Of a DNA stretch of 64,000 nucleotides, positions 1 to 64,000 are shown in pieces. Within the stretch, counting starts at the first letter, position 1. Each line of letters opens with the position of its first letter. Origin of the DNA: Gottschalkiaceae bacterium SANA (lineage in GTDB: Bacteria; Bacillota; Clostridia; Tissierellales; GPF-1); NCBI GenBank assembly GCA_036323355.1, contig AP028876.1:2480001-2544000 (forward strand), in the 5' to 3' direction. Below the pieces are notes generated by a model. It saw only the letters and a program-made list of their open reading frames with translations. It did no database searches and had not been told where the DNA came from. The position numbers and the translations under genes are program-made.

Positions 1-316
1 CCCGTTCGGCCATGATCTCTGTGACATAATGACGTACTCCATCCCGATCATAAGTACCGCTTCGGAGCTTCCCTTCAATAAGAACCCGCTTCCCTTTCTT
101 TGAGTACTTTGAAAGAAATACTGCCGGAGCTCCAATCGCCTTCACCAAGAAGAAATCCGCAGTCGGCTTTCCTTGCTGCTCTCGTTTCGCTCTCATGTCT
201 TTTGAATATCCCCGATCCACTGCTAGCTGAGTTGTCGCCAAGGGGGTTCCATTTAGTGCTTCGTAGTCCAAACTTACATCTACTGAAAGCCGTCCCATCT
301 CTATACATTTATTCAT
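1..316 (-). CDS. ssb: Single-stranded DNA-binding protein, phage-type (3' end beyond window)
   Basis: Reading leftward from the ATG at 314-316, 105 codons are in the window and the rest is cut off by the edge. The product starts MNKCIEMGRLSVDVSL and contains TQLAVDRGY, ADFFLVKAIG, SKGKR-like KKGKRVLIEGKL and HYVTEIMAER, which is the OB-fold layout of bacterial SSB (MNK..LIGRL, FSLAV, DFI.v..wg, GSLV.VEGR, yvTEvvAe). A good ribosome binding site (AGAGGTGA) precedes this ATG. It is the most downstream visible gene of the leftward early operon and would coat single-stranded DNA during replication or recombination of the element. The family assignment is firm; the C-terminal tail is not visible. 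Confidence 0.88.
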   Translation of the reverse strand, partial: MNKCIEMGRLSVDVSLDYEALNGTPLATTQLAVDRGYSKDMRAKREQQGKPTADFFLVKAIGAPAVFLSKYSKKGKRVLIEGKLRSGTYDRDGVRHYVTEIMAER

Positions 317-327
317 CTGCTCACCTC

Positions 328-894
328 TTATGAAAAATTAGTATTCCGAAACCGCTTAACAACTGCTCCTTCAGAATCAAATACAAAAATCTTACCCAAT
401 GACAAAATCACATAATCCTCTTTGATCTTTTCTCCACCCATCGCCATTTGCATGAACGATTTTTCCCGCTCATCCCGGCCAAATATTCCAGTAATATGCG
501 CCTCAATCTTCTCTCCTGTATGCTCGTTTTCTTCCTGAAGATATCGATTCAGAATCAATACATCTCCAACTTCAAAGAGTCGATCATCCTTGAGAAGCTC
601 AAACAACTTTTCTCCTTTTACCATCACATCAAAGCTCTGACTCTCCATTTTCAATTCATGGACTTTATGGATTCCAATATCCAGATCTTCCTGGCTTAAA
701 AATGCAGCTGCAAAACAATCATTGCAGATCATCCCAATTCCAATTTTCCCGACCCAATCTTTGAGTACCGGGGAATCTAATTTTAGATCATTAGGGAACA
801 ACAACGGCATCACGTTCTTCGAACCGCACCAGGGGCATTCTTCATATTCCTTTAATTTCTCAATCCATTCTGTTGCCGTAACAAATGTTTCCAT
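328..894 (-). CDS. DUF3850 (ASCH/PUA-like) protein with N-terminal zinc ribbon
   Basis: The 188-residue product has two parts. Residues 20-60 carry C20-P-W-C23 and C57-N-D-C60, a zinc ribbon resembling the Lar restriction-alleviation type (CPxCG). Residues from about 79 (HELKME, FDVMVKGEKLFELLKDDR, FEVGDVLIL, TGEKIEAHITGI, YVILSLGKI) match the layout of DUF3850, an ASCH/PUA-like fold thought to bind RNA or modified nucleotides. The ATG at 892-894 is preferred over the one at 907-909, because AGGAGG at 901-906 lies six bases before it and would be inside the longer ORF. The small gene upstream overlaps the rejected ATG. Function is not known; such proteins are common in phage early regions. 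The fusion of the two parts is what I see; any role against restriction is a guess. Confidence 0.7.
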   Translation of the reverse strand: METFVTATEWIEKLKEYEECPWCGSKNVMPLLFPNDLKLDSPVLKDWVGKIGIGMICNDCFAAAFLSQEDLDIGIHKVHELKMESQSFDVMVKGEKLFELLKDDRLFEVGDVLILNRYLQEENEHTGEKIEAHITGIFGRDEREKSFMQMAMGGEKIKEDYVILSLGKIFVFDSEGAVVKRFRNTNFS

Positions 895-905
895 CTTCGA
901 CCTCC

Positions 906-1085
906 TCATTTCATCATTTTCAGTGACTTCGGATCCATCTCCAGCATTTTCTTTGCTCCCTCGTCATAGATAATAATTTTGCCGTTATCTTCAGACTTGT
1001 ACAACACCATCTCAGGACTTAATCGCATCTGGTAACTGTACAATGCCGGTGCATCAACTTCCACTTTGAATTCTACTTTATGCAT
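906..1085 (-). CDS. Small hypothetical protein of 59 residues
   Basis: A short open frame starts at the ATG at 1083-1085 (MHKVEFKVEVDAPALYSY) and ends at the TGA at 906-908. The start overlaps the end of the upstream zinc-ribbon gene by 8 bases, and the end abuts the next gene's ribosome binding site, so it fits the tightly packed early operon. The composition is acidic then lysine-rich, with no membrane segment and no recognised motif. Tight packing and natural codon use support it as real; I do not recognise a family. Confidence 0.6.
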   Translation of the reverse strand: MHKVEFKVEVDAPALYSYQMRLSPEMVLYKSEDNGKIIIYDEGAKKMLEMDPKSLKMMK

Positions 1086-1359
1086 ATTTCTCTTCCTCCT
1101 GCTCCATTTGCCATTGAGGTCTTCGGCCGATCACAATTTCATCAATTCCAAATTCCTCAACCACTCGATCATGGCCTTCCCAATACTCAACAAAGATCCG
1201 CTTTTTCAAATGCATGTAGTACCAACCTGAAATACCTCTGCCCTTTATATAAATCTGATTCAAGCACCTCCCGCAAAATGCCTTTCCTCCGATCACAATC
1301 AAATCTGTGTTTCTCACCGATCGATTGCAAGCAGTGCAGTTGATTAATCTATTGGCCAT
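1078..1359 (-). CDS. Zinc-ribbon protein of 93 residues
   Basis: The product starts MANRLINCTACNRSV and has C8-x2-C11 and C29-x2-C32 (FCGRC), a compact four-cysteine zinc ribbon, followed by an aromatic and basic stretch and an acidic end (MEQEEEKYA). The ATG at 1357-1359 overlaps the helicase-loader stop codon region by 11 bases, the usual arrangement for translational coupling. A longer frame to 1419 exists but lies inside the upstream gene. It sits between a DnaC-like loader and small early genes, so it could bind nucleic acid; this is inference from the motif and the neighbours only. Confidence 0.6.
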   Translation of the reverse strand: MANRLINCTACNRSVRNTDLIVIGGKAFCGRCLNQIYIKGRGISGWYYMHLKKRIFVEYWEGHDRVVEEFGIDEIVIGRRPQWQMEQEEEKYA

Positions 1360-2137
1360 AAAACCTGTGATCCAGCTTTGGATCCTTGAATTCAACGATG
1401 TTGCCGCGGGCATACTCAACCAATCGTCCTGTAATTGCTCGATCCATATTTCTTAATTCTTCAATCGTTTTTTCGCAGGTAACCACAATTCCCTTTTTCT
1501 TGAAATAGCGATAATCAATGATCTGAAACATAGAGTCGATATGGCTCATCAAAGGATTCTTCTGACCATTCCACTCTCGGATCGTTGTCCGGAAAATGTC
1601 GTCAATTACCAAAAGCTCAGCATCCTTGTACTGATTGATCACTTTGTACAGATCCTTTTCTTTCTTTGCATTTGCAAAGGTAGCTAGCAAATCTTGGAAT
1701 GTCACATAACGCACCAACACATTCTTCTTAATCAAAGCATTTGCTATCCCGATAGATAAATGAGTTTTACCCGCGCCATTTTGCCCCATCAACATAAAAT
1801 TCATATGCATGTTGTCATACTCCCCAAAGATCTCAACAAACCGTTTAGACCGACTCAATGCAACTTCCTGAACCTCATTCTTGGGGATGTAATTATCCAG
1901 GGTCCGATCCTGAAAAGCCTCTGCAATCCCTGAATCCTTCAAAGCACTGATCGCCTTCTTACGTTTCAAACACTCGCATGGCCGGCATGCTTCCCGCCCA
2001 TCATCCTTGGTGATAATCTCCCAACCTGAATCATGACAAATCGAGCACTTATACTGCGTTTGTGACTTTCTTTGCATTGCACCCTGATTAGAAATTGTTC
2101 CAATCCCGCTCTGCAAGATCTGGTTCAACGCTGTCAT
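1349..2137 (-). CDS. DnaC/IstB-like replicative helicase loader ATPase
   Basis: The 262-residue AAA+ protein has a cysteine cluster C31-x2-C34 and C51-x2-C54 near the N-terminus, a Walker A at 118-126 (GQNGAGKTH) and a Walker B at 175-180 (LLVIDD), followed by sensor-like segments (GIVVTCEKT) and an arginine-rich end (AITGRLVEYARG). This order is that of phage and chromosomal DnaC/DnaI loaders, which place the replicative helicase on origin DNA. The ATG at 2137 has a strong binding site (GGAGTGAGG), so I keep it although it overlaps the upstream gene by 50 bases. The adjacent replication-initiation gene makes a phage-style initiator-loader pair. No helicase gene is visible, so the element may use the host helicase. 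Confidence 0.85.
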   Translation of the reverse strand: MTALNQILQSGIGTISNQGAMQRKSQTQYKCSICHDSGWEIITKDDGREACRPCECLKRKKAISALKDSGIAEAFQDRTLDNYIPKNEVQEVALSRSKRFVEIFGEYDNMHMNFMLMGQNGAGKTHLSIGIANALIKKNVLVRYVTFQDLLATFANAKKEKDLYKVINQYKDAELLVIDDIFRTTIREWNGQKNPLMSHIDSMFQIIDYRYFKKKGIVVTCEKTIEELRNMDRAITGRLVEYARGNIVEFKDPKLDHRFYGQ

Positions 2138-3044
2138 TTACCTCACTCCTTTCATCCGACTTTCGTCCTTTTAATTTCTGGTCCTCATACTTCCCAACAA
2201 CCCAGCTGAGTATCGCCCGATAATCACTGGCATATTTTTTCCCATGAGCGCCCTTGTAGTTATCAAGAGCATCAATCATCCAGTCAGTAGCAGCCTGTCC
2301 ATGCTTGTCAACCAGCTTCTGGCATTCAGCTTCGGTCATCAAGACATTTTCGGCATAGGTGATTTTGGGTACCTTGGGTGCGCGATTCTTATCTCTTTTT
2401 ACTTTACTATTCTTTACTTTACTTTCCTTTACTTTACTTTGTGTACTTTTGACGTCATTAAGTCGGCATTCTTCTGCGGAAACACTTCCGTTATCCTCCG
2501 ATAACTCTTCATCAAGTGGGGTTTCTTCCGGATTAATTCCGGAATAACTCTCCGTTTTCGGTTCTTCAACTCGGATTTCTTCGGAATTAACCTCTTCACT
2601 CATTGGGTTTTCGTCTACTTCTTGTGGGGTTTCTTCCGTGTTATCGTCATCAAACCACCGTAATAACTTGTCATGAAGAATGTATTCGGGAACAATCTCA
2701 ATTTCTTTTCGCTTCTGTGCTGCCATATAAAAGCGCTTCTGAATGCCCCTAGACGTGATAATTCCATACAGATCAAAAAGTTCCTGATTGAATAGACCAA
2801 CCTCCAGACAACTAGCAAGGATCTCTTCGATCTTATCCATCTCGATCCCCGTCCGTTTCTTCATAGAAGCTAACTGGAACTTTGACCATTCAATAAAATA
2901 GCCACTCGAATATATCCTCTGCAGGAGTTTGATCCAGAGATAAAAGCCTTCAGCTTCATATAATGTCTCGATGTATTCCACCTTTTCATCTGGAAATACA
3001 TCCAGACTGAAGTACTCTATGCCTAATTTAATCGGTCTCGCCAT
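2088..3044 (-). CDS. Phage replication initiation protein (DUF4373 N-terminus, DnaD-like)
   Basis: The 318-residue product begins MARPIKLGIEYFSLDVFP, the typical opening of the DUF4373 (Lin1244/Lin1753-like) domain of phage replisome organisers, with ETLYEAEGFYLWIKLLQRIY behind it. The middle (about 140-215) is low in complexity and rich in Glu, Ser and Lys, a likely linker. The C-terminal part (TEAECQKLVDKHG to LSWVVGKYEDQ) resembles the end domain of DnaD-type or phage replication proteins. It is directly upstream of the helicase loader and overlaps it by 50 bases, as in phage replication cassettes. Its role would be origin recognition or loader recruitment for the element. Confidence 0.78.
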   Translation of the reverse strand: MARPIKLGIEYFSLDVFPDEKVEYIETLYEAEGFYLWIKLLQRIYSSGYFIEWSKFQLASMKKRTGIEMDKIEEILASCLEVGLFNQELFDLYGIITSRGIQKRFYMAAQKRKEIEIVPEYILHDKLLRWFDDDNTEETPQEVDENPMSEEVNSEEIRVEEPKTESYSGINPEETPLDEELSEDNGSVSAEECRLNDVKSTQSKVKESKVKNSKVKRDKNRAPKVPKITYAENVLMTEAECQKLVDKHGQAATDWMIDALDNYKGAHGKKYASDYRAILSWVVGKYEDQKLKGRKSDERSEVNDSVEPDLAERDWNNF

Positions 3045-3048
3045 ATCC

Positions 3049-3513
3049 TCACCCTACCTCTGTAAGTTCTTCATGATCGTCCCCAGGGAAGAATAACTCC
3101 ATCCCCGACTTGTAGGTATTGTAGTACCTTCTATGGTTGATCTTCAGCTTCTTGATAACATCATTAACTTTGAATCCAAAATACTCTCTTAAGAAGTAGA
3201 TCTTAAAAAACAATCGATCTTCTTCGGTTAATTCTCTGGTACCTACAATCGTTTTAAAATCCTTGGCGAACTCCCTCTGAACGTACTTTTCAAAATTGAT
3301 AGGGAAGCATTTTTCCAAGTGCTTTCTGGCAATTTCAATTTCTTCATCTTTTATTTCCACTTCGTTGTACTCATGATTCTCAGCGCATACCTCACGCTCA
3401 ATTTGCAACTTCTTAATTCTTTTATTCAGTGCCTGAATCTTGTCACGATACGTCTTGTAATTGGCTGCGCAATACTTTGCCCAGTCCTCTCTCAACATGT
3501 CTACATGCTTCAT
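3049..3513 (-). CDS. Hypothetical phage protein with coiled coil and sigma-region-4-like HTH
   Basis: The 154-residue product has a charged, heptad-like N-terminal stretch (about 15-70) and a C-terminal part (LTEEDRLFFKIYFL, then GFKVNDVIKKLKINHRRYY) that looks like a helix-turn-helix of the kind in sigma region 4 or small phage activators. The start at 3513 follows AGGGGG and the end is four bases before the replication gene. It may be a DNA-binding early regulator. I do not recognise a named family and the HTH call is by eye. Confidence 0.55.
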   Translation of the reverse strand: MKHVDMLREDWAKYCAANYKTYRDKIQALNKRIKKLQIEREVCAENHEYNEVEIKDEEIEIARKHLEKCFPINFEKYVQREFAKDFKTIVGTRELTEEDRLFFKIYFLREYFGFKVNDVIKKLKINHRRYYNTYKSGMELFFPGDDHEELTEVG

Positions 3514-3538
3514 TTACTTTCCCCCTACGTATTCTCTA

Positions 3539-3567
3539 TTCACTTACACAAACGAATCTGATATAAT
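3539..3567 (+). promoter_or_regulatory. Rightward promoter of a putative small RNA
   Basis: TTCACT (3539-3544) and TATAAT (3562-3567) are separated by exactly 17 bases on the plus strand, in the gap between two leftward genes. Transcription would begin near 3574 and run into a terminator only about 55 bases on. The -10 is perfect and the -35 matches four of six. Confidence 0.5.
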
Positions 3568-3573
3568 CAAATA

Positions 3574-3632
3574 GAGATATTTTTAGTCGAATACTCGTTG
3601 GATCCGCATTCCCGTGCGGGTCTATTTTTTTT
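3574..3632 (+). ncRNA. Candidate small RNA of about 60 nt, opposite to the early operon
   Basis: The segment between the rightward promoter (3539-3567) and the T-run ending at 3632 has no open frame and ends in a 7-bp hairpin (GATCCGC at 3601-3607 with GCGGGTC at 3616-3622) followed by TATTTTTTTT. It would be made from the strand opposite to the early operon. Its last bases are antisense to the stop codon of the 58-residue Cys-rich gene, and the rest is antisense to the gap before the 154-residue gene, including the leader that carries its message. An antisense or counter-transcript role is possible. Nothing shows that it is expressed. Confidence 0.4.
3601..3632 (+). terminator. Rho-independent terminator of the putative small RNA
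   Basis: The stem GATCCGC/GCGGGTC has one G-U pair and a loop of eight bases, followed by T-A-T8 on the plus strand. The T-run gives the orientation: it ends rightward transcripts and not the leftward operon. Confidence 0.6.
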
Positions 3633-3798
3633 GGAAACAATTGATCGGGCATACCGTATCCCTTCTAATTCTCTTTCCAGTCCGCTTACATTTTTGAAAA
3701 TCTTGCACCATACCGTCAGATCGTTTCACGCGATCTAAATAGCAATGTTCGCATCGTTTCATACCTACTTCACAATATTCATTTGCTGAATTTTTCAT
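3622..3798 (-). CDS. Small Cys-rich protein of 58 residues
   Basis: The frame starts at the ATG at 3796-3798, sharing one base with the stop of the upstream membrane-protein gene, with AGGAGG six bases before it, and stops at the TAG at 3622-3624. The product (MKNSANEYCEVGMKRCEHCY and onward) has six cysteines, including C16-x2-C19, C37, C50 and C54, with many Lys and Arg residues, suggesting a small metal- and nucleic-acid-binding protein. The packing and the good binding site support it as a real gene. No family is recognised. Confidence 0.6.
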   Translation of the reverse strand: MKNSANEYCEVGMKRCEHCYLDRVKRSDGMVQDFQKCKRTGKRIRRDTVCPINCFQKK

Positions 3799-4154
3799 CA
3801 TTCGCCTCCTAGCGCTTGCAATGCCAACTGGATCCGTAGGTCTACACCCTCAGGGATAGTCTGTATATAAGCCAAATCGATCTGCTCGAGCGTTTGTGCC
3901 GAGAAGCTGACACTTTCCCTTAGGACTCGATTCTCCGTCCTCAGATTCTCAATAACAACCGATTGGAAGGCATTGCTATCATCAAGTATTGCCACTGACT
4001 CCTGGTACTCTCCGATCAGGTTATGCTGCATAACCCCAATCATGACCAACATGATGATCAAGATCACCAAGCAAGGAACAATCATTTGATCAATTTTCAT
4101 TTGTTCTTTGATCTTTGGCCGTTCTACCTTTCTTTCATTCAACTTGTCATTCAT
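3798..4154 (-). CDS. Single-pass membrane protein of 118 residues, unknown function
   Basis: A charged N-terminus (MNDKLNERKVERPKIKEQMK) is followed by one strongly hydrophobic segment at about 24-43 (MIVPCLVILIIMLVMIGVM), then a polar stretch with a likely short coiled coil (VVIENLRTENRVLRESV). By the positive-inside rule the N-terminus would be cytoplasmic and the C-terminus outside. It lies among early genes of the element. It could be a membrane-anchored accessory or exclusion protein, but I do not recognise it. Confidence 0.55.
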   Translation of the reverse strand: MNDKLNERKVERPKIKEQMKIDQMIVPCLVILIIMLVMIGVMQHNLIGEYQESVAILDDSNAFQSVVIENLRTENRVLRESVSFSAQTLEQIDLAYIQTIPEGVDLRIQLALQALGGE

Positions 4155-4166
4155 TTTCCTCTCCTT

Positions 4167-4391
4167 TCACATCGCCTTTCCTTTGCGTTTGTATTCATCA
4201 AACTTTCGCGTTTTTCTCAAGTGATACACTTTCGAAAGAATCGTAGCATGAGTGCGACCCAGTGCTAATGCCAAATCAGCTCCCTTTGTGTTTTCATACA
4301 TTAAGCATAAATACATAAGATCTTCTTCACTCCAGACCTTCTGATGCATATCATGTACTTCTGGATCATATGGTGCTCTGTACTTATTCAC
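4167..4391 (-). CDS. Small Myb/SANT-like DNA-binding protein of 74 residues
   Basis: The centre of the protein, VWSEEDLMYLCLMYENTKGA then LALALGRTHATILSKVYHLR, has the three-helix layout of Myb/SANT-like or Trp-rich HTH domains found in small phage proteins. The start is a GTG (4389-4391) with AGGAGG nine bases upstream. The neighbours are an XRE regulator, an excisionase-like protein and a membrane protein. A regulatory role inside the element is likely but unproven. Confidence 0.6.
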   Translation of the reverse strand: MNKYRAPYDPEVHDMHQKVWSEEDLMYLCLMYENTKGADLALALGRTHATILSKVYHLRKTRKFDEYKRKGKAM

Positions 4392-4407
4392 CGACGTCTA
4401 CCTCCTC

Positions 4408-4656
4408 TCAAGCTGGGTCACTTTCAAAGATAATATCTCCTGCGCCCTCTCCAATTTCCCCATCTAGACCACCTACAAATTCCTGAAATTTATTCGGGTA
4501 AATATAATAACTGAAGCTCGAAGATCCCGGCATCTTCCATGCCACACCAAATGGCAACAACCCTCTTCGCAAACCGATACGAACAAACATTTCCGATTTC
4601 CCCATAATATCTGCTGCTTTCTTAATTGTGATTAGTCTCGGTGCTTGATTACTCAT
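4408..4656 (-). CDS. Excisionase/MerR-like winged-helix small protein
   Basis: The 82-residue protein (MSNQAPRLITIKKAADIMGK, then SEMFVRIGLRRGLLPFG) has the HTH opening of the excisionase/MerR-like class, with the usual AA..lg.s...vR..l..g.lpfg pattern. The start at 4656 is chosen because AGGAGG (4664-4669) is seven bases before it; the upstream in-frame ATGs at 4662 and 4674 overlap or precede that site. It may work as a recombination directionality factor for the integrase at 11.1 kb or as an early regulator; the sequence does not decide which. Confidence 0.6.
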   Translation of the reverse strand: MSNQAPRLITIKKAADIMGKSEMFVRIGLRRGLLPFGVAWKMPGSSSFSYYIYPNKFQEFVGGLDGEIGEGAGDIIFESDPA

Positions 4657-4670
4657 TTTCATTCCTCCTA

Positions 4671-5195
4671 TCATACTTTTTTGTAATAACCTTTCAAATT
4701 CATCTTTAACACCAACCGGTGTTCCAGCTCTCGAAGATCCAATCCAAATACCTCGGACATTTCAATCAAATGCATTTGAATTGCCGGCAAAACATCAACA
4801 ATCTGTTCTTCGTGTTTCATTATCATTTGCCATTCTTGTTCGGTAAACTCCCGCCGATCTCGCTTATTCAAAACCATCTTTCGAAGCTTCTCAATATTCG
4901 ATATCAACTCTGCAGCTTCCTCGATCAGTACACTCATACCGACGATTTTATGATCATCCACCTTGTTTAGCACTGGCACATTAAAGAAGCTGGTCTTATA
5001 CTCGAAGCAATACGCTGCAAGTAATCGATCACTCTCCAGTACCCGCGTCATCCTAAAGGCATTATCTGATGGAACATCCCGTCCGGATTCATAATCCGAT
5101 ACGGTAGATTGGGTAACACCTATTCGTCTAGCCAATTCAGTTTGACTCATTCCATTTTTCTTTCTCTGCATCAATAATTCATTTGAAAACGACAC
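4671..5195 (-). CDS. XRE-family HTH regulator with extra C-terminal domain
   Basis: The 174-residue protein has a classical HTH at about 6-55 (RKKNGMSQTELARRIGVTQS, TVSDYESGRDVPS), then a helical C-terminal part (about 80-170) without a recognised domain. The start codon is GTG at 5195, with GGAGGTG five bases before it. It is inside the leftward early operon, separate from the Cro and CI pair at the promoter, so it is probably a secondary regulator. It is clearly an XRE protein; the target is unknown. Confidence 0.8.
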   Translation of the reverse strand: MSFSNELLMQRKKNGMSQTELARRIGVTQSTVSDYESGRDVPSDNAFRMTRVLESDRLLAAYCFEYKTSFFNVPVLNKVDDHKIVGMSVLIEEAAELISNIEKLRKMVLNKRDRREFTEQEWQMIMKHEEQIVDVLPAIQMHLIEMSEVFGLDLRELEHRLVLKMNLKGYYKKV

Positions 5196-5265
5196 ATAAT
5201 CACCTCCACATATATTTATTCATCCGATAGAGTACCGGTGAATTATCATTCGCTTTCCCTTACAA

Positions 5266-5454
5266 TTAAACTAGAAACGCTTCACAAACCTCTCCCAAGG
5301 TTCTATGTAGAAGCATTCTCCCCTCGCGGACCAGTTCATCCATGTCATGTCCTTGATGGACAAGTGCCGCGATCTCTCTTGATATCTCCCTAGCATTACG
5401 TTGCATTTCATCTGTGATCAGATTCGCCCTCTGATCAATCACTTTCAATAGCAT
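5266..5454 (-). CDS. Small helical hypothetical protein of 62 residues
   Basis: The frame (MLLKVIDQRANLITDEMQRN then AREISREIAALVHQGHD) is all-helical in character with regularly spaced hydrophobic residues. It overlaps the upstream zinc-ribbon gene by 20 bases and has GAGGTGAG just ahead of its ATG. It is followed by 70 bases before the next regulator gene. No family is recognised. Confidence 0.5.
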   Translation of the reverse strand: MLLKVIDQRANLITDEMQRNAREISREIAALVHQGHDMDELVREGRMLLHRTLGEVCEAFLV

Positions 5455-5647
5455 TACTCACCTCACATTTACGGTCATGCAAATGGCCGTCATTTCTCTG
5501 TTGTCTCTCGATCATCCAAACTACCACAGGATTCAGAACCAATCCGCAGCGAATGCAACGGGTGTCTCTATCATGGATCTCACAGTGACAGCGGGGACAT
5601 TCTTTTTGTTCTTGAGATATTGCATCGATACGACTGAAATTAGCCAT
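5435..5647 (-). CDS. Zinc-ribbon protein of 70 residues
   Basis: C17-x2-C20 (CPRCHCE) and C31-x2-C34 (CIRCG) form a double-CxxC zinc ribbon near the N-terminus, followed by a short hydrophobic piece (LNPVVVWMI) and a polar tail. The start overlaps the stop of the Cro-like gene by 8 bases (ATGGCTAA). It is the second gene of the early operon. It may assist the regulator next to it; nothing more can be read from the sequence. Confidence 0.55.
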   Translation of the reverse strand: MANFSRIDAISQEQKECPRCHCEIHDRDTRCIRCGLVLNPVVVWMIERQQRNDGHLHDRKCEVSNAIESD

Positions 5648-5873
5648 TATCCTTGTCTCCTTCTAACGAAGAATCCACAGATTGTAGAAAAATCTGATCA
5701 GGAGTCGTATCAAATACTTCTGCAATCTGCACCGCCATTTCATACCTTAAGCGAATCGTCCCATTTGTTAAGGCAGAAATATACTGTTTGCTTTTCCCAA
5801 TTTTTATAGCAAGCTCCGACATTGTTATTTTGTTTTCCTTGCATAATCTTCTAATATCTGAACCGTAAGTCAA
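5640..5873 (-). CDS. Cro-type XRE regulator, first gene of the leftward early operon
   Basis: The 77-residue product has the HTH IRRLCKENKITMSELAIKIG, SKQYISALTNGTIRL and then EMAVQIAEVFDTTPDQIF. The likely start is TTG at 5871-5873, six bases after GGGAGGTG. The in-frame ATG at 5897 has no binding site and would lie about 14 bases after the transcription start. It is transcribed from the promoter at 5918-5946 and faces the CI-like gene, the standard lysogeny-switch layout. It probably represses the rightward promoter and sets the lytic/lysogenic choice. Confidence 0.78.
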   Translation of the reverse strand: MTYGSDIRRLCKENKITMSELAIKIGKSKQYISALTNGTIRLRYEMAVQIAEVFDTTPDQIFLQSVDSSLEGDKDNG

Positions 5874-5894
5874 CGAAATCACCTCCCTAGTCTC

Positions 5895-5993
5895 CATTTC
5901 ATAGACTTCTTAATATGAATATAGTCCATATTTTGTGAACTGTCAATACATTTCATAGACTTTTTGGAAAGTCTACGATTTTTTGACTATAAT
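5895..5993. promoter_or_regulatory. Divergent promoter and operator region of the lysogeny switch
   Basis: The leftward promoter has TTGACA (complement of 5941-5946), a 17-base spacer and TATATT (complement of 5918-5923), which is close to consensus. The rightward promoter has TATAAT at 5988-5993 with TTGGAA at 5964-5969 and an 18-base spacer. The 14-base word CATTTCATAGACTT occurs twice (5895-5908 and 5949-5962), once next to the leftward start and once between the promoters. The second copy runs into a perfect inverted repeat TAGACTTT-TTGG-AAAGTCTA (5956-5975), which overlaps the rightward -35. These are the natural candidates for CI and Cro operators. Confidence 0.7.
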
Positions 5994-6016
5994 AAGAAAA
6001 GGACGAGGTGATACAT

Positions 6017-6328
6017 ATGGAGTTTCATGAAAGATTAAAACGAGAAAGAAAAAGAAGTGGATTGACGCAGAGCGAATTAGGTGAGAAATTCAATCTTTCA
6101 AAGCAAGCTATTTCTACCTATGAAAGTGGGGCTCGAATTCCGAATGCAGATTTATTAAAAGCTTTCGCTCATTTTTTTGATGTTTCAGTAGATTTCCTTC
6201 TTTGCGAAACAAATGTGAGGCACCAGCACGATGTACTAGCCTTCCATACTACTGAGGATCTAACTGAAGAGGAAATTGATGAAGTAAAAAAATACATAGA
6301 GTTTTTGAAAACCAAACGAGACGACTAA
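6017..6328 (+). CDS. CI-like XRE repressor, short form
   Basis: The 103-residue protein begins MEFHERLKRERKRSGLTQSE and continues LGEKFNLSKQAISTYESGAR, a textbook XRE HTH, then a short C-terminal acidic helix (LTEEEIDEVKKYIEFLKTKR). The start at 6017 lies five bases after AGGTGA; an upstream in-frame GTG at 6008 is inside that site. It lacks a LexA-type peptidase domain, so induction would not be by RecA-driven self-cleavage. Repressors of this size are often removed by an ImmA-type protease, and one is encoded at 10475, now separated from it by the defence cassette. It is the first rightward gene. Confidence 0.82.
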   Translation: MEFHERLKRERKRSGLTQSELGEKFNLSKQAISTYESGARIPNADLLKAFAHFFDVSVDFLLCETNVRHQHDVLAFHTTEDLTEEEIDEVKKYIEFLKTKRDD

Positions 6329-6352
6329 GAGCACAGGGGAACCTGTGCTCTT
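6327..6352 (+). terminator. Rho-independent terminator after the repressor gene
   Basis: A perfect 10-bp stem, AGAGCACAGG and CCTGTGCTCT around a GGAA loop, is followed by TTT on the plus strand. It begins at the repressor stop codon and would insulate the cassette that follows. Confidence 0.8.
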
Positions 6353-6420
6353 TTAATGTAAACAAAAATATCAGTCAGTTTCACTATAATTAGAGAAACG
6401 TTTAGAGGAGGAATAAAAAT

Positions 6421-7224
6421 ATGGTTTCAAGACAAGAGCTAAAAAACGAAGTTAAAAGACTTCATGTCGAGGGAAGAGCTTTGCTTTACTTCGAAACTTT
6501 TAAAAAAAACAATATTACTATTGATCAGGTTAAGCAATTGGATTGTCTAAAGGAATTTAAAGAGTTAGCTCAAAACAAAGCTGATTTACGAGAAGAATAC
6601 CAAGCTTGGTATTTCAAAAGTTTGCGTTTGGTGAAACAACTTGCACCTAATAGACTAGATGAATTTCAATGTTTATATATGCAAAAAAAAGAACCCAAAG
6701 AGTATAATTTCTCGACATATTCTATCTCAGACTACATGAGGGGTCTATCAATCAAAAGAGGATCTGAAACTATTGTGGATTCTTTTGCTGCATTTTCATC
6801 AAAGTTCAAGGTTCAATTAGGTATCATTAAAGCAATTCATTCGAGCTTTGACAGCCTGATCATTGATATTGAAGCTATCATTCAAAGCTCGTTTTTCGAC
6901 TCTGAAATAAAAATAGCAGAAGATTTTTTTAAGAAAAAACATCTTCGAGCCAGCGGTGCAATATGTGGTGTTGTACTGGAAAAGCATTTCACATCAGTCT
7001 GCAAGAATCATGAAATAGGATTTCGAAAGAAGAATCCAACTATTGCTGACTACAACGATGCATTAAAAAAGAACAACGTAATGAGTACATCACAATGGCG
7101 GTTAGTACAAAGACTCGGAGATATAAGAAATTCATGTGTTCATTCGAAAGGTGAAGAACCAAAAATTGATGAAATTGAAGATCTGATTAGAGGGTGTAAA
7201 AAGCTCATCTCAGAATTGTATTAA
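6421..7224 (+). CDS. HEPN-like protein with C-terminal RX4H motif
   Basis: The 267-residue product is AT-rich in its coding and mostly helical. Its last 40 residues hold R236-NSCV-H241 in the context GDIRNSCVHSKGEEP, the Rx4-6H signature of HEPN ribonuclease domains and of related DUF4145-like proteins. The rest (about 1-180) has no motif I can name. TATAAT at 6385-6390 is a possible -10 with no clear -35, and AGAGGAGG precedes the ATG. The gene is 68 bases upstream of, and in the same direction as, the ABC-3C effector, so both may be one transcript. If catalytic, it would cleave RNA during infection; it could also be a structural HEPN. The motif is seen; the toxin role is inference. Confidence 0.6.
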   Translation: MVSRQELKNEVKRLHVEGRALLYFETFKKNNITIDQVKQLDCLKEFKELAQNKADLREEYQAWYFKSLRLVKQLAPNRLDEFQCLYMQKKEPKEYNFSTYSISDYMRGLSIKRGSETIVDSFAAFSSKFKVQLGIIKAIHSSFDSLIIDIEAIIQSSFFDSEIKIAEDFFKKKHLRASGAICGVVLEKHFTSVCKNHEIGFRKKNPTIADYNDALKKNNVMSTSQWRLVQRLGDIRNSCVHSKGEEPKIDEIEDLIRGCKKLISELY

Positions 7225-7292
7225 CAAAGATTATAGCAAAGTTCATCTAAGTACTGCTCACGCAACTTATCGCACATACTAAGGAGACCGAA

Positions 7293-8264
7293 ATGTCGTA
7301 TATGCTAAAACACTTAGCAACAATATATTTCAGAGATATGATACATTCAAAAGATGGCGACTCATTTCAAAGTCTAGTGAATCAGCTCATGACTATGAAA
7401 CATAATTCTAAATTTACTCCCATAAAACCTTCTGGAAGATATGGCGATAAGAAAAATGATGGCTATTTATCCGGGAATGGTTTATATTTTCAAGTTTACG
7501 GGCCAGAGGATTTGAGAAAAAAGGCTACTACCAATTATGCAGCAAAGAAATTTGATGAAGATTTCAACACTTTACTTGAACATATAGATGCAGGTATATG
7601 GGGAGATATCAGTGAATTTCATTACATCATTAATGATAAATTCACTGGTATACCAGCACCAGTCGCGAGCAAAAAAGAAGAACTCAAAAAAAAATATCCT
7701 TCAATAGGAATTGAGATCATTGGTTCTCTTCAACTACAATGTTACTTTTCAGACCTCGATCTCACAAAACAACAAATAATCTTAGGGCAACCGCTTATTC
7801 TCGATGATAATGGGATTCAATTTGTAGAGGCTAATGCATTAACAAAAACAATAAATGCTATTATGAACCATGAGAGTTGTGAAGAAGATACCCCGCCAGC
7901 AACTACATTGGCAAAAGTGAAGGAGAAAATCCAATTCAATAACTTATCTGAAAAAATTGCTTCTGTTATCAATCTTCGACTTTACGAACTTAGTTTAGTT
8001 GAAAGTCTTATTTCAGTATCAGTACCAAACACCGAAGCTGTGCTTTCAAATCATTTCAAAAAACTATATGCTCACGCAAAACAAATTGCAGAAAATGAAG
8101 ATCAAATGTTCCTGTTCATCGAAAACGAAACTATAGAACTTGTATTGAAAGAAAATCAAAATGGGGCAACTAGAAAAGCTGTTCGTGCTGCAGTTCAAAG
8201 CTTAATGTCTCTTTTCTTTGAGTGTTGTGATATATTTGAAAAACCTCCAGCTGAAGAGCATTAA
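7293..8264 (+). CDS. ABC-3C system effector: nuclease-like N-terminus with ABC-3C C-terminal domain
   Basis: The 323-residue product has FQSLVNQLM at 25-33, then GRYGDKKNDGYL (48-59) and LYFQVYGPED (64-73). This G-GD-x-NDGY and FQVYxPxE pattern is what I know from proteins of ABC-three-component systems, and it resembles the D...(E/Q)xK core of PD-(D/E)xK-like nucleases, with Tyr69 where a catalytic Lys is usual. The C-terminal part (about 200-320) is helical and would be the domain that couples to the ATPase. AAGGAG precedes the ATG. It ends convergently with the ATPase gene, the stop codons overlapping at 8261-8264. ABC-3C systems were predicted from comparative genomics as conflict systems; cleavage of nucleic acid is inferred. 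Confidence 0.72.
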   Translation: MSYMLKHLATIYFRDMIHSKDGDSFQSLVNQLMTMKHNSKFTPIKPSGRYGDKKNDGYLSGNGLYFQVYGPEDLRKKATTNYAAKKFDEDFNTLLEHIDAGIWGDISEFHYIINDKFTGIPAPVASKKEELKKKYPSIGIEIIGSLQLQCYFSDLDLTKQQIILGQPLILDDNGIQFVEANALTKTINAIMNHESCEEDTPPATTLAKVKEKIQFNNLSEKIASVINLRLYELSLVESLISVSVPNTEAVLSNHFKKLYAHAKQIAENEDQMFLFIENETIELVLKENQNGATRKAVRAAVQSLMSLFFECCDIFEKPPAEEH

Positions 8265-10015
8265 CTCTCTTTTTGCTTGGAGGTCTTTTTTTTCAGTACT
8301 TCTTTTTTAATGTTATACTTAGCGCCTAATAATTTCCCTTCATCGCCTTTGTCATTAAGCCTTAATACAATTTTATCGTCACTTACAACATGTAATTCTT
8401 CTTGTTCTAAATTCATTTTTATTGCATTCAGATCGTCATGATTGATAGCAAAAATATATTGAAAGTCAAGTTCTTTACATAAGTCCTCAATAAGCAGTAA
8501 AGCATTCGCACATTGTCGTTTATCCATTTCTAAAAAAATATAATTATCATGTACTAAGAATTTGATCTTATGCTTTCCTAACGTCATTAACATCAAATCA
8601 AAAATTAGAATCTTAGCTTTACTTATACCTCCTGCTTGATCTGATTCGATTTCCGGAATATATTTGTATCTCGTAAGATTCCTTCCTTCATCGACTATAA
8701 TATTCAAACTTGCACTAGCTTCTGGGTAAATTGATTTAGAATATTTGATAAAGCATCGTTCAATTTCTTGTTTCCATTTTAGATTTTTGTTCAAAACTTC
8801 ACGTGCCGTAGTATTATCAGTTTGCATGTCTGTTTCTATCTGTGACATCGAGTTTTCATAAGATCTCAATAATTCTGACTTGCTTTGAATGCTATTAATT
8901 TGTTCCTTAATACTAACAATCTTATGCATCATCGACTCATATTCTTTGAAACTTATAGAACCGGATAACTTTTTATAACTTTCATCAATACCACTTTGTG
9001 CTACTTCAATTTCTTTGTTCAACTTACTAATTTTTTTATTAAGATATACCTTTTGCTCAACCAATCTAATTTGACGATTTTGTGTCAATATTTTATGAAA
9101 TCCTGATACCTCATCTATATTCTTCTTAATACTATCACCAAATATCAATCCTACATCCTCATAAAAAGAGTGTACCTCCTCAGAAGAAATTTCTGACTTC
9201 AGTTTAGAATCAGCTTCAACGCGAGATTTCATTGTTTCTTTAACCACTCGTTCGCTAATTAGGTCATTCAACTTTATTCTAAATTGTTCATACTCTTTTT
9301 TTATATCGTCATAGTCTTTAGCTAACTTATATGTCCTAAGCTTTGCCTCTAATTCTTCTAATTCTAATTCCAGATTAATGACCGCTGAATCCATTTCAGT
9401 TGAAGACCTTATATTTTTTTTGAAGTCATCTGTTTCACTAATTGTTTTTCGTGTTGTATCAATTTTCGAATACTTGGTTCGCAATTCAATTTTATTAAGT
9501 GCAAGTGCATGATTCAAATTTAATAAATACGCTGTCATAACTTGAGTCGATTTAACGTTTTCATTGCCAACAGCAGGCGGCTCTTTAGAATAATCAAGTG
9601 CCTCCGCCTTAAAAAACCTATCCATCAATGACCGAAAGGTTAAAAAATTTATTTTTGAATCAATCGAAGTAATTTCTGCAAGCAAGAAATTTGTGTACTT
9701 TTTAACACCCATCTCTTCGCCGTTCAAAACCACAAAGTTTTCAACACTATCAGTTGAGCGAGATACTGTGTATTTTGTATTGCCAATTCTGAAATCCAAA
9801 TAAAAAATCCAACCTTCTAAAACCTCTAAAGACTTATCACTCGATCCCAAACAAAAATCAATAATTTTTAGGGATAATGATTTACCTACACCATTGTATG
9901 ATTTATTCCTATCTTTAGTATCAGTTTTTTCAGCATAGATAATCGAAATTCCTGATTCGTTGAATGTAAAATCCTTAAATTTTGAATCATTTGCATATAA
10001 TCTAATTAGTTTCAA
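8261..10015 (-). CDS. ABC-3C system SMC-like ATPase (DUF2326)
   Basis: The 584-residue protein begins MKLIRLYANDSKFKDFTFNE and has a Walker A at 41-46 (NGVGKS) in the context SYNGVGKSLSLKIIDFCLG. Long coiled coils cover about 175-400 (repeated Glu, Lys and Leu heptads). The C-terminal ATPase half has AGGISKAKILIFDLMLM and then FLVHDNYIF (from about 486), the DUF2326 version of Walker B with a His-Asp pair. These are the features of the SMC/Rad50-like ATPase of ABC-3C systems. The start is a TTG at 10015 with GGGGTG seven bases upstream, overlapping the MC gene by 14 bases. It would sense invading nucleoprotein and drive the effector. Confidence 0.8.
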   Translation of the reverse strand: MKLIRLYANDSKFKDFTFNESGISIIYAEKTDTKDRNKSYNGVGKSLSLKIIDFCLGSSDKSLEVLEGWIFYLDFRIGNTKYTVSRSTDSVENFVVLNGEEMGVKKYTNFLLAEITSIDSKINFLTFRSLMDRFFKAEALDYSKEPPAVGNENVKSTQVMTAYLLNLNHALALNKIELRTKYSKIDTTRKTISETDDFKKNIRSSTEMDSAVINLELELEELEAKLRTYKLAKDYDDIKKEYEQFRIKLNDLISERVVKETMKSRVEADSKLKSEISSEEVHSFYEDVGLIFGDSIKKNIDEVSGFHKILTQNRQIRLVEQKVYLNKKISKLNKEIEVAQSGIDESYKKLSGSISFKEYESMMHKIVSIKEQINSIQSKSELLRSYENSMSQIETDMQTDNTTAREVLNKNLKWKQEIERCFIKYSKSIYPEASASLNIIVDEGRNLTRYKYIPEIESDQAGGISKAKILIFDLMLMTLGKHKIKFLVHDNYIFLEMDKRQCANALLLIEDLCKELDFQYIFAINHDDLNAIKMNLEQEELHVVSDDKIVLRLNDKGDEGKLLGAKYNIKKEVLKKKTSKQKES

Positions 10016-10262
10016 TCGACAACACCCCTTTTGAATTGATCTCTATGCTCTCCAACATATATAAAAAATCAATTGCAAGAATAAAATAATCAAAACTACA
10101 ATGATATTTAACACGTCCCGTTTTCACAAAACTACGATTATACTCAGCCCAACATTTTTCAACAGTCAATGATTCACAAGATAAAATGCGTAATATAACA
10201 CCTGAAATTCCGTAAATCGACTTGCTTAATTGTACATGTTTTGATGGGATAATTTTATACAT
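10002..10262 (-). CDS. ABC-3C middle component, MC6-like
   Basis: The 86-residue protein (MYKIIPSKHVQLSKSIYGIS, then GVILRILSCESLTVEKCW, and FDYFILAIDFLYMLESIEIN, KGVLSIE) has the pattern of the small winged-helix-like middle component MC6: a KxIPSKHxxxxxSL start, a helix with vs.lw..y, and F..alDfLymL..I... g.l. It is the first gene of the leftward pair and overlaps the DUF2326 ATPase gene, the usual MC-ATPase pairing. The expected role is to link the ATPase and the effector. Confidence 0.75.
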   Translation of the reverse strand: MYKIIPSKHVQLSKSIYGISGVILRILSCESLTVEKCWAEYNRSFVKTGRVKYHCSFDYFILAIDFLYMLESIEINSKGVLSIETN

Positions 10263-10474
10263 AGTAAACCTCTCTATTTAAAAGTGTAAAAAAATATGGG
10301 AATTTCTAATAAAAATAAAGTTTAGTAACACATAGTTTATCGAGCTTATATTTATTATTATATCATATATACGCAAACTTTTGTTCCCTTATAATTTATA
10401 AAATTCTTTATTGCGGTGGAACACTTGTTCGATTATACTTTATCTATACCCATTATAAACTTGAGGTGATCAAA
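10263..10474. promoter_or_regulatory. AT-rich divergent promoter region between MC6 and ImmA genes
   Basis: Leftward, an extended -10 (TGA-TATAAT, complement of 10357-10365) lies about 95 bases before the MC6 gene, leaving a long AU-rich leader. Rightward, TTGCGG (10411-10416), 17 bases and TATACT (10434-10439) form a moderate promoter for the ImmA-integrase genes. The G+C content rises abruptly after about 10.47 kb, so the cassette's right edge is probably in this region. No inverted repeats or target duplications are evident. Confidence 0.45.
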
Positions 10475-10996
10475 ATGATATCAAACGACAAAATATGCGC
10501 TCTCGCACAAGAGCAGCATATCACGATCACGCTCGCCCCATTACCGAATAAGATCCTTGGATTCTATTCCTACTCTGATTCGAGACCTCAGATCGTCATG
10601 AATAAGAGTCTTTGTGAATGGGATCCGGAATACCGATCCGTGTTGGCTGAAGAACTGGGCCACCACTTCACAAGTATCATGAAGCCATTTCTTGTTTCTG
10701 GTATGGCTTACTATGATCGAGTGCAGTATAATCGATCCGAATCAAAAGCGGTAAGATGGGCAGCTGATTATTTAATACCGACTGAACTACTCCTCTGCAA
10801 GATTGAGGGCTGTTCGGTCTCGTGCATCCACGAGCTCGCTGACGCGTTCCAAGTTACCATTGAGCTCATTCAACAGAAACTATACTATATGTCCTGCAAG
10901 GACATGTACTGGCCACTAAGCGATGGCAGATCGCTCTGTCTTACATCTTTGCCATCCATCTATATCTTTGACCCATTTACCGATGGGATTCCTTGA
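10475..10996 (+). CDS. ImmA/IrrE-family metallopeptidase
   Basis: The 173-residue product has the ImmA core VLAEELGHHFT (56-66) and later SKAVRWAADYLIPTELLL, the two conserved parts of the COG2856/ImmA family. In the HExxH motif the first position is Glu59 rather than His (EELGH), a variant common among phage members of the family. The start at 10475 follows GAGGTGA; the earlier GTG at 10466 lies inside that site. Enzymes of this kind cleave the element's CI-type repressor and so allow excision. Here the repressor gene is 4.1 kb away because the ABC-3C cassette sits between them. Confidence 0.8.
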   Translation: MISNDKICALAQEQHITITLAPLPNKILGFYSYSDSRPQIVMNKSLCEWDPEYRSVLAEELGHHFTSIMKPFLVSGMAYYDRVQYNRSESKAVRWAADYLIPTELLLCKIEGCSVSCIHELADAFQVTIELIQQKLYYMSCKDMYWPLSDGRSLCLTSLPSIYIFDPFTDGIP

Positions 10997-11028
10997 TATG
11001 ACTGAAATTATCGATAGGAATTTGAAAC

Positions 11029-11089
11029 AATGATAGTGAAGCCAATTATGAAAGGAATGATAGTGAAGCCAATTATGAAAGGAATGATA
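11029..11089 (+). repeat. Tandem 27-bp repeat before the integrase gene
   Basis: Two perfect copies of a 27-base unit (11029-11055 and 11056-11082, beginning AATGATAGTGAAGCC) are followed by seven bases of a third. Each unit ends in AAAGG just before an ATG, so each carries a possible start site. The unit is nine codons long and keeps frame. Confidence 0.9.
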
Positions 11090-11095
11090 CTATGA
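11030..11095 (+). CDS. Putative 21-residue leader peptide coupled to integrase
   Basis: Starting at the ATG at 11030, the repeat reads MIVKPIMKG twice and then MIL, and stops at the TGA at 11093-11095. This stop shares ATGA with the integrase start at 11092, a classic coupling arrangement. The ribosome binding site for the first ATG is weak (AGGA about ten bases away), while the repeats supply AAAGGA. The peptide itself may have no function; the reading could be chance, but frame retention over the repeats and the exact overlap argue against that. Confidence 0.4.
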   Translation: MIVKPIMKGMIVKPIMKGMIL

Positions 11096-12123
11096 GAAAC
11101 CCAAATGGATATGGATCTGTTTACAAGATGCCGGGCAAGCGGAGACGGCCGTTCATCGTTCGTTTAACTGATGGATGGACGGATGAAGGCAAACAGCGAT
11201 ATAAAACGCTTGGCTACTATACGACGCGAAAAGAAGCGATGGTAGCCCTTGCAGAGTACAACCAGAATCCATACAGTTTTCATGCTGTAAAATTCACCTT
11301 CGGTGAAGTCTATGAAAAGTGGTCTGATGAAAGATTTCCGAAGCTTTCTCGTTCCAATGTGTACGGTTATAAAGCAGCATACCATCTTTGTAGCACGCTT
11401 TACGACATGAAGTTTGTTGATATTCGAAAAGTACACTTGCAAAAGGCAGTGGATACATCGGGAAAGAACTACCCTACCCTTCGCAAACTAAAGGTCCTGT
11501 ATAACCAACTTTTCAAATTTGCTATGGAAAATGACATCGTATCAAAAGACTACTCGAAGTTTGTTGATATTGGAAAGAAAACATACAGCAATGCGAGGAA
11601 GCCTTTTACGGCTGAAGAAATCAAGAAGCTGTGGGACGTGGTCTCAGTCAACGAATATGTCCAGGTGATTTTGATACTAATCTATTCTGGTGTCCGGATC
11701 TCTGAACTCTTGGACCTGAAGAAAGAACATATTAATCTTGAGGAACGCTACTTTAAGGTTGTTGCATCAAAAACCGAAAGTGGAATCCGCAAGGTTCCAA
11801 TCGCGAAGAAGATCCTACCCTTCTTCGAAAACTGGATGACCAAAGACAATGACTGCTCCTATCTTCTAACTACACCTGAAGGAGCACACTTTCTTTATCG
11901 CAATTACTACGATTCCTATTGGAAACCCTTCTTTGAAGAACTCAACATAAACCATAGGCCACACGACACACGCCATACAACAGTTTCCCTGCTCGCGGTG
12001 GCAAAAGTGGATCCAACAATTATCAAGAAGATCGTTGGTCATGCCGGTGCTATGAACCTCACAGAAAGAGTCTATACTCACTTTGAAATTCAACCGCTTC
12101 TGGAGGCCATTGATTCCATTTGA
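11092..12123 (+). CDS. int: Tyrosine-type site-specific integrase
   Basis: The 343-residue protein has an arm-binding-like N-terminus (MRNPNGYGSVYKMPGKRRRP), a SAM-like core-binding domain (about 68-160) and a catalytic domain with R202 (SGVRISELL), K227, H291-x2-R294 (HDTRH), H317 (GHAG) and the nucleophile Y328 (ERVYTHFE). All six catalytic positions are present, so it should be active. It integrates or excises the element. It is the outermost gene of the element and is convergent with rpsI, which suggests an attachment site at or just after the 3' end of rpsI. Confidence 0.92.
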   Translation: MRNPNGYGSVYKMPGKRRRPFIVRLTDGWTDEGKQRYKTLGYYTTRKEAMVALAEYNQNPYSFHAVKFTFGEVYEKWSDERFPKLSRSNVYGYKAAYHLCSTLYDMKFVDIRKVHLQKAVDTSGKNYPTLRKLKVLYNQLFKFAMENDIVSKDYSKFVDIGKKTYSNARKPFTAEEIKKLWDVVSVNEYVQVILILIYSGVRISELLDLKKEHINLEERYFKVVASKTESGIRKVPIAKKILPFFENWMTKDNDCSYLLTTPEGAHFLYRNYYDSYWKPFFEELNINHRPHDTRHTTVSLLAVAKVDPTIIKKIVGHAGAMNLTERVYTHFEIQPLLEAIDSI

Positions 12124-12128
12124 TTTGC

Positions 12129-12161
12129 ATGTTGCTTGTATGTTGCTTGTATGTTGTTGAT
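12129..12161 (+). repeat. Three 11-bp tandem repeats, possible integrase arm sites
   Basis: ATGTTGCTTGT occurs at 12129-12139 and 12140-12150, and a degenerate third copy ATGTTGTTGAT at 12151-12161. They lie right after the integrase stop codon, where phage attachment regions often hold arm-type binding sites. The repeat is seen; the binding role is inference. Confidence 0.5.
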
Positions 12162-12200
12162 AAAAACAACTGTATATTCAAAGTCCTGAAAGCATTGAAA

Positions 12201-12229
12201 AACCCGCAAAACATAAAGTTTTGCGGGTT
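12201..12229 (-). terminator. Terminator after rpsI
   Basis: A 12-bp perfect stem (AACCCGCAAAAC and GTTTTGCGGGTT) around a five-base loop is followed by a T-run (TTTTTC) on the minus strand. It ends the rplM-rpsI transcript and lies on the element side of the rpsI stop codon. Confidence 0.88.
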
Positions 12230-12245
12230 CTGTATACTATCTTTA

Positions 12246-12638
12246 TTATCGTTTTGAAAATTGCGGCGCACGACGTGCTTTCTTAAGACCGTATTTCTTA
12301 CGTTCAACCATACGAGAGTCTCGAGTCAACATGCCTTCTTTTTTCAATGTTGGACGGTATGACGCGTCAACACGAAGAAGTGCACGAGCGATTCCGTGTC
12401 GGATTGCACCAGATTGACCAGTGTATCCACCACCATGAACCGTAACAAGAACATCATATTTATCCGCAGTACCCGTTACTTTCAACGGCTCCAATGCTTT
12501 AACAACCAAAGTTTCGAAGTTAAAGAATTCGCGAACATCACGTTTATTAACTTTTACTACACCCGTTCCTGGAACCAAACGTACACGGGCGACTGACTTC
12601 TTTCTGCGACCAGTTCCCTGGTATTGCAATTTTGCCAT
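12246..12638 (-). CDS. rpsI: Ribosomal protein S9 (uS9)
   Basis: The 130-residue protein starts [20 protein letters not shown] and ends in the basic tail [12 protein letters not shown] that reaches the P-site tRNA in the 30S head. It is 17 bases after rplM and co-transcribed with it. Its 3' end is the last host sequence before the integrated element, and the reading frame and terminator are intact. Confidence 0.98.
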
Positions 12639-12655
12639 GATACAGTCCTCCCTTT

Positions 12656-13084
12656 CTAACCTTCGTAAGGTACTGGATTCTGAGCTTCATGTGGATGCTC
12701 AGTTCCTTGGTACACTTTCAGTTTGCCTAGCATTTGTCGTCCCATAACATTCTTAGGAAGCATGCCTTTAATAGCGTGTTGGATCGCAAATTCTGGCTTA
12801 TCTCTAAGCAGGTCGCGATACTTCACTTCCTTCATTCCACCTGGATGTTGGGAATGGTGACGATATAATTTCTGATCCAATTTCTTACCAGTCAATTGAA
12901 TCTTCTCTGCGTTGATTACAATAACAAAATCTCCAGTGTCTACATGAGGTGTGTAGATGGGCTTGTGCTTGCCGCGTAGAATCGTTGCTACTTTTGTAGC
13001 CATACGACCCAAGTTTTGTCCTTCTGCGTCAATCACGTACCATTTGCGTTCTACCTCATGAGGTTTAGCTAACGTCGTTTTCAT
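12656..13084 (-). CDS. rplM: Ribosomal protein L13 (uL13)
   Basis: The 142-residue product has the L13 features [39 protein letters not shown] and [15 protein letters not shown]. It is an early-assembling 50S protein. It has its own promoter about 80 bases upstream, separating it from truA, and forms the usual rplM-rpsI pair. Confidence 0.98.
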
Positions 13085-13187
13085 GCGACTTCCTCCTTGG
13101 TTTTTTCATCTTCCGTCAAAAAAACCGGGGCTAGTGGCTTTCTCTTTCAGACTTTTCTATTTTAAAGCAATATCGACAAATTGTCAA
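13085..13187 (-). promoter_or_regulatory. rplM-rpsI promoter and leader
   Basis: TTGACA (complement of 13182-13187), 17 bases and TAAAAT (complement of 13159-13164) make a strong promoter. The leader of about 65 bases contains GGTTTTTT and AAAAAACC, which can pair around the segment just before the AAGGAGG site. The position matches the L13 leader known in Firmicutes, where L13 represses its own operon. I can support the promoter well; identity with that leader family is not established by eye. Confidence 0.6.
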
Positions 13188-13202
13188 GTCGATTCACCGT
13201 TT

Positions 13203-13985
13203 TTAATCCAAAATTTCTTGATTTAAAAAGGCTTCTCGATCTTCGTCGGAATAAAATACCTTTTCCAGGGTAAGCCCTTGCGGCCCTACCGTTTTACCCG
13301 CTAAAGTGCGATCCTTCTTTTCTAATACATCTTTAATTACACTTCGATTCAACCGTCCACGACCAATGTCAATCAAGGTGCCAACCATAATGCGCACCAT
13401 ATTATAAAGAAACCCACTCCCAGCGACAACAAATTCCCAATCTGAACCCCTACGCTTTAAATCTGCATAGTAGATGGTTCGCACCGTGTTTTCCTTGTCG
13501 CAGCGTGTACTGGTAAATCCTTTATAATCGTAAGTACCCATAAAATCTTGGGCAGACTGTCGCATCAAATTCTCATCCATTTTCCAGCCAACACGCATGG
13601 CATACCGGCTTTCCATTGCTCTAGGAATTGTGTCCGTATAAAATCGATATCGATAGACCTTGCCTTTGCAATGGTAGCGACTATGAAAATCCAATGGCAA
13701 TTCCTTGGCTTCACGAATCACAATATCCCGGGGCAGCTGTCCGTTCAATGCCCGTGGAATATCCTCAATTTGCATGTTGATATCCCAATCGAAATGGGCA
13801 AACTGACCCCGTGCATGTACCCCTTTATCCGTTCTGCCAGAACCATGGATCTCAATGGGTTCTGTGCTGAATTTACCTAAATTTCGTTCGATCTCTCCCT
13901 GTACCGTACGCAAATCGGGTTGTCTCTGCCATCCATAAAAATCAGCTCCATCGTATTCCACGAGGATCCCAATTCGCTTTACCAC
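13203..13985 (-). CDS. truA: tRNA pseudouridine(38-40) synthase
   Basis: The 260-residue enzyme converts U38-U40 of the anticodon arm to pseudouridine. It shows VEYDGADFYGWQRQP at the start, the catalytic motif GSGRTDKGVHARGQ with its Asp, and GFLYNMVRIMVGTL near the end. The start is the GTG at 13983-13985, with GGAG upstream. The longer frame to 14102 runs antisense-free but inside ecfT and is not supported. It overlaps the ecfT stop codon by seven bases. Confidence 0.95.
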   Translation of the reverse strand: MVKRIGILVEYDGADFYGWQRQPDLRTVQGEIERNLGKFSTEPIEIHGSGRTDKGVHARGQFAHFDWDINMQIEDIPRALNGQLPRDIVIREAKELPLDFHSRYHCKGKVYRYRFYTDTIPRAMESRYAMRVGWKMDENLMRQSAQDFMGTYDYKGFTSTRCDKENTVRTIYYADLKRRGSDWEFVVAGSGFLYNMVRIMVGTLIDIGRGRLNRSVIKDVLEKKDRTLAGKTVGPQGLTLEKVFYSDEDREAFLNQEILD

Positions 13986-14779
13986 CCGCGGCTCCAAATC
14001 AAAAGAGCCAGATAGCCGAGGGAGAAAATGGCTGTAATCAAGTCTCGCCTTTGATAGCGTAGAGTTTTCAATCGAGTGCGTCCTTCTCCACCACGATAGC
14101 AACGCGCTTCCATGGCCATAGCCAATTCATCCGCTCGCCTGAATGCGCTGATAAAAAGTGGTACCAACAAGGGAACTAGACTCTTAGCACGCTGGATTAG
14201 GTTTCCACTTTCGAAATCGCCACCCCGCGCCATCTGTGCCTTCATAATTTTGTTGGTTTCTTCCATAAGCGTCGGAATAAACCGCAAGGCAATGGTCATC
14301 ATCATCGCCAATTCATGCGCCGGCACCCCAATCCTTCGAAATGGATTCAAGAGTTTTTCAATCCCGTCCGTCAATTGAATGGGTGATGTCGTCAGTGTTA
14401 AAAGTGATGTCCCTGTAATCAAAAGGGTCAAACGAATCGCCATAAAGGATGCCTGGCGAAATCCCTCCTTGGTAACGGTCAGCTTGCCAAAAATGGAAAA
14501 CCAAACCTCTCCGGGAGTCAAAAACATATTTAACACAAAGGTTAATACAATAATCACCAAAATCGGTCTCAAGCCTCGAATAATAAACTTCAAGGGTACC
14601 TTGGAAAGCATGATGCTAGCGCCCAAATAGGCGATTACCAGGCCATAGGCGAGAAACTGATTCACGATAAAAAGTGAAATGATAAAGAGGAAGGTAGCCA
14701 TAATCTTCAGCCTTGGATCCAAGCGATGGATCACTGTATTCCCCGGGTAATATTGCCCAATGGTCACATTTCCAATCAT
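13979..14779 (-). CDS. ecfT: ECF transporter transmembrane component T
   Basis: The 266-residue membrane protein has about five or six hydrophobic segments, the N-terminal [17 protein letters not shown] signature and, near 150-220, two EcfT coupling motifs (the second is ARGGD). It forms the energy-coupling module with EcfA1 and EcfA2 and takes up vitamins through separate substrate-binding S components. Gene order A1-A2-T-truA downstream of rplQ is typical of Firmicutes. Confidence 0.95.
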
Positions 14780-15639
14780 GACTTGGCCTCCTTCATCACA
14801 CGGAGCAAGACAGTTTTTGCTTCCTCCACGGTTAAGACGGTTTCATCAATTTTGACGCCCCGTGCCCGCAAACGCTCCATCAGTTCTGTAACCTGTGGAA
14901 TCCCTAGGCCGATTTCTCGGAGTCGTTCTGATTGCTGAAAAACCTCTCGTGGTGTTCCCTGCATCTCAACTTTTCCTTGATACAAGACAACCAATCGATC
15001 AACCAGTTTTGCCACATCTTCCATGCTATGAGAAACCAGAATTAAGGTAAGCTCTTTGTCTGCCTTGTGAAGGGCTTTAATTTGTCCCAAAATTTCATCT
15101 CGTCCATGGGGATCCAAACCGGCTGTAGGTTCATCCAAGATCAAGATTCTTGGTTTCATAGCCAACACCCCAGCAATAGCGACACGACGGCGTTGTCCAC
15201 CAGAAAGATCAAAAGGTGAACGCTCCCCTACTTGCTCTGGATCCAAGCCAACAAGGCGCATAGCTTCATCCACCCGTTCCTCAATTTCCACTTCAGAGAG
15301 TCCCAGGTTCTTGGGTCCATAGGCGATATCTTTCTTTACGGTTTCCTCAAACAATTGATATTCCGGATACTGAAAAACGAGCCCCACATTGCGACGTACA
15401 TCTCGCAATTTGACACCCTTATCCGTGATCGTTGTTCCCTCAATAATAATGGTACCCGAGGTCGGCTTAATCAAGGCATTCAATTCTTGAATTAATGTCG
15501 ATTTTCCCGAGCCTGTATGGCCGATTAATCCAAGAAATTCACCCGTTTGAACATGCAAATTGATGTCCACAAGCGCCGTAACTTCAAAGGGCGTATTGGG
15601 ACTGTAAATATGATTGAGATTTTCTATACGTATTGACAT
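14776..15639 (-). CDS. ecfA2: ECF transporter ATPase A2
   Basis: The 287-residue ABC ATPase has Walker [11 protein letters not shown]-loop [13 protein letters not shown], signature [17 protein letters not shown] and Walker [21 protein letters not shown] together with the EYQLFE loop is the usual EcfA2 form. It overlaps ecfT by four bases and ecfA1 by 16, so the three are translationally coupled and would be made in matched amounts. Confidence 0.96.
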
Positions 15640-16460
15640 AATTCATCTACCATCTCTTCTATTGATAAAATGTCATCGGAAAGTGGGTATCCCGATTGAA
15701 TTAGCTGATGCGCAAGATCTGTCACCTGGGGAATATCCAGGCCCAAACTTTTCATGCGGTCTACCTGATTAAATATGTTCTTGGGAACATCGTCCATCAC
15801 AATCTTACCTTTTGCCATCACCAAGACACGATCCGCTAAAATCGCTTCATCCATATAGTGGGTGATCAATAAAATTGTTTTTTTCTCTTCGGTATTTAAT
15901 TTCAGAATTGTATCCAACACCTCTCGTCGACCCGAAGGGTCTAGCATGGCTGTTGGTTCATCAAAAATAATACAATCCGGTTCCATTGCAAGCACCCCTG
16001 CAATAGCGATCCTCTGCTTTTGTCCACCAGACAAAAGATGGGGCGCGCGATCGCGGAATTCCGACATTTCAACAGTAGCTAAGGCTCGGTCAACCCGTTC
16101 TTGAATTTCCGCCTGTGGCACCCCGAGGTTCTCGGGACCAAATGCGATATCTTCTTCTACAATGGTTGCAACCAATTGATTATCCGGATTTTGAAAAACC
16201 ATTCCTGCCGTTGAACGGATATCCCAAATTTTCTCTGGGTCTTTGGTATCCATATTATCAATAATAACATGGCCTTCTGTCGGTAGCAATAAGCCGTTTA
16301 ACAGCTTTGCCAAGGTTGATTTCCCAGATCCATTATGGCCCAAAATCGCCACAAATGTCCCTGGTTCAACCGTAAAGCTAATATGATCGAGAGCGCGAAC
16401 ATTTTCGTCCTGCCCCTTGTATTCATAACTAAGGTCTTCGACACAAATCATTTTTTTCAT
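15624..16460 (-). CDS. ecfA1: ECF transporter ATPase A1
   Basis: The 278-residue ABC ATPase has Walker [30 protein letters not shown], signature [17 protein letters not shown] and Walker [13 protein letters not shown], the usual EcfA1 form. The start at 16460 follows GAGGG; an ATG four codons earlier overlaps that site. It is separated from rplQ by a terminator-like hairpin, so the transporter genes may be expressed below the ribosomal genes. Confidence 0.95.
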
Positions 16461-16483
16461 GATTACCCTCATCTTATTAGGTA

Positions 16484-16519
16484 AGAAAACAGGGACTAAG
16501 TTGTTTGCAACTTAATCCC
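16484..16519 (-). terminator. Hairpin between rplQ and ecfA1
   Basis: GGGGATTAAGTTG and CAACTTAGTCCC pair around a CAAA loop, and TGTTTTCTT follows on the minus strand. It looks like a partial terminator that closes the alpha operon while letting some transcription into ecfA1. Confidence 0.6.
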
Positions 16520-16530
16520 CGGATGCTAAC

Positions 16531-16872
16531 CTACACCAATTCTACAATCGCCATTTCGGCGCCGTCGCCCTTGCGAGGTCCTAATTTATAAACGCGTGTG
16601 TAACCACCGTCACGCTCAGCATATTTCGGTGCAATCTCGTCAAACAACGATTTTACAACGGTTTCGTCATAGACGAAAGCTAGCGCTTGTCGACGTGCAT
16701 GCAAATCGCCGCGCTTACCCAATGTGATCATCTTCTCCGCCATGCGGCGCGATTCTTGCGCTCGCGCCACCGTAGTTTCGATTCTGCCATGTGCTAGTAA
16801 GCTCGTTGTTAAGCTTCGAATCGTCGCCATACGGTGATCGGTTGCTCTGCCAAGTTTCCTTTGCTTAGCCAC
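16531..16872 (-). CDS. rplQ: Ribosomal protein L17 (bL17)
   Basis: The 113-residue protein starts [20 protein letters not shown] from a GTG codon and has [19 protein letters not shown] and a [20 protein letters not shown] end typical of bL17. It lies near the exit tunnel of the 50S subunit. It is last in the alpha operon, 23 bases after rpoA. Confidence 0.98.
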
Positions 16873-16895
16873 TCGTATCCCCTCCTTTGATCTTC

Positions 16896-17843
16896 TTACT
16901 CGTCAGATTTCTTAAGGCCTAAGCCTAGATCGACCAGCTTATGCTGGACTTCCTCAAGAGATTTTTTCCCAAGGTTTCGAACTTTCATCATGTCTTCTTC
17001 TGATTTGTTTGTCAGCTCGTTGACCGTATTGATCCCCGCGCGTTTCAAACAATTGTATGAACGAACAGACAAGTCCAGCTCTTCGATAGTCATCTCCAAA
17101 ACCTTCTCTTTGTCTTCTTCTTCCTTCTCTACCATGATTTCGACATTGCTAACATGCTCTGTCATCTCGATAAAAAGATTTAGATGTTCATTCATGATTT
17201 TTGCGCCAAGTGATGCTGATTCATCGGGCTTGATAGTTCCATCAGTCCAAATCTCCAACGTAAGCTTGTCGTATTTTCCATCCTGACCAAGTCGCGTATC
17301 CGATACATGATAGTTTACGCGTTTCACCGGAGTGAAAATCGAATCGACTGCGATTTCTCCAATCGACATATCATCACGCTTGTTTTGATCGGCAGGAACA
17401 TATCCGCGACCCTTGACCATCTTCATTTCCAGGTAGAGGTTCGCATTTTCATCCAAGGTGGCGATATGCAGATCCTTGTTGATGATTTCTACATCAGGAC
17501 CTGTGACAATATCTCCAGCCGTGATTTCGCCCGCGCCTTGCGCTTCAACGATCAATGTCTGCGGTTCGTCGATATACATTTTAGCAGCAATCGTTTTGAT
17601 ATTCAAAATCAATTCCGCCACGTCTTCGACAACTCCAGGAATCGTAGAAAATTCATGGAGAATCCCTTGAACTTTGATCGAAGAAACAGCCGCACCCGGT
17701 AAAGAAGATAACAGAATACGTCGAAGCGAGTTACCTAAGGTAATCCCATATCCTCGTTCTAGCGGTTCTACAACAAACTTTGCATAATGTTTTTCTTCAC
17801 TCGAGTCAATCAGCTCAATCTTCGGCTTTTCAATCTCAATCAT
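16896..17843 (-). CDS. rpoA: RNA polymerase alpha subunit
   Basis: The 315-residue protein has the N-terminal assembly domain ([33 protein letters not shown]) and, after an acidic linker ([10 protein letters not shown]), the C-terminal promoter-binding domain with [19 protein letters not shown] and [11 protein letters not shown]. The length is normal. The 76 bases before it contain no gene; rpsD, which often lies here in Clostridia, is not present. Confidence 0.99.
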
Positions 17844-17919
17844 ACTAACCCTCCTTTTCAGTTTTCATTCTGAGGGCACCTTTAAGATCGGTAATATCAG
17901 CGATCGTGTACCTCTTCAA

Positions 17920-18318
17920 TTATACCCTTCTTCGTTTCGGTGGTCTACAGCCATTGTGTGGTACTGGTGTAACGTCTTTGATCAACGTGATATCAAGACC
18001 CGTTGCTTGCAAAGAACGAATTGCCGCCTCACGTCCTGAACCAGGACCTTTAACGTAGACTTCCACTGTTTTCAAACCATGCTCCATTGCAGCCTTGGCA
18101 GCTTTTTCAGCAGCCATTTGTGCCGCAAACGGTGTTGACTTTCTAGAACCTTTAAATCCCATTCCACCGGCCGATGCCCAAGAAATAGCATTCCCGTTAA
18201 GGTCTGAAATCGTAACGATCGTGTTATTGAAAGTCGATTTGATATGAGCTTGGCCATTCTCGATGTTCTTTCGTTCACTTTTTCGAACGCGAGTTTTAAC
18301 TTGTTTCTTAGCAGCCAT
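17920..18318 (-). CDS. rpsK: Ribosomal protein S11 (uS11)
   Basis: The 132-residue protein has [38 protein letters not shown] and the end [18 protein letters not shown], all characteristic. It is part of the 30S platform. It is 19 bases after rpsM. Confidence 0.98.
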
Positions 18319-18337
18319 GAATAGACCCTCCTTTCAG

Positions 18338-18703
18338 CTATTTTTTCCTTGTTACTCGGTTGCCTTTTGGACCCTTGCGAGTTCTGGCATTGTTTTTCGT
18401 GTTTTGACCACGAACCGGTAGACTTCTTCTATGACGAAGGCCACGGTAACACCCGATGTCGCGAAGACGTTTAATGTCCATTGCAACTTCACGACGAAGA
18501 TCTCCTTCAGTCGTGTAGTTACCAATTTCTTTACGAATTTTAGAAACTTCGTCTTCAGTCAAATCCTTAACTCGCGTATCGACATTAATGTCTGTCGCAG
18601 TAAGAATTTTTTGTGATGTTGTACGGCCAATACCGAAAATATACGTTAGGCCGATCACAACGCGCTTATCACGCGGTAAATCCACACCTTTAATACGTGC
18701 CAT
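18338..18703 (-). CDS. rpsM: Ribosomal protein S13 (uS13)
   Basis: The 121-residue protein starts [20 protein letters not shown] and ends in the basic stretch [17 protein letters not shown] that contacts the P-site tRNA and bridges to the 50S subunit. It opens the alpha operon proper after rpmJ. Confidence 0.98.
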
Positions 18704-18728
18704 ATAGTTCTACACCTCCCTGCTCGTG

Positions 18729-18842
18729 TTAACCCTGCACTTGCTTGTGCTTGGGATTTTCACAGATGACCATGACCTTTCCATGGCGTCGAATGATTTT
18801 GCATTTTTCACAGATTTTCTTTACCGACGGTCTTACTTTCAT
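18729..18842 (-). CDS. rpmJ: Ribosomal protein L36 (bL36), zinc-binding form
   Basis: The 37-residue protein starts at the ATG at 18840-18842 ([20 protein letters not shown]) and carries C11, C14, C27 and H32, the zinc site of the C-plus form. It is encoded between infA and rpsM, the standard place. Confidence 0.97.
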
Positions 18843-18861
18843 CGTAATCCCTCCTTGTATA

Positions 18862-19104
18862 CTACTTTCTCCACGTAATCCTACCTTTGCTAAGATCATA
18901 GGGTGAAAGTTCCAACACTACGCGGTCACCAGCCAAGATTCGAATGTAATGCATTCTAAGCTTACCGGATACATGTCCCATGACAATATGCCCGTTTTCT
19001 AATTTGACTCGGAACACAGCGTTAGGCAACACTTCCACAACAATGCCTTCGACCTCAATTACGCCCTCTTTTTGCTTTGACTCTGGTCTCGTTCTTTTGG
19101 CCAC
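18862..19104 (-). CDS. infA: Translation initiation factor IF-1
   Basis: The 80-residue OB-fold protein has [36 protein letters not shown] and [11 protein letters not shown]. It binds the 30S A site at initiation. The GTG start at 19104 gives an N-terminal extension of about eight residues (RTRPESKQ) relative to the usual 72-residue form, and it is backed by a good binding site (GGAGG at eight bases), so I keep it. Confidence 0.96.
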
Positions 19105-19123
19105 TTTTCATTCCTCCGATCCC

Positions 19124-19414
19124 TTAGCGATTTTCCTTATGTTCATTATAAGGCGCTAATAGTCTTCGTAAATACGCATTATTGATCTTGATGTCTGAAT
19201 CCAGACGTTCTTGAAATTCCTTCAAAACCGTTTGATAAACAACAAGATGCTTGATCTTTTTCTTCTTTGGGTTTGCAAGTCTTCGTAAATCACCGTCAAT
19301 CAACATCACATAATGCAGATCAAGAATTTCCGAAACAAGAAACACCCGGTCTTTGTCACGTCCTGTTTTTGAACGCACCACTTGACCGATTTGGATGGAT
19401 GTTGTTCTTTCCAT
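19124..19414 (-). CDS. KOW-domain RNA-binding protein
   Basis: The 96-residue product (MERTTSIQIGQVVRSKTGRD, KDRVFLVSEI, LIDGDLRRLANPKKKKIKHL) has an L14e/L27e-like KOW fold. Small proteins of this kind are commonly encoded between map and infA in Clostridia. The start at 19414 follows AGAGGTGA; the longer frame to 19504 lies in map. It may be a ribosome-associated or RNA-binding accessory; its role is not established. Confidence 0.8.
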   Translation of the reverse strand: MERTTSIQIGQVVRSKTGRDKDRVFLVSEILDLHYVMLIDGDLRRLANPKKKKIKHLVVYQTVLKEFQERLDSDIKINNAYLRRLLAPYNEHKENR

Positions 19415-19427
19415 CTGTTCACCTCTT

Positions 19428-20174
19428 CTATCGCATGGACAATATGTCAGGTTCCCCATCCGTAATGGCGATTGTATTCTCATAATGTGCAGATCGTTTT
19501 CCATCCATCGTCACGACCGTCCATTCGTTCGGCAGGACGCGGACAGTAAATCGTCCTTCATTAATCATCGGTTCAATCGCTAATACCATGCCTTTTTGCA
19601 ACCGTGGACCTCGACCCGCTGGTCCATAATTTGGAATCTGTGGATCCTCGTGCAATTCTCGTCCAATCCCATGTCCAACATAGTCTCGAACAACTGAAAA
19701 GCCCCTGGTTTCCACATACGCTTGAATCGCATGAGAAATATCCGATAGGCGATTGCCAACGCGTGCAAACTTAATTCCTTCAAAGAAGGACTGTTTAGTT
19801 GCAGCAATTAGCAGTTTCGCTTGCTCGTCAATAACTCCTACGCCATGCGTGCGAGCCGCATCCCCGTAATAGCCCTCGATGATCGCGCCTGTATCAAGAC
19901 TGACAATGTCACCTTCTATCAACTTTCGTGTTCCTGGAATTCCATGAACCACTTCATCGTTAACAGAGATACAAACCGTTCCTGGGAATCCTCCATAACC
20001 TTTAAAGGCTGGGAGTCCCCCGCGGCTTCGAATAAATTCTTCCGCCGCTTCATCGAGTTCCTTCGTCATGATACCTGGTTGAATCAACCCCGCCAAATAC
20101 TCATGCGTCAATGCGGTGAGGGTATTAGCCTTCCGCATAGATTCAATTTCTCTCTGGCTTTTAATTTGTATCAT
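19428..20174 (-). CDS. map: Methionine aminopeptidase, type I
   Basis: The 248-residue enzyme removes the initiator methionine from nascent proteins. It shows the metal ligands in SLDTGAIIEGYYGDAARTHGV (two Asp), GHGIGRELHEDPQIPNYG (His), the EPMINEG Glu and the final Glu in HYENTIAIT. The length is standard. It lies between adk and infA as in other Firmicutes. Confidence 0.97.
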   Translation of the reverse strand: MIQIKSQREIESMRKANTLTALTHEYLAGLIQPGIMTKELDEAAEEFIRSRGGLPAFKGYGGFPGTVCISVNDEVVHGIPGTRKLIEGDIVSLDTGAIIEGYYGDAARTHGVGVIDEQAKLLIAATKQSFFEGIKFARVGNRLSDISHAIQAYVETRGFSVVRDYVGHGIGRELHEDPQIPNYGPAGRGPRLQKGMVLAIEPMINEGRFTVRVLPNEWTVVTMDGKRSAHYENTIAITDGEPDILSMR

Positions 20175-20186
20175 TTTTAGTCCCTT

Positions 20187-20840
20187 CTACTCAACTGCTT
20201 GATTAAGAGCAGCCTCAATTGAAGTTGTAACCTTATTGATGGTTTGTGTTCCATCAATGTCCAGTACCATTCCATACTTTCGATAATAATCGATCACAGC
20301 AGCTGTGTTATGATGAAACACTTCAAGTCTTTTGCTTACGGCTTTCTCATTGTCATCAGATCGCTGAATCAACTTGCCTCCGCATAAATCGCAGATATCA
20401 AATTTTTTCGGCTTCTTATAAACCAAATGAAAGCTCGCGTTGCAATCAAGGCAGGTCCGTCTGTCTGAGATTCTGTGAATCAACACATCATCAGGAACTA
20501 CAATATTTACCAGAGAGTTGATTTCACAATCATGTTCTCGCAAATATTGATCCAATGCCTCTGCTTGAACTACCGTTCGCGGAAATCCATCCAATAAAAA
20601 ACCATTCTTGCAATCTTCTGATTGTAGCCGTTCTTCAACGAGCTCAAAAACCAGATCATCTGGAACCAACTGTCCCTTGGAAATATAGCCATCGGCTATC
20701 TCCCCAAGCGGTGTTTTCCTTCGAATGTGATCGCGTAAAATATTTCCTGTTGAAATATGCGGAATTCCGTACTTCTCAATGATATTCGTCGCCTGCGTCC
20801 CCTTACCAGCGCCCGGCGGTCCTACCAAAATAAGCCTCAC
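20187..20840 (-). CDS. adk: Adenylate kinase
   Basis: The 217-residue enzyme catalyses AMP + ATP = 2 ADP. It has the P-loop GPPGAGKGTQ at 7-16, GFPRTVVQAEAL and a LID with four cysteines (CLDC and CDLC), the zinc-binding type. The start is GTG at 20840, nine bases after GGAG; the ATG three codons earlier directly abuts that site. Confidence 0.97.
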   Translation of the reverse strand: MRLILVGPPGAGKGTQATNIIEKYGIPHISTGNILRDHIRRKTPLGEIADGYISKGQLVPDDLVFELVEERLQSEDCKNGFLLDGFPRTVVQAEALDQYLREHDCEINSLVNIVVPDDVLIHRISDRRTCLDCNASFHLVYKKPKKFDICDLCGGKLIQRSDDNEKAVSKRLEVFHHNTAAVIDYYRKYGMVLDIDGTQTINKVTTSIEAALNQAVE

Positions 20841-20914
20841 AATGACCATCTCCTTTTACAATCCCCTAACATGAAACTTATCCCCTATATTCAGTTTCGT
20901 ATCCATACAAGTTC

Positions 20915-22195
20915 TTACTTCAAAAAGCCCTTATAGTGACGCTGCAACATCTGCGCTTCAATCTGTTTGAAGGTTTCTAATGCAACACCAATAATGATGA
21001 TTAACGAGGTTCCACCAAAAGCGATATTCAAGTTTGTAAATGTCGAAATTGCTGTTGGAAGTACTGCGATCAAGCCTAAGGCAATCGCACCCAACAAGGT
21101 AATTCGATTCACAACGCTTGAAAGATATTCAGCCGTTGGTTTTCCTGGACGTCGTCCCGGAATGAAGCCACCGTATTTCTTTAAATTGTCTGCATAATCA
21201 ACCGGATTAAACTGAATCGCCGTATAGAAATACGTGAAGAATACAATCAATCCAAAGTTGAGAATGGTGTAAATAATGATTCCTGGTTCACCCGGTGTCG
21301 GTGCCAACCAACGATTTACAAAGTTTGCATATCCACTATTCGGGAAGAACATGCCGATCGTTGGCAAGAATGCCAATACGGATGTCGAGAAGATGACTGG
21401 AATAACGCCTGCCATCAAAACCTTCAAAGGAATGTGCGTGCTTTGTCCACCATAGAGCTTGCGGCCAACCACTCGTTTTGAATACTGAACTGGAATCTTT
21501 CTTGATCCTTCTTGAATCGCAACAACCCCTGCAATAACAGTGATCGATACGGCAAAGAAGAGAATCAATTCAATCAAGCTAACCGTACCAGCCGAGAAAA
21601 GCTTGAATGTATTGATGTAATCGCCAGGCATGCGACTGATAATTCCTGTGAAGATAATCAAGGAAATACCGTTCCCGATGCCGTTTGTCGTGATTTGCTC
21701 ACCCAACCACATCAAGAATGCTGTACCTGCTGTCAAAACGATAATAACCGTAAATTTTGTCATAAACGTATCATCGATCAACGCGCGATTAAATAAACCG
21801 ATAGAAATACCAAAGGCTTGAACCAACGCGAAAATTACAGTACCAATACGCGTTCTCTGAGCCATTTTCTTACGTCCGGCTTCCCCTTCGCGAGCTAAAA
21901 GCTCCCAACTAGGCAAAGCGATCGTCAGTAATTGCACGATGATGCTAGCAGTAACATAGGGATAGATGCTCAATGCAAAAATTGTAAACTGTGAAAACGC
22001 ACCGCCTGCCATAACATCAAAGAATCCCAAAATGCCGTTTTCTTGACTAGCAAATAAAGCTTGAATGGCTTCTGTGTTCATTCCTGGTACTGGAATTGCT
22101 GCACCGATTCGGTAAATCACCAGCATCATGAATGTAAAGATCATGCGTTTTCTCAGATCGGGAATTTTCCATGCGTTTTTCAAAGTTTGCAGCAT
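20915..22195 (-). CDS. secY: Protein translocase subunit SecY
   Basis: The 426-residue membrane protein has ten predicted hydrophobic segments, the opening FTFMMLVIYRIGAAIPVPGM and the cytoplasmic loop IPVQYSKRVVGRK. It forms the translocation channel with SecE. Its ATG follows the rplO stop codon with no gap, a tight coupling. Confidence 0.98.
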   Translation of the reverse strand: MLQTLKNAWKIPDLRKRMIFTFMMLVIYRIGAAIPVPGMNTEAIQALFASQENGILGFFDVMAGGAFSQFTIFALSIYPYVTASIIVQLLTIALPSWELLAREGEAGRKKMAQRTRIGTVIFALVQAFGISIGLFNRALIDDTFMTKFTVIIVLTAGTAFLMWLGEQITTNGIGNGISLIIFTGIISRMPGDYINTFKLFSAGTVSLIELILFFAVSITVIAGVVAIQEGSRKIPVQYSKRVVGRKLYGGQSTHIPLKVLMAGVIPVIFSTSVLAFLPTIGMFFPNSGYANFVNRWLAPTPGEPGIIIYTILNFGLIVFFTYFYTAIQFNPVDYADNLKKYGGFIPGRRPGKPTAEYLSSVVNRITLLGAIALGLIAVLPTAISTFTNLNIAFGGTSLIIIIGVALETFKQIEAQMLQRHYKGFLK

Positions 22196-22639
22196 CTAGA
22201 TCACCTCTGCCTTTCCACCCGCAGCTTCGATTTTCTCAACAGCTGTCTTGCTGAATTGGTTTGCTTTTACTGTCAATTTCTTTTCCAGTTCGCCGTGACC
22301 TAATACCTTAACACCATCACCGATTTTATTGATCAATCCTGATTCAATTAACAATGCTGGTGTTACTTCTGTGCCATCTTCGAATTGGTTCAACATTTTC
22401 ACGTTGACTGATTCAATATGCTTCATAAAACGAGCATTACTGAATCCACGTTTTGGCAAACGTCTTGCTAAAGGCATTTGACCGCCTTCAAAACCAACTC
22501 TTACACTACCGCCTGAACGAGATTTTTGACCATCTTGTCCACGGCCAGCTGTCTTTCCTTGACCCGTTGCAGCACCACGACCCAAACGCTTACGGTTTTT
22601 TGTCGTACCTGCATTCGGTTTTAAAGAATGTAGCTTCAT
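22196..22639 (-). CDS. rplO: Ribosomal protein L15 (uL15)
   Basis: The 147-residue protein has [40 protein letters not shown] and [13 protein letters not shown], the glycine- and basic-rich L15 features. It is a late 50S assembly protein of the spc operon. Confidence 0.98.
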
Positions 22640-22658
22640 GGTTCCACCTCCTTATAGA

Positions 22659-22835
22659 TTACTCGACGATTTCAACCAAGTGGTTGACAATATTAATCAT
22701 GCCTCTAATTTGAGGTGTGTCTTGTTTTTCTACTACCTGACCGATCTTACGTAGTCCTAAAGCTTGAACCGTCTTGCGCTGCTTTTCGACTCTACCGATC
22801 GTTGACTTTACCAATTTGACTTTGATCGTAGCCAA
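22659..22835 (-). CDS. rpmD: Ribosomal protein L30 (uL30)
   Basis: The 58-residue protein ([20 protein letters not shown] and [17 protein letters not shown]) is standard uL30. The start is most likely the TTG at 22833-22835, six bases after AGGGGGTG. A GTG three codons earlier is inside that site. Confidence 0.95.
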
Positions 22836-22847
22836 GGTGTACACCCC

Positions 22848-23354
22848 CTAACCTAAGATTTCCTCTACAGTTTTTCCACGCATCTTCGCAACATCTTCCG
22901 GACGCTTCAAGCTGGCTAGTGCCACCATGCATGCGCTCGTCATATTACGAGGATTGTTTGAACCTAGAGATTTTGTTCGAATGTTTTTAATGCCTGCAAG
23001 CTCCAATACGGCACGTACTGGACCGCCGGCAATAACACCTGTTCCTTCTGGTGCAGGTTTAAGCAATACTTTACCCGCGCCGAAATCCCCAATAATTGCA
23101 TGAGGAATCGTACCATCTACCAACGGTACAAGGACAAGATGCTTTTTCGCGTCTTCGACAGCTTTACGGATTGCGTCTGGAATTTCAATGGCTTTAGCCA
23201 TTCCAACTCCGACGTATCCATTTTCGTCGCCAACCACGACAAGTGCTGAGAAGCGGAAGTTACGTCCACCCTTAACAACTTTTGTGACGCGGTTGATGTT
23301 AACCATTTTTTCTTTTAAATCCAATTTGTTTGGATCAATTTTCGCACGTCGCAT
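22848..23354 (-). CDS. rpsE: Ribosomal protein S5 (uS5)
   Basis: The 168-residue protein has [20 protein letters not shown] (double-stranded RNA-binding domain) and [20 protein letters not shown]. It is needed for decoding accuracy. Two ATG codons lie in a row; the second (23354) is better spaced from AGGAGG. Confidence 0.98.
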
Positions 23355-23370
23355 CATTTACCTCCTCGTC

Positions 23371-23739
23371 TTAGAATTTTAGTCCTGCCTCACGAGCAGC
23401 TTCTGCGAGGGCTTTCACACGACCATGATAGATAAAACCACCACGATCAAATACTACTACTGAAACCCCTTTTTCCAAAGCGCGTTCTGCCGCCAATTGG
23501 CCAATGCGCTTTGCTGCATCGAGATTAGACGTACTTTCCAAATTAGCCTTTACATCTTTCTCTACTGTTGATGCTGAAACAATTGTCTTGCCAGAAGCAT
23601 CATCAATAAGTTGAGCGTAAATATGCTTAGAGCTTCTAAATACGTTCAAACGTGGACGTTCAGGAGTTCCTTGGACCTTATTTCTTAGACGCACATGTCT
23701 TTTCTGACGATTTTTATTTTTATCGATCTTTTTAAACAC
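23371..23739 (-). CDS. rplR: Ribosomal protein L18 (uL18)
   Basis: The 122-residue protein has [34 protein letters not shown] and [20 protein letters not shown], typical of the 5S-rRNA-binding uL18. The start codon is GTG. Confidence 0.98.
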
Positions 23740-23774
23740 AGCTGTTCACTCCTTTCTATCGGCAGCTAACTGGA

Positions 23775-24314
23775 CTACTTACCAGTTTTACCTTCTTTAC
23801 GACGTACATATTCGCCTTCATATCGAATTCCTTTGCCTTTATAAGGCTCTGGTTTTCTCCAATCACGAATAACTGCCGCATAGTTACCGACCTGTTGTTT
23901 GTTGATGCCTTTAACGATTATTTTATTTTGACCTTCGACTACTGTCTCTAGTCCCTCGGGATCTTCCATCACTACTGGATGAGAAAAACCAAGGCTCAAG
24001 TTAAGATTCTTTCCCTGCTTTGCTGCACGGTATCCAACGCCGACGATTTCCAAACGCTTTTCAAAGCCTTTAGAAACTCCTTCGATCATATTGGCGACCA
24101 AAGCGCGTGTCAAACCATGAAGAGAACGATGTCGCTTGTTATCCGTTGGACGTGAAATTGTGATGATATTTCCTTCAATTGAAATTACCATATCCACATC
24201 CATCGCTTCAACCAATTGGCCTTTTGGACCCTTTACTGTTACGACATTTTTCTCATCAATAGTAATCTCTACGCCCGCTGGGAGTTCAATCGGTTTTAAA
24301 CCAACTCTAGACAT
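23775..24314 (-). CDS. rplF: Ribosomal protein L6 (uL6)
   Basis: The 179-residue protein has [31 protein letters not shown] and the C-terminal [20 protein letters not shown]. It lies near the GTPase-associated centre of the 50S subunit. Confidence 0.98.
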
Positions 24315-24336
24315 TTTCTAGCACCTCCTGCTTCTT

Positions 24337-24735
24337 CTACCAAACGTAGCAGACTACCTCTCCGCCAACGTGTTCTTTTCTTGCTTGTCGATCCGACATG
24401 ATTCCTTTTGAAGTCGAAATCATTGCAATTCCGAGTCCACCCAGAACACGAGGAAGCTCGTTATTCCGTGCGTATACTCTCAATCCTGGTTTCGAAATTC
24501 GCTTAATTCCCGTAATAACACGAGAAGTATCAGCGGTATATTTCAATTGGATTCGGATGATCCCTTGCTTGTCGTCTTCAATGACATCGTAACCTTTGAT
24601 ATATCCTTCTTCTACTAGAAGTTGCGCGATTGCCACTTTGATTTTCGCTCCAGGAACCTCACAAGACTCATGTCGTGCATTGTTCGCGTTTCGAATTCGC
24701 GTTAGCATATCCGCGATAGGATCAGTCATTACCAT
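24337..24735 (-). CDS. rpsH: Ribosomal protein S8 (uS8)
   Basis: The 132-residue protein has [20 protein letters not shown] and [20 protein letters not shown]. It is a central-domain 16S rRNA binder and, in E. coli, the regulator of the spc operon; whether the same holds here cannot be read from the sequence. Confidence 0.98.
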
Positions 24736-24762
24736 ACGAGTACCCTCCTTCCGATTTGTTGA

Positions 24763-24948
24763 TTACCAACTTGCCTTTCTTACCCCAGGAATTTCACCGC
24801 GGTACGCCATCTCTCTAAAGCAAATTCGGCATACACCGTACTTGCGAAGAACTGCATGAGGACGTCCACAAACTTTACAGCGGGTATAGGCTTGTGTGCT
24901 AAACTTTGCTTTTTTTTGTTGCTTGAGTTTCATTGCTTTTTTAGCCAT
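24763..24948 (-). CDS. rpsN: Ribosomal protein S14, zinc-binding form (uS14)
   Basis: The 61-residue type-Z protein has C24-x2-C27 and C40-x2-C43, the zinc-ribbon pattern, and ends IPGVRKASW as usual. Many Firmicutes carry a second, zinc-free copy elsewhere for zinc limitation; none is in this window. Confidence 0.97.
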
Positions 24949-24962
24949 TTTAGTCCCTCCTG

Positions 24963-25505
24963 TTATTTGATAAACGGCATTCCCATAAGGGCAAGAAGTG
25001 CTCTTGCTTCTTCATCTGTTTTTGCTGTTGTTACGACTACTACGTCCATTCCTCGGATCGCGTCAACCTTGTCATACTCGATCTCTGGGAAAATCAATTG
25101 TTCTTTGATTCCCATCGCGTAATTTCCGCGGCCGTCAAACGACTTGGCAGAAACTCCTCGGAAGTCACGAACGCGTGGTAGTGCAAGACTAACCAACTTG
25201 TCGTAAAAATCGTACATCTTTTGTCCTCGCAAAGTTACTTTCGTACCGATCTTCATGCCTTCTCTAAGCTTGAAGTTAGCGACTGATTTCTTCGCTACCG
25301 TTACGACTGGGTTCTGACCCGTAATAATTCTAAGCTCTTCGACAGCATTGTCGAGGGCTTTTGGATTATCCTTCGCTTCGCCAAGACCGATGTTTAAAAT
25401 AATTTTCTCTAGTTTAGGAACTTCCATCATATTTTTATATTGGAATTTCTCCACCAAAGCCGGAACGACTTCGTTCACGTATTTTTCTTTTAATCGTGAT
25501 TCCAC
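24963..25505 (-). CDS. rplE: Ribosomal protein L5 (uL5)
   Basis: The 180-residue protein has [34 protein letters not shown] and [19 protein letters not shown]. It binds 5S rRNA and the P-site tRNA. The start codon is GTG. Confidence 0.98.
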
Positions 25506-25533
25506 GGTCTATACCTCCCTTCAGAACATTCGC

Positions 25534-25845
25534 TTAGTCCAGAACTTCGCCTGTCTTTGCGCATACTCTTACTTTCTTATTGTCATCCAAGCGTTTTACT
25601 TGAGTGCGAACACCCTTTTTCAATTGCTTGTTGTATAGCAATACATTTGAAGCATGGATTTTACCTTCTTGATGAAGGAGTCCTCCCTGCTGCATCTGCG
25701 GCGTAGCTTTCATGTGTTTTGTGACCATGTTTACGCCTTCCACGATAATGCGTTGTTCTTTCGGAAATACAGCCAACACTTTGCCGACTTTTCCTTTATC
25801 TTTTCCGGAGATCACTACTACCGTATCATTTTGCTTCACGTGCAT
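25534..25845 (-). CDS. rplX: Ribosomal protein L24 (uL24)
   Basis: The 103-residue KOW protein has NDTVVVISGKDKGKVGKVLA and IVEGVNMVTKHMK. It initiates 50S assembly and sits near the tunnel exit. Confidence 0.98.
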   Translation of the reverse strand: MHVKQNDTVVVISGKDKGKVGKVLAVFPKEQRIIVEGVNMVTKHMKATPQMQQGGLLHQEGKIHASNVLLYNKQLKKGVRTQVKRLDDNKKVRVCAKTGEVLD

Positions 25846-25869
25846 GATTACACCTCCTACTCCGTTGAA

Positions 25870-26238
25870 TTACAGTACTTCTGGAGCCAAAGAAACAATT
25901 TTCATAAATCCTGCACCACGTAATTCACGTGCAACAGGTCCGAAAATACGAGTTCCTCTTGGCGTCAAGTCTTCTTTTAGGATTACAGCGGCATTATCAT
26001 CGAATTTGATATAGCTTCCATCAGCACGTTTTACTGTTTTTTTCGTTCGTACAACTACAGCACGAACTACTTGGCCCTTCTTAACAACACCACCGGGCGT
26101 TGCGGTTTTAACGGCACAAACAATAACGTCGCCAATAGACGCATATCTTCTTCGAGATCCGCCGAGTACTTTAATACAAAGTACTTCTTTAGCACCGGAA
26201 TTATCCGCTACTCTCAAACGCGATTCTTGTTGGATCAT
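25870..26238 (-). CDS. rplN: Ribosomal protein L14 (uL14)
   Basis: The 122-residue protein starts [20 protein letters not shown] and has [18 protein letters not shown] and [14 protein letters not shown]. It forms an intersubunit bridge. Confidence 0.98.
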
Positions 26239-26268
26239 TCGATTCGTCCTCCTTTTGCTTCGCGGAGA

Positions 26269-26523
26269 TTATTTCGCTTTGGTTACAATCTCTACGAGTC
26301 TCCAGCGCTTGTCTTTACTTAATGGACGCGTTTCCATTACTCTAACCACATCACCGATTCTGCATTCATTATTCGCATCATGCGCTTTAAACTTAGCTGT
26401 ACGTCTGATACGCTTTTTATACAAAGGATGTGCCACTTGAGTTTCTACAGCGACAACGATCGTCTTATCCATTTTATTAGAAACAACACGACCCATTCTC
26501 GTTTTTCTTAGTCCTCTTGTCAC
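26269..26523 (-). CDS. rpsQ: Ribosomal protein S17 (uS17)
   Basis: The 84-residue OB-fold protein has [20 protein letters not shown] and [20 protein letters not shown]. It starts with GTG. Confidence 0.97.
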
Positions 26524-26545
26524 TTGTTAGCCCTCCTTCCTTCCG

Positions 26546-26743
26546 CTACGCGTTCAGCTCTTTTTCACGTGCTACAGTCTGAACTCGCGCGATATCTCGT
26601 TTAACCGATTTAATTCGCATTGCATTGTCCAATTGACCCGTAGCTAGCTGAAAACGAAGCTGGAACAGCTCAGCTTTGTACTCATTTAACTTCTCGGCAA
26701 GCTCTTGTGCCGTCATTTCTCTTAAATCTTTTGCTTTAAGCAT
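26546..26743 (-). CDS. rpmC: Ribosomal protein L29 (uL29)
   Basis: The 65-residue protein starts [19 protein letters not shown] from the ATG at 26743. It overlaps the rplP stop codon by eight bases, a coupling arrangement. A start four codons upstream is in frame but badly placed relative to GAGG. The [15 protein letters not shown] segment is characteristic; it lies at the peptide exit. Confidence 0.96.
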
Positions 26744-27164
26744 TAGCTTCACCATCCTCTTCTTTAACTACAAACTTACATTTAACTGGAAGTTTGTTGG
26801 CAGCTAATCGCATTGCTTCACGTGCAAGTTCTTCTGGTACTCCTGCCATTTCGAACATTACTCGACCTGGCTTAACTACTGCTACCCAGTACTCTGGAGA
26901 ACCCTTACCTTTACCCATACGAGTCTCCGCTGGTTTTTTAGTAACCGGTTTATCCGGGAAAATTTTAATCCAAATTTGTCCGCCACGTTTAACGTGACGA
27001 GTCATTGCTCGACGAGCAGCCTCAATTTGATTAGACTTAATCCAAGCCGGTTCCGTAGTAATAAGGCCAAACTCTCCGTATGTTACTTTATTGCCGCGAG
27101 TAGCTTTGCCTTTCATTCTACCGCGATGAACTTTACGATGTTTTACCCTTTTAGGCATCAACAT
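26736..27164 (-). CDS. rplP: Ribosomal protein L16 (uL16)
   Basis: The 142-residue protein has [40 protein letters not shown] and [20 protein letters not shown]. It shapes the A-site tRNA pocket of the 50S subunit. Confidence 0.98.
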
Positions 27165-27194
27165 GTCAGTTTCCTCCCTTCTACGCCTCCGCGT

Positions 27195-27866
27195 CTATTT
27201 TACGGCTTTTCGCTTGATTTCTGGACGAACTTTCTTGCCTGGAAGAATTTCTCCCTTGTAGATCCATACTTTCACACCAATTTTTCCGTAAGTCGTATCC
27301 GCTTCAGCGAACCCATAATCGATATCCGCACGTAGGGTTTGTAGAGGAATCGTTCCTTCACTATACCCTTCGGTTCTTGCCATATCAGCACCGCCCAAAC
27401 GTCCGGCAACTTGTGTCTTAACGCCTTTCGCTCCTGCTCTTTGTGCTTTTGTAATGGCTTGCTTCATCGCACGTCGGAATGAAACTCGTCTTTCCAATGA
27501 TTGTGCAATACTTTCTGCAACCAATTGTGCGTCTTGATCAGGTCGCTTAACTTCTTCAACATTTACTACGATGCGCTTTTGCGTCATCTTTTCCAATTCT
27601 TTCCGCAATGCCTCAACACCTGTACCGCCCTTGCCGATTACCATACCCGGCTTAGCCGTGTTGATTGTCAACTTGACGCGGTTCGCGGAACGTTCGATCA
27701 GGATTCTAGAAATTCCTGCAGTAAACATCTGTTTTTTCACATATTTACGAATTTTTAAATCCTCAATCAGGTAATCGGAGAAATGCTTTTTGTCAGCATA
27801 CCATTTAGAATCCCAATCCTTGATGATCCCGACTCGGAGACCATGTGGACTTACTTTTTGACCCAT
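27195..27866 (-). CDS. rpsC: Ribosomal protein S3 (uS3)
   Basis: The 223-residue protein has [20 protein letters not shown], the KH domain motif [16 protein letters not shown] and [20 protein letters not shown]. It lines the mRNA entry channel. Confidence 0.98.
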
Positions 27867-27884
27867 GCTTTCTCTCCCTCCTTC

Positions 27885-28217
27885 TTACTTTTCCTTCACG
27901 ACAACGCCAATATGGCTCGTGCGCTTTCGAATCGTGAATGCACGACCTTGTGCTCTCGGCTGAAATCGCTTTAATGTCGGTCCCTGATTCGCAAATACTT
28001 CTGCGATATACAGGTTTTCTCGGTCCATATCATTGTTGTTCTCAGCATTTGCTACAGCTGAGCCTACGACTTTTTTAAGGATGCCGGCCCCTCGCTTGTT
28101 TGTAAATTCCAGAATTGCCAATGCTTCGTTCACGTTCTTACCGCGAACTAGATCTGCTACTTCTTGAACCTTGCGAGGAGAAATGCGGATATATTTCGCA
28201 ATTGCTCTTGCTTCCAC
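27885..28217 (-). CDS. rplV: Ribosomal protein L22 (uL22)
   Basis: The 110-residue protein has ARAIAKYIRISPRKVQEVAD and GPTLKRFQPRAQGRAFTIRK, the long hairpin that lines the exit tunnel. It starts with GTG. Confidence 0.98.
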   Translation of the reverse strand: MEARAIAKYIRISPRKVQEVADLVRGKNVNEALAILEFTNKRGAGILKKVVGSAVANAENNNDMDRENLYIAEVFANQGPTLKRFQPRAQGRAFTIRKRTSHIGVVVKEK

Positions 28218-28249
28218 CAGTTTTCCCTCCTTATGTTACGCGACAATAA

Positions 28250-28534
28250 CTATCGCTTCACTACAGATTTTTTATCTTTCTTTTCATGGCCTCTATAGGT
28301 ACGAGTCGGTGCGAATTCGCCCAACTTGTGACCCACCATATCTTCCGTTACGTATACTGGAACATGTTTGCGACCATCATAAACCGCAATTGTATGTCCA
28401 ATAAACTCAGGAAAAATCGTCGAACGACGAGACCAGGTTTTGATGACTTCCTTCTTGCTGGCATCATTTAATACCACAACTTTTTTCATCAAATGGTCGT
28501 CGCAGAAAGGACCTTTTTTCAATGATCTACCCAT
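28250..28534 (-). CDS. rpsS: Ribosomal protein S19 (uS19)
   Basis: The 94-residue protein has [38 protein letters not shown] and [16 protein letters not shown]. It is in the 30S head with S13. Confidence 0.98.
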
Positions 28535-28555
28535 CGATTTGCCTCCTTCCGTATC

Positions 28556-29386
28556 CTACTTGGAACGTCTCTTCACGATATATTTATCAGAAGCTTTGTT
28601 TTTCTTACGTGTTTTATAACCCAAAGCTGGCTTGCCCCAAGGTGTACTTGGTGCTGGACGTCCGATTGGCGCACGACCTTCACCACCACCATGTGGATGG
28701 TCATTCGGGTTCATAACAGAACCACGAACAGTCGGGCGAATACCCAAATGACGTGTCTTGCCGGCCTTGCCTATGTTGATCAATTCATGTTCAGAATTAC
28801 CAACAACACCTAAAGTTGCTCGACATTCTATTCTCACCATACGAACCTCGCCGCTTGGAAGTCGAACTTGAGCGTAAGCACCCTCTTTCGCCATCAATTG
28901 CGCTGAGTTACCTGCAGAACGAACCATTTGTCCGCCTTTGCCAGGCTTCATTTCGATATTGTGGATAATAGAACCGACTGGAATGTTTGCCAATGGCAAT
29001 GCATTTCCAACTTTAATGTCAGACTCTGGACCTGATACGATCATCATATCAACAGTTAAGCCTGCTGGAGCCAAGATGTAACGCTTTTCTCCATCAACAT
29101 AATGAATCAAAGCAATATTTGCTGAACGGTTAGGATCATACTCGATCGCTGCAACTTTTCCAGGGATATTGTCTTTGTTTCGCTTAAAATCGATAATCCT
29201 GTATTTTTTTCGATTGCCGCCGCCACGATGACGAACAGTAATCTTTCCTTCTGAGTTTCTACCAGCGTATTTGTTCTTCTTCGCCAACAAAGATTTCTCA
29301 GGAGTTGTTTTGGTGATTTCCTCAAATGTGGACACAGTCATGTGTCTTACACCATTTGTGGTGGGTTTATACTTACGAATACCCAT
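28556..29386 (-). CDS. rplB: Ribosomal protein L2 (uL2)
   Basis: The 276-residue protein has [39 protein letters not shown] and [20 protein letters not shown], including the conserved His near the peptidyl transferase centre. Confidence 0.99.
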
Positions 29387-29418
29387 TGTGATTCCCTCCT
29401 CTAATTCATCTCTTCAGA

Positions 29419-29712
29419 CTATTCAAGGCCTTCGAAAATCTCGATTGACTTGCTGTCTTCCGTCAACTCAACGATGGCTTTTTTCCAATCTGCACGCTTG
29501 CCTTCATATCGGCCTTGTCGCTTGATTTTGCCATTCATGTTCATTGTGTTTACTTTTTTGACACGAACACCGAAAATTGTTTCAACTGCATTCTTGATCT
29601 CTGTCTTGTTTGCAGTTTTTTCAACAACAAATGTATATTTGTTTAGTGCCATTGCATCCATGCTTTGTTCAGTTACTACCGGTTTTCGAATGATATCATG
29701 TGGATTTCGCAT
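29419..29712 (-). CDS. rplW: Ribosomal protein L23 (uL23)
   Basis: The 97-residue protein has [20 protein letters not shown] and [20 protein letters not shown]. It is the docking site of signal recognition particle and trigger factor at the tunnel exit. Its start shares one base with the rplD stop. Confidence 0.98.
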
Positions 29713-30335
29713 TATGCGTACACCTCCTCAACTTTTCGTACAGCTGCCTCAGTAATAATGAAGCTGTCGTTGTTCAAGATGTCATAAACATTTAGCGTAT
29801 TCACCAAGGTTGTTTCAACATTCGGCAAGTTTTTTGCCGATTTGATAACTGCATCATCCTTTTCTGCAAGTACGATCAATGTTTTCTTTCCGACTTCCAG
29901 ATTTTTCAGAACTGCGGCCATAGCTTTTGTCTTTGGCGCTTCAAACGTCAAAGTGTCCAAAACCTTCAATTCTGCGTCTTGTACTTTAGAAGTCAATGCA
30001 GATTTCATCGCCAATTGTCGCACTTTACGGTTGATTCGATAGCTGTAATCGCGTGGTTTTGGAGCAAATACAGTACCACCGCCGACCCAGTTAGGAGATC
30101 TGGTAGAGCCTTGACGTGCTCGGCCTGTTCCTTTTTGTCTCCATGGCTTACGACCACCACCGCGAACTTCTCCGCGTGATTTCGCAGATTGCGTTCCTTG
30201 GCGCTTGTTCGCAAGAAGAGATTTTACCGCTTCATATACGGCATGTTCATTTACTTCGATCCCGAATACGTTATCGTTCAATTCGATTTCACCAACCGAT
30301 TGACCTGAAACGTTATATAATGCTACCTTAGCCAT
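29712..30335 (-). CDS. rplD: Ribosomal protein L4 (uL4)
   Basis: The 207-residue protein has [20 protein letters not shown], the extended loop [20 protein letters not shown] and [17 protein letters not shown]. In E. coli L4 represses the S10 operon. Here the operon has a long structured leader that is a plausible target, but this is inference. Confidence 0.98.
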
Positions 30336-30362
30336 TCAGAACCCTCCTTTCGTCTTCGCGTT

Positions 30363-30992
30363 TTATTTCGTTTTTACTGTCGCTTTTAAAGTAAGCATGC
30401 CACCCTTAGGGCCTGGCAACGCGCCTTTGACTAACAGCATGTTGTTTTCTTCGTCCACTTTCACGATTTCCAAATTCTGAACCGTTACTTTCACATGACC
30501 CATCTGCCCTGGCAATTTTTTGCCTTTGAATACGCGAGATGGAGATGAGGAAGAACCCATTGAACCTGGTGCTCGGTGATAGTGAGAACCGTGAGACATT
30601 GGTCCACGCGATTGATTGTGTCGCTTGATTGTACCCGAGAATCCTTTACCTTTAGAGATTCCCGTTGCATCAATATGATCGCCTTCAGTAAATACTGCAA
30701 CGCTGATCTCTTGACCCAATTCAAACGCCTCAACATCGTCCAACGCAAATTCTTTCAAAACTCGTTTGTAAGCAACACCAGCTTTTGCATAATGTCCTTT
30801 TTTTGGTTGGTTGATGTTTTTCTCTTTGATTTCGCCAAAACCGACTTGGATCGCATTGTATCCATCTGTTTCGACCGTTTTCTTTTGCACAACTACCATT
30901 GGCTTTGCTTCAATTACTGTTACTGGGACTACGTCGCCTGCTTCAGTAAAAATCTGCGTCATGCCAACTTTCTTTCCAACAATACCTTTCAT
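30363..30992 (-). CDS. rplC: Ribosomal protein L3 (uL3)
   Basis: The 209-residue protein has [37 protein letters not shown]-like sequence and [17 protein letters not shown]. It is one of the first proteins in 50S assembly. Confidence 0.98.
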
Positions 30993-31076
30993 TTTACACC
31001 TCCAAGTTTCTTACAGCGGATTGTTTCCACAATCATCCTAAGAGCAGAGTGGATGTGCTTCCAATCTCTTAGTTGC

Positions 31077-31385
31077 CTATAGTTTGATTTCGATATCGAC
31101 ACCAGCCGGTAAATTTAACTTCATCAACGCATCTACCGTTTTCGGTGTTGGTTGAAGAATGTCAATCAATCGTTTGTGTGTCCGTTGTTCAAATTGCTCA
31201 CGAGAATCTTTGTACTTGTGTACGGCACGAATTACCGTGATAATTTCTTTTTCCGTTGGTAGCGGCACGGGACCAGAAACAGCAGCACCAGTACGTTTAG
31301 CAGTGTCAACAATCTTTTTCGCGGACTCATCTAGCACTTTATGATCATAAGCCTTTAATCGAATTCGAATCTTTTGTTTTGCCAT
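31077..31385 (-). CDS. rpsJ: Ribosomal protein S10 / NusE (uS10)
   Basis: The 102-residue protein has [40 protein letters not shown] and [12 protein letters not shown]. Besides its place in the 30S head it works with NusB in antitermination and binds NusG. It is first in the S10-spc-alpha operon, with AAAGGAGG at its start. Confidence 0.98.
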
Positions 31386-31722
31386 TTGCCTTTTCCTCCT
31401 TTATCGCATGTTTTTTTTCATACGACATGGGTTCACCAATCAACGCTACCAGGTGTTCCGTGAGTGTTAAGAAAAACGCTCACATCAGTGAATCCAATCG
31501 CCCGGTTTTAAACCGAACATTCTCCGCAAGAATTTTCCTGCTTTCGCAGCCACCTCTTGCATCATCGCATGTCTATATATCTGAACTCGGTCCCCCGAGT
31601 TGCAGGCATTAAAAAAAGCCATAATGGGGCAAGGACACACTCGTCCTCTCTACGGCTTACTCCCCATTGCAAGCTCACCACTTGGGCTGCTTGTTAGTCA
31701 TCTTCATTTAATTTCTCACAAC
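31386..31722 (-). promoter_or_regulatory. Structured leader of the S10 operon with attenuator
   Basis: This leader of about 335 bases has no gene. From its 5' side it holds a switch-like attenuator (31611-31668): AATGGGG can pair with CCCCATT, while AAGCCGTA lying between them can pair with TATGGCTT, which is followed by TTTTTT. The two pairings cross. Next comes a 7-bp hairpin AACTCGG/CCGAGTT (31584-31601), then a stem GCAAGA/TCTTGC enclosing CTGC-GAAA-GCAG with a GNRA loop (31526-31560). The remainder is less clear. Position and form suit autoregulation of the operon by a ribosomal protein such as L4. The structures are read by eye. Confidence 0.6.
31611..31658 (-). terminator. Attenuator hairpin in the S10 leader
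   Basis: On the minus strand AAGCCGTA pairs with TATGGCTT over eight base pairs, including one G-U, with an inner AGGAC/GTCCT stem, and the 3' arm runs into a T7 stretch (complement of 31611-31617). It would end transcription about 110 bases after the promoter unless disrupted. Confidence 0.65.
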
Positions 31723-31728
31723 TATTAA

Positions 31729-31757
31729 ATTATAGCCCGGATGCTCGCAAAAAGCAA
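31729..31757 (-). promoter_or_regulatory. S10 operon promoter inside an inverted repeat
   Basis: TATAAT (complement of 31729-31734) is 17 bases from TTGCTT (complement of 31752-31757). The region is palindromic: ATTATAGCC at 31729-31737 mirrors GGCTATAAT at 31764-31772, and the part between can also pair. The same hairpin may help to end the tuf transcript. Confidence 0.6.
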
Positions 31758-31816
31758 GCCCCAGGCTATAATATTACAGTTATTTAACATTTATCAAGTT
31801 TGCTTGATAAAATTTC

Positions 31817-33010
31817 TTATTGAATGATCTTAGTTACAACGCCGGAAGCGACTGTACGTCCGCCTTCACGAACTGCAAATCGAAGTCCTTCTTCCATCGC
31901 GATCGGGTGAATCATTTCGATCGAGAATGTTGCGTTGTCACCAGGCATACACATTTCAACACCCTCTTGAAGAGAGATTGCACCAGTGATGTCTGTTGTA
32001 CGGAAGTAGAATTGAGGACGGTAACCGTTGAAGAATGGAGTATGACGTCCACCCTCTTCTTTTGTCAACACGTAAACTTCTGCTTCAAATTTTGTATGAG
32101 GATGAATTGTTCCTGGTTTTGCCAATACTTGGCCACGCTCAACGTCATCACGTTGAACACCACGAAGCAATGCGCCGATGTTGTCGCCTGCACGACCTTC
32201 ATCTAACAATTTACGGAACATTTCAACTCCGGTACAAACTGACATTGTAGGCTCATCTTGCAAACCAACAATAGCTACTTGATCTTGAACACGAACGATA
32301 CCACGCTCAACACGGCCGGTAACAACTGTACCACGACCTGTGATTGAGAATACATCCTCGATTGGCATCAAGAACGGCTTGTCGATATCTCGCTCAGGCG
32401 CTTCGATTTTTTCATCGACTGCTGCCATCAATTCAAGAATCTTGTCTCCCCACTCGCTTGTAGGATCTTCCAATGCTTTCAAAGCAGAACCGATTACTAC
32501 GGCAGCTTCGTCTCCATCGTACTCGTATTCGCCCAAAAGCTCACGAATTTCCATTTCTACCAATTCCAAAAGCTCGTCGTCGTCTACCATGTCCGCTTTG
32601 TTCATGAATACAACGATCTCAGGAACGCCTACCTGACGAGACAAAAGGATATGCTCGCGTGTTTGAGGCATTGGGCCGTCTGCTGCAGAACATACCAAGA
32701 TCGCGCCGTCCATTTGAGCAGCACCAGTGATCATGTTCTTAACGTAATCGGCATGACCTGGGCAATCCACGTGTGCGTAGTGACGATTTTCAGTCTCGTA
32801 CTCAACGTGTGCTGTCGAGATTGTGATTCCACGCTCTCGCTCTTCAGGTGCCTTGTCAATGTTATCAAATGCAACCGCTTCACCAGTTCCCAATCGTTCG
32901 TGAAGAACACGAGTGATTGCTGCAGTCAAAGTTGTTTTACCATGATCGACGTGACCGATCGTTCCGACATTTACATGTGGTTTGTTACGTTCAAAATGTT
33001 GTTTTCCCAT
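31817..33010 (-). CDS. tuf: Elongation factor Tu, copy 1
   Basis: The 397-residue GTPase carries aminoacyl-tRNA to the ribosome. It has G1 GHVDHGKT, G3 DCPGH, G4 NKAD and the usual domains 2 and 3. It is last in the str operon, 21 bases after fusA. It differs from the second copy at 47302-48495 at about eleven residues, including the last one. Confidence 0.99.
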
Positions 33011-33031
33011 GATTATCCTCCTAAAAAAGCT

Positions 33032-35104
33032 CTATATTTTTCCTTCCATAATCTTCTCTGCAATACTCTTTGGAACAGCTTCGAAATGATCCAATTCCAT
33101 AGAGTAGTTACCACGACCTTGGGTCATGGAACGAAGATCTGTCGCATATCCGAACATTTCAGATAACGGCACATAGCATTGAATTTCCTTAACTCCGAAA
33201 CGATCGCCAAAGCTTTCGATGCGGCCACGGCGTGATGAAACATCACCCATAACATCACCCATATACTCTTCAGGAACCGTTACTTCTACTTTCATGTATG
33301 GCTCCAAAAGTGTTGGATTCGCTTTTTGCATACCTTTTTTAAATGCCATTGAACCGGCAATTTTAAAGGCCATCTCAGATGAATCGACATCATGATATGA
33401 TCCGTCATACAATGTAACGCGGAAGTCTGAAACAGGGAATCCCGCAAGAACACCGTTTGCAGATGCTTCAACAATACCATTGTTGACAGCCGGGATGTAC
33501 TCACGAGGAACCGCGCCACCCTTGATTGCATCTACGAATTCATAACCAGCACCTGGTTCCAATGGCTCCATGATGATTTTAACGTGACCATATTGTCCCT
33601 TACCACCAGATTGCTTCGCATACTTCATATCCACTTCAGTTTTTGTTGTAATGGATTCTTTATACGCAACCTGAGGAGCACCAACATTGGCTTCCACTTT
33701 AAACTCTCGAAGCAAACGATCAACAATGATTTCCAAGTGAAGTTCGCCCATGCCCGCAATAATCGTTTGTCCCGTATCTTCATCCGTATAGGTACGGAAT
33801 GTAGGATCCTCTTCCGCCAACTTTTGAAGACCGATACCCATCTTATCTTGACCTGCCTTTGTTCGTGGCTCAATCGCTACGGCAATAACAGGATCAGGGA
33901 ATACCATGGATTCAAGAATTACTGGATGCTTTTCTTCACATAAAGTATCGCCTGTTGTTGTTACTTTCAAACCAACTGCAGCAGCGATATCCCCGGCATA
34001 CACCATTGGGATTTCTTCACGAGAGTTCGCATGCATCTGAAGGATACGGCCAATTCTCTCTTTCTTGCCTTTCGTTGAGTTGAATACGTAGCTGCCTTTT
34101 TCCAAGGTACCAGAGTACACACGGAAGAAAGAAAGCTTTCCAACAAATGGGTCAGTCATGATTTTGAAAGCCAAAGCAGCAAACGGCTCTTCATCAGAAG
34201 CGTGCTTTTCGATTTCATCACCTGAATCTGGATCTTCCCCTTTAATGGCAGGAACGTCCAATGGTGATGGCATATACTCGAGAATCGCATCCAATAAAAG
34301 CTTAACACCTTTATTTTTATATGCAGATCCACACATAACCGGGAAGATTTTACAACCGATTGTTGCTGTTCGGATACCTTCTTTGATCTCAGCTTCAGTC
34401 AAATCGATACCTTCTAGGTATTTTTCCATCAATTCTTCGTCATGCTCTGAAATCGATTCAATCATCTTCTCGCGAAATTCTTGTGCTTTTTCCATATGAT
34501 CTTCTGGAATTTCACGTTCTTCAATTTCTTGACCAATCTCATCAATATAGTAGTACGCCTTCATTTTTACAAGGTCAATGATTGCATTGAAATCTTCTTC
34601 TGTTCCAATCGGTAATTGGATCGGAACAACATTGGCTTTCAATCGTGCTTCCATTGTTTCCACTGAGTAATAGAAGTTCGCACCCATTTTGTCCATCTTA
34701 TTTACGAAGCAAATACGAGGAACGCTATACTTATCCGCTTGTCTCCAAACGGTTTCTGTTTGAGGTTCAACCCCTTGTTTCGCATCATACAACGCGACTG
34801 CACTATCCAGTACGCGAAGTGATCGTTCAACTTCAACAGTGAAGTCAACGTGGCCTGGTGTATCGATGATGTTAATTCTCGTTCCATTCCAGAACGTCGT
34901 CGTCGCAGCGGAAGTAATCGTAATTCCACGCTCTTGCTCTTGCTCCATCCAGTCCATTTGTGACGCGCCATCATGCGTTTCACCAATTTTATGGGTTTTG
35001 CCTGAGTAGAACAGAATTCGTTCCGTTGCGGTCGTCTTTCCCGCATCGATATGAGCCATGATGCCGATATTTCGTGTGTCTTTCAACGAATACTCTCTAG
35101 GCAT
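33032..35104 (-). CDS. fusA: Elongation factor G
   Basis: The 690-residue GTPase drives translocation. It shows [20 protein letters not shown] (G1), [17 protein letters not shown] (G3), NKMDKMG (G4) and the domain IV loop [17 protein letters not shown], in standard order and length. Confidence 0.99.
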
Positions 35105-35177
35105 CTCACTACTCCTTTCTACATCCTAACCAACCATAGCAAACCCGGGCATCATTGATGCCCAGGTTTCTATGAAA

Positions 35178-35648
35178 CTACCATCTATAATGTGCAAACG
35201 CCTTGTTCGCATCAGCCATTTTATGCTGGTCTTCTCTTTTCTTAACAGAAGCTCCTGCATTATTAGCTGCGTCCAAGATCTCTTTTGCCAAACGCTCGCG
35301 CATTGTACGCTCGCCACGCTTGCGGCTGTATCCTACCAACCAACGAAGCCCTAGTGTCTGACGACGCTTAGGTCGAACTTCCATTGGCACTTGGTAAGTC
35401 GCACCACCGACACGGCGTGCTTTTACTTCCAATACAGGCATGATGTTTGCTAACGCTTTGTAGAAAACCTCAAGAGGCTCTTCTCCAGATTTCTCTTTGA
35501 CAATCTCAAACGCGCCATAAACAATTGCTTGAGCCGTTCCTTTTTTACCGTCTAGCATAACACTATTAATCAACTTCGATACAATCACGTCGTTGTATAG
35601 TGGATCTGCCATGATCTTTCTTACTGGCACATGTCCTTTTCTTGGCAC
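35178..35648 (-). CDS. rpsG: Ribosomal protein S7 (uS7)
   Basis: The 156-residue protein has [36 protein letters not shown]-like sequence and AFAHYRW at the end. It organises the 30S head. The start codon is GTG. The 121 bases before it hold a long hairpin that may be a control site. Confidence 0.98.
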
Positions 35649-35708
35649 TTTCTTCCCTCCTTAATCTTACATTAAATCATAGGTACTCGACTGATTTCGT
35701 CGTGCGTG

Positions 35709-35757
35709 CTTAGTGTAACAAATACTGGGCATATGCCTGTGTATATTGTTAACTAAG
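35709..35757 (-). promoter_or_regulatory. Long hairpin between rpsL and rpsG
   Basis: CTTAGTTAACAA and TTGTTACACTAAG can pair as the outer stem, with the palindrome GGCATATGCC in the centre. There is no T-run, so it is not an ordinary terminator. In E. coli S7 binds the rpsL-rpsG gap to repress translation; a similar role here is inference from position only. Confidence 0.4.
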
Positions 35758-35769
35758 AGCAGTTTCGCA

Positions 35770-36183
35770 CTACTTCTTAGGTCTTTTCGCACCGTACTTT
35801 GATCGAGCTTGACGACGTGCTTCTACACCAGATGTATCCAAAGTTCCTCGGACAACATGGTATCGAACGCCGGGAAGGTCTTTAATACGACCACCACGAA
35901 TCAACACAACACTATGTTCTTGTAGGTTGTGACCAATTCCTGGAATGTACGCAGTAACTTCCTCACCATTAGTCAGACGTACCCTCGCGATTTTACGTAG
36001 CGCTGAGTTCGGTTTTTTCGGAGTAACCGTTTTTACCGACGTACAAACACCGCGTTTCTGTGGCGAGTAGCTCATCGTTCCCGCTTGTTTCAAAGAGTTG
36101 AAACCTACGTTTAGATGACGTGACGTTGACACATTCACTTTGCTCTTTCTGCCTTGTTTTACCAATTGGTTAATTGTAGGCAT
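35770..36183 (-). CDS. rpsL: Ribosomal protein S12 (uS12)
   Basis: The 137-residue protein has [39 protein letters not shown] and [19 protein letters not shown]. The PKKPNSA loop is the decoding-centre site where streptomycin-resistance changes occur; the wild-type residues are present. The start at 36183 follows GGAGGTG, in which an earlier in-frame GTG lies. Confidence 0.98.
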
Positions 36184-36204
36184 TGTTTTGTGCACCTCCT
36201 TGCA

Positions 36205-36450
36205 TCATTTGATTATTGCAACTGAAGCAGCTCCAACTTCAATTCCACAAGCCGTTCCCAGCTCTTTCATAGAATCGACGAAGATTACTTCAAGATTTGC
36301 CTTATGGCAGAGTTCTAATATTGGATTCTTCACTTTCCCATCCGCATCTTTTGCCAGATAAACTCGCACCACTTGGCCTGTGGCTATGGCGCGACGGGTT
36401 TGTTTCATACCCACTATTTTATTTGCTTCCTTAAGATGCTTTAAGTCCAT
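36205..36450 (-). CDS. rplGB: L7Ae-like K-turn-binding protein
   Basis: The 81-residue protein (NKIVGMKQTRRAIATGQVVR, VYLAKDAD, LGTACGIEVGAASVAII) is the YbxF/RplGB member of the L7Ae/L30e family, normally encoded between rpoC and rpsL in Firmicutes. It binds K-turn RNA. Two T-boxes, whose stem I holds a K-turn, are in this same window; a functional link is speculative. Confidence 0.9.
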   Translation of the reverse strand: MDLKHLKEANKIVGMKQTRRAIATGQVVRVYLAKDADGKVKNPILELCHKANLEVIFVDSMKELGTACGIEVGAASVAIIK

Positions 36451-36512
36451 TGAGAACCTCCTTGCATGAAAATCGAAGGAGCATTATGCTCCTCCAATAC
36501 ATCAACTTTATC

Positions 36513-36541
36513 AGTGTATCATCAGACTGTATGGGTGTCAA
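36513..36541 (-). promoter_or_regulatory. str operon promoter
   Basis: TTGACA (complement of 36536-36541), 17 bases and TACACT (complement of 36513-36518) lie directly after rpoC. A hairpin GGAGCAT/ATGCTCC (36477-36497 region) follows in the leader before rplGB; it lacks a good T-run. Confidence 0.6.
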
Positions 36542-36543
36542 CA

Positions 36544-40074
<3,531 letters not shown>

Positions 40075-40100
40075 GAAGCTTCTCTCCTTCCATCAACCCG

Positions 40101-43100
40101 TTACTCAGGTTTTTTTTCCAATTGTGCAACGCCAGATTCTAGAGAAAAATCTGTCGGTGACTGAATCTCTGTATCATCGTCCTTAAGTTCAACCATTGAT
40201 TCATCTTTTCCGATCAAGGTGATATCCAATGCCAAACTCTGCAATTCCTTAATCAATACTTTGAAAGATTCAGGGATGCCAGGTTCTGGAATGTTTTCTC
40301 CCTTGACAATGGCTTCATAGGTTTTAACACGACCCACAACATCATCCGACTTCACAGTCAAAATCTCTTGAAGTGTATGTGCAGCACCGTATGCCTCAAG
40401 GGCCCAAACTTCCATCTCACCAAAACGCTGACCACCAAATTGCGCCTTGCCGCCCAAAGGCTGCTGCGTAACAAGAGAGTAAGGTCCGGTTGAACGAGCA
40501 TGAATCTTGTCGTCAACCAAATGGTGAAGTTTCAGCATATACATATATCCGACCGTAACCCGATTATCAAACGGATCTCCAGATCGTCCATCACGCAATT
40601 GAATCTTACCGTCGCTAGGCAAGCCAGCTTGAGTCAATGCGTCGATAATATCCGAGTGCTTAGCTCCGTCAAATACTGGAGTGGCAACATGCCAACCCAA
40701 GGCTTTCGCGGCCATACCAAGATGCACCTCAAGAACCTGTCCAATATTCATACGCGATGGTACGCCCAATGGGTTCAAAACAACATCCAAAGGTCTTCCA
40801 TCTGGCAAGAACGGCATATCTTCTTCAGGAAGAACACGAGAGATAACACCCTTGTTACCATGACGTCCACACATCTTATCGCCTACTTGAATCTTACGTT
40901 TCGTTGCAATATACACACGAACCGTCTCATTAATGCCTGCTCCCATCTCATCGCCGTTTTTGCGAGTAAAGACCTGAACATCCACAATGATTCCTTCTTC
41001 ACCGTGAGGAACGCGTAAAGAGGTATCTCGCACTTCTCGCGCTTTCTCACCGAAGATGGCACGCAAAAGACGTTCTTCTGCAGTCAGTTCCGTTTCACCC
41101 TTTGGTGTTACTTTACCGACCAAAATATCCCCAGGGAAAACTTCAGCACCAATGCGAATAATCCCACGCTCATCGATATCTTTCAAGGCGTCGTCTCCGA
41201 CGTTTGGAATATCTCGTGTAATTTCTTCTGGTCCCAACTTCGTATCTCGAGACTCACAAGAATACTCTTCGATATGAACCGATGTCAATACATCATTTTT
41301 TACAAGTCTTTCATTCAGAAGAATGGCATCCTCGTAGTTATAACCTTCCCAAGTCATAAAGCCAATCAAAAGGTTCTTGCCAAGTCCCAACTCACCCATG
41401 TCGGTGGATGGACCATCGGCCAAAACAGTTCCCTTGACCACAACTTCCCCAACGTGAACAATTGGACGTTGGTTCATGCAAGTTCCCTGATTCGATCGTT
41501 TAAACTTAGTCAGCTTGTATACGTCTACTGCGCCGTCCACGTCTCGTCGAACAATAATGCGATTTGCATCAACGCGTTCAACAACACCCGCTTTCTTGGC
41601 AATCTTTACAACACCAGAGTCAAATGCTGCTTTATGCTCCATACCTGTGCCGATTACCGGCGCTTCTGTTACCAAAAGAGGTACAGCCTGACGCTGCATG
41701 TTGGCACCCATCAAGGCACGGTTGGCATCATCATTTTCCAGGAATGGAATCATGGCCGTCGCCACAGAAACAACCTGGCGAGGAGAAACGTCCATATAGT
41801 CCACTTCATGCTTATCAACTGCATCAAATGCACCGTTAATCGCACGGACAGATACTTTCTTGTTGAGGAAGATACCATTTTCGTCCAAAGGCTCGTTAGC
41901 CTGAGCGATAATAAATCGATCTTCCACATCAGCGGTCAAGTAATCAATTTCACCCGTCAATGAGCCTTTTGATTTATCAACACGACGATATGGTGTCTCA
42001 ACAAAACCATATTCATTGATCTGTGCATAGGTTGCTAGTGAAGAGATCAAACCGATATTCGGTCCCTCTGGGGATTCGATCGGACACATCCGCCCATAAT
42101 GGGAGTGATGGACATCACGAACCTCAAAGCCCGCTCGGTCTCTAGACAGTCCGCCTGGACCCAATGCAGACATACGTCGCTTGTTGGTTAACTCAGCCAG
42201 CGGATTGTTTTGATCCATAAATTGAGACAACTGCGAGCTACCAAAGAATTCTTTGATCGCTGCGCTGACAGGACGAATGTTGATCAAGGCTTGAGGATCC
42301 ATTCCCTCGCCGTCTTGAATCGTCATACGTTCTTTCACGACACGTTCCATTCGAGACAAGCCAATACGGAATTGATTCTGCAAAAGCTCACCAACTGAAC
42401 GGACACGACGATTGCCCAAATGGTCAATATCATCTTTATTTCCAATGCCGTCAAATAAGTTGAATTCATAGTTGATTGTGGATAAAATATCCCCAATTGT
42501 AATTTGACGAGGAGAAAGTTTTCGAATATTCATTCGAACCAATTCCTTTAATTCTTCCTCATCCTGCGCCTGCTCCATCAATTCCTTCATTGCTGGATAG
42601 TAAAGTCTTTCCCGCAATCCGAATTCTCCGAAATCAAATGAAACATCAAATGCTGATGGATCAACAAATTGATTGCCAATCACCTTAACGATCCGATCTT
42701 CAATTTTCACATGGACCGTGTGAATACCAGCTGCTTCAATTGCTTCTGCCTGCGCCATTGAAACAATGTCACCTTCTTCAATCAGGATTTCACCTGTATT
42801 GGAGTCTGCAAGAGTTTCGGCCATTTTTAAGCCGATAATCCGAGTTGACAAAGCCAATTTTTTATTAAATTTATAGCGTCCTACCTTTGCCAAGTCATAT
42901 CGTCTGAATTCAAAGAATAATGAATTGATCAAAGACTTCGCACTTTCCACTGTTGGCGGTTCACCCGGTCTAAGCCGCTTGTAAACTTCCAACAATCCTT
43001 CCTCTTCAGTAGAGGTTGTGTCCTTCTCGAGTGTTTTTAACAATTGCTCTGATTCGCCCAACAGATCAATGATTTCTTGATCAGTTCCAAATCCAAACAT

Positions 43101-43691
43101 ACGCAAAATTACCGTGATTGGCAATTTTCTTGTGCGGTCTACGCGAGCATAGACAATACCATTCGCATCAGTTTCATATTCCAACCATGCGCCACGATTT
43201 GGTATCACTGTTGATGAAAACAATGATTTACCTGTTCGCTCTTCCAAGGTAGCTGAATAGTAAACCCCTGGCGATCGAACCAATTGACTAACAATAACAC
43301 GTTCCGCACCATTGATGATAAACGTTCCGTTTTCTGTCATCAATGGGAATTCACCCATATAAACAGTCCGCTCACGCACTTCTCCGGTTTCCCGTTTCAC
43401 CAATTGCACCTTGGCATTCAAAGATGTGGAATAGGTCGCATCTCTTTCCTTCGCTTCTTCCACCGAATACTTTGGTTCCGGCGCTAGTTCAAATCCTGTA
43501 AACTCAAGTACCAAATCCCCTGTGTAATCCTCGATCGGCGAGATATCATTGAAGGCCTCTTGTAACCCTTCCGTCACGAACCAATTATAGGATCGCTTCT
43601 GGATTTCGATTAAATTCGGCATCTCAATAACATCGTCAATCTTTGCGAAACTCATCCGTTCCCGCTTGCCATACTTCACAGGATGCATCAT
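40101..43691 (-). CDS. rpoB: RNA polymerase beta subunit
   Basis: The 1196-residue subunit has the rifampicin-binding cluster [20 protein letters not shown] then [20 protein letters not shown] with wild-type residues, and the C-terminal [20 protein letters not shown]. The start at 43691 is six bases after AGGGGTG; a GTG three codons earlier is inside that site. It is preceded by its own promoter and an attenuator. Confidence 0.99.
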
Positions 43692-43743
43692 CGACTTCAC
43701 CCCTTTTTTGATCTATAAACCATTGACTTTCACTGCTTTTTTT

Positions 43744-43783
43744 CAAAAAAATAAACCGCGATAAGTCATTCCTTACGCAGTTT
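43744..43783 (-). terminator. Attenuator in the rpoB leader
   Basis: On the minus strand AAAC-GCG-TAAG pairs with CTTA-CGC-GTTT around GAATGA, with small bulges, and is followed by ATTTTTTT. It lies between the promoter at 43787-43815 and rpoB, so it would limit rpoBC transcription relative to rplJL. Confidence 0.6.
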
Positions 43784-43786
43784 ATA

Positions 43787-43815
43787 ATGCTATCATAGCC
43801 GAACCATTTTGTCAA
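43787..43815 (-). promoter_or_regulatory. Internal promoter before rpoBC
   Basis: TTGACA (complement of 43810-43815), 17 bases and TAGCAT (complement of 43787-43792). It lies just after the rplL terminator, giving rpoBC separate transcription. Confidence 0.5.
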
Positions 43816-43826
43816 ACCATAATGAA

Positions 43827-43856
43827 GAAAAAAAGCGAAGCTTTACGCTTCGCTTA
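43827..43856 (-). terminator. Terminator after rplL
   Basis: The stem AAGCGAAGC/GCTTCGCTT around a short loop is followed by TTTTTTT on the minus strand, a few bases after the rplL stop codon. Confidence 0.85.
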
Positions 43857-43859
43857 ATC

Positions 43860-44231
43860 CTACTTAATTTCTGCAGAACCGCCTGCAGCTTCGATTGCTT
43901 CTTTCAATTTTTCTGCTTCAGCTTTTGGCAAAGCTTCTTTTACTGGTGCAGGAGCGCCATCAACCAATGCTTTTGCTTCTTTAAGACCCAAACCAGTTGC
44001 TTCACGAACTGCTTTGATTACTTTGATTTTACCAGATCCAGCACTAGTCAAGATAACGTCAAATTCTGTTTTCTCTTCTACTGCCGCGCCTGCTGCCGCG
44101 CCCGCTGCCATCATCATTGGTGCAGATGCAGTTACGTCGAATTCTTCTTCCAAAGCCTTCACTAGATCGTTTAGTTCCAATACAGATAATTCTTTTACTT
44201 CATCAATAAACTTTTGAATTTTTTCACTCAT
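43860..44231 (-). CDS. rplL: Ribosomal protein L7/L12 (bL12)
   Basis: The 123-residue stalk protein has an N-terminal dimerisation domain ([20 protein letters not shown]), an alanine-rich hinge ([16 protein letters not shown]) and the globular C-domain [20 protein letters not shown] that recruits elongation factors. Confidence 0.98.
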
Positions 44232-44253
44232 TGTAATATCCTCCGTTTTTAAA

Positions 44254-44808
44254 TTATTCAGCGTCTTGCGCTACTTCTGTTTCCACTGGAGCTGCCTCAA
44301 CTGGCGCTTCTCCACCCTCTTCTTGCTTTTCGGCAATTGCTTTTGCAACTCGTGCCAATTTTGAAATTGGTGAATTCAATGCAATAACCAAACGAGTAAG
44401 AAGAATCTCTTTCGTTGGTAAGTTGGCAATTTCAGTGATTTTCTCAAGTCCCATCACTTCACCAGCCACAACACCTGCTTTCAATTCCAAAGCCTTGTGC
44501 TTCTCAGCAAATTCCTTGGTAATGCGGGCAGCCGTTACTTCGTCTGCACAGAATGCAACGCCGTTTGGTCCTTTTAGGAACTCAGACATGCCTTCAAATC
44601 CTGCAGCTGCAAATGCAAAGCGCATCATGTTGTTTTTGTACACCTTGTATTCAATCCCAGCCTCACGGTAATTGTTTCGTAATTCCGTTACTTCTTCGAC
44701 ATTCAATCCGCGGTAATTAACCAAAACAACAGAAGTTGCTGCTTCGATTTTTGTTTGGATCTCTTGTACTTTCGCCTTTTTTTGTTCTAAAACTGTAGTT
44801 GAACTCAT
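44254..44808 (-). CDS. rplJ: Ribosomal protein L10 (uL10)
   Basis: The 184-residue stalk base starts [20 protein letters not shown] and has [20 protein letters not shown]. The C-terminal helix is followed by an acidic, alanine-rich tail ([20 protein letters not shown]). The start at 44808 is ten bases after GGAGGTGG; a frame reaching 44841 has no such site. Confidence 0.96.
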
Positions 44809-44847
44809 AAAGGTTTCCACCTCCTTGTCGTGTATTTTCATTCCATC

Positions 44848-44968
44848 AAAAAAGCCTTCCCCGCAGTCGCGAGAAAGGCTGAATGTGCATCGTTAGACGC
44901 TCAACAACATCCTCGGCAGGATTCTTATCACCCAATGGGCCCCTGCTATCTGCGGAAAAATGTGAACC
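44848..44968 (-). ncRNA. L10 leader (autoregulatory RNA) of rplJL
   Basis: The leader contains CCGCAGATAGCAGGGGC and ATCCTGCCGAGG, the paired segments of the conserved L10 leader, and ends in a terminator hairpin (AGCCTTTC... and GGGGAAGGCT) followed by TTTTTT at 44848-44853. In Firmicutes this RNA binds L10(L12)4 and attenuates rplJL. The pieces and order are what I recall of the family. Confidence 0.85.
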
Positions 44969-44975
44969 AAGTGAT

Positions 44976-45005
44976 ACTATATCACATTGGTTATTGATTT
45001 GTCAA
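44976..45005 (-). promoter_or_regulatory. rplJL promoter
   Basis: TTGACA (complement of 45000-45005), 18 bases and TATAGT (complement of 44976-44981) lie just after the rplA stop codon and drive the L10 leader. Confidence 0.7.
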
Positions 45006-45007
45006 AA

Positions 45008-45709
45008 TTATAGTTCCATCAATTTTGCGCCGTTCAATCGAACCGATGGTCCCATTGTACTTGTCAACGCAACACTTCGTAGGTAACGACCTTTTGCAGC
45101 AGACGGACGCGCTTTTACAATCGCTCTCATCATCGCTTCAAAGTTTGCCGTGATCTTCTCTTCGCCGAAAGAAGCTCGTCCCACTGGAACGTGAATGATA
45201 TTTGTTTTGTCAACTCGGTACTCAACCTTACCAGCTTTGATCTCATTGATCGCTTTGGCAACATCGAAAGTAACCGTGCCTGACTTTGGATTCGGCATTA
45301 AACCTTTTGGTCCCAATACTCGACCCAAACGGCCAACAACACCCATCATATCTGGAGTTGCAATTACCGCGTCAAATTCAAACCAGTTTTCTTTTTGGAT
45401 TTTCTCCATGTACTCTTCAGCACCGAAAAAATCTGCGCCGGCTTCTTCAGCCTCTTTTAGTTTATCGCCTTTTGCGAAAACCAAAACGCGCTTTGTTTTG
45501 CCCGTTCCGTGAGGAAGAACCATCGCACCACGGACTTGTTGATCCGCGTGTCGAGAGTCAACACCCAATTTTACATGAAGTTCAATGGTTTCATCAAATT
45601 TCGCTTTCGCGTTTTGAAGTACCAATTGAATCGCTTCAGCAGTATCGTATTGCTTTGTGTTATCGATTGCTTTTACAGCATCTGCATAACGTTTACCTTT
45701 TTTTGCCAT
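45008..45709 (-). CDS. rplA: Ribosomal protein L1 (uL1)
   Basis: The 233-residue protein has [40 protein letters not shown] and [20 protein letters not shown]. It forms the L1 stalk at the E site. Confidence 0.98.
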
Positions 45710-45723
45710 TCTAATTTCCTCCT

Positions 45724-45757
45724 TCGTGGTGTTAGCGGTTTAAGACCTCCCACAGGT
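45724..45757 (-). promoter_or_regulatory. L1-binding-site-like element between rplK and rplA
   Basis: The short gap reads, on the minus strand, CCTGTGGGAGG, then ACCGCTAACACCACG, then GAAGGAGG before the rplA ATG. GTGG and CCAC pair and the GGAGG-like asymmetric loop resembles the L1 site of 23S rRNA, a mimic used for autoregulation in many bacteria. Assignment is from memory of the pattern. Confidence 0.5.
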
Positions 45758-45760
45758 TTC

Positions 45761-46186
45761 CTAGTCTTCTACAACAATTCCCATACTTCTCGCAGTACCT
45801 GCGATCATACGCATTGCAGCTTCGATAGACGCAGCGTTTAGGTCTGGCATTTTCAATTCCGCGATTTCGCGAACTTGTGCCGAGCTAACCGTTGCAACCT
45901 TAGTCTTGTTTGGTTCACCTGAACCAGACTCAATGCCTGCAGCTTTCTTTAGAAGAACAGCCGCTGGTGGTGTTTTTGTGATGAAAGAAAATGATCGATC
46001 TGCGAAGACCGTTAAAACAACTGGTATAATTAATCCTGCTTGATCTGCTGTTTTTGCGTTGAATTCTTTACAGAATCCCATGATGTTAACACCATGTGGA
46101 CCCAACGCTGTACCAACAGGCGGTGCAGGAGTTGCTTTTCCAGCTGGAATTTGTAGTTTTACAATTGCTTGTACTTTTTTAGCCAT
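45761..46186 (-). CDS. rplK: Ribosomal protein L11 (uL11)
   Basis: The 141-residue protein has [39 protein letters not shown] and [11 protein letters not shown]. It is part of the GTPase-associated centre and of the stringent-response sensor site. Confidence 0.98.
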
Positions 46187-46204
46187 GTTGCACCTCCTCG
46201 TTAC

Positions 46205-46723
46205 TTATAGTTTTTCGACTTGACTAAATGTCAATTCTGTTAAAGTTTCTCGACCAAACATTGAAATATAGACTTTTACCTTCTGTTGGTCATTGTTGAT
46301 ACTCTCGACAGCACCCATAAAATTCTCGAATGGACCCGACATGACCTTGACTTGATCGCCCACAACAAAATCCACCGATACGACTTCTTGAAGTCCCATT
46401 CGGCGCATCTCTTCATCTGTCAACGGAATCGGTTTTGATCCCGGGCCAACAAATCCAGTTACACCGGCCGTATTGCGCACAATGTACCATGTCTTATCAT
46501 TCATAATCATCTTAACGAGCACATAGCCAGGAAACTTTTTGCGTTCCTTAACCACGCGCTTGCCGTCTTTAACTTCAACAACTTCTTCCATCGGCACGCT
46601 GACCTCTTCTAGCTGGTCTTCCATGCCTCGGTTTTCAACCATTTTTTCAATGTTTTTTTTCACCTTATTCTCGTGACCAGAATAAGTATGAACGACATAC
46701 CATTTTCCAGTGCTTTCAGTCAT
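46205..46723 (-). CDS. nusG: Transcription termination/antitermination protein NusG
   Basis: The 172-residue protein has the NGN domain (WYVVHTYSGHENKVKKNIEK, FPGYVLVKMIMNDKTWYIVR) and a C-terminal KOW domain (VVGDQVKVMSGPFENFMGAV). The start at 46723 is nine bases after GGGAAGG; two further upstream starts are in frame. Confidence 0.97.
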   Translation of the reverse strand: MTESTGKWYVVHTYSGHENKVKKNIEKMVENRGMEDQLEEVSVPMEEVVEVKDGKRVVKERKKFPGYVLVKMIMNDKTWYIVRNTAGVTGFVGPGSKPIPLTDEEMRRMGLQEVVSVDFVVGDQVKVMSGPFENFMGAVESINNDQQKVKVYISMFGRETLTELTFSQVEKL

Positions 46724-46748
46724 CTTCATCAACCTTCCCTACGTTTGG

Positions 46749-46952
46749 TTAGGCACCGATTATCAGTGAAAGCAATCCATGCATGATCGTGTCCAGAAGC
46801 CAAATCAAAACAGCCATTCCTATTGAAACAAAAATGACGACACCTGTCTTTTTGATCAGTTCTGGACGAGTTGGCCAAGAAACCTTCTTGATTTCTGAAC
46901 GGAAACCTTTCCAAAAACTCGTTTTCTTTTTACCTTGAACTTGAGTTGCCAT
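46749..46952 (-). CDS. secE: Protein translocase subunit SecE
   Basis: The 67-residue protein has FWKGFRSEIKKVSWPTRPEL and one membrane segment (VIFVSIGMAVLIWLLDTI). It is the short single-span form usual in Firmicutes. Confidence 0.96.
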   Translation of the reverse strand: MATQVQGKKKTSFWKGFRSEIKKVSWPTRPELIKKTGVVIFVSIGMAVLIWLLDTIMHGLLSLIIGA

Positions 46953-46981
46953 GTCATCACATCCTCAATCGTTTTTTGTAC

Positions 46982-47131
46982 CTATTTTGTCTCTTTGTGC
47001 ACCGTATGCTTCTTGCAGAAACGGCAATATTTACGAACTTCCATTCGATCCGGATGCTGTTTCTTGTTTTTTGTTGTGTTGTAATTGCGTTGCTTGCATT
47101 CGGTACATGCTAACGTTACTTTTTCTCTCAT
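46982..47131 (-). CDS. rpmG: Ribosomal protein L33 (bL33), zinc-binding form
   Basis: The 49-residue protein starts [20 protein letters not shown] and has C9-x2-C12 and C36-x2-C39, the zinc ribbon. It heads the rpmG-secE-nusG-rplK-rplA transcript. Confidence 0.97.
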
Positions 47132-47214
47132 CTAAAACACCTCCCTAGGTATAATTCTTGTCGGATTTATCTCTCCAGATAGAAATACCCAGTCTTTACT
47201 ACACCACTCAATAA

Positions 47215-47243
47215 AAGTTATCATAGTCGACTGGGGATGTCAA
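47215..47243 (-). promoter_or_regulatory. Promoter of rpmG-secE-nusG-rplKA
   Basis: A perfect TTGACA (complement of 47238-47243) is followed after 17 bases by TAACTT (complement of 47215-47220), a weak -10. It lies right after the tuf terminator and leaves a leader of about 75 bases. Confidence 0.5.
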
Positions 47244-47257
47244 GCATTTCAATCATT

Positions 47258-47293
47258 TAAAAAGGGCCAAGAGTAAAACTCCCGGCCCTTCTA
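47258..47293 (-). terminator. Terminator after tuf copy 2
   Basis: The stem AAGGGCC-GGAGT with ACTC-TGGCCCTT and a TTTT loop is followed by TTTAAAT on the minus strand. Confidence 0.85.
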
Positions 47294-47301
47294 TCCAAAG
47301 C

Positions 47302-48495
47302 TTACTCGATGATCTTTGTTACAACACCAGAAGCGACTGTACGTCCGCCTTCACGAACAGCAAATCGTAGTCCTTCTTCCATGGCGATCGGGTGAATCAT
47401 TTCGATCGAGAATGTTGCGTTGTCACCAGGCATACACATTTCAACACCCTCTTGAAGAGAGATTGCACCCGTGATGTCTGTTGTGCGGAAATAGAATTGA
47501 GGACGATATCCGTTGAAGAATGGGGTATGACGCCCACCCTCTTCTTTTGTCAATACATATACTTCGCCTTCAAATTTTGTATGAGGATGGATGGTTCCCG
47601 GCTTTGCCAATACTTGACCACGCTCTACGTCATCACGTTGAACGCCACGAAGCAAGGCACCGATGTTGTCGCCTGCACGACCTTCATCCAACAATTTTCT
47701 GAACATCTCAACGCCTGTACAAACAGACATTGTCGGTTCTTCTTTCAAACCAACGATCGCTACTTGATCTTGAACACGGACAATTCCACGTTCAACACGA
47801 CCAGTAACAACTGTACCACGACCCGTGATTGAGAATACATCCTCGATTGGCATCAGGAATGGCTTGTCAATATCACGCTCAGGCGCTTCAATTTTTTCAT
47901 CAACGGCTGCCATCAATTCAATGATGCCGTCGCCCCATTTACTTGAAGGGTCTTCCAATGCTTTCAATGCTGAGCCAATCACTACGGCCGCTTCGTCACC
48001 ATCATATTCGTACTCGCTTAACAAATCGCGAATTTCCATTTCTACCAATTCCAAAAGCTCGTCGTCGTCTACCATGTCAGCTTTATTCATAAATACAACG
48101 ATCTCAGGAACACCTACCTGACGAGACAAAAGAATATGCTCGCGTGTTTGAGGCATTGGGCCATCTGCTGCAGAACATACTAGAATCGCACCGTCCATTT
48201 GAGCGGCACCGGTAATCATGTTCTTTACGTAGTCGGCATGACCTGGGCAATCCACATGTGCATAGTGGCGATTTTCCGTCTCATACTCAACGTGTGCTGT
48301 AGAGATTGTGATTCCACGTTCTCTTTCTTCTGGAGCCTTGTCGATGTTGTCAAATGCAACCGCTTCACCTGTTCCCAAGCGTTCGTGAAGAACTCGAGTG
48401 ATCGCTGCTGTCAATGTCGTTTTACCGTGATCGACATGTCCGATCGTTCCGATATTCACGTGCGGTTTGTTACGTTCAAAATGTTGTTTTCCCAT
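47302..48495 (-). CDS. tuf: Elongation factor Tu, copy 2
   Basis: The 397-residue protein is the near-identical second EF-Tu, with intact GTPase motifs. Compared with copy 1 it has Ile for Val in NIGTIGH, and changes around [31 protein letters not shown] and the last residue, about eleven in all. It follows a tRNA-Thr gene in the same direction, an arrangement like that of thrT-tufB in E. coli. Confidence 0.99.
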
Positions 48496-48553
48496 GATTA
48501 TCCTCCTTCACCAATGGTTCTCGTTTTTTACTCCGCAAATGCGAAGATTTTAT

Positions 48554-48629
48554 TGGAGCCCACGACCAGATTCGAACTGGTGACTTCTTGCTTACCATGC
48601 AAGTACTCTACCTGCTGAGTTACGAGGGC
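48554..48629 (-). tRNA. tRNA-Thr (anticodon GGU)
   Basis: Read on the minus strand, the 76-base gene starts GCCCTCG, has the D-arm ACTC...GAGT, an anticodon stem CTTGC/GCAAG with loop ATGGTAA (anticodon GGT), a T-arm ACCAG-TTCGAAT-CTGGT and an encoded CCA. The acceptor stem has six normal pairs and a U5-U68 mismatch. It has its own strong promoter and is 58 bases from tuf. Confidence 0.93.
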
Positions 48630-48646
48630 ACTTCACTCACTAACCT

Positions 48647-48675
48647 ATTTTATATCCCGTTAATGACCTTGTCAA
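48647..48675 (-). promoter_or_regulatory. Promoter of tRNA-Thr and tuf
   Basis: TTGACA (complement of 48670-48675), 17 bases and TAAAAT (complement of 48647-48652) lie just before the tRNA gene. No terminator is visible between the tRNA and tuf, so they are probably one transcript. Confidence 0.75.
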
Positions 48676-48682
48676 TAGGGAA

Positions 48683-49336
48683 TTATAGACAATTTTCCAG
48701 CTTCTTTTTAATGCGTTGAAGCGCATTGTCAATGGACTTAACCGAACGATTCATCTCAACAGAAATCTCTTGATAGCTCAATCCATTCAAATAGTGCATG
48801 AGCACTTTCCATTCCAGAAAACTCAGCCGTTCTTCAATTTTACTTTCCATCATGTGAAGGGTTTCCGCCGCAATAATCTTCGCTTCCGGTCCCTCTTCAA
48901 TCTTGGCTCGCAACGTTTCTAATAATATCGGTTCTCCACTGCTGTTTGTCCTGGATCCCTGCAAAGAGACATATCCATTAAGGGGCATATGCTTTTGCCT
49001 CTGAGAAGTCTTAATCGCCGTAAGCATCTGTCGTTTTACACAAAGATTCGCAAAGAAACGGAAAAATTGATTGCGAGACGGATCAAACTCCGTCATAGCT
49101 TTAAACAAGCCAATCATCCCTTCTTGAATCAAATCCTCCCGGTCTGCTCCAGGCAAATAATATAGACTCGCCTTGTAGCGCACCATGGCTTTATAGCGAT
49201 CGATCAATTCCCGCTGCGCTCGCTCAGACCCTTCCTTGGAACGCAAAACCAATTTTTCATCGCTGGATGGATCTTGAATGCCTGAATTCGGAAGGCTTGC
49301 TTCCCATGCTGTCATATCCTTGACCATCTTCGCCAT
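48683..49336 (-). CDS. sigH: RNA polymerase sigma-H factor
   Basis: The 217-residue sigma-70-family protein has region 2 (ELIDRYKAMVRYKASLYYLP, GADREDLIQEGMIGLFKAMT) and region 4 (LSFLEWKVLMHYLNGLSYQE, ISVEMNRSVKSIDNALQRIK). The place between yacP and rpmG is that of B. subtilis sigH, which directs early sporulation and transition-state genes. The start is the ATG at 49336, six bases after GGAG. Confidence 0.95.
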   Translation of the reverse strand: MAKMVKDMTAWEASLPNSGIQDPSSDEKLVLRSKEGSERAQRELIDRYKAMVRYKASLYYLPGADREDLIQEGMIGLFKAMTEFDPSRNQFFRFFANLCVKRQMLTAIKTSQRQKHMPLNGYVSLQGSRTNSSGEPILLETLRAKIEEGPEAKIIAAETLHMMESKIEERLSFLEWKVLMHYLNGLSYQEISVEMNRSVKSIDNALQRIKKKLENCL

Positions 49337-49365
49337 CACAATCTCCTCGACTAGTCTCTCCCTCT

Positions 49366-49395
49366 ATTATAGGGAAAAACGGTTCCATCCGTCAA
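49366..49395 (-). promoter_or_regulatory. sigH promoter
   Basis: TTGACG (complement of 49390-49395), 18 bases and TATAAT (complement of 49366-49371). The -35 lies in the loop of the hairpin that ends the preceding transcript. Confidence 0.65.
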
Positions 49396-49409
49396 GATTA
49401 AGAACCGTT
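49378..49409 (-). terminator. Terminator-like hairpin after yacP
   Basis: AACGGTTC pairs with GAACCGTT (49402-49409 and 49378-49385) and the stem is followed by TTTCCC on the minus strand. The T-run is short, so termination may be partial. Confidence 0.5.
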
Positions 49410-49949
49410 ATCCTTGTCTTCCACATCATCCAAGAGTTTTTCCAACTTTTGCTTTGTTTCCGGATCAATTCGATCTTCAACCAAAAGAAAGCCTTCCTTT
49501 TCTCCCTGCTGCCGTTTGCGTTCCTTGGCCTGAATCTGTCGTTTCATATCAGCCAGCTCCAATTCCAACTCCCGTGCCGACACCCGAGTCGCTCCCCGGC
49601 TCAAAACCAATTGCTGTTCCATATAATCAGATGTTGCTACCCGGATCCGCTTCACCTTCCCCAATAAGTGTGCTTGCCGCTCGATGTAATCATCAGCAGT
49701 CATATCAGCACCAGTAAATACAACCTCTAAACCAATCGTCAATTCAGAATTCGCAATTCCAGACGTGGACTGGGCATCAAAGACCACCACCACCTTGACG
49801 CCGGTATAGGCTTGATACTCAGCCATAAAATCTAAAAGGGACTGGCGCGCCCCGGCCAGGTTGACCCGAGCAAGCCCCTTTAATTTCTCCCAGGAGTGGA
49901 TCACATTGTAGCCGTCAACGAACAAAATTTCTTGCCCGCGAATAATCAT
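49398..49949 (-). CDS. rae1: NYN-domain ribosome-associated endoribonuclease Rae1/YacP
   Basis: The 183-residue protein has ILFVDGYNVIHSWEKLKGL with the acidic residue of the PIN-like fold, VVVVFDAQST and DDYIERQAH, then a charged C-terminal helix (about 130-180). In B. subtilis Rae1 cleaves mRNA in the ribosomal A site. It overlaps rlmB by four bases. Confidence 0.92.
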   Translation of the reverse strand: MIIRGQEILFVDGYNVIHSWEKLKGLARVNLAGARQSLLDFMAEYQAYTGVKVVVVFDAQSTSGIANSELTIGLEVVFTGADMTADDYIERQAHLLGKVKRIRVATSDYMEQQLVLSRGATRVSARELELELADMKRQIQAKERKRQQGEKEGFLLVEDRIDPETKQKLEKLLDDVEDKDNGS

Positions 49950-50716
49950 TTTGTTTTTAAGGCACGTTTTGCGATCAAGTTACGCTGACGCCTCACTTCA
50001 TAGGTGACAACAGCCGTAGCAACCGACGCATTAAGGGATGTAATATTCCCGACCATGGGAATTGACACCAAAGCATCGCAATGGGCCTGTACATTCTTTG
50101 AGATTCCCTTTCCTTCATTGCCGATCACTAAGGCCACCGAACCAGAGAGTTCCGTATCAAAAACATTCTGATCCGAAAAGGCTGTACCATAGATCCAAAA
50201 TCCTTCTTCTTTTAGTTTCTCCATCTGCTGAGCAAGATTGCCTACCTTGACCACAGGTACATATTCCAAAGCTCCTGCCGCTGTTTTTGCCACTGTGGCA
50301 GTCAACCCCGCTGCGCGACGTTTGGGGATAATCACCCCGTGAACCCCGGCACATTCTGCGGTTCGAATAATAGCGCCTAAATTATGTGGATCTTCGATCC
50401 CGTCGAGAATCAAGACAAAGGGCGGTTCGCCACTTTCTTTTGCCCTCTTGTATACATCCTCCATGGTGGCGTAGGTATGGGCGGACAAATGAGCAATTAC
50501 CCCTTGATGATTGCCTTCCACCAATTGGTCAAGTTTTGTTCGCGGCACACTTTGTATCGGAATCTTCTTTTCGTTGGCCAGCACCAAAATCTTTCCAATA
50601 CTGCCCTTGTTCATTCCATCTGCAATCAGAAGTTTTTCAATCGTTCTTCCCGACTTGATCGCCTCTAAGACTGGGTTTCTTCCTCCGATCCAATCTGTGT
50701 CGATTCGAATATCCAT
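49946..50716 (-). CDS. rlmB: 23S rRNA (guanosine-2'-O-)-methyltransferase RlmB, SPOUT family
   Basis: The 256-residue protein has GRNPVLEAIKSGRTIEKLLI (substrate-binding N-domain), LDGIEDPHNLGAIIRTAECA and VIGNEGKGIS plus SLNASVATAVVTYEV, the three SPOUT motifs that form the knot and bind S-adenosylmethionine. Confidence 0.95.
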   Translation of the reverse strand: MDIRIDTDWIGGRNPVLEAIKSGRTIEKLLIADGMNKGSIGKILVLANEKKIPIQSVPRTKLDQLVEGNHQGVIAHLSAHTYATMEDVYKRAKESGEPPFVLILDGIEDPHNLGAIIRTAECAGVHGVIIPKRRAAGLTATVAKTAAGALEYVPVVKVGNLAQQMEKLKEEGFWIYGTAFSDQNVFDTELSGSVALVIGNEGKGISKNVQAHCDALVSIPMVGNITSLNASVATAVVTYEVRRQRNLIAKRALKTK

Positions 50717-51087
50717 CCCATCACCTCCTCAATTCGTTTTTCTTCTCCCTTTAAATATAGAAATCCCATTAAAGCTTCCAATCCGGTTGCCTTGCGGTAA
50801 TCGTTAATATCCGCTTTCCTTGGCACCATGCCCGATTTCGCATTGCGTCCCCGACGCATCACCGCAGCCTCCGCCTCTGTCAATCGATCTTCGATCAGAT
50901 GATAGAAAGAAGCTTGGGCTGATGCCTTGACAAAGTCGATAGAGGCTTTATGTAGAGCCCCCACCGGCAGCAAGCTTTGTTCCATTAGCCACCTGCGAAT
51001 ATGAATTTCAAACACTGCATCACCCATATAGGCTAGGCGAAGGCCAGATTCTTCTCTTGGATCCCGCATTACTCTTCTCGTTTCCAT
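50665..51087 (-). CDS. mrnC: Mini-ribonuclease III
   Basis: The 140-residue protein has LRLAYMGDAVFEIHIRRWL (RNase III signature) and ATGLEALMGFLYLKGEEKR without the double-stranded-RNA-binding domain. It matures 23S rRNA. The ATG at 51087 follows AGGGGG; a second ATG at 51069 is possible. It overlaps cysS and rlmB. Confidence 0.93.
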   Translation of the reverse strand: METRRVMRDPREESGLRLAYMGDAVFEIHIRRWLMEQSLLPVGALHKASIDFVKASAQASFYHLIEDRLTEAEAAVMRRGRNAKSGMVPRKADINDYRKATGLEALMGFLYLKGEEKRIEEVMGWIFESTQIGSEEETQS

Positions 51088-52466
51088 TTGACCCCCTGCG
51101 GCGTATCTTCCAAGACAATCCCCTGGGCTTTCAATTCATCTCGAATCTCATCAGCTCTGGCAAAATCGCGATTTTTTCTTGCTTCTTGACGCTCATCGAT
51201 CAAGGATTGGACATCCAATTCCAGGGTCTCTTTTTCTCTGTACATAAGTCCCAAGACGCCGCCCATTTCCATCAAGGCATCATAGACCGCTTTTACGCTA
51301 TCCAAACTGCTTGTCTCCGATAAGTTGCTATTGGCATATTTGACCGTTTCAAACATCACAGCAATGGCGTCTGCCGTATTCAAATCATCATCCATAGCAT
51401 CTACAAATCGAGCAACAAAAGTTGCCGCTTGTGACTTGTTTTCTTCCTCTTCGCTATCGGATGCAGGCAAGTCCAGTTTCATCAGATGCTGCATCTGATA
51501 TTTTCCATTGTAGAGACGATCCATGGCCGCCTTGCTTTGCTCAATAATCTTGCGGCTAAAGTTGATGGGGCTACGATAATGAGACGACAGCAAAAAGAAT
51601 CGAACAATCTCTAGGTCGTATTCCTCGGCAATGGTGCGAACCGTAAAGAAATTATCCTTTGACTTGCTCATCTTCTCGCCCTCGGTGTTGATCATGGCGT
51701 TGTGCATCCAGAAATTCGCAAATGGTTTTCCCGTTAGACTCTCAGACTGAGCAATCTCATTCTCATGATGAGGAAACTCTAGATCCGATCCCCCTGCATG
51801 AATATCAATGGTTTCTCCCAAGATGCTTCGAATCATGGCCGAGCACTCAATATGCCAACCCGGTCTACCCTCGCCCCACGGACTTGTCCACGCAGGCTCG
51901 CCTGGCTTCTTGTTTTTCCAAAGAATGAAATCCAAGGGATTTTTTTTCTCTTTGTTCACCAAGATTCTTGCCCCGCTGACTAGGTCTTCAATATTCTTCC
52001 GGCTAAACTTTCCATAATTTCTGACCTTTGTTACCTCAAAATAGACGTTTCCATTTACGGCATAGGCATATCCCTTTTCTTCTAGCTCAGCGATAAATGC
52101 GATGATCTCGTCCATGGTCTCCGTCGCTTTCGGATGAACAATAGACGCCTCATCAATATTCAATCCCTTAGAGTCCGTTAGATATTCCCGAATATATTTT
52201 TCAGCCAACGCCTTGACTGTCACCCCTTCTTCAATGGATTGGGTGATTAATTTATCATCAATGTCCGTAAAGTTTTGCACATACTTCACATCCATGCCTT
52301 GATACTGAAAATAACGCTTCAGGGTATCAAACACCACAAAGGGACGTGCGTTTCCTACGTGAATATAATTGTAAACCGTCGGCCCACAAACATAGATCTT
52401 GACGACACCCGGTTCAATGGGAACAAATTCCTCTTTCTTCCTTGTCATGGTACTATAAATTTTCAT
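51069..52466 (-). CDS. cysS: Cysteinyl-tRNA synthetase
   Basis: The 465-residue class I enzyme has [16 protein letters not shown] (zinc Cys and HIGH box), [20 protein letters not shown] (KMSKS) and [12 protein letters not shown]. The start at 52466 is six bases after AGGAGG. It overlaps cysE by 14 bases and is governed by the Cys T-box upstream. Confidence 0.97.
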
Positions 52467-53112
52467 CAAATTCCTCCTCATTCTTCACTCTTTGCTGATC
52501 AAGCTCGTCCTCCAAACTTCGAACGCGCTGTTTCAGATAATTGATCTCTTGTAAAACTGGATCCGGCATGCCGGCTTTTCCAACCCGCTCTTCATTCTGA
52601 ATCACAATCCTGCCGGGAATCCCAACAACGGTACAATGGGCAGGAACAGGCTTTAATACCACCGACTGAGCACCAACCCTAGAATAATCACCAATCATAA
52701 TATTCCCTAATATTTTTGCACCCGCACTGATAACCACATGATCGCCAATAGTGGGATGGCGCTTGCCTGTTTCTTTTCCAGTTCCCCCTAATGTAACACC
52801 GTGATAAATGGTCACATCATCTCCGATAATGGCCGTTTCACCAATGACAATACCCATACCATGATCGATAAAGAGCCTGCGGCCCAACTGTGCCCCGGGA
52901 TGAATCTCGATGCCCGTTTTTGAACGACCACGGTCCGACATCATGCGTGATAGGGTCGTCCATCCCCGCTGATAAAACCAATGGGCGCGACGATAGCGCC
53001 GGATCGCCTTGAGACCGGGATAGGTCAACAAAACTTCCACGGCAGATTTTGCCGCCGGGTCTTTTTTCATAATGGTTTGAATGTCTTCTTTCAATTGATT
53101 GAATCCCAACAT
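52453..53112 (-). CDS. cysE: Serine O-acetyltransferase
   Basis: The 219-residue enzyme makes O-acetylserine for cysteine synthesis. It has a helical N-domain, then a left-handed beta-helix ([40 protein letters not shown]) with the catalytic His residues, and a coiled C-terminal tail. The start at 53112 follows GGGAGG. The 412 bases before it are tandem repeats. Confidence 0.96.
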
Positions 53113-53122
53113 AGTTACCTCC

Positions 53123-53527
53123 CAATGAATTCTTCCATGCTTCGCATGTCTGACCATCTTCGCTCAACTTTTTTTTGCAGATTGAACCCTCTGCAAATGA
53201 TTACGAAGATCTATTCATCTTGTCCCAATGAATTCTTCCATGCTTCGCATGTCTGACCATCTTCGTTCAACTTTTTTTTGCAGATTGAACCCTCTGCAAA
53301 TGATTGCGAAGATCTATTCATCTTGTCCCAATGAATTCTTCCATGCTTCGCATGTCTGACCATCTTCGTTCAACTTTTTTTTGCAGATTGAACCCTCTGC
53401 AAATGATTGCGAAGATCTATTCATCTTGTCCCAATGAATTCTTCCATGCTTCGCATGTCTGACCATCTTCGTTCAACTTTTTTTTGCAGATTGAACCCTC
53501 TGCAAATGATTGCGAAGATCTATTCAT
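53123..53527. repeat. Four tandem copies of a 103-bp repeat before cysE
   Basis: Copies start at 53123, 53226, 53329 and 53432, exactly 103 bases apart; the last is cut at 96 bases. Copies 2, 3 and 4 are identical over their shared length; copy 1 differs at two positions. Each unit can form one large hairpin: ATCTTCG/CGAAGAT outside, TTTGCAGA/TCTGCAAA inside, and a small CATGC-TTC-GCATG hairpin beside it. They lie in the untranslated leader between the T-box terminator and cysE. Confidence 0.95.
53417..53527 (-). CDS. Putative 36-residue ORF in the cysE leader repeat (one of three)
   Basis: The frame starts ATGAATAG and reads MNRSSQSFAEGSICKKKLNE to a TAG inside the next copy. Identical ORFs are at 53314-53424 and 53211-53321. 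The copy nearest cysE is stopped after five codons. Each has two Cys codons (SIC and QTC). The binding sites are weak, and repeats of this kind may simply be non-coding. Confidence 0.2.
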   Translation of the reverse strand: MNRSSQSFAEGSICKKKLNEDGQTCEAWKNSLGQDE

Positions 53528-53532
53528 TATAA

Positions 53533-53766
53533 ATAAAAAAAAGCGGTGATCAAAGTCTCCAAAGAGACGATTTTCACCGCGGTTCCACTCTTGATTAAAG
53601 GACTTGCATCCTTTCTCTCACCGATCCATAACGAGATCATCCGAACAACCCTACTTATTTCAGGCGTCGACTCCCAAGCGCACTTCCCTGCTCAATTCGT
53701 AAGCTTCTCACCAACCAGCTTCTCTCTTGGTCCCTTTAGCAAGTACTCTTCTTGTTCCTAGTCTTT
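53533..53766 (-). promoter_or_regulatory. T-box riboswitch (Cys) of cysE-cysS
   Basis: The minus strand has the T-box GTGGAACCGCGG (53577-53588), stem I with GACT/AGTC and CAAG/CTTG, the AGAGA-like loop and a specifier loop in which TGC (complement of 53680-53682) lies at the Cys position followed by G. A terminator (GCGGTGA/TCACCGC with TTTTTTTT) ends it. Uncharged tRNA-Cys would promote readthrough into cysE-cysS. The specifier is my reading, supported by the downstream genes. Confidence 0.85.
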
Positions 53767-53771
53767 CTTCA

Positions 53772-53801
53772 TTCATACCACAATTTTCCCTAGTAAATCA
53801 A
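53772..53801 (-). promoter_or_regulatory. Promoter of the Cys T-box operon
   Basis: TTGATT (complement of 53796-53801), 18 bases and TATGAA (complement of 53772-53777) lie directly after the gltX stop codon. The match is moderate. Confidence 0.45.
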
Positions 53802-53804
53802 GGA

Positions 53805-55292
53805 TTATTTTGTGAAGTTTTCTTGGATATAGTTCAATCGATTCTGAATTCCAGCTTTGCCCATGACGACAAAGATAGCCGCCATATCCGGTCCGTGCAA
53901 TTGCCCGGTAATCATGGCGCGACTTGGCATATAGAGGTTTTTCCCCTTGATCCCTGTCGCTTTTTGAATCCGTTTGAAGAAACCCTTCATAAATTCATCG
54001 TCGACTTCCTCAATCGTTTCCATTTCCGCTAGCATGGCTTCAATCAAGACAGGAATACCTTCCGTGCCAAGCAAGGCTTCCACTTCATCGGTTTCAGGAA
54101 TCACTTCCTCCGTGAAATACAAAGCAGATCGTTCCACCACGTCAGACAATATTTCAATCCGTTCCTGAACCGTTGAAATCATAAGCTCTAACCACGGACG
54201 ACGGTTCTGTAAATCCATTTCAGAAATTTTTCCAGCTTCTAGCAAATAAGGCACACAAAGATCAGTCAAGTCTGAAAGGGAAAGTTGTCGAATATGTTGG
54301 GCATTTACCCAGTTCAACTTATCCACATCGAATACACCACCCGCTTTTGAAACACGACCAAAATCAAAGGCTGCAATCAATTCCTCCATGGAAAAGATCT
54401 CTTGATCCCCTTCCGGTGACCAGCCCACAAGGGCCAGATAATTGATCAAACCTTCTTTTGTGTAACCCTTCTTCTTAAAGTCGCCAACAGCAACGTCGCC
54501 GTGGCGCTTCGATAATTTTTTCTTTTCTTTATTCAACACCGTTGGAAGATGAACATATTGCGGTGCTTGCCATCCAAAGCATTCATTCAGATAAATATGC
54601 TTTGGCGTAGAAACCAGCCATTCTTCTCCTCGCACCACATGGGTGATCTCCATGAGATGATCATCCACTACGGCTGCCAAATGATAGGTCGGAAACCCAT
54701 CAGATTTCATTAAGACCTGATCGTCCACATCATCGCTGTTAATGGATACATGACCGCGAATGGTATCGTCAAAGGCAATATCCACATTAGCAGGCATCTT
54801 CAAACGAACGACGTATTCTTCCCCAGCAGCAATTCTTGCTGCTGCTTCTTCCGTGGAAAGATTACGGCAATGACCGTCATACTTCATCATTTCATTGGAT
54901 GCGCGTTGCTCTTCCCGAACGGTTTCCAATCGTTCCTTAGAGCAAAAACACGGATAGGCATGACCGGATTCAATCAATTGATTTAAGTGTTCCTTGTAGA
55001 TGTCCAAACGTTCAGACTGAATATAAGGGCCATATTCCCCTTTTTGAACAATCTCGCCTGCTTCATTCAAGAAAACGCCCTCGTCATGAACAACCCCGGC
55101 CCAAGTCAGGCTCTCGATCAAATTCTTCATGGCATCATCGACAAATCGATTGCGGTCCGTATCTTCGATTCTGAGGATATAGGTGCCCCCCTCTTGTTTG
55201 GCGTATAGATAATCATATAAAGCCGTTCGCAAACCGCCAATATGGAGATATCCCGTTGGACTCGGTGCAAAACGTACACGTACATTTGACAT
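53805..55292 (-). CDS. gltX: Glutamyl-tRNA synthetase
   Basis: The 495-residue class I enzyme has MSNVRVRFAPSPTGYLHIGG (HIGH box) and KKKLSKRHG (KMSKS-like). It may be non-discriminating, also charging tRNA-Gln, as in most Firmicutes. The start at 55292 follows GGGAGG; the frame extending to 55397 lacks a binding site. Confidence 0.97.
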   Translation of the reverse strand: MSNVRVRFAPSPTGYLHIGGLRTALYDYLYAKQEGGTYILRIEDTDRNRFVDDAMKNLIESLTWAGVVHDEGVFLNEAGEIVQKGEYGPYIQSERLDIYKEHLNQLIESGHAYPCFCSKERLETVREEQRASNEMMKYDGHCRNLSTEEAAARIAAGEEYVVRLKMPANVDIAFDDTIRGHVSINSDDVDDQVLMKSDGFPTYHLAAVVDDHLMEITHVVRGEEWLVSTPKHIYLNECFGWQAPQYVHLPTVLNKEKKKLSKRHGDVAVGDFKKKGYTKEGLINYLALVGWSPEGDQEIFSMEELIAAFDFGRVSKAGGVFDVDKLNWVNAQHIRQLSLSDLTDLCVPYLLEAGKISEMDLQNRRPWLELMISTVQERIEILSDVVERSALYFTEEVIPETDEVEALLGTEGIPVLIEAMLAEMETIEEVDDEFMKGFFKRIQKATGIKGKNLYMPSRAMITGQLHGPDMAAIFVVMGKAGIQNRLNYIQENFTK

Positions 55293-55322
55293 ATTTTTCC
55301 TCCCATGTTCACATTCACAATT

Positions 55323-55351
55323 ATTATAAGACAATCCTAGGGCTTTCGCAA
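55323..55351 (-). promoter_or_regulatory. gltX promoter
   Basis: TTGCGA (complement of 55346-55351), 17 bases and TATAAT (complement of 55323-55328), directly after the proS terminator. Confidence 0.6.
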
Positions 55352-55354
55352 CAG

Positions 55355-55376
55355 AAAAGCCCCTTACGGGGCTTTT
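55355..55376 (-). terminator. Terminator after proS
   Basis: A 9-bp stem AAAAGCCCC/GGGGCTTTT with a GTAA loop on the minus strand; it is symmetric and could work both ways. Confidence 0.8.
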
Positions 55377-55411
55377 CAAAACAGCAATTCTTAACATTCC
55401 CTAGTCAAGGA

Positions 55412-57139
55412 TTATAAATTCAAACCTTGCTTGTTCAACTCTTCAATCACGCGAGCGACAACATCCGATGCAGCAATCTCTTCTTTGTTCTTCACATCTT
55501 TACGAAGAACAAACTCAACAAGACCTTCTCCGGCACCACGGCCTACCGCAATACGAATCGGGAATCCAATCAGCTCCGCATCCTTGAATTTTACACCCGG
55601 ACGCTCTTTTCGATCATCCAAAATCACTTCAACACCAGCCGCCTTCAATTGATCGTAGAGGGCTTCTGCCAATTCCCTTTGTTCGTCATTCTTCACGTTA
55701 ATCGGCGTTACCACTGCATGGAAGGGTGCAACCACCGCTGGCCAAACAATGCCGTATTCATCGTAGTTTTGCTCAATGATCGATGCAACGGAACGGGAAA
55801 CGCCCACGCCATAAGAACCCATCCAGATCAATTTTGCTTTTCCATTTTGATCCAAGTATGTCGCAGACAAGGCTGTGGAATACTTGGTTCCCAATTGGAA
55901 AATATTCCCGACTTCGATTCCGCGATCCATCACCAATGGTTTTCCACACTTGGGACAAGCATCGCCAACCCGTACAAGTAAAAGATCATCAACCACACGA
56001 CCTTCAAAATCACGGCCGTAATTGGCATTGATCAGGTGACGATCCGTCTCGTTGGCACCGATAACAAAGTTCTTCATCTCCAGCACCCGACGGTCCACCA
56101 AAATTTCCACATCTTTATCAAGTCCCATAGGACCGGCGAATCCGACCTCGGCGTTGGTTACGCGCTTCACAGTTTCTGCATCCGCCATTTCGAAGTCGTG
56201 TTCTTGAACACCAAGGGCATTCATCAATTTCGTCTCATTAATCTCTCTGTGCCCTGGAATGCAGGCCGCCACAACGCGATCCTTGGCTTGAAAAAGAAGA
56301 GTCTTTACAAAACGATCTGCTCCAAATCCAAAGAATTTTTCCAAAGCTTCAATGGTACCCACGTCTGGAGTATCCACCTTTTCCAGATCCTTCATCTCTA
56401 GATCTTGCTCGACAATCGGCACGATGGTTTCTGCTTTTTCATCCGTTGCAGCAAAATCACAAGAATCACAATAAGCAACATTGCTTTCGCCCACTTCACA
56501 CATAGCGGTAAACTCATGAGAGTCTCCATTGCCCATGGCGCCGGCATCACCCTCAACCACACGATACTTCATGCCCAATCTTGTAAAGATTCGATCGTAT
56601 GCGTCCCACATCTCTTGATAAGCATTCATCATGCCCGCTTCATCCATATCAAAGGAGTAAGCGTCCTTCATAATAAACTCGCGAGATCGAATCAGGCCAA
56701 ATCTCGGACGTTTTTCATCCCGATATTTGGTTTGAATCTGATACAGATTCATGGGCAATTGTTTATAGGAATTCACCTCATAACGAATCAAATCCGTAAA
56801 GATCTCTTCGTGAGTGGGACCTAAGCAAAACTCTCGTTGATTTCGATCATGCAGACGGAACATCTCCGGACCAAAATCATCCCATCGGCTGGTTTCCTTC
56901 CACAATTCCGAAGGTTGAATGGCACTCATCAAAACCTCTTGCGAACCCGACGCATCCATTTCTTCTCGAACAATCTGTTCCACTTTCTTCAAAACTCGAT
57001 GTCCCAAAGGCAGATACGAATATACACCCGATACCAGCTTTCGAATCATTCCCGCACGCATTAACAATTGATGCGACGGAATCTCCGCCTCGCTAGGCAC
57101 CTCGCGCAATGTTGGCATATACAACTTCGTCATTCTCAT
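55412..57139 (-). CDS. proS: Prolyl-tRNA synthetase
   Basis: The 575-residue class II enzyme is of the bacterial type, with an editing insert between motifs 2 and 3. It shows [55 protein letters not shown] and the anticodon-binding domain at the end. The start at 57139 is eight bases after AAGGAG. A frame to 57280 passes through the T-box and is not coding. Confidence 0.97.
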
Positions 57140-57170
57140 TGTCTTCACTCCTTCTCCAAAAAACTCATCA

Positions 57171-57372
57171 AAAAACGCCTCATCCCGAATAGGGACGAAG
57201 CGTAAACTCCGCGGTACCACCCTAGTTATAGACCCGTGATCTATCCCTCGAATTGTGTGCTTTTTTGTGAGCAGGTTCAAGCCATAGGGGGATGGAAAGG
57301 TCTTTCAGCCTGGGGCCCTTCTCTCTTGCATCCATATTGCCTCTACTATTCTCAAGCACGATATTTGAATGC
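57171..57372 (-). promoter_or_regulatory. T-box riboswitch (Pro) of proS
   Basis: The minus strand has AACTAGGGTGGTACCGCGG, which includes the perfect T-box (57210-57222), and a terminator with CGCTTCGTCCC/GGGATGAGGCG and TTTTTT (57171-57176). In stem I, CTTGAACCTGCTC has GAA, CCT (complement of 57273-57275) and G, so the specifier is Pro CCU. Confidence 0.88.
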
Positions 57373-57376
57373 CCTC

Positions 57377-57405
57377 ATCATACAAGAAAGGACCATTCTT
57401 GTCAA
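57377..57405 (-). promoter_or_regulatory. proS promoter
   Basis: TTGACA (complement of 57400-57405), 17 bases and TATGAT (complement of 57377-57382). The promoter abuts the stop codon of the ABC permease gene. Confidence 0.75.
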
Positions 57406-58584
57406 TTAGTTTCTAAAAATGACCGACTCTCGGTTAAACATACGACGGGTGAACAAAAGAGCAGCACCCACATACACACAAAGCCAAATCCCTACAATCA
57501 ATAAGTGTCTTGGATCATAAATCCTCGCCAAGGCTTCCTTGATAATGGCGATGGTATTAATGATTGGAATATGAAAATAGGATTCCGGAACCAACTTTCC
57601 ATCTAAATATAGGGTGAAGTATGCTGGAATCATAACAAGAATCGTCACTGGAGACAAGTAGGTCTGCGCCTCCTTAAAATTTCTCGCGTAGAAACTGATA
57701 GCCAGTTCAAAAGCAGAAAACGTGAAATTCAGTCCCAAACAGGCGACCGCAATCACCAAAGCAGACTTAAGGGGCATAATCCCACCCGAAGCCAGAACCG
57801 ATGGATTTAATATCGTTGCCAATACAAAGCCCAAAAGAGAAGCCAACATGCCCATGACACTGGCAATCACCACGGCAAAATACTTGCCGAAGAGAATCTG
57901 CGACCGGCTGGCTCGCGTCGCCAAAAGGGGTTCTAGTGTTTGTCTTTCCTTCTCCCCTGCGCCCAAATCGGTCGCAGCTGGAATTCCACCTACAGCCGAC
58001 CACATGGTAAGCATCAAGGGTAAAAGCATCATATACAACATGGCACCCACTGGATTACCCGATTCTCCTTCTGCCAAAGCGCGCGATTCTGTTTTTACCG
58101 CCGTCACAATTCCTGGGTCCATCCCCAAGTCAATCAGCCGCTGTCTCACTACCTCCTGCTGGAACTGCGTAATCAATCCCTGCATGGTGCCCAAGGCCAT
58201 GGTTGATTTTTGGCTCGATTCGTCATAATGCAAAATCAAGTCTGCCATATTTTTTTCTTGCAATGTTTCAGAAAATCCGGGTGGAATCTCCACCACAACA
58301 AAGACATCCAATTCTTTTAAGGCTGTCATGGGGTCAGGTTCCGATTTAATATCCACCAGTCCTGTTTCCAATAAAAAGTCCGCTACCCCAGATTCCTCTC
58401 CGATCATAGCAATGGGCACATGGGACTCCACATCATCAAAGAGACCCTGCATGGCAACTCCCATTACAAAGGTAAGAATAGGAAAGATCAATATTGGAAT
58501 CAAGATACTGGTTGCAATGGTCTTTCGATCCCGAAAAGTGTCTATCAATTCTTTTTTAAATACGATCCAGGTATATCCCCTCAT
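57406..58584 (-). CDS. natB: ABC-2 type permease, NatB-like
   Basis: The 392-residue membrane protein has an N-terminal segment ([20 protein letters not shown], then a hydrophobic helix), a long extracytoplasmic domain (about 45-185) and a group of about five membrane helices (about 180-385) with AGEKERQTLEPLLATRASRS, the conserved cytoplasmic motif of NatB/CcmB-like exporters. It pairs with the overlapping ATPase gene. Sodium efflux is known for B. subtilis NatAB; the substrate here is not shown by the sequence. Confidence 0.8.
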   Translation of the reverse strand: MRGYTWIVFKKELIDTFRDRKTIATSILIPILIFPILTFVMGVAMQGLFDDVESHVPIAMIGEESGVADFLLETGLVDIKSEPDPMTALKELDVFVVVEIPPGFSETLQEKNMADLILHYDESSQKSTMALGTMQGLITQFQQEVVRQRLIDLGMDPGIVTAVKTESRALAEGESGNPVGAMLYMMLLPLMLTMWSAVGGIPAATDLGAGEKERQTLEPLLATRASRSQILFGKYFAVVIASVMGMLASLLGFVLATILNPSVLASGGIMPLKSALVIAVACLGLNFTFSAFELAISFYARNFKEAQTYLSPVTILVMIPAYFTLYLDGKLVPESYFHIPIINTIAIIKEALARIYDPRHLLIVGIWLCVYVGAALLFTRRMFNRESVIFRN

Positions 58585-59309
58585 CGTCGATCCTCGCTTA
58601 TTCGATGTAAAAAATACTCTTCCAGACTCATCCCTGGCGCTTTATTTTTCAGGTCCTTCAAACTGCCAAACTCAATAAGTTTTCCGCGGTCAATAATCCC
58701 AATGGCGTCACAAAGAGCAACCACCTCCGTCATGGTGTGACTGGAGAATACAATGGTTTTCCCTTCCTCCTTCAGCTCACGGATAAAGGCGTGTACCAAA
58801 CGAATGGCTGTTACATCCAAACCTGCCGTTGGCTCATCAAAGAGCATAACCTGTGGATCGTGAACAATGCTCCTTGCCAAGGCAACCTTTTGCTTCATGC
58901 CCTTGGAAAAATTGCCTGACCTTCGATCTAGATACTCGGTCATCTCCAACTGATCAGCCAAACGCTCTACTCGAGCATTGGCGGCCTTTACCTCCATCCC
59001 ATTTAATCGCGCAAAATAAAGGATATTTTCCCTGGCTGTCAATCGATCATAAAGTCCGGTTTCTCCACCAAAAAGAATTCCGATATGAGCGCGTGCCTCC
59101 TCTGGAAAATGAACAGCGTTGACCCCGTGAATCCGAATGGATCCGCTTGTCGGTTGTAGCATGGTGGCCATCATGCGGAGGGTCGTTGTCTTACCCGCCC
59201 CATTCTCCCCAAGAAGACCGAATACCTGGCCCTCTGGAATGAAAAAAGAAAGGTCATCCACCGCTTTAAAGCTTCCAAATTGTTTGGACAATCCCTTCAC
59301 CTTAATCAT
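58581..59309 (-). CDS. natA: ABC transporter ATP-binding protein, NatA-like
   Basis: The 242-residue ATPase has Walker [10 protein letters not shown], signature [20 protein letters not shown] and Walker [12 protein letters not shown]. It overlaps the permease gene by four bases and ispF by eight. ABC-2 exporter pairing is certain; sodium specificity is not. Confidence 0.85.
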
Positions 59310-59781
59310 TGATTGCCTCTACCAAGGCAACGGCCTGCGCCGAGATGCCTTCACCTCTTCCTTCATAGCCCATTTTTTCCGTCGTTGTCGCCTTGATCGA
59401 AAGCTGATGAAGTTCAATCGCCATGGCCTGGGCTATCTTTTTTCTCATCATCGGCAGATATGGTGCCAACTTTGGTGCTTGCGCCACAATCACCGCATCA
59501 ATATTTTCTACCCGATATCCCTGCTTCGTCAATAGTGTCATCACAACTTCAAGCAAGTCAAGGCTATTCGCACCGCGATAGGCTTGATCGCTAGGAGGGA
59601 AATGTTGTCCAATATCTCCTAGTGCCACAGCACCTAACAAAGCATCCATGATTGCATGCGTCAAAACATCTGCATCAGAATGACCCAGCAAACCCAATTC
59701 ATATGGAATGGTCACCCCGCCCAAAATCAATGGACGCTCCGGCACCAATCGATGTGCGTCGATTCCAATTCCTATTCTCAT
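59302..59781 (-). CDS. ispF: 2-C-methyl-D-erythritol 2,4-cyclodiphosphate synthase
   Basis: The 159-residue enzyme of the non-mevalonate isoprenoid pathway has [20 protein letters not shown] with the zinc ligands Asp and His, [20 protein letters not shown] and [20 protein letters not shown]. The start is supported by GAGGAGGGG. The gene stands alone here; ispD is not adjacent. Confidence 0.97.
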
Positions 59782-59835
59782 GCCGACCCCTCCTCGTGTA
59801 TTTTCTTTATTTTACCACATTTGTCTTCTAACCAT

Positions 59836-59862
59836 AAAAAAACTCGGATTTCTCCGAGTTTT
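59836..59862 (-). terminator. Terminator after prfB
   Basis: AAAACTCGGA/TCCGAGTTTT around a four-base loop with TTTTTTT on the minus strand. Confidence 0.88.
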
Positions 59863-59865
59863 ACC

Positions 59866-60979
59866 TTACTTCCCTTTGGCATGCAGTTTTAAATAACTCT
59901 CAATAAACCGGTCCAAATCACCGTCCATCACGGCCTGCACATTTCCTGTTTCCTCATTGGTTCGATGATCTTTAACCATGGAATAGGGATGGAACACATA
60001 AGAACGAATTTGATTGCCCCAGGCGATCTCGCGATAATTGCCCTGAATATCTTCGATCTTTTCCTTTTTTTCCTGTTGTTGAATTTCGATCAATTTGGCC
60101 ATCAGCATCTTCATAGCAGTAGCACGGTTTTTGATCTGAGACCGCTCATTTTGACATTGCACCACAACCCCGGTGGGAATATGGGTGATTCGAATCGCCG
60201 AATCCGTCTTGTTGACGTGCTGGCCACCCGCTCCGCCAGATCGATAGGTATCCACCCGCAGATCCTTGGGATCAATAGCCAATTCTTCGTCATCCGCCAG
60301 TTCTGGCATTACATCCACGGATGAAAACGAGGTGTGACGCTTTCCAGAAGAATCAAAGGGAGAAATGCGCACCAACCGGTGCACGCCCTTCTCCGTCTTC
60401 AAATAACCGTAGGCATTTTTGCCATGAATCCGATAGGTGGCAGATTTTACGCCCGCCTCCGTATCTCGCTGCAGGTCCAGTTCCGTAATGCTGTATCCCT
60501 TTTTTTCACACCAGCGTAGTTCCATACGAAGCAGCATTTGTGCCCAATCCTGAGCATCGGTTCCACCCGATCCCGCATGAATCGAAATAATAGCTGAATT
60601 GTGATCGTATTCTCCATGAAGCAGGGTATCAAGAGACAATTTTTCAAGCGCCTTCTCAACTTCCTTCGCCGTCTGTATCATCTCTCGCTGCGCATCCGAA
60701 TCAGGTGCTTCTAAATCCGCCAGTTCTAGCATCATTTCGAATTCCTCTAACAAATCAGCAATCTTTTCTACCCGAGAGAGTTCCACTTTGCATTGCTTCA
60801 TTTCAAGAATCAAAGGTTGAGCGGTTTCCTGGTCATTCCAAAATTCCGGTTTTGCCATTTCCGCTTCCAAGGCCTCTACCCGAGACTGAATCGAAGGTGT
60901 GTCAAAGAGACACCTCAAGCTCTGCTAAAACGTCTTTAGCCGATTGATATCGTTGCCTTACACTCTCTAATTCAAACAT
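59866..60979 (-). CDS. prfB: Peptide chain release factor 2, with programmed +1 frameshift
   Basis: The start ATG is at 60977-60979 and frame 0 reads MFELESVRQRYQSAKDVLAE LEVSL to an in-frame TGA at 60902-60904. A shift of one base at CTT-TGA-C continues with DTPSIQSRVEALEAEM to 59866, giving 370 residues. Upstream GAGGTG is the Shine-Dalgarno-like stimulator. The GGQ loop is in SGGAGGQHVNKTDSAIRITH, and the UGA-recognising SPF motif is present (ISPFDSSGKRH). RF2 ends its own synthesis at the UGA when abundant. Confidence 0.95.
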
Positions 60980-60988
60980 GGTTCCCTC

Positions 60989-63730
60989 CTAGGCATCCTT
61001 ACCACAGCATTTTTTATATTTTTTCCCTGAACCACATGGACAAGGATCATTTCTTCCAATTTTTTTCTTGCTTCGCACCACTGTTTTCGCTTTTGCTGGT
61101 GCCTCGCCTCCGGAAGTGCCGGTAATGTGCGCCACTTGTTTTCGTTCCATCTTTCGCTGAGGACGAACCCGGTACATGGTTTTAACCGTCTCTTCTCGAA
61201 TGGTGTGTGTCATGGCATTAAACATTTCATAGCCTTCATTTTGATAGGCGCGAACTGGATCCTCTTGCCCCATGGCACGAAGACCAACACCTCGGCGCAA
61301 TTGATCCATGGCGTCGATATGATCCATCCAACGCTTATCTACCGTTTGAAGCAAGACAATACGCTCGATTTCTCGAATTTGTTCACCAAAGGCCTCTTCC
61401 TGAATTCCATATCCGATCATGGCCTGTTCTTTCAAGATTTGGGTCAATTTCTCTTTGGTCAAATCTTCTACCCGCTCAATCTTAAGGGCATTATCAAGAG
61501 GGAAGTATTGACCCATTGACTCAGCCAATTCTCCAAGCTTCCAATCCTCGGGATATCTTGCCTGGGTGAAGTGAGCGACATCGGCTTCAATCACGCCATC
61601 GATCATCTCTTCAATCTGATCTTTCAAGCTCTCGCCTTCCAAAACATGACGTCGCTGTTCGTAAATCATATTTCTCTGTGTGTTCATCACATCATCATAC
61701 TGCAAGACATTCTTCCGAATGCCGAAGTTTCTCATCTCGATTTTTTCCTGGGCCGATTCGATACTCCTTGAAAGGATTTTCGCCTCGATGGGTTCATCAT
61801 CCGGCAAGCCCAGTCGCTCAACCATGGACTGCACCCGTTCGCCACCAAAGAGACGCATCAAATCATCATCTAAAGAAATATAGAAGCGTGATGCACCTGG
61901 GTCTCCTTGTCGACCGGAACGACCCCGTAATTGATTGTCAATCCGTCTCGATTCATGGCGCTCCGTACCAATAATATGAAGACCACCAGCAGCAATTACA
62001 TTTTCCTGCTCATCCTTCAATTCCTCTTTCGCTGTTTTCAAGGCCTTTACATAGGTCTCTCTAGCCGTCAAAATTTCTGGATCCTCTGTCTCAAAATAGG
62101 AATCTGCCATTTCAATCATATGATCATCGTATTTTTTCTTCAATCGCGATTTTGCCAAAAAGACCGGGTTTCCACCCAAAACGATATCCGTTCCACGACC
62201 AGCCATATTGGTTGCAATGGTAACCGCGCCCAAGCGTCCCGCTTGCGCCACAATCTCCGCCTCTTTTCCATGTTGCTTGGCATTCAATACCTGATGCTTA
62301 ACACCGCGGCGCTTCAACATCGTGCTCAACAACTCCGATGTCTCGATGGTAACCGTACCCACCAATACAGGTTGACCGGATTTGTGCGCTTCAACAATTT
62401 CTTCGATTACGGCATTAAATTTACCTTGGCCGTTCTTATACACAATATCGGGATAATCGATTCTGACAACCGGTCGGTTGGTCGGAATCTCAATCACATT
62501 AATGCTGTAAATATGGCGAAATTCATCTTCCTCGGTCATGGCGGTACCCGTCATGCCGGAAAGCTTTTCGTACATGCGGAAATAGTTCTGGAAAGTAATG
62601 GTCGCCAGGGTCTTGGATTCCTTTTGAATCTCAACCCCCTCCTTGGCTTCAATGGCTTGATGCAAGCCCTCGGAATAACGACGTCCCATCATCAATCGAC
62701 CGGTAAAATCATCGACGATAATAACTTCCCCATCCTTCACCACGTAATCCTGGTCCCGAAACATCAGATAGTTGGCACGAAGGGCCTGATTAATCCGATG
62801 CTGCAGCTCCATATGCTCCAGATCAGCAAGGTTATCCACATTAAAATATTTTTCAGCCTTGTCTACCCCTTTTTCACCTAGGGAAACAGACTTGCCTTTT
62901 TCATCAATCACAAAGTCGGCTTCTTCTTCAACAAATTTTCGATCCAGCCGTTCTTCCATTCCTCTCACCTTATTGGGGTCTTCTTTTCTCCCCTTTAAGG
63001 TTTTAACAAAAAGATTGGCTACCTGATACAAGGTAGACCCGGTGTCTCCCTGACCAGAAATAATCAAAGGTGTTCTGGCCTCATCAATCAAAATACTATC
63101 TACTTCATCGACAATGGCATAATGAAGGGGACGTTGAACGCGGCGCTCTTTAAAGACCGCCATATTGTCACGAAGATAATCAAATCCAAATTCGTTGTTG
63201 GTTCCATAGGTAACATCCGCAGCATAGGCAGCTTTTCGCTCCACGTCATTCAAACCATGGACAATACAACCCGTAGTTAAACCCAAAAACTCATAGACCT
63301 TGCCCATCCATTCCATGTCGCGCTTGGCCAAATAATCATTAACCGTTACCACATGGACACCTTTGCCACTTAAAGCATTCAAATAAACCGCCAAAGTTGC
63401 AACTAAGGTCTTTCCTTCACCCGTTTTCATCTCGGCAATATCGCCCTGATGAAGAACAACCCCACCGATCAGTTGAACAGGGTAATGTTTCATACCCAAT
63501 ACACGCCATGCTGCCTCGCGACATACCGCAAAAGCCTCTGGCAAAAGATCATCCTCGGTTTCGCCCGCTTTTAATCGAGTGCGAAATTCATCCGTTTTCC
63601 CACGCAAAGCTTCATCGCTTAATGCTTGAATCGTCTCTTCCAAGGCGAGGACCTTATCAGAAAAGGGTGTAATTCGTTTGATCTCCCGGCTGCTCTGTGA
63701 GCCAAAAAAAGATTCCAATATCTTTTTCAT
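60989..63730 (-). CDS. secA: Protein translocase ATPase SecA
   Basis: The 913-residue motor has Walker [29 protein letters not shown] and [16 protein letters not shown], and ends in the zinc-binding [19 protein letters not shown]. It drives secretion through SecYEG. It is followed after nine bases by prfB, a common Firmicutes pair. Confidence 0.98.
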
Positions 63731-63743
63731 TCGATTTCCTCCA

Positions 63744-64000
63744 TTATTCTTCAGTCTGCTTGTTCAAATTTGCATGGGTGATGGGACGGTAAACCAATTC
63801 TCCATTGACCCGAATACTTTCCATGATAACAATTTGCTCTATATCAATTTCCACATCGTCCAACTTGACTTCTCGCTGTACGGTTTCAAATCCATTGGTC
63901 CAGTAGATCCGTCTCGCCAAGGTTACATGGGGACGAAAAGGCATTTTTTCTACAGGAAACCCCTTGCTCTTAAAAGCGCGGTCCAAATGTCTAACCAAGC
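63744..64000 (-). CDS. thpR: RNA 2',3'-cyclic phosphodiesterase, N-terminus beyond window
   Basis: About 85 C-terminal residues are in the window, with [13 protein letters not shown] carrying the second HxT motif of the 2H phosphoesterase family, and [18 protein letters not shown]. The first HxT motif is beyond the edge. It was formerly called 2'-5' RNA ligase. Confidence 0.85.

Follow-up and report, generated by a model that had tools for sequence, protein, structure and literature searches.

The repeats BOX, RUP and SPRITE of Streptococcus pneumoniae are short, non-coding and dispersed sequences with a predicted RNA fold, and BOX elements differ in how many boxB units they hold in tandem; one of them separates two T-boxes in the trp leader (PMC3049150). 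The bcr repeats of the Bacillus cereus group are group-specific and intergenic; in the account cited, bcr1-3 are MITE-like, and bcr10 and bcr18 have a conserved secondary structure and are transcribed in 5′ UTRs (PMC3446304). Class C group II introns employ a stem-loop target and insert directly downstream of a terminator in a fixed orientation (PMC3522654, PMC10190682). Structured intergenic repeats are often taken as debris, and why they prefer certain sites is rarely accounted for.

Here we describe a structured element, four copies of which stand in the cysE leader. BOX elements are its nearest precedent, being likewise folded and partly tandem. In contrast to BOX, whole units are arranged in tandem here, the site behind terminators is constant and copies are conserved at orthologous sites, a distinction drawn from the description of BOX and not from its sequence. 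The comparison with bcr was likewise made by description and not by sequence, and the excerpts of that report considered here (PMC3446304) do not mention a position behind terminators. Neither this constant position nor conservation at orthologous sites is mentioned for BOX or bcr in the portions of the two papers at hand (PMC3049150, PMC3446304). Like class C introns, as far as the excerpts used here describe them, the element sits behind terminators in a fixed orientation; those introns, however, are ribozymes with a reverse transcriptase, whereas the element is only ~100 nt long and fits no intron model, and the source genome offers it no RVT_1 partner. The T-box (RF00230, Rfam) adjoins the element in the leaders of cysE, serS, argS, trpS and asnS, but the element is a separate module downstream of the terminator and is also found behind FMN and lysine riboswitches and behind plain intergenic terminators. 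We class it as a variant of the structured interspersed repeat, and not as a riboswitch or an intron. A search among open-licence papers returned no description of this element, which is weak evidence of its absence from print.

The array in the cysE leader

The window, i.e. the whole stretch of 64,000 nucleotides that was analysed, belongs to a genome assembled as one contig of 3.49 Mb (the source genome, G000). Tandem Repeats Finder placed an array at 53120-53527 with a period of 103, 4.0 copies, 99% matches and a score of 802, the second-ranked array of the window scoring 122. This bears out the four 103-bp tandem copies after the T-box that a preliminary description had reported, with the array comprising 408 bases instead of the 412 given there. 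The same program found a perfect 27-bp tandem repeat of 2.3 copies at 11029-11089.

The array, the T-box, the terminator and cysE-cysS all read on the minus strand. The T-box leader (53560-53768; RF00230, 119.6 bits) lies upstream of the array together with an intrinsic terminator at 53535-53580, which is formed by a hairpin (53543-53580) and a T8 run (53535-53542) and passes the hairpin plus T-run rule used below. The first element copy begins 6 bases past this T8 run. In the order of transcription, the copies, recognised by sequence and by a covariance model built from 5 copies (R1), occupy 53432-53528 (110.2 bits), 53329-53425, 53226-53322 and 53123-53219 (110.7 bits each). GGACAA linkers follow the first three (53426-53431, 53323-53328 and 53220-53225), and the fourth directly abuts the Shine-Dalgarno GGGAGG of cysE (53118-53123; sequence, by eye), which overlaps its last base. 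The gene for serine O-acetyltransferase, cysE, spans 52453-53112 (TIGR01172, 248.2 bits, above cut-off), and cysS, encoding cysteine--tRNA ligase, lies downstream of it at 51069-52481 (TIGR00435, 564.2 bits, above cut-off). The earlier placement of the array between a riboswitch terminator and the gene it controls agrees with the T-box at 53560-53768 and the cysE start at 53112, both on the minus strand. The sequence CATTGGGA, previously read as a cysE-type start context, does run into the Shine-Dalgarno GGGAGG, but is itself the 3′ strand of the closing stem P1 of the element (see below).

Copies 2 and 3 in transcription order have the same sequence. The first-transcribed copy differs from them by one base at the outer edge of the array and the last-transcribed copy (53123-53219) by two, so that copies 2 to 4 as formerly counted along the forward strand agree in all but one base, which lies at the outer edge of copy 4. 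Any two copies differ at no more than 3 of 97 bases, which indicates that the expansion is recent. The cysE array is thus a recent local tandem expansion of an element that also stands at cysE in a second carrier species.

Fold and distribution of the element

The element is about 97-132 nt long and, instead of the single large hairpin assumed earlier for each unit, forms a branched fold. This is a three-way junction made of a closing stem P1 (GAUGAAU/AUUCAUU), a short J1/2, a long and variable arm P2, a GG in J2/3 and an arm P3 placed directly on P1. One unit folds at -25.7 kcal/mol (z -2.8), and the whole array is much more stable than its shuffles (z -6.8). We analysed the fold on an alignment of 38 rows (A4) derived from 43 matches; one antisense match of a palindromic copy, two matches from loci L062 and L065 and two above E 1e-4 were dropped. 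Across P1, P2, the inner P2 hairpin and P3, 87.5% of cells pair, and the P1 ends GATGAAT/ATTCATT (7 bp) pair in 93.5% of cells. Changes on both sides were found in 19 of 37 pairs, and the cells with double-sided changes number 88, compared with 31.7 ± 4.1 in shuffles (reached in 0 of 500), and slid partners give no more than 23; the counted structure was named from single folds, and hence chosen partly on the same sequences, while RNAalifold on A4 gave 7 pairs only, because this alignment holds long insertions. G-U exceeds A-C by 58 to 15, and by 35 to 14 when two GU-rich pairs are left out (p 0.004), which points to a constraint on the sense strand. Of the 37 distinct rows, 33-34 retain A8 and the GG of J2/3.

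Some copies (127-132 nt) carry a second P2 hairpin, as seen by eye. Shorter forms that lack P2 keep P3 and the 3′ strand of P1; such extra copies or remnants were seen by eye in L053 (after 3093), L055, L062, L087, L088, L089 and L220. A pseudoknot between the P2 loop and GTTGAAC was rejected: it is perfect in three of the four window copies, but 484 of 500 shuffles pair at least as well across the family. The unit was also considered as an open reading frame and discarded, as other copies have stops or a lost start codon (by eye); element copies lack a coding region, and reading frames are broken between copies (by eye).

Searching the source genome at the DNA level revealed diverged relatives of the unit ahead of a cysteine-synthase-like gene and of ilvN-ilvC. 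At E≤0.1, R1 gave 18 matches in G000, 24 in the congener G002 and none in a second congener, G001; the remaining 57 of the 60 relatives yielded a single weak match (G035, E 0.04). At E≤1, R1 gave 20 matches in G000. G000 and G002 are referred to as carriers in the following. A model rebuilt from 38 copies (R2) yielded 21, 24 and 1 matches at E≤1 in G000, G002 and G001, respectively, the last at E 0.62, and a model of the P3 half alone yielded 22, 25 and 0 at E≤0.1. With stricter Infernal filters and E≤0.001, the two carriers were the only genomes matched by R2 among 249 of the order, and the source genome was the sole match among 398 genomes sampled from the phylum and 391 from the class. So far, judging from these searches, the family has been found in two uncultured species of one genus only. 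Rfam 15 gave no family over the unit in 53050-53800 at E≤5 and none on the L054 copies; on L061 it gave three partial matches far below gathering scores. Searches of viral contigs with two exact patterns of the element, and of plasmids and phages by blastn with one unit, returned no match; these empty results argue against a phage or plasmid origin, which we had considered.

Position behind terminators and ahead of genes

We counted 24 distinct loci in the two carriers: cysE, cysK, serS, argS, trpS, asnS, trpE, ilvN, an ABC substrate-binding gene, lysA, ribD, glmS, a phosphate acetyl/butyryltransferase gene (ptb), rlmD, prmA, dnaE, a nucleoside hydrolase, a class II aldolase, a MATE-like gene, a Na/H exchanger, an ECF transporter, murB, a glycine-riboswitch locus and a convergent spacer (L043). 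Gene names come from profile matches, with MATE assigned by eye, cysteine synthase lying below NCBIfam cut-offs and ilvN resting on a short ACT-domain match and the adjoining ilvC. The downstream genes of the 24 loci are metabolically mixed and share no common pathway. A terminator stands directly in front of the element at 23 loci, the exception being the glycine-riboswitch locus (L218/L219), and a same-strand gene follows at 23, the exception being L043. The element is always in the orientation of the terminator. Under a fixed rule (hairpin and T-run at most 25 nt upstream), 26 of 29 carrier sites passed compared with 101 of 3600 random positions, the element start having been set by hand at three sites (cysK and rlmD in G000, the hydrolase in G002) and wrongly so at rlmD. 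At 20 of the 26 passing sites the terminator lies 4-8 nt from the element. The three sites missed by the rule are the two cysK sites, with a T5 run, and rlmD in G000, with its misplaced start; all three show a terminator by eye.

An Rfam attenuator precedes the element at seven loci, namely a T-box at cysE, serS, argS, trpS and asnS, an FMN riboswitch at ribD and a lysine riboswitch at lysA, as obtained from a scan of 20 of the 26 flanking loci, with L064 added later. Three further loci (trpE, ilvN and the ABC gene) have a T-box motif or leader peptide that was recognised by eye only. Between element and gene lie a ribozyme at glmS and a riboswitch at the glycine locus, and a promoter-like stretch separates the element from murB (by eye). 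The start codon lies 10-62 nt from the element, with a median of 18.5 (26 sites).

Some of these leaders show features of their own. Upstream of ilvN-ilvC, open reading frames for Leu/Val/Ile-rich leader peptides are followed by terminators (L049:2751-2960, L096 and L097), and L096 of G002 has two leader-peptide attenuators in succession (by eye). Upstream of the ABC substrate-binding gene, a short Trp-containing frame (MK.TMMNWRWQMN...) precedes a terminator in L085 and L100 (by eye), which is likely a Trp leader-peptide attenuator. A truncated element copy lies ahead of the glycine riboswitch (L218:2808-2922, minus strand; L219:2666-2717) and has no terminator in front; in G002 the copy at this locus overlaps the 3′ end of a GGDEF-type gene, whose reading frame is shorter than in G000. 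In L058 of G002, where two element copies precede it, the MATE-like gene reads as two overlapping frames, owing to a frameshift or an assembly error.

Insertion history and conservation at fixed sites

The orthologous regions of G001 were empty in 21 of 21 cases, as judged by eye and in agreement with the model searches, and 23 filled sites could be aligned with empty ones. In G001 the T-run of the terminator is followed after a few bases by the ribosome-binding site or the old spacer. The empty regions show the element to be a discrete insertion, and direct flank repeats resembling a target duplication were seen at cysK and ptb only (by eye). Empty and remnant calls between the carriers were also made by eye. 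For sites filled only in G002, five of nine G000 regions were empty (ECF, hydrolase, MATE, exchanger and ribD) and four held decayed remnants (aldolase, dnaE, glmS and prmA); no G000 ortholog was found for trpE. For sites filled only in G000, all five G002 regions were empty (argS, serS, the ABC gene and two ilv loci). At least 11 sites are common to both carriers, seven intact in both and four as remnants in G000, in addition to the truncated copy at the glycine-riboswitch locus. The suggestion that a dispersed repeat family had landed at cysE and then expanded is thus supported by copies at many loci of the source genome and one congener and by the empty orthologous sites of the second; the unit recurs elsewhere in its own genome and in a relative, rather than being absent from all other loci.

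For 22 copies at shared loci, the best match was at the same locus in the other genome in 18 cases, compared with a mean of 1.2 and a maximum of 7 in 2000 shuffles, which indicates old insertions and not repeated hits. Eight orthologous copy pairs of G000 and G002 agree at 761 of 896 bases (85%; 76-92% per pair) and the four-fold degenerate sites of seven adjacent genes at 472 of 972 (49%), where the surviving pairs are a favoured sample and four-fold sites only a proxy for neutrality. In seven pairs compared in both directions, 56 of 537 base-pair cells are broken, while randomly placed substitutions would break 96.9 ± 5.3 (0 of 500 as low), using structures predicted from single sequences. 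Given the 85% versus 49% identity and the deficit of broken pairs relative to chance, selection probably maintains the fold where copies are fixed. These conserved orthologous sites, like the constant place behind terminators and the three-way junction, were missing from the preliminary description.

The history of the family depends on the relationship of the three species. In a concatenation of 18 open reading frames (6372 compared sites), G000 and G002 as sisters were disfavoured by the AU test (0.04) and by bootstrap (0.016) and not rejected by KH (0.069) and SH (0.12), with the other two trees undecided; the program warned of too few replicates for this test, and one frame (p41) may be the asnS frame on the other strand. 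A smaller set left the tree unresolved. If G000 and G002 are not sisters, the family would have been present in the ancestor of all three and cleanly lost from G001, an outcome that the disappearance of a trans-acting partner would lead one to expect. Alternatively, it may have been gained on a short shared branch.

Origin and role of the element

Our preferred reading, which we regard as reasonably probable, is that of a structured repeat of mobile type, associated with terminators and retained as a 5′ leader module that acts in cis, with the cysE array as its recent tandem expansion. The family would have spread by a transposition-like process that recognises terminators; with less certainty, surviving copies may have been kept since their RNA acts in cis in the leader made after terminator read-through. 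Such a role after read-through appears most likely because copies at fixed sites keep their sense-strand pairing in leaders. It would most likely consist in fixing the processing or stability of the read-through mRNA or in binding a trans-acting factor, and not in hiding the ribosome-binding site. Sequestration of the Shine-Dalgarno was rejected: over 26 sites the predicted start-site accessibility is unchanged, at 0.54 with and 0.51 without the element (higher in 12 of 26, p 0.45), which makes processing, stability or factor binding likelier. Counting against a cis role, G001 manages the same genes without the element. A leader module also has to accommodate the missing shared pathway, L218/L219 without a terminator, L043 without a same-strand gene and the promoter-like stretch at murB, and the four G000 remnants, which show that copies decay, count against retention.

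A bolder extension would see in the element a terminator-homing, non-coding, SINE-like RNA of ~100 nt that serves as a portable 5′ leader module, with the same fold behind many attenuators, selection through a trans-acting partner, loss of the whole set from one species when the partner went, and the cysE array as an increase in dosage. We put this forward tentatively, as a conjecture that may well prove wrong.

The same sites could be occupied by a purely selfish, MITE-like repeat whose fold is kept for mobility, with terminators as a harmless harbour and nothing gained by the host. Many homologous copies, empty orthologous sites, the decayed aldolase, dnaE, glmS and prmA remnants in G000, the absence from one congener and complementary 7-base ends all suit this reading; the 7-bp P1 ends are indeed terminal inverted repeats as in MITEs, if short for one. 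Mobility alone, however, would not protect stationary copies, and the 85% identity of fixed orthologous copies against 49% at four-fold sites, with fewer broken pairs than chance, therefore counts against it; we consider it possible but doubtful. Compatible with the preferred reading, and bearing on origin only, is a SINE-like mobilisation of the RNA in trans by class C group II intron machinery. It would explain the landing site, since class C introns, in the part of the report considered here, insert downstream of Rho-independent terminators (PMC3522654), group II introns are present in G001 and G002, and two of four flanks viewed (L101 in G002, L102 in G001) start behind a terminator-like hairpin. 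Yet in L103 and L104 the 5′ flank lacks such a hairpin by eye, no intron family matched at E≤5 on three sampled stretches, and RVT_1 matches number 0 in G000, 1 in G002 and 6 in the element-free G001, which makes this origin unlikely. The search for an enzyme common to both carriers yielded no reverse transcriptase (RVT_1 0/6/1 in G000/G001/G002) and no Y1 transposase, Y1_Tnp giving one match below cut-off in G000 only. The protein concerned has 245 residues (L108:1060-1797, minus strand), lies just under the Pfam cut-off and has no counterpart in the two congeners.

Conserved junction bases, compensatory changes, the 5′ leader position and tandem copies, which could steepen a response, would also fit a ligand-binding riboswitch class. 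Such a class is hard to reconcile with genes as mixed as aminoacyl-tRNA ligases, dnaE, prmA, rlmD, a Na/H exchanger and glmS, most of which already have an attenuator or terminator of their own, or with unchanged accessibility and no expression platform downstream, and we regard it as very improbable. Least credible of all is that the array arose through faulty assembly or simply extends the T-box: repeats so alike are difficult to assemble and the four copies are known from the assembly, but the independent assembly of G002 carries two copies at this position (L051), the same leader in G001 contains none (L076), and the RF00230 match covers 53560-53768 only and ends before the array.

Taken together, our data suggest a working leader module rather than debris, and, given the fold kept at fixed sites, the element likely has some cis effect on the transcript. 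It adds a module between the terminator and the ribosome-binding site of T-box and riboswitch leaders, a stretch usually taken as spacer. Since its target is sharp and its fold defined, its sister sites are empty and its conservation at fixed sites can be measured, the family makes it directly testable whether mobile repeats become regulatory RNA leaders.
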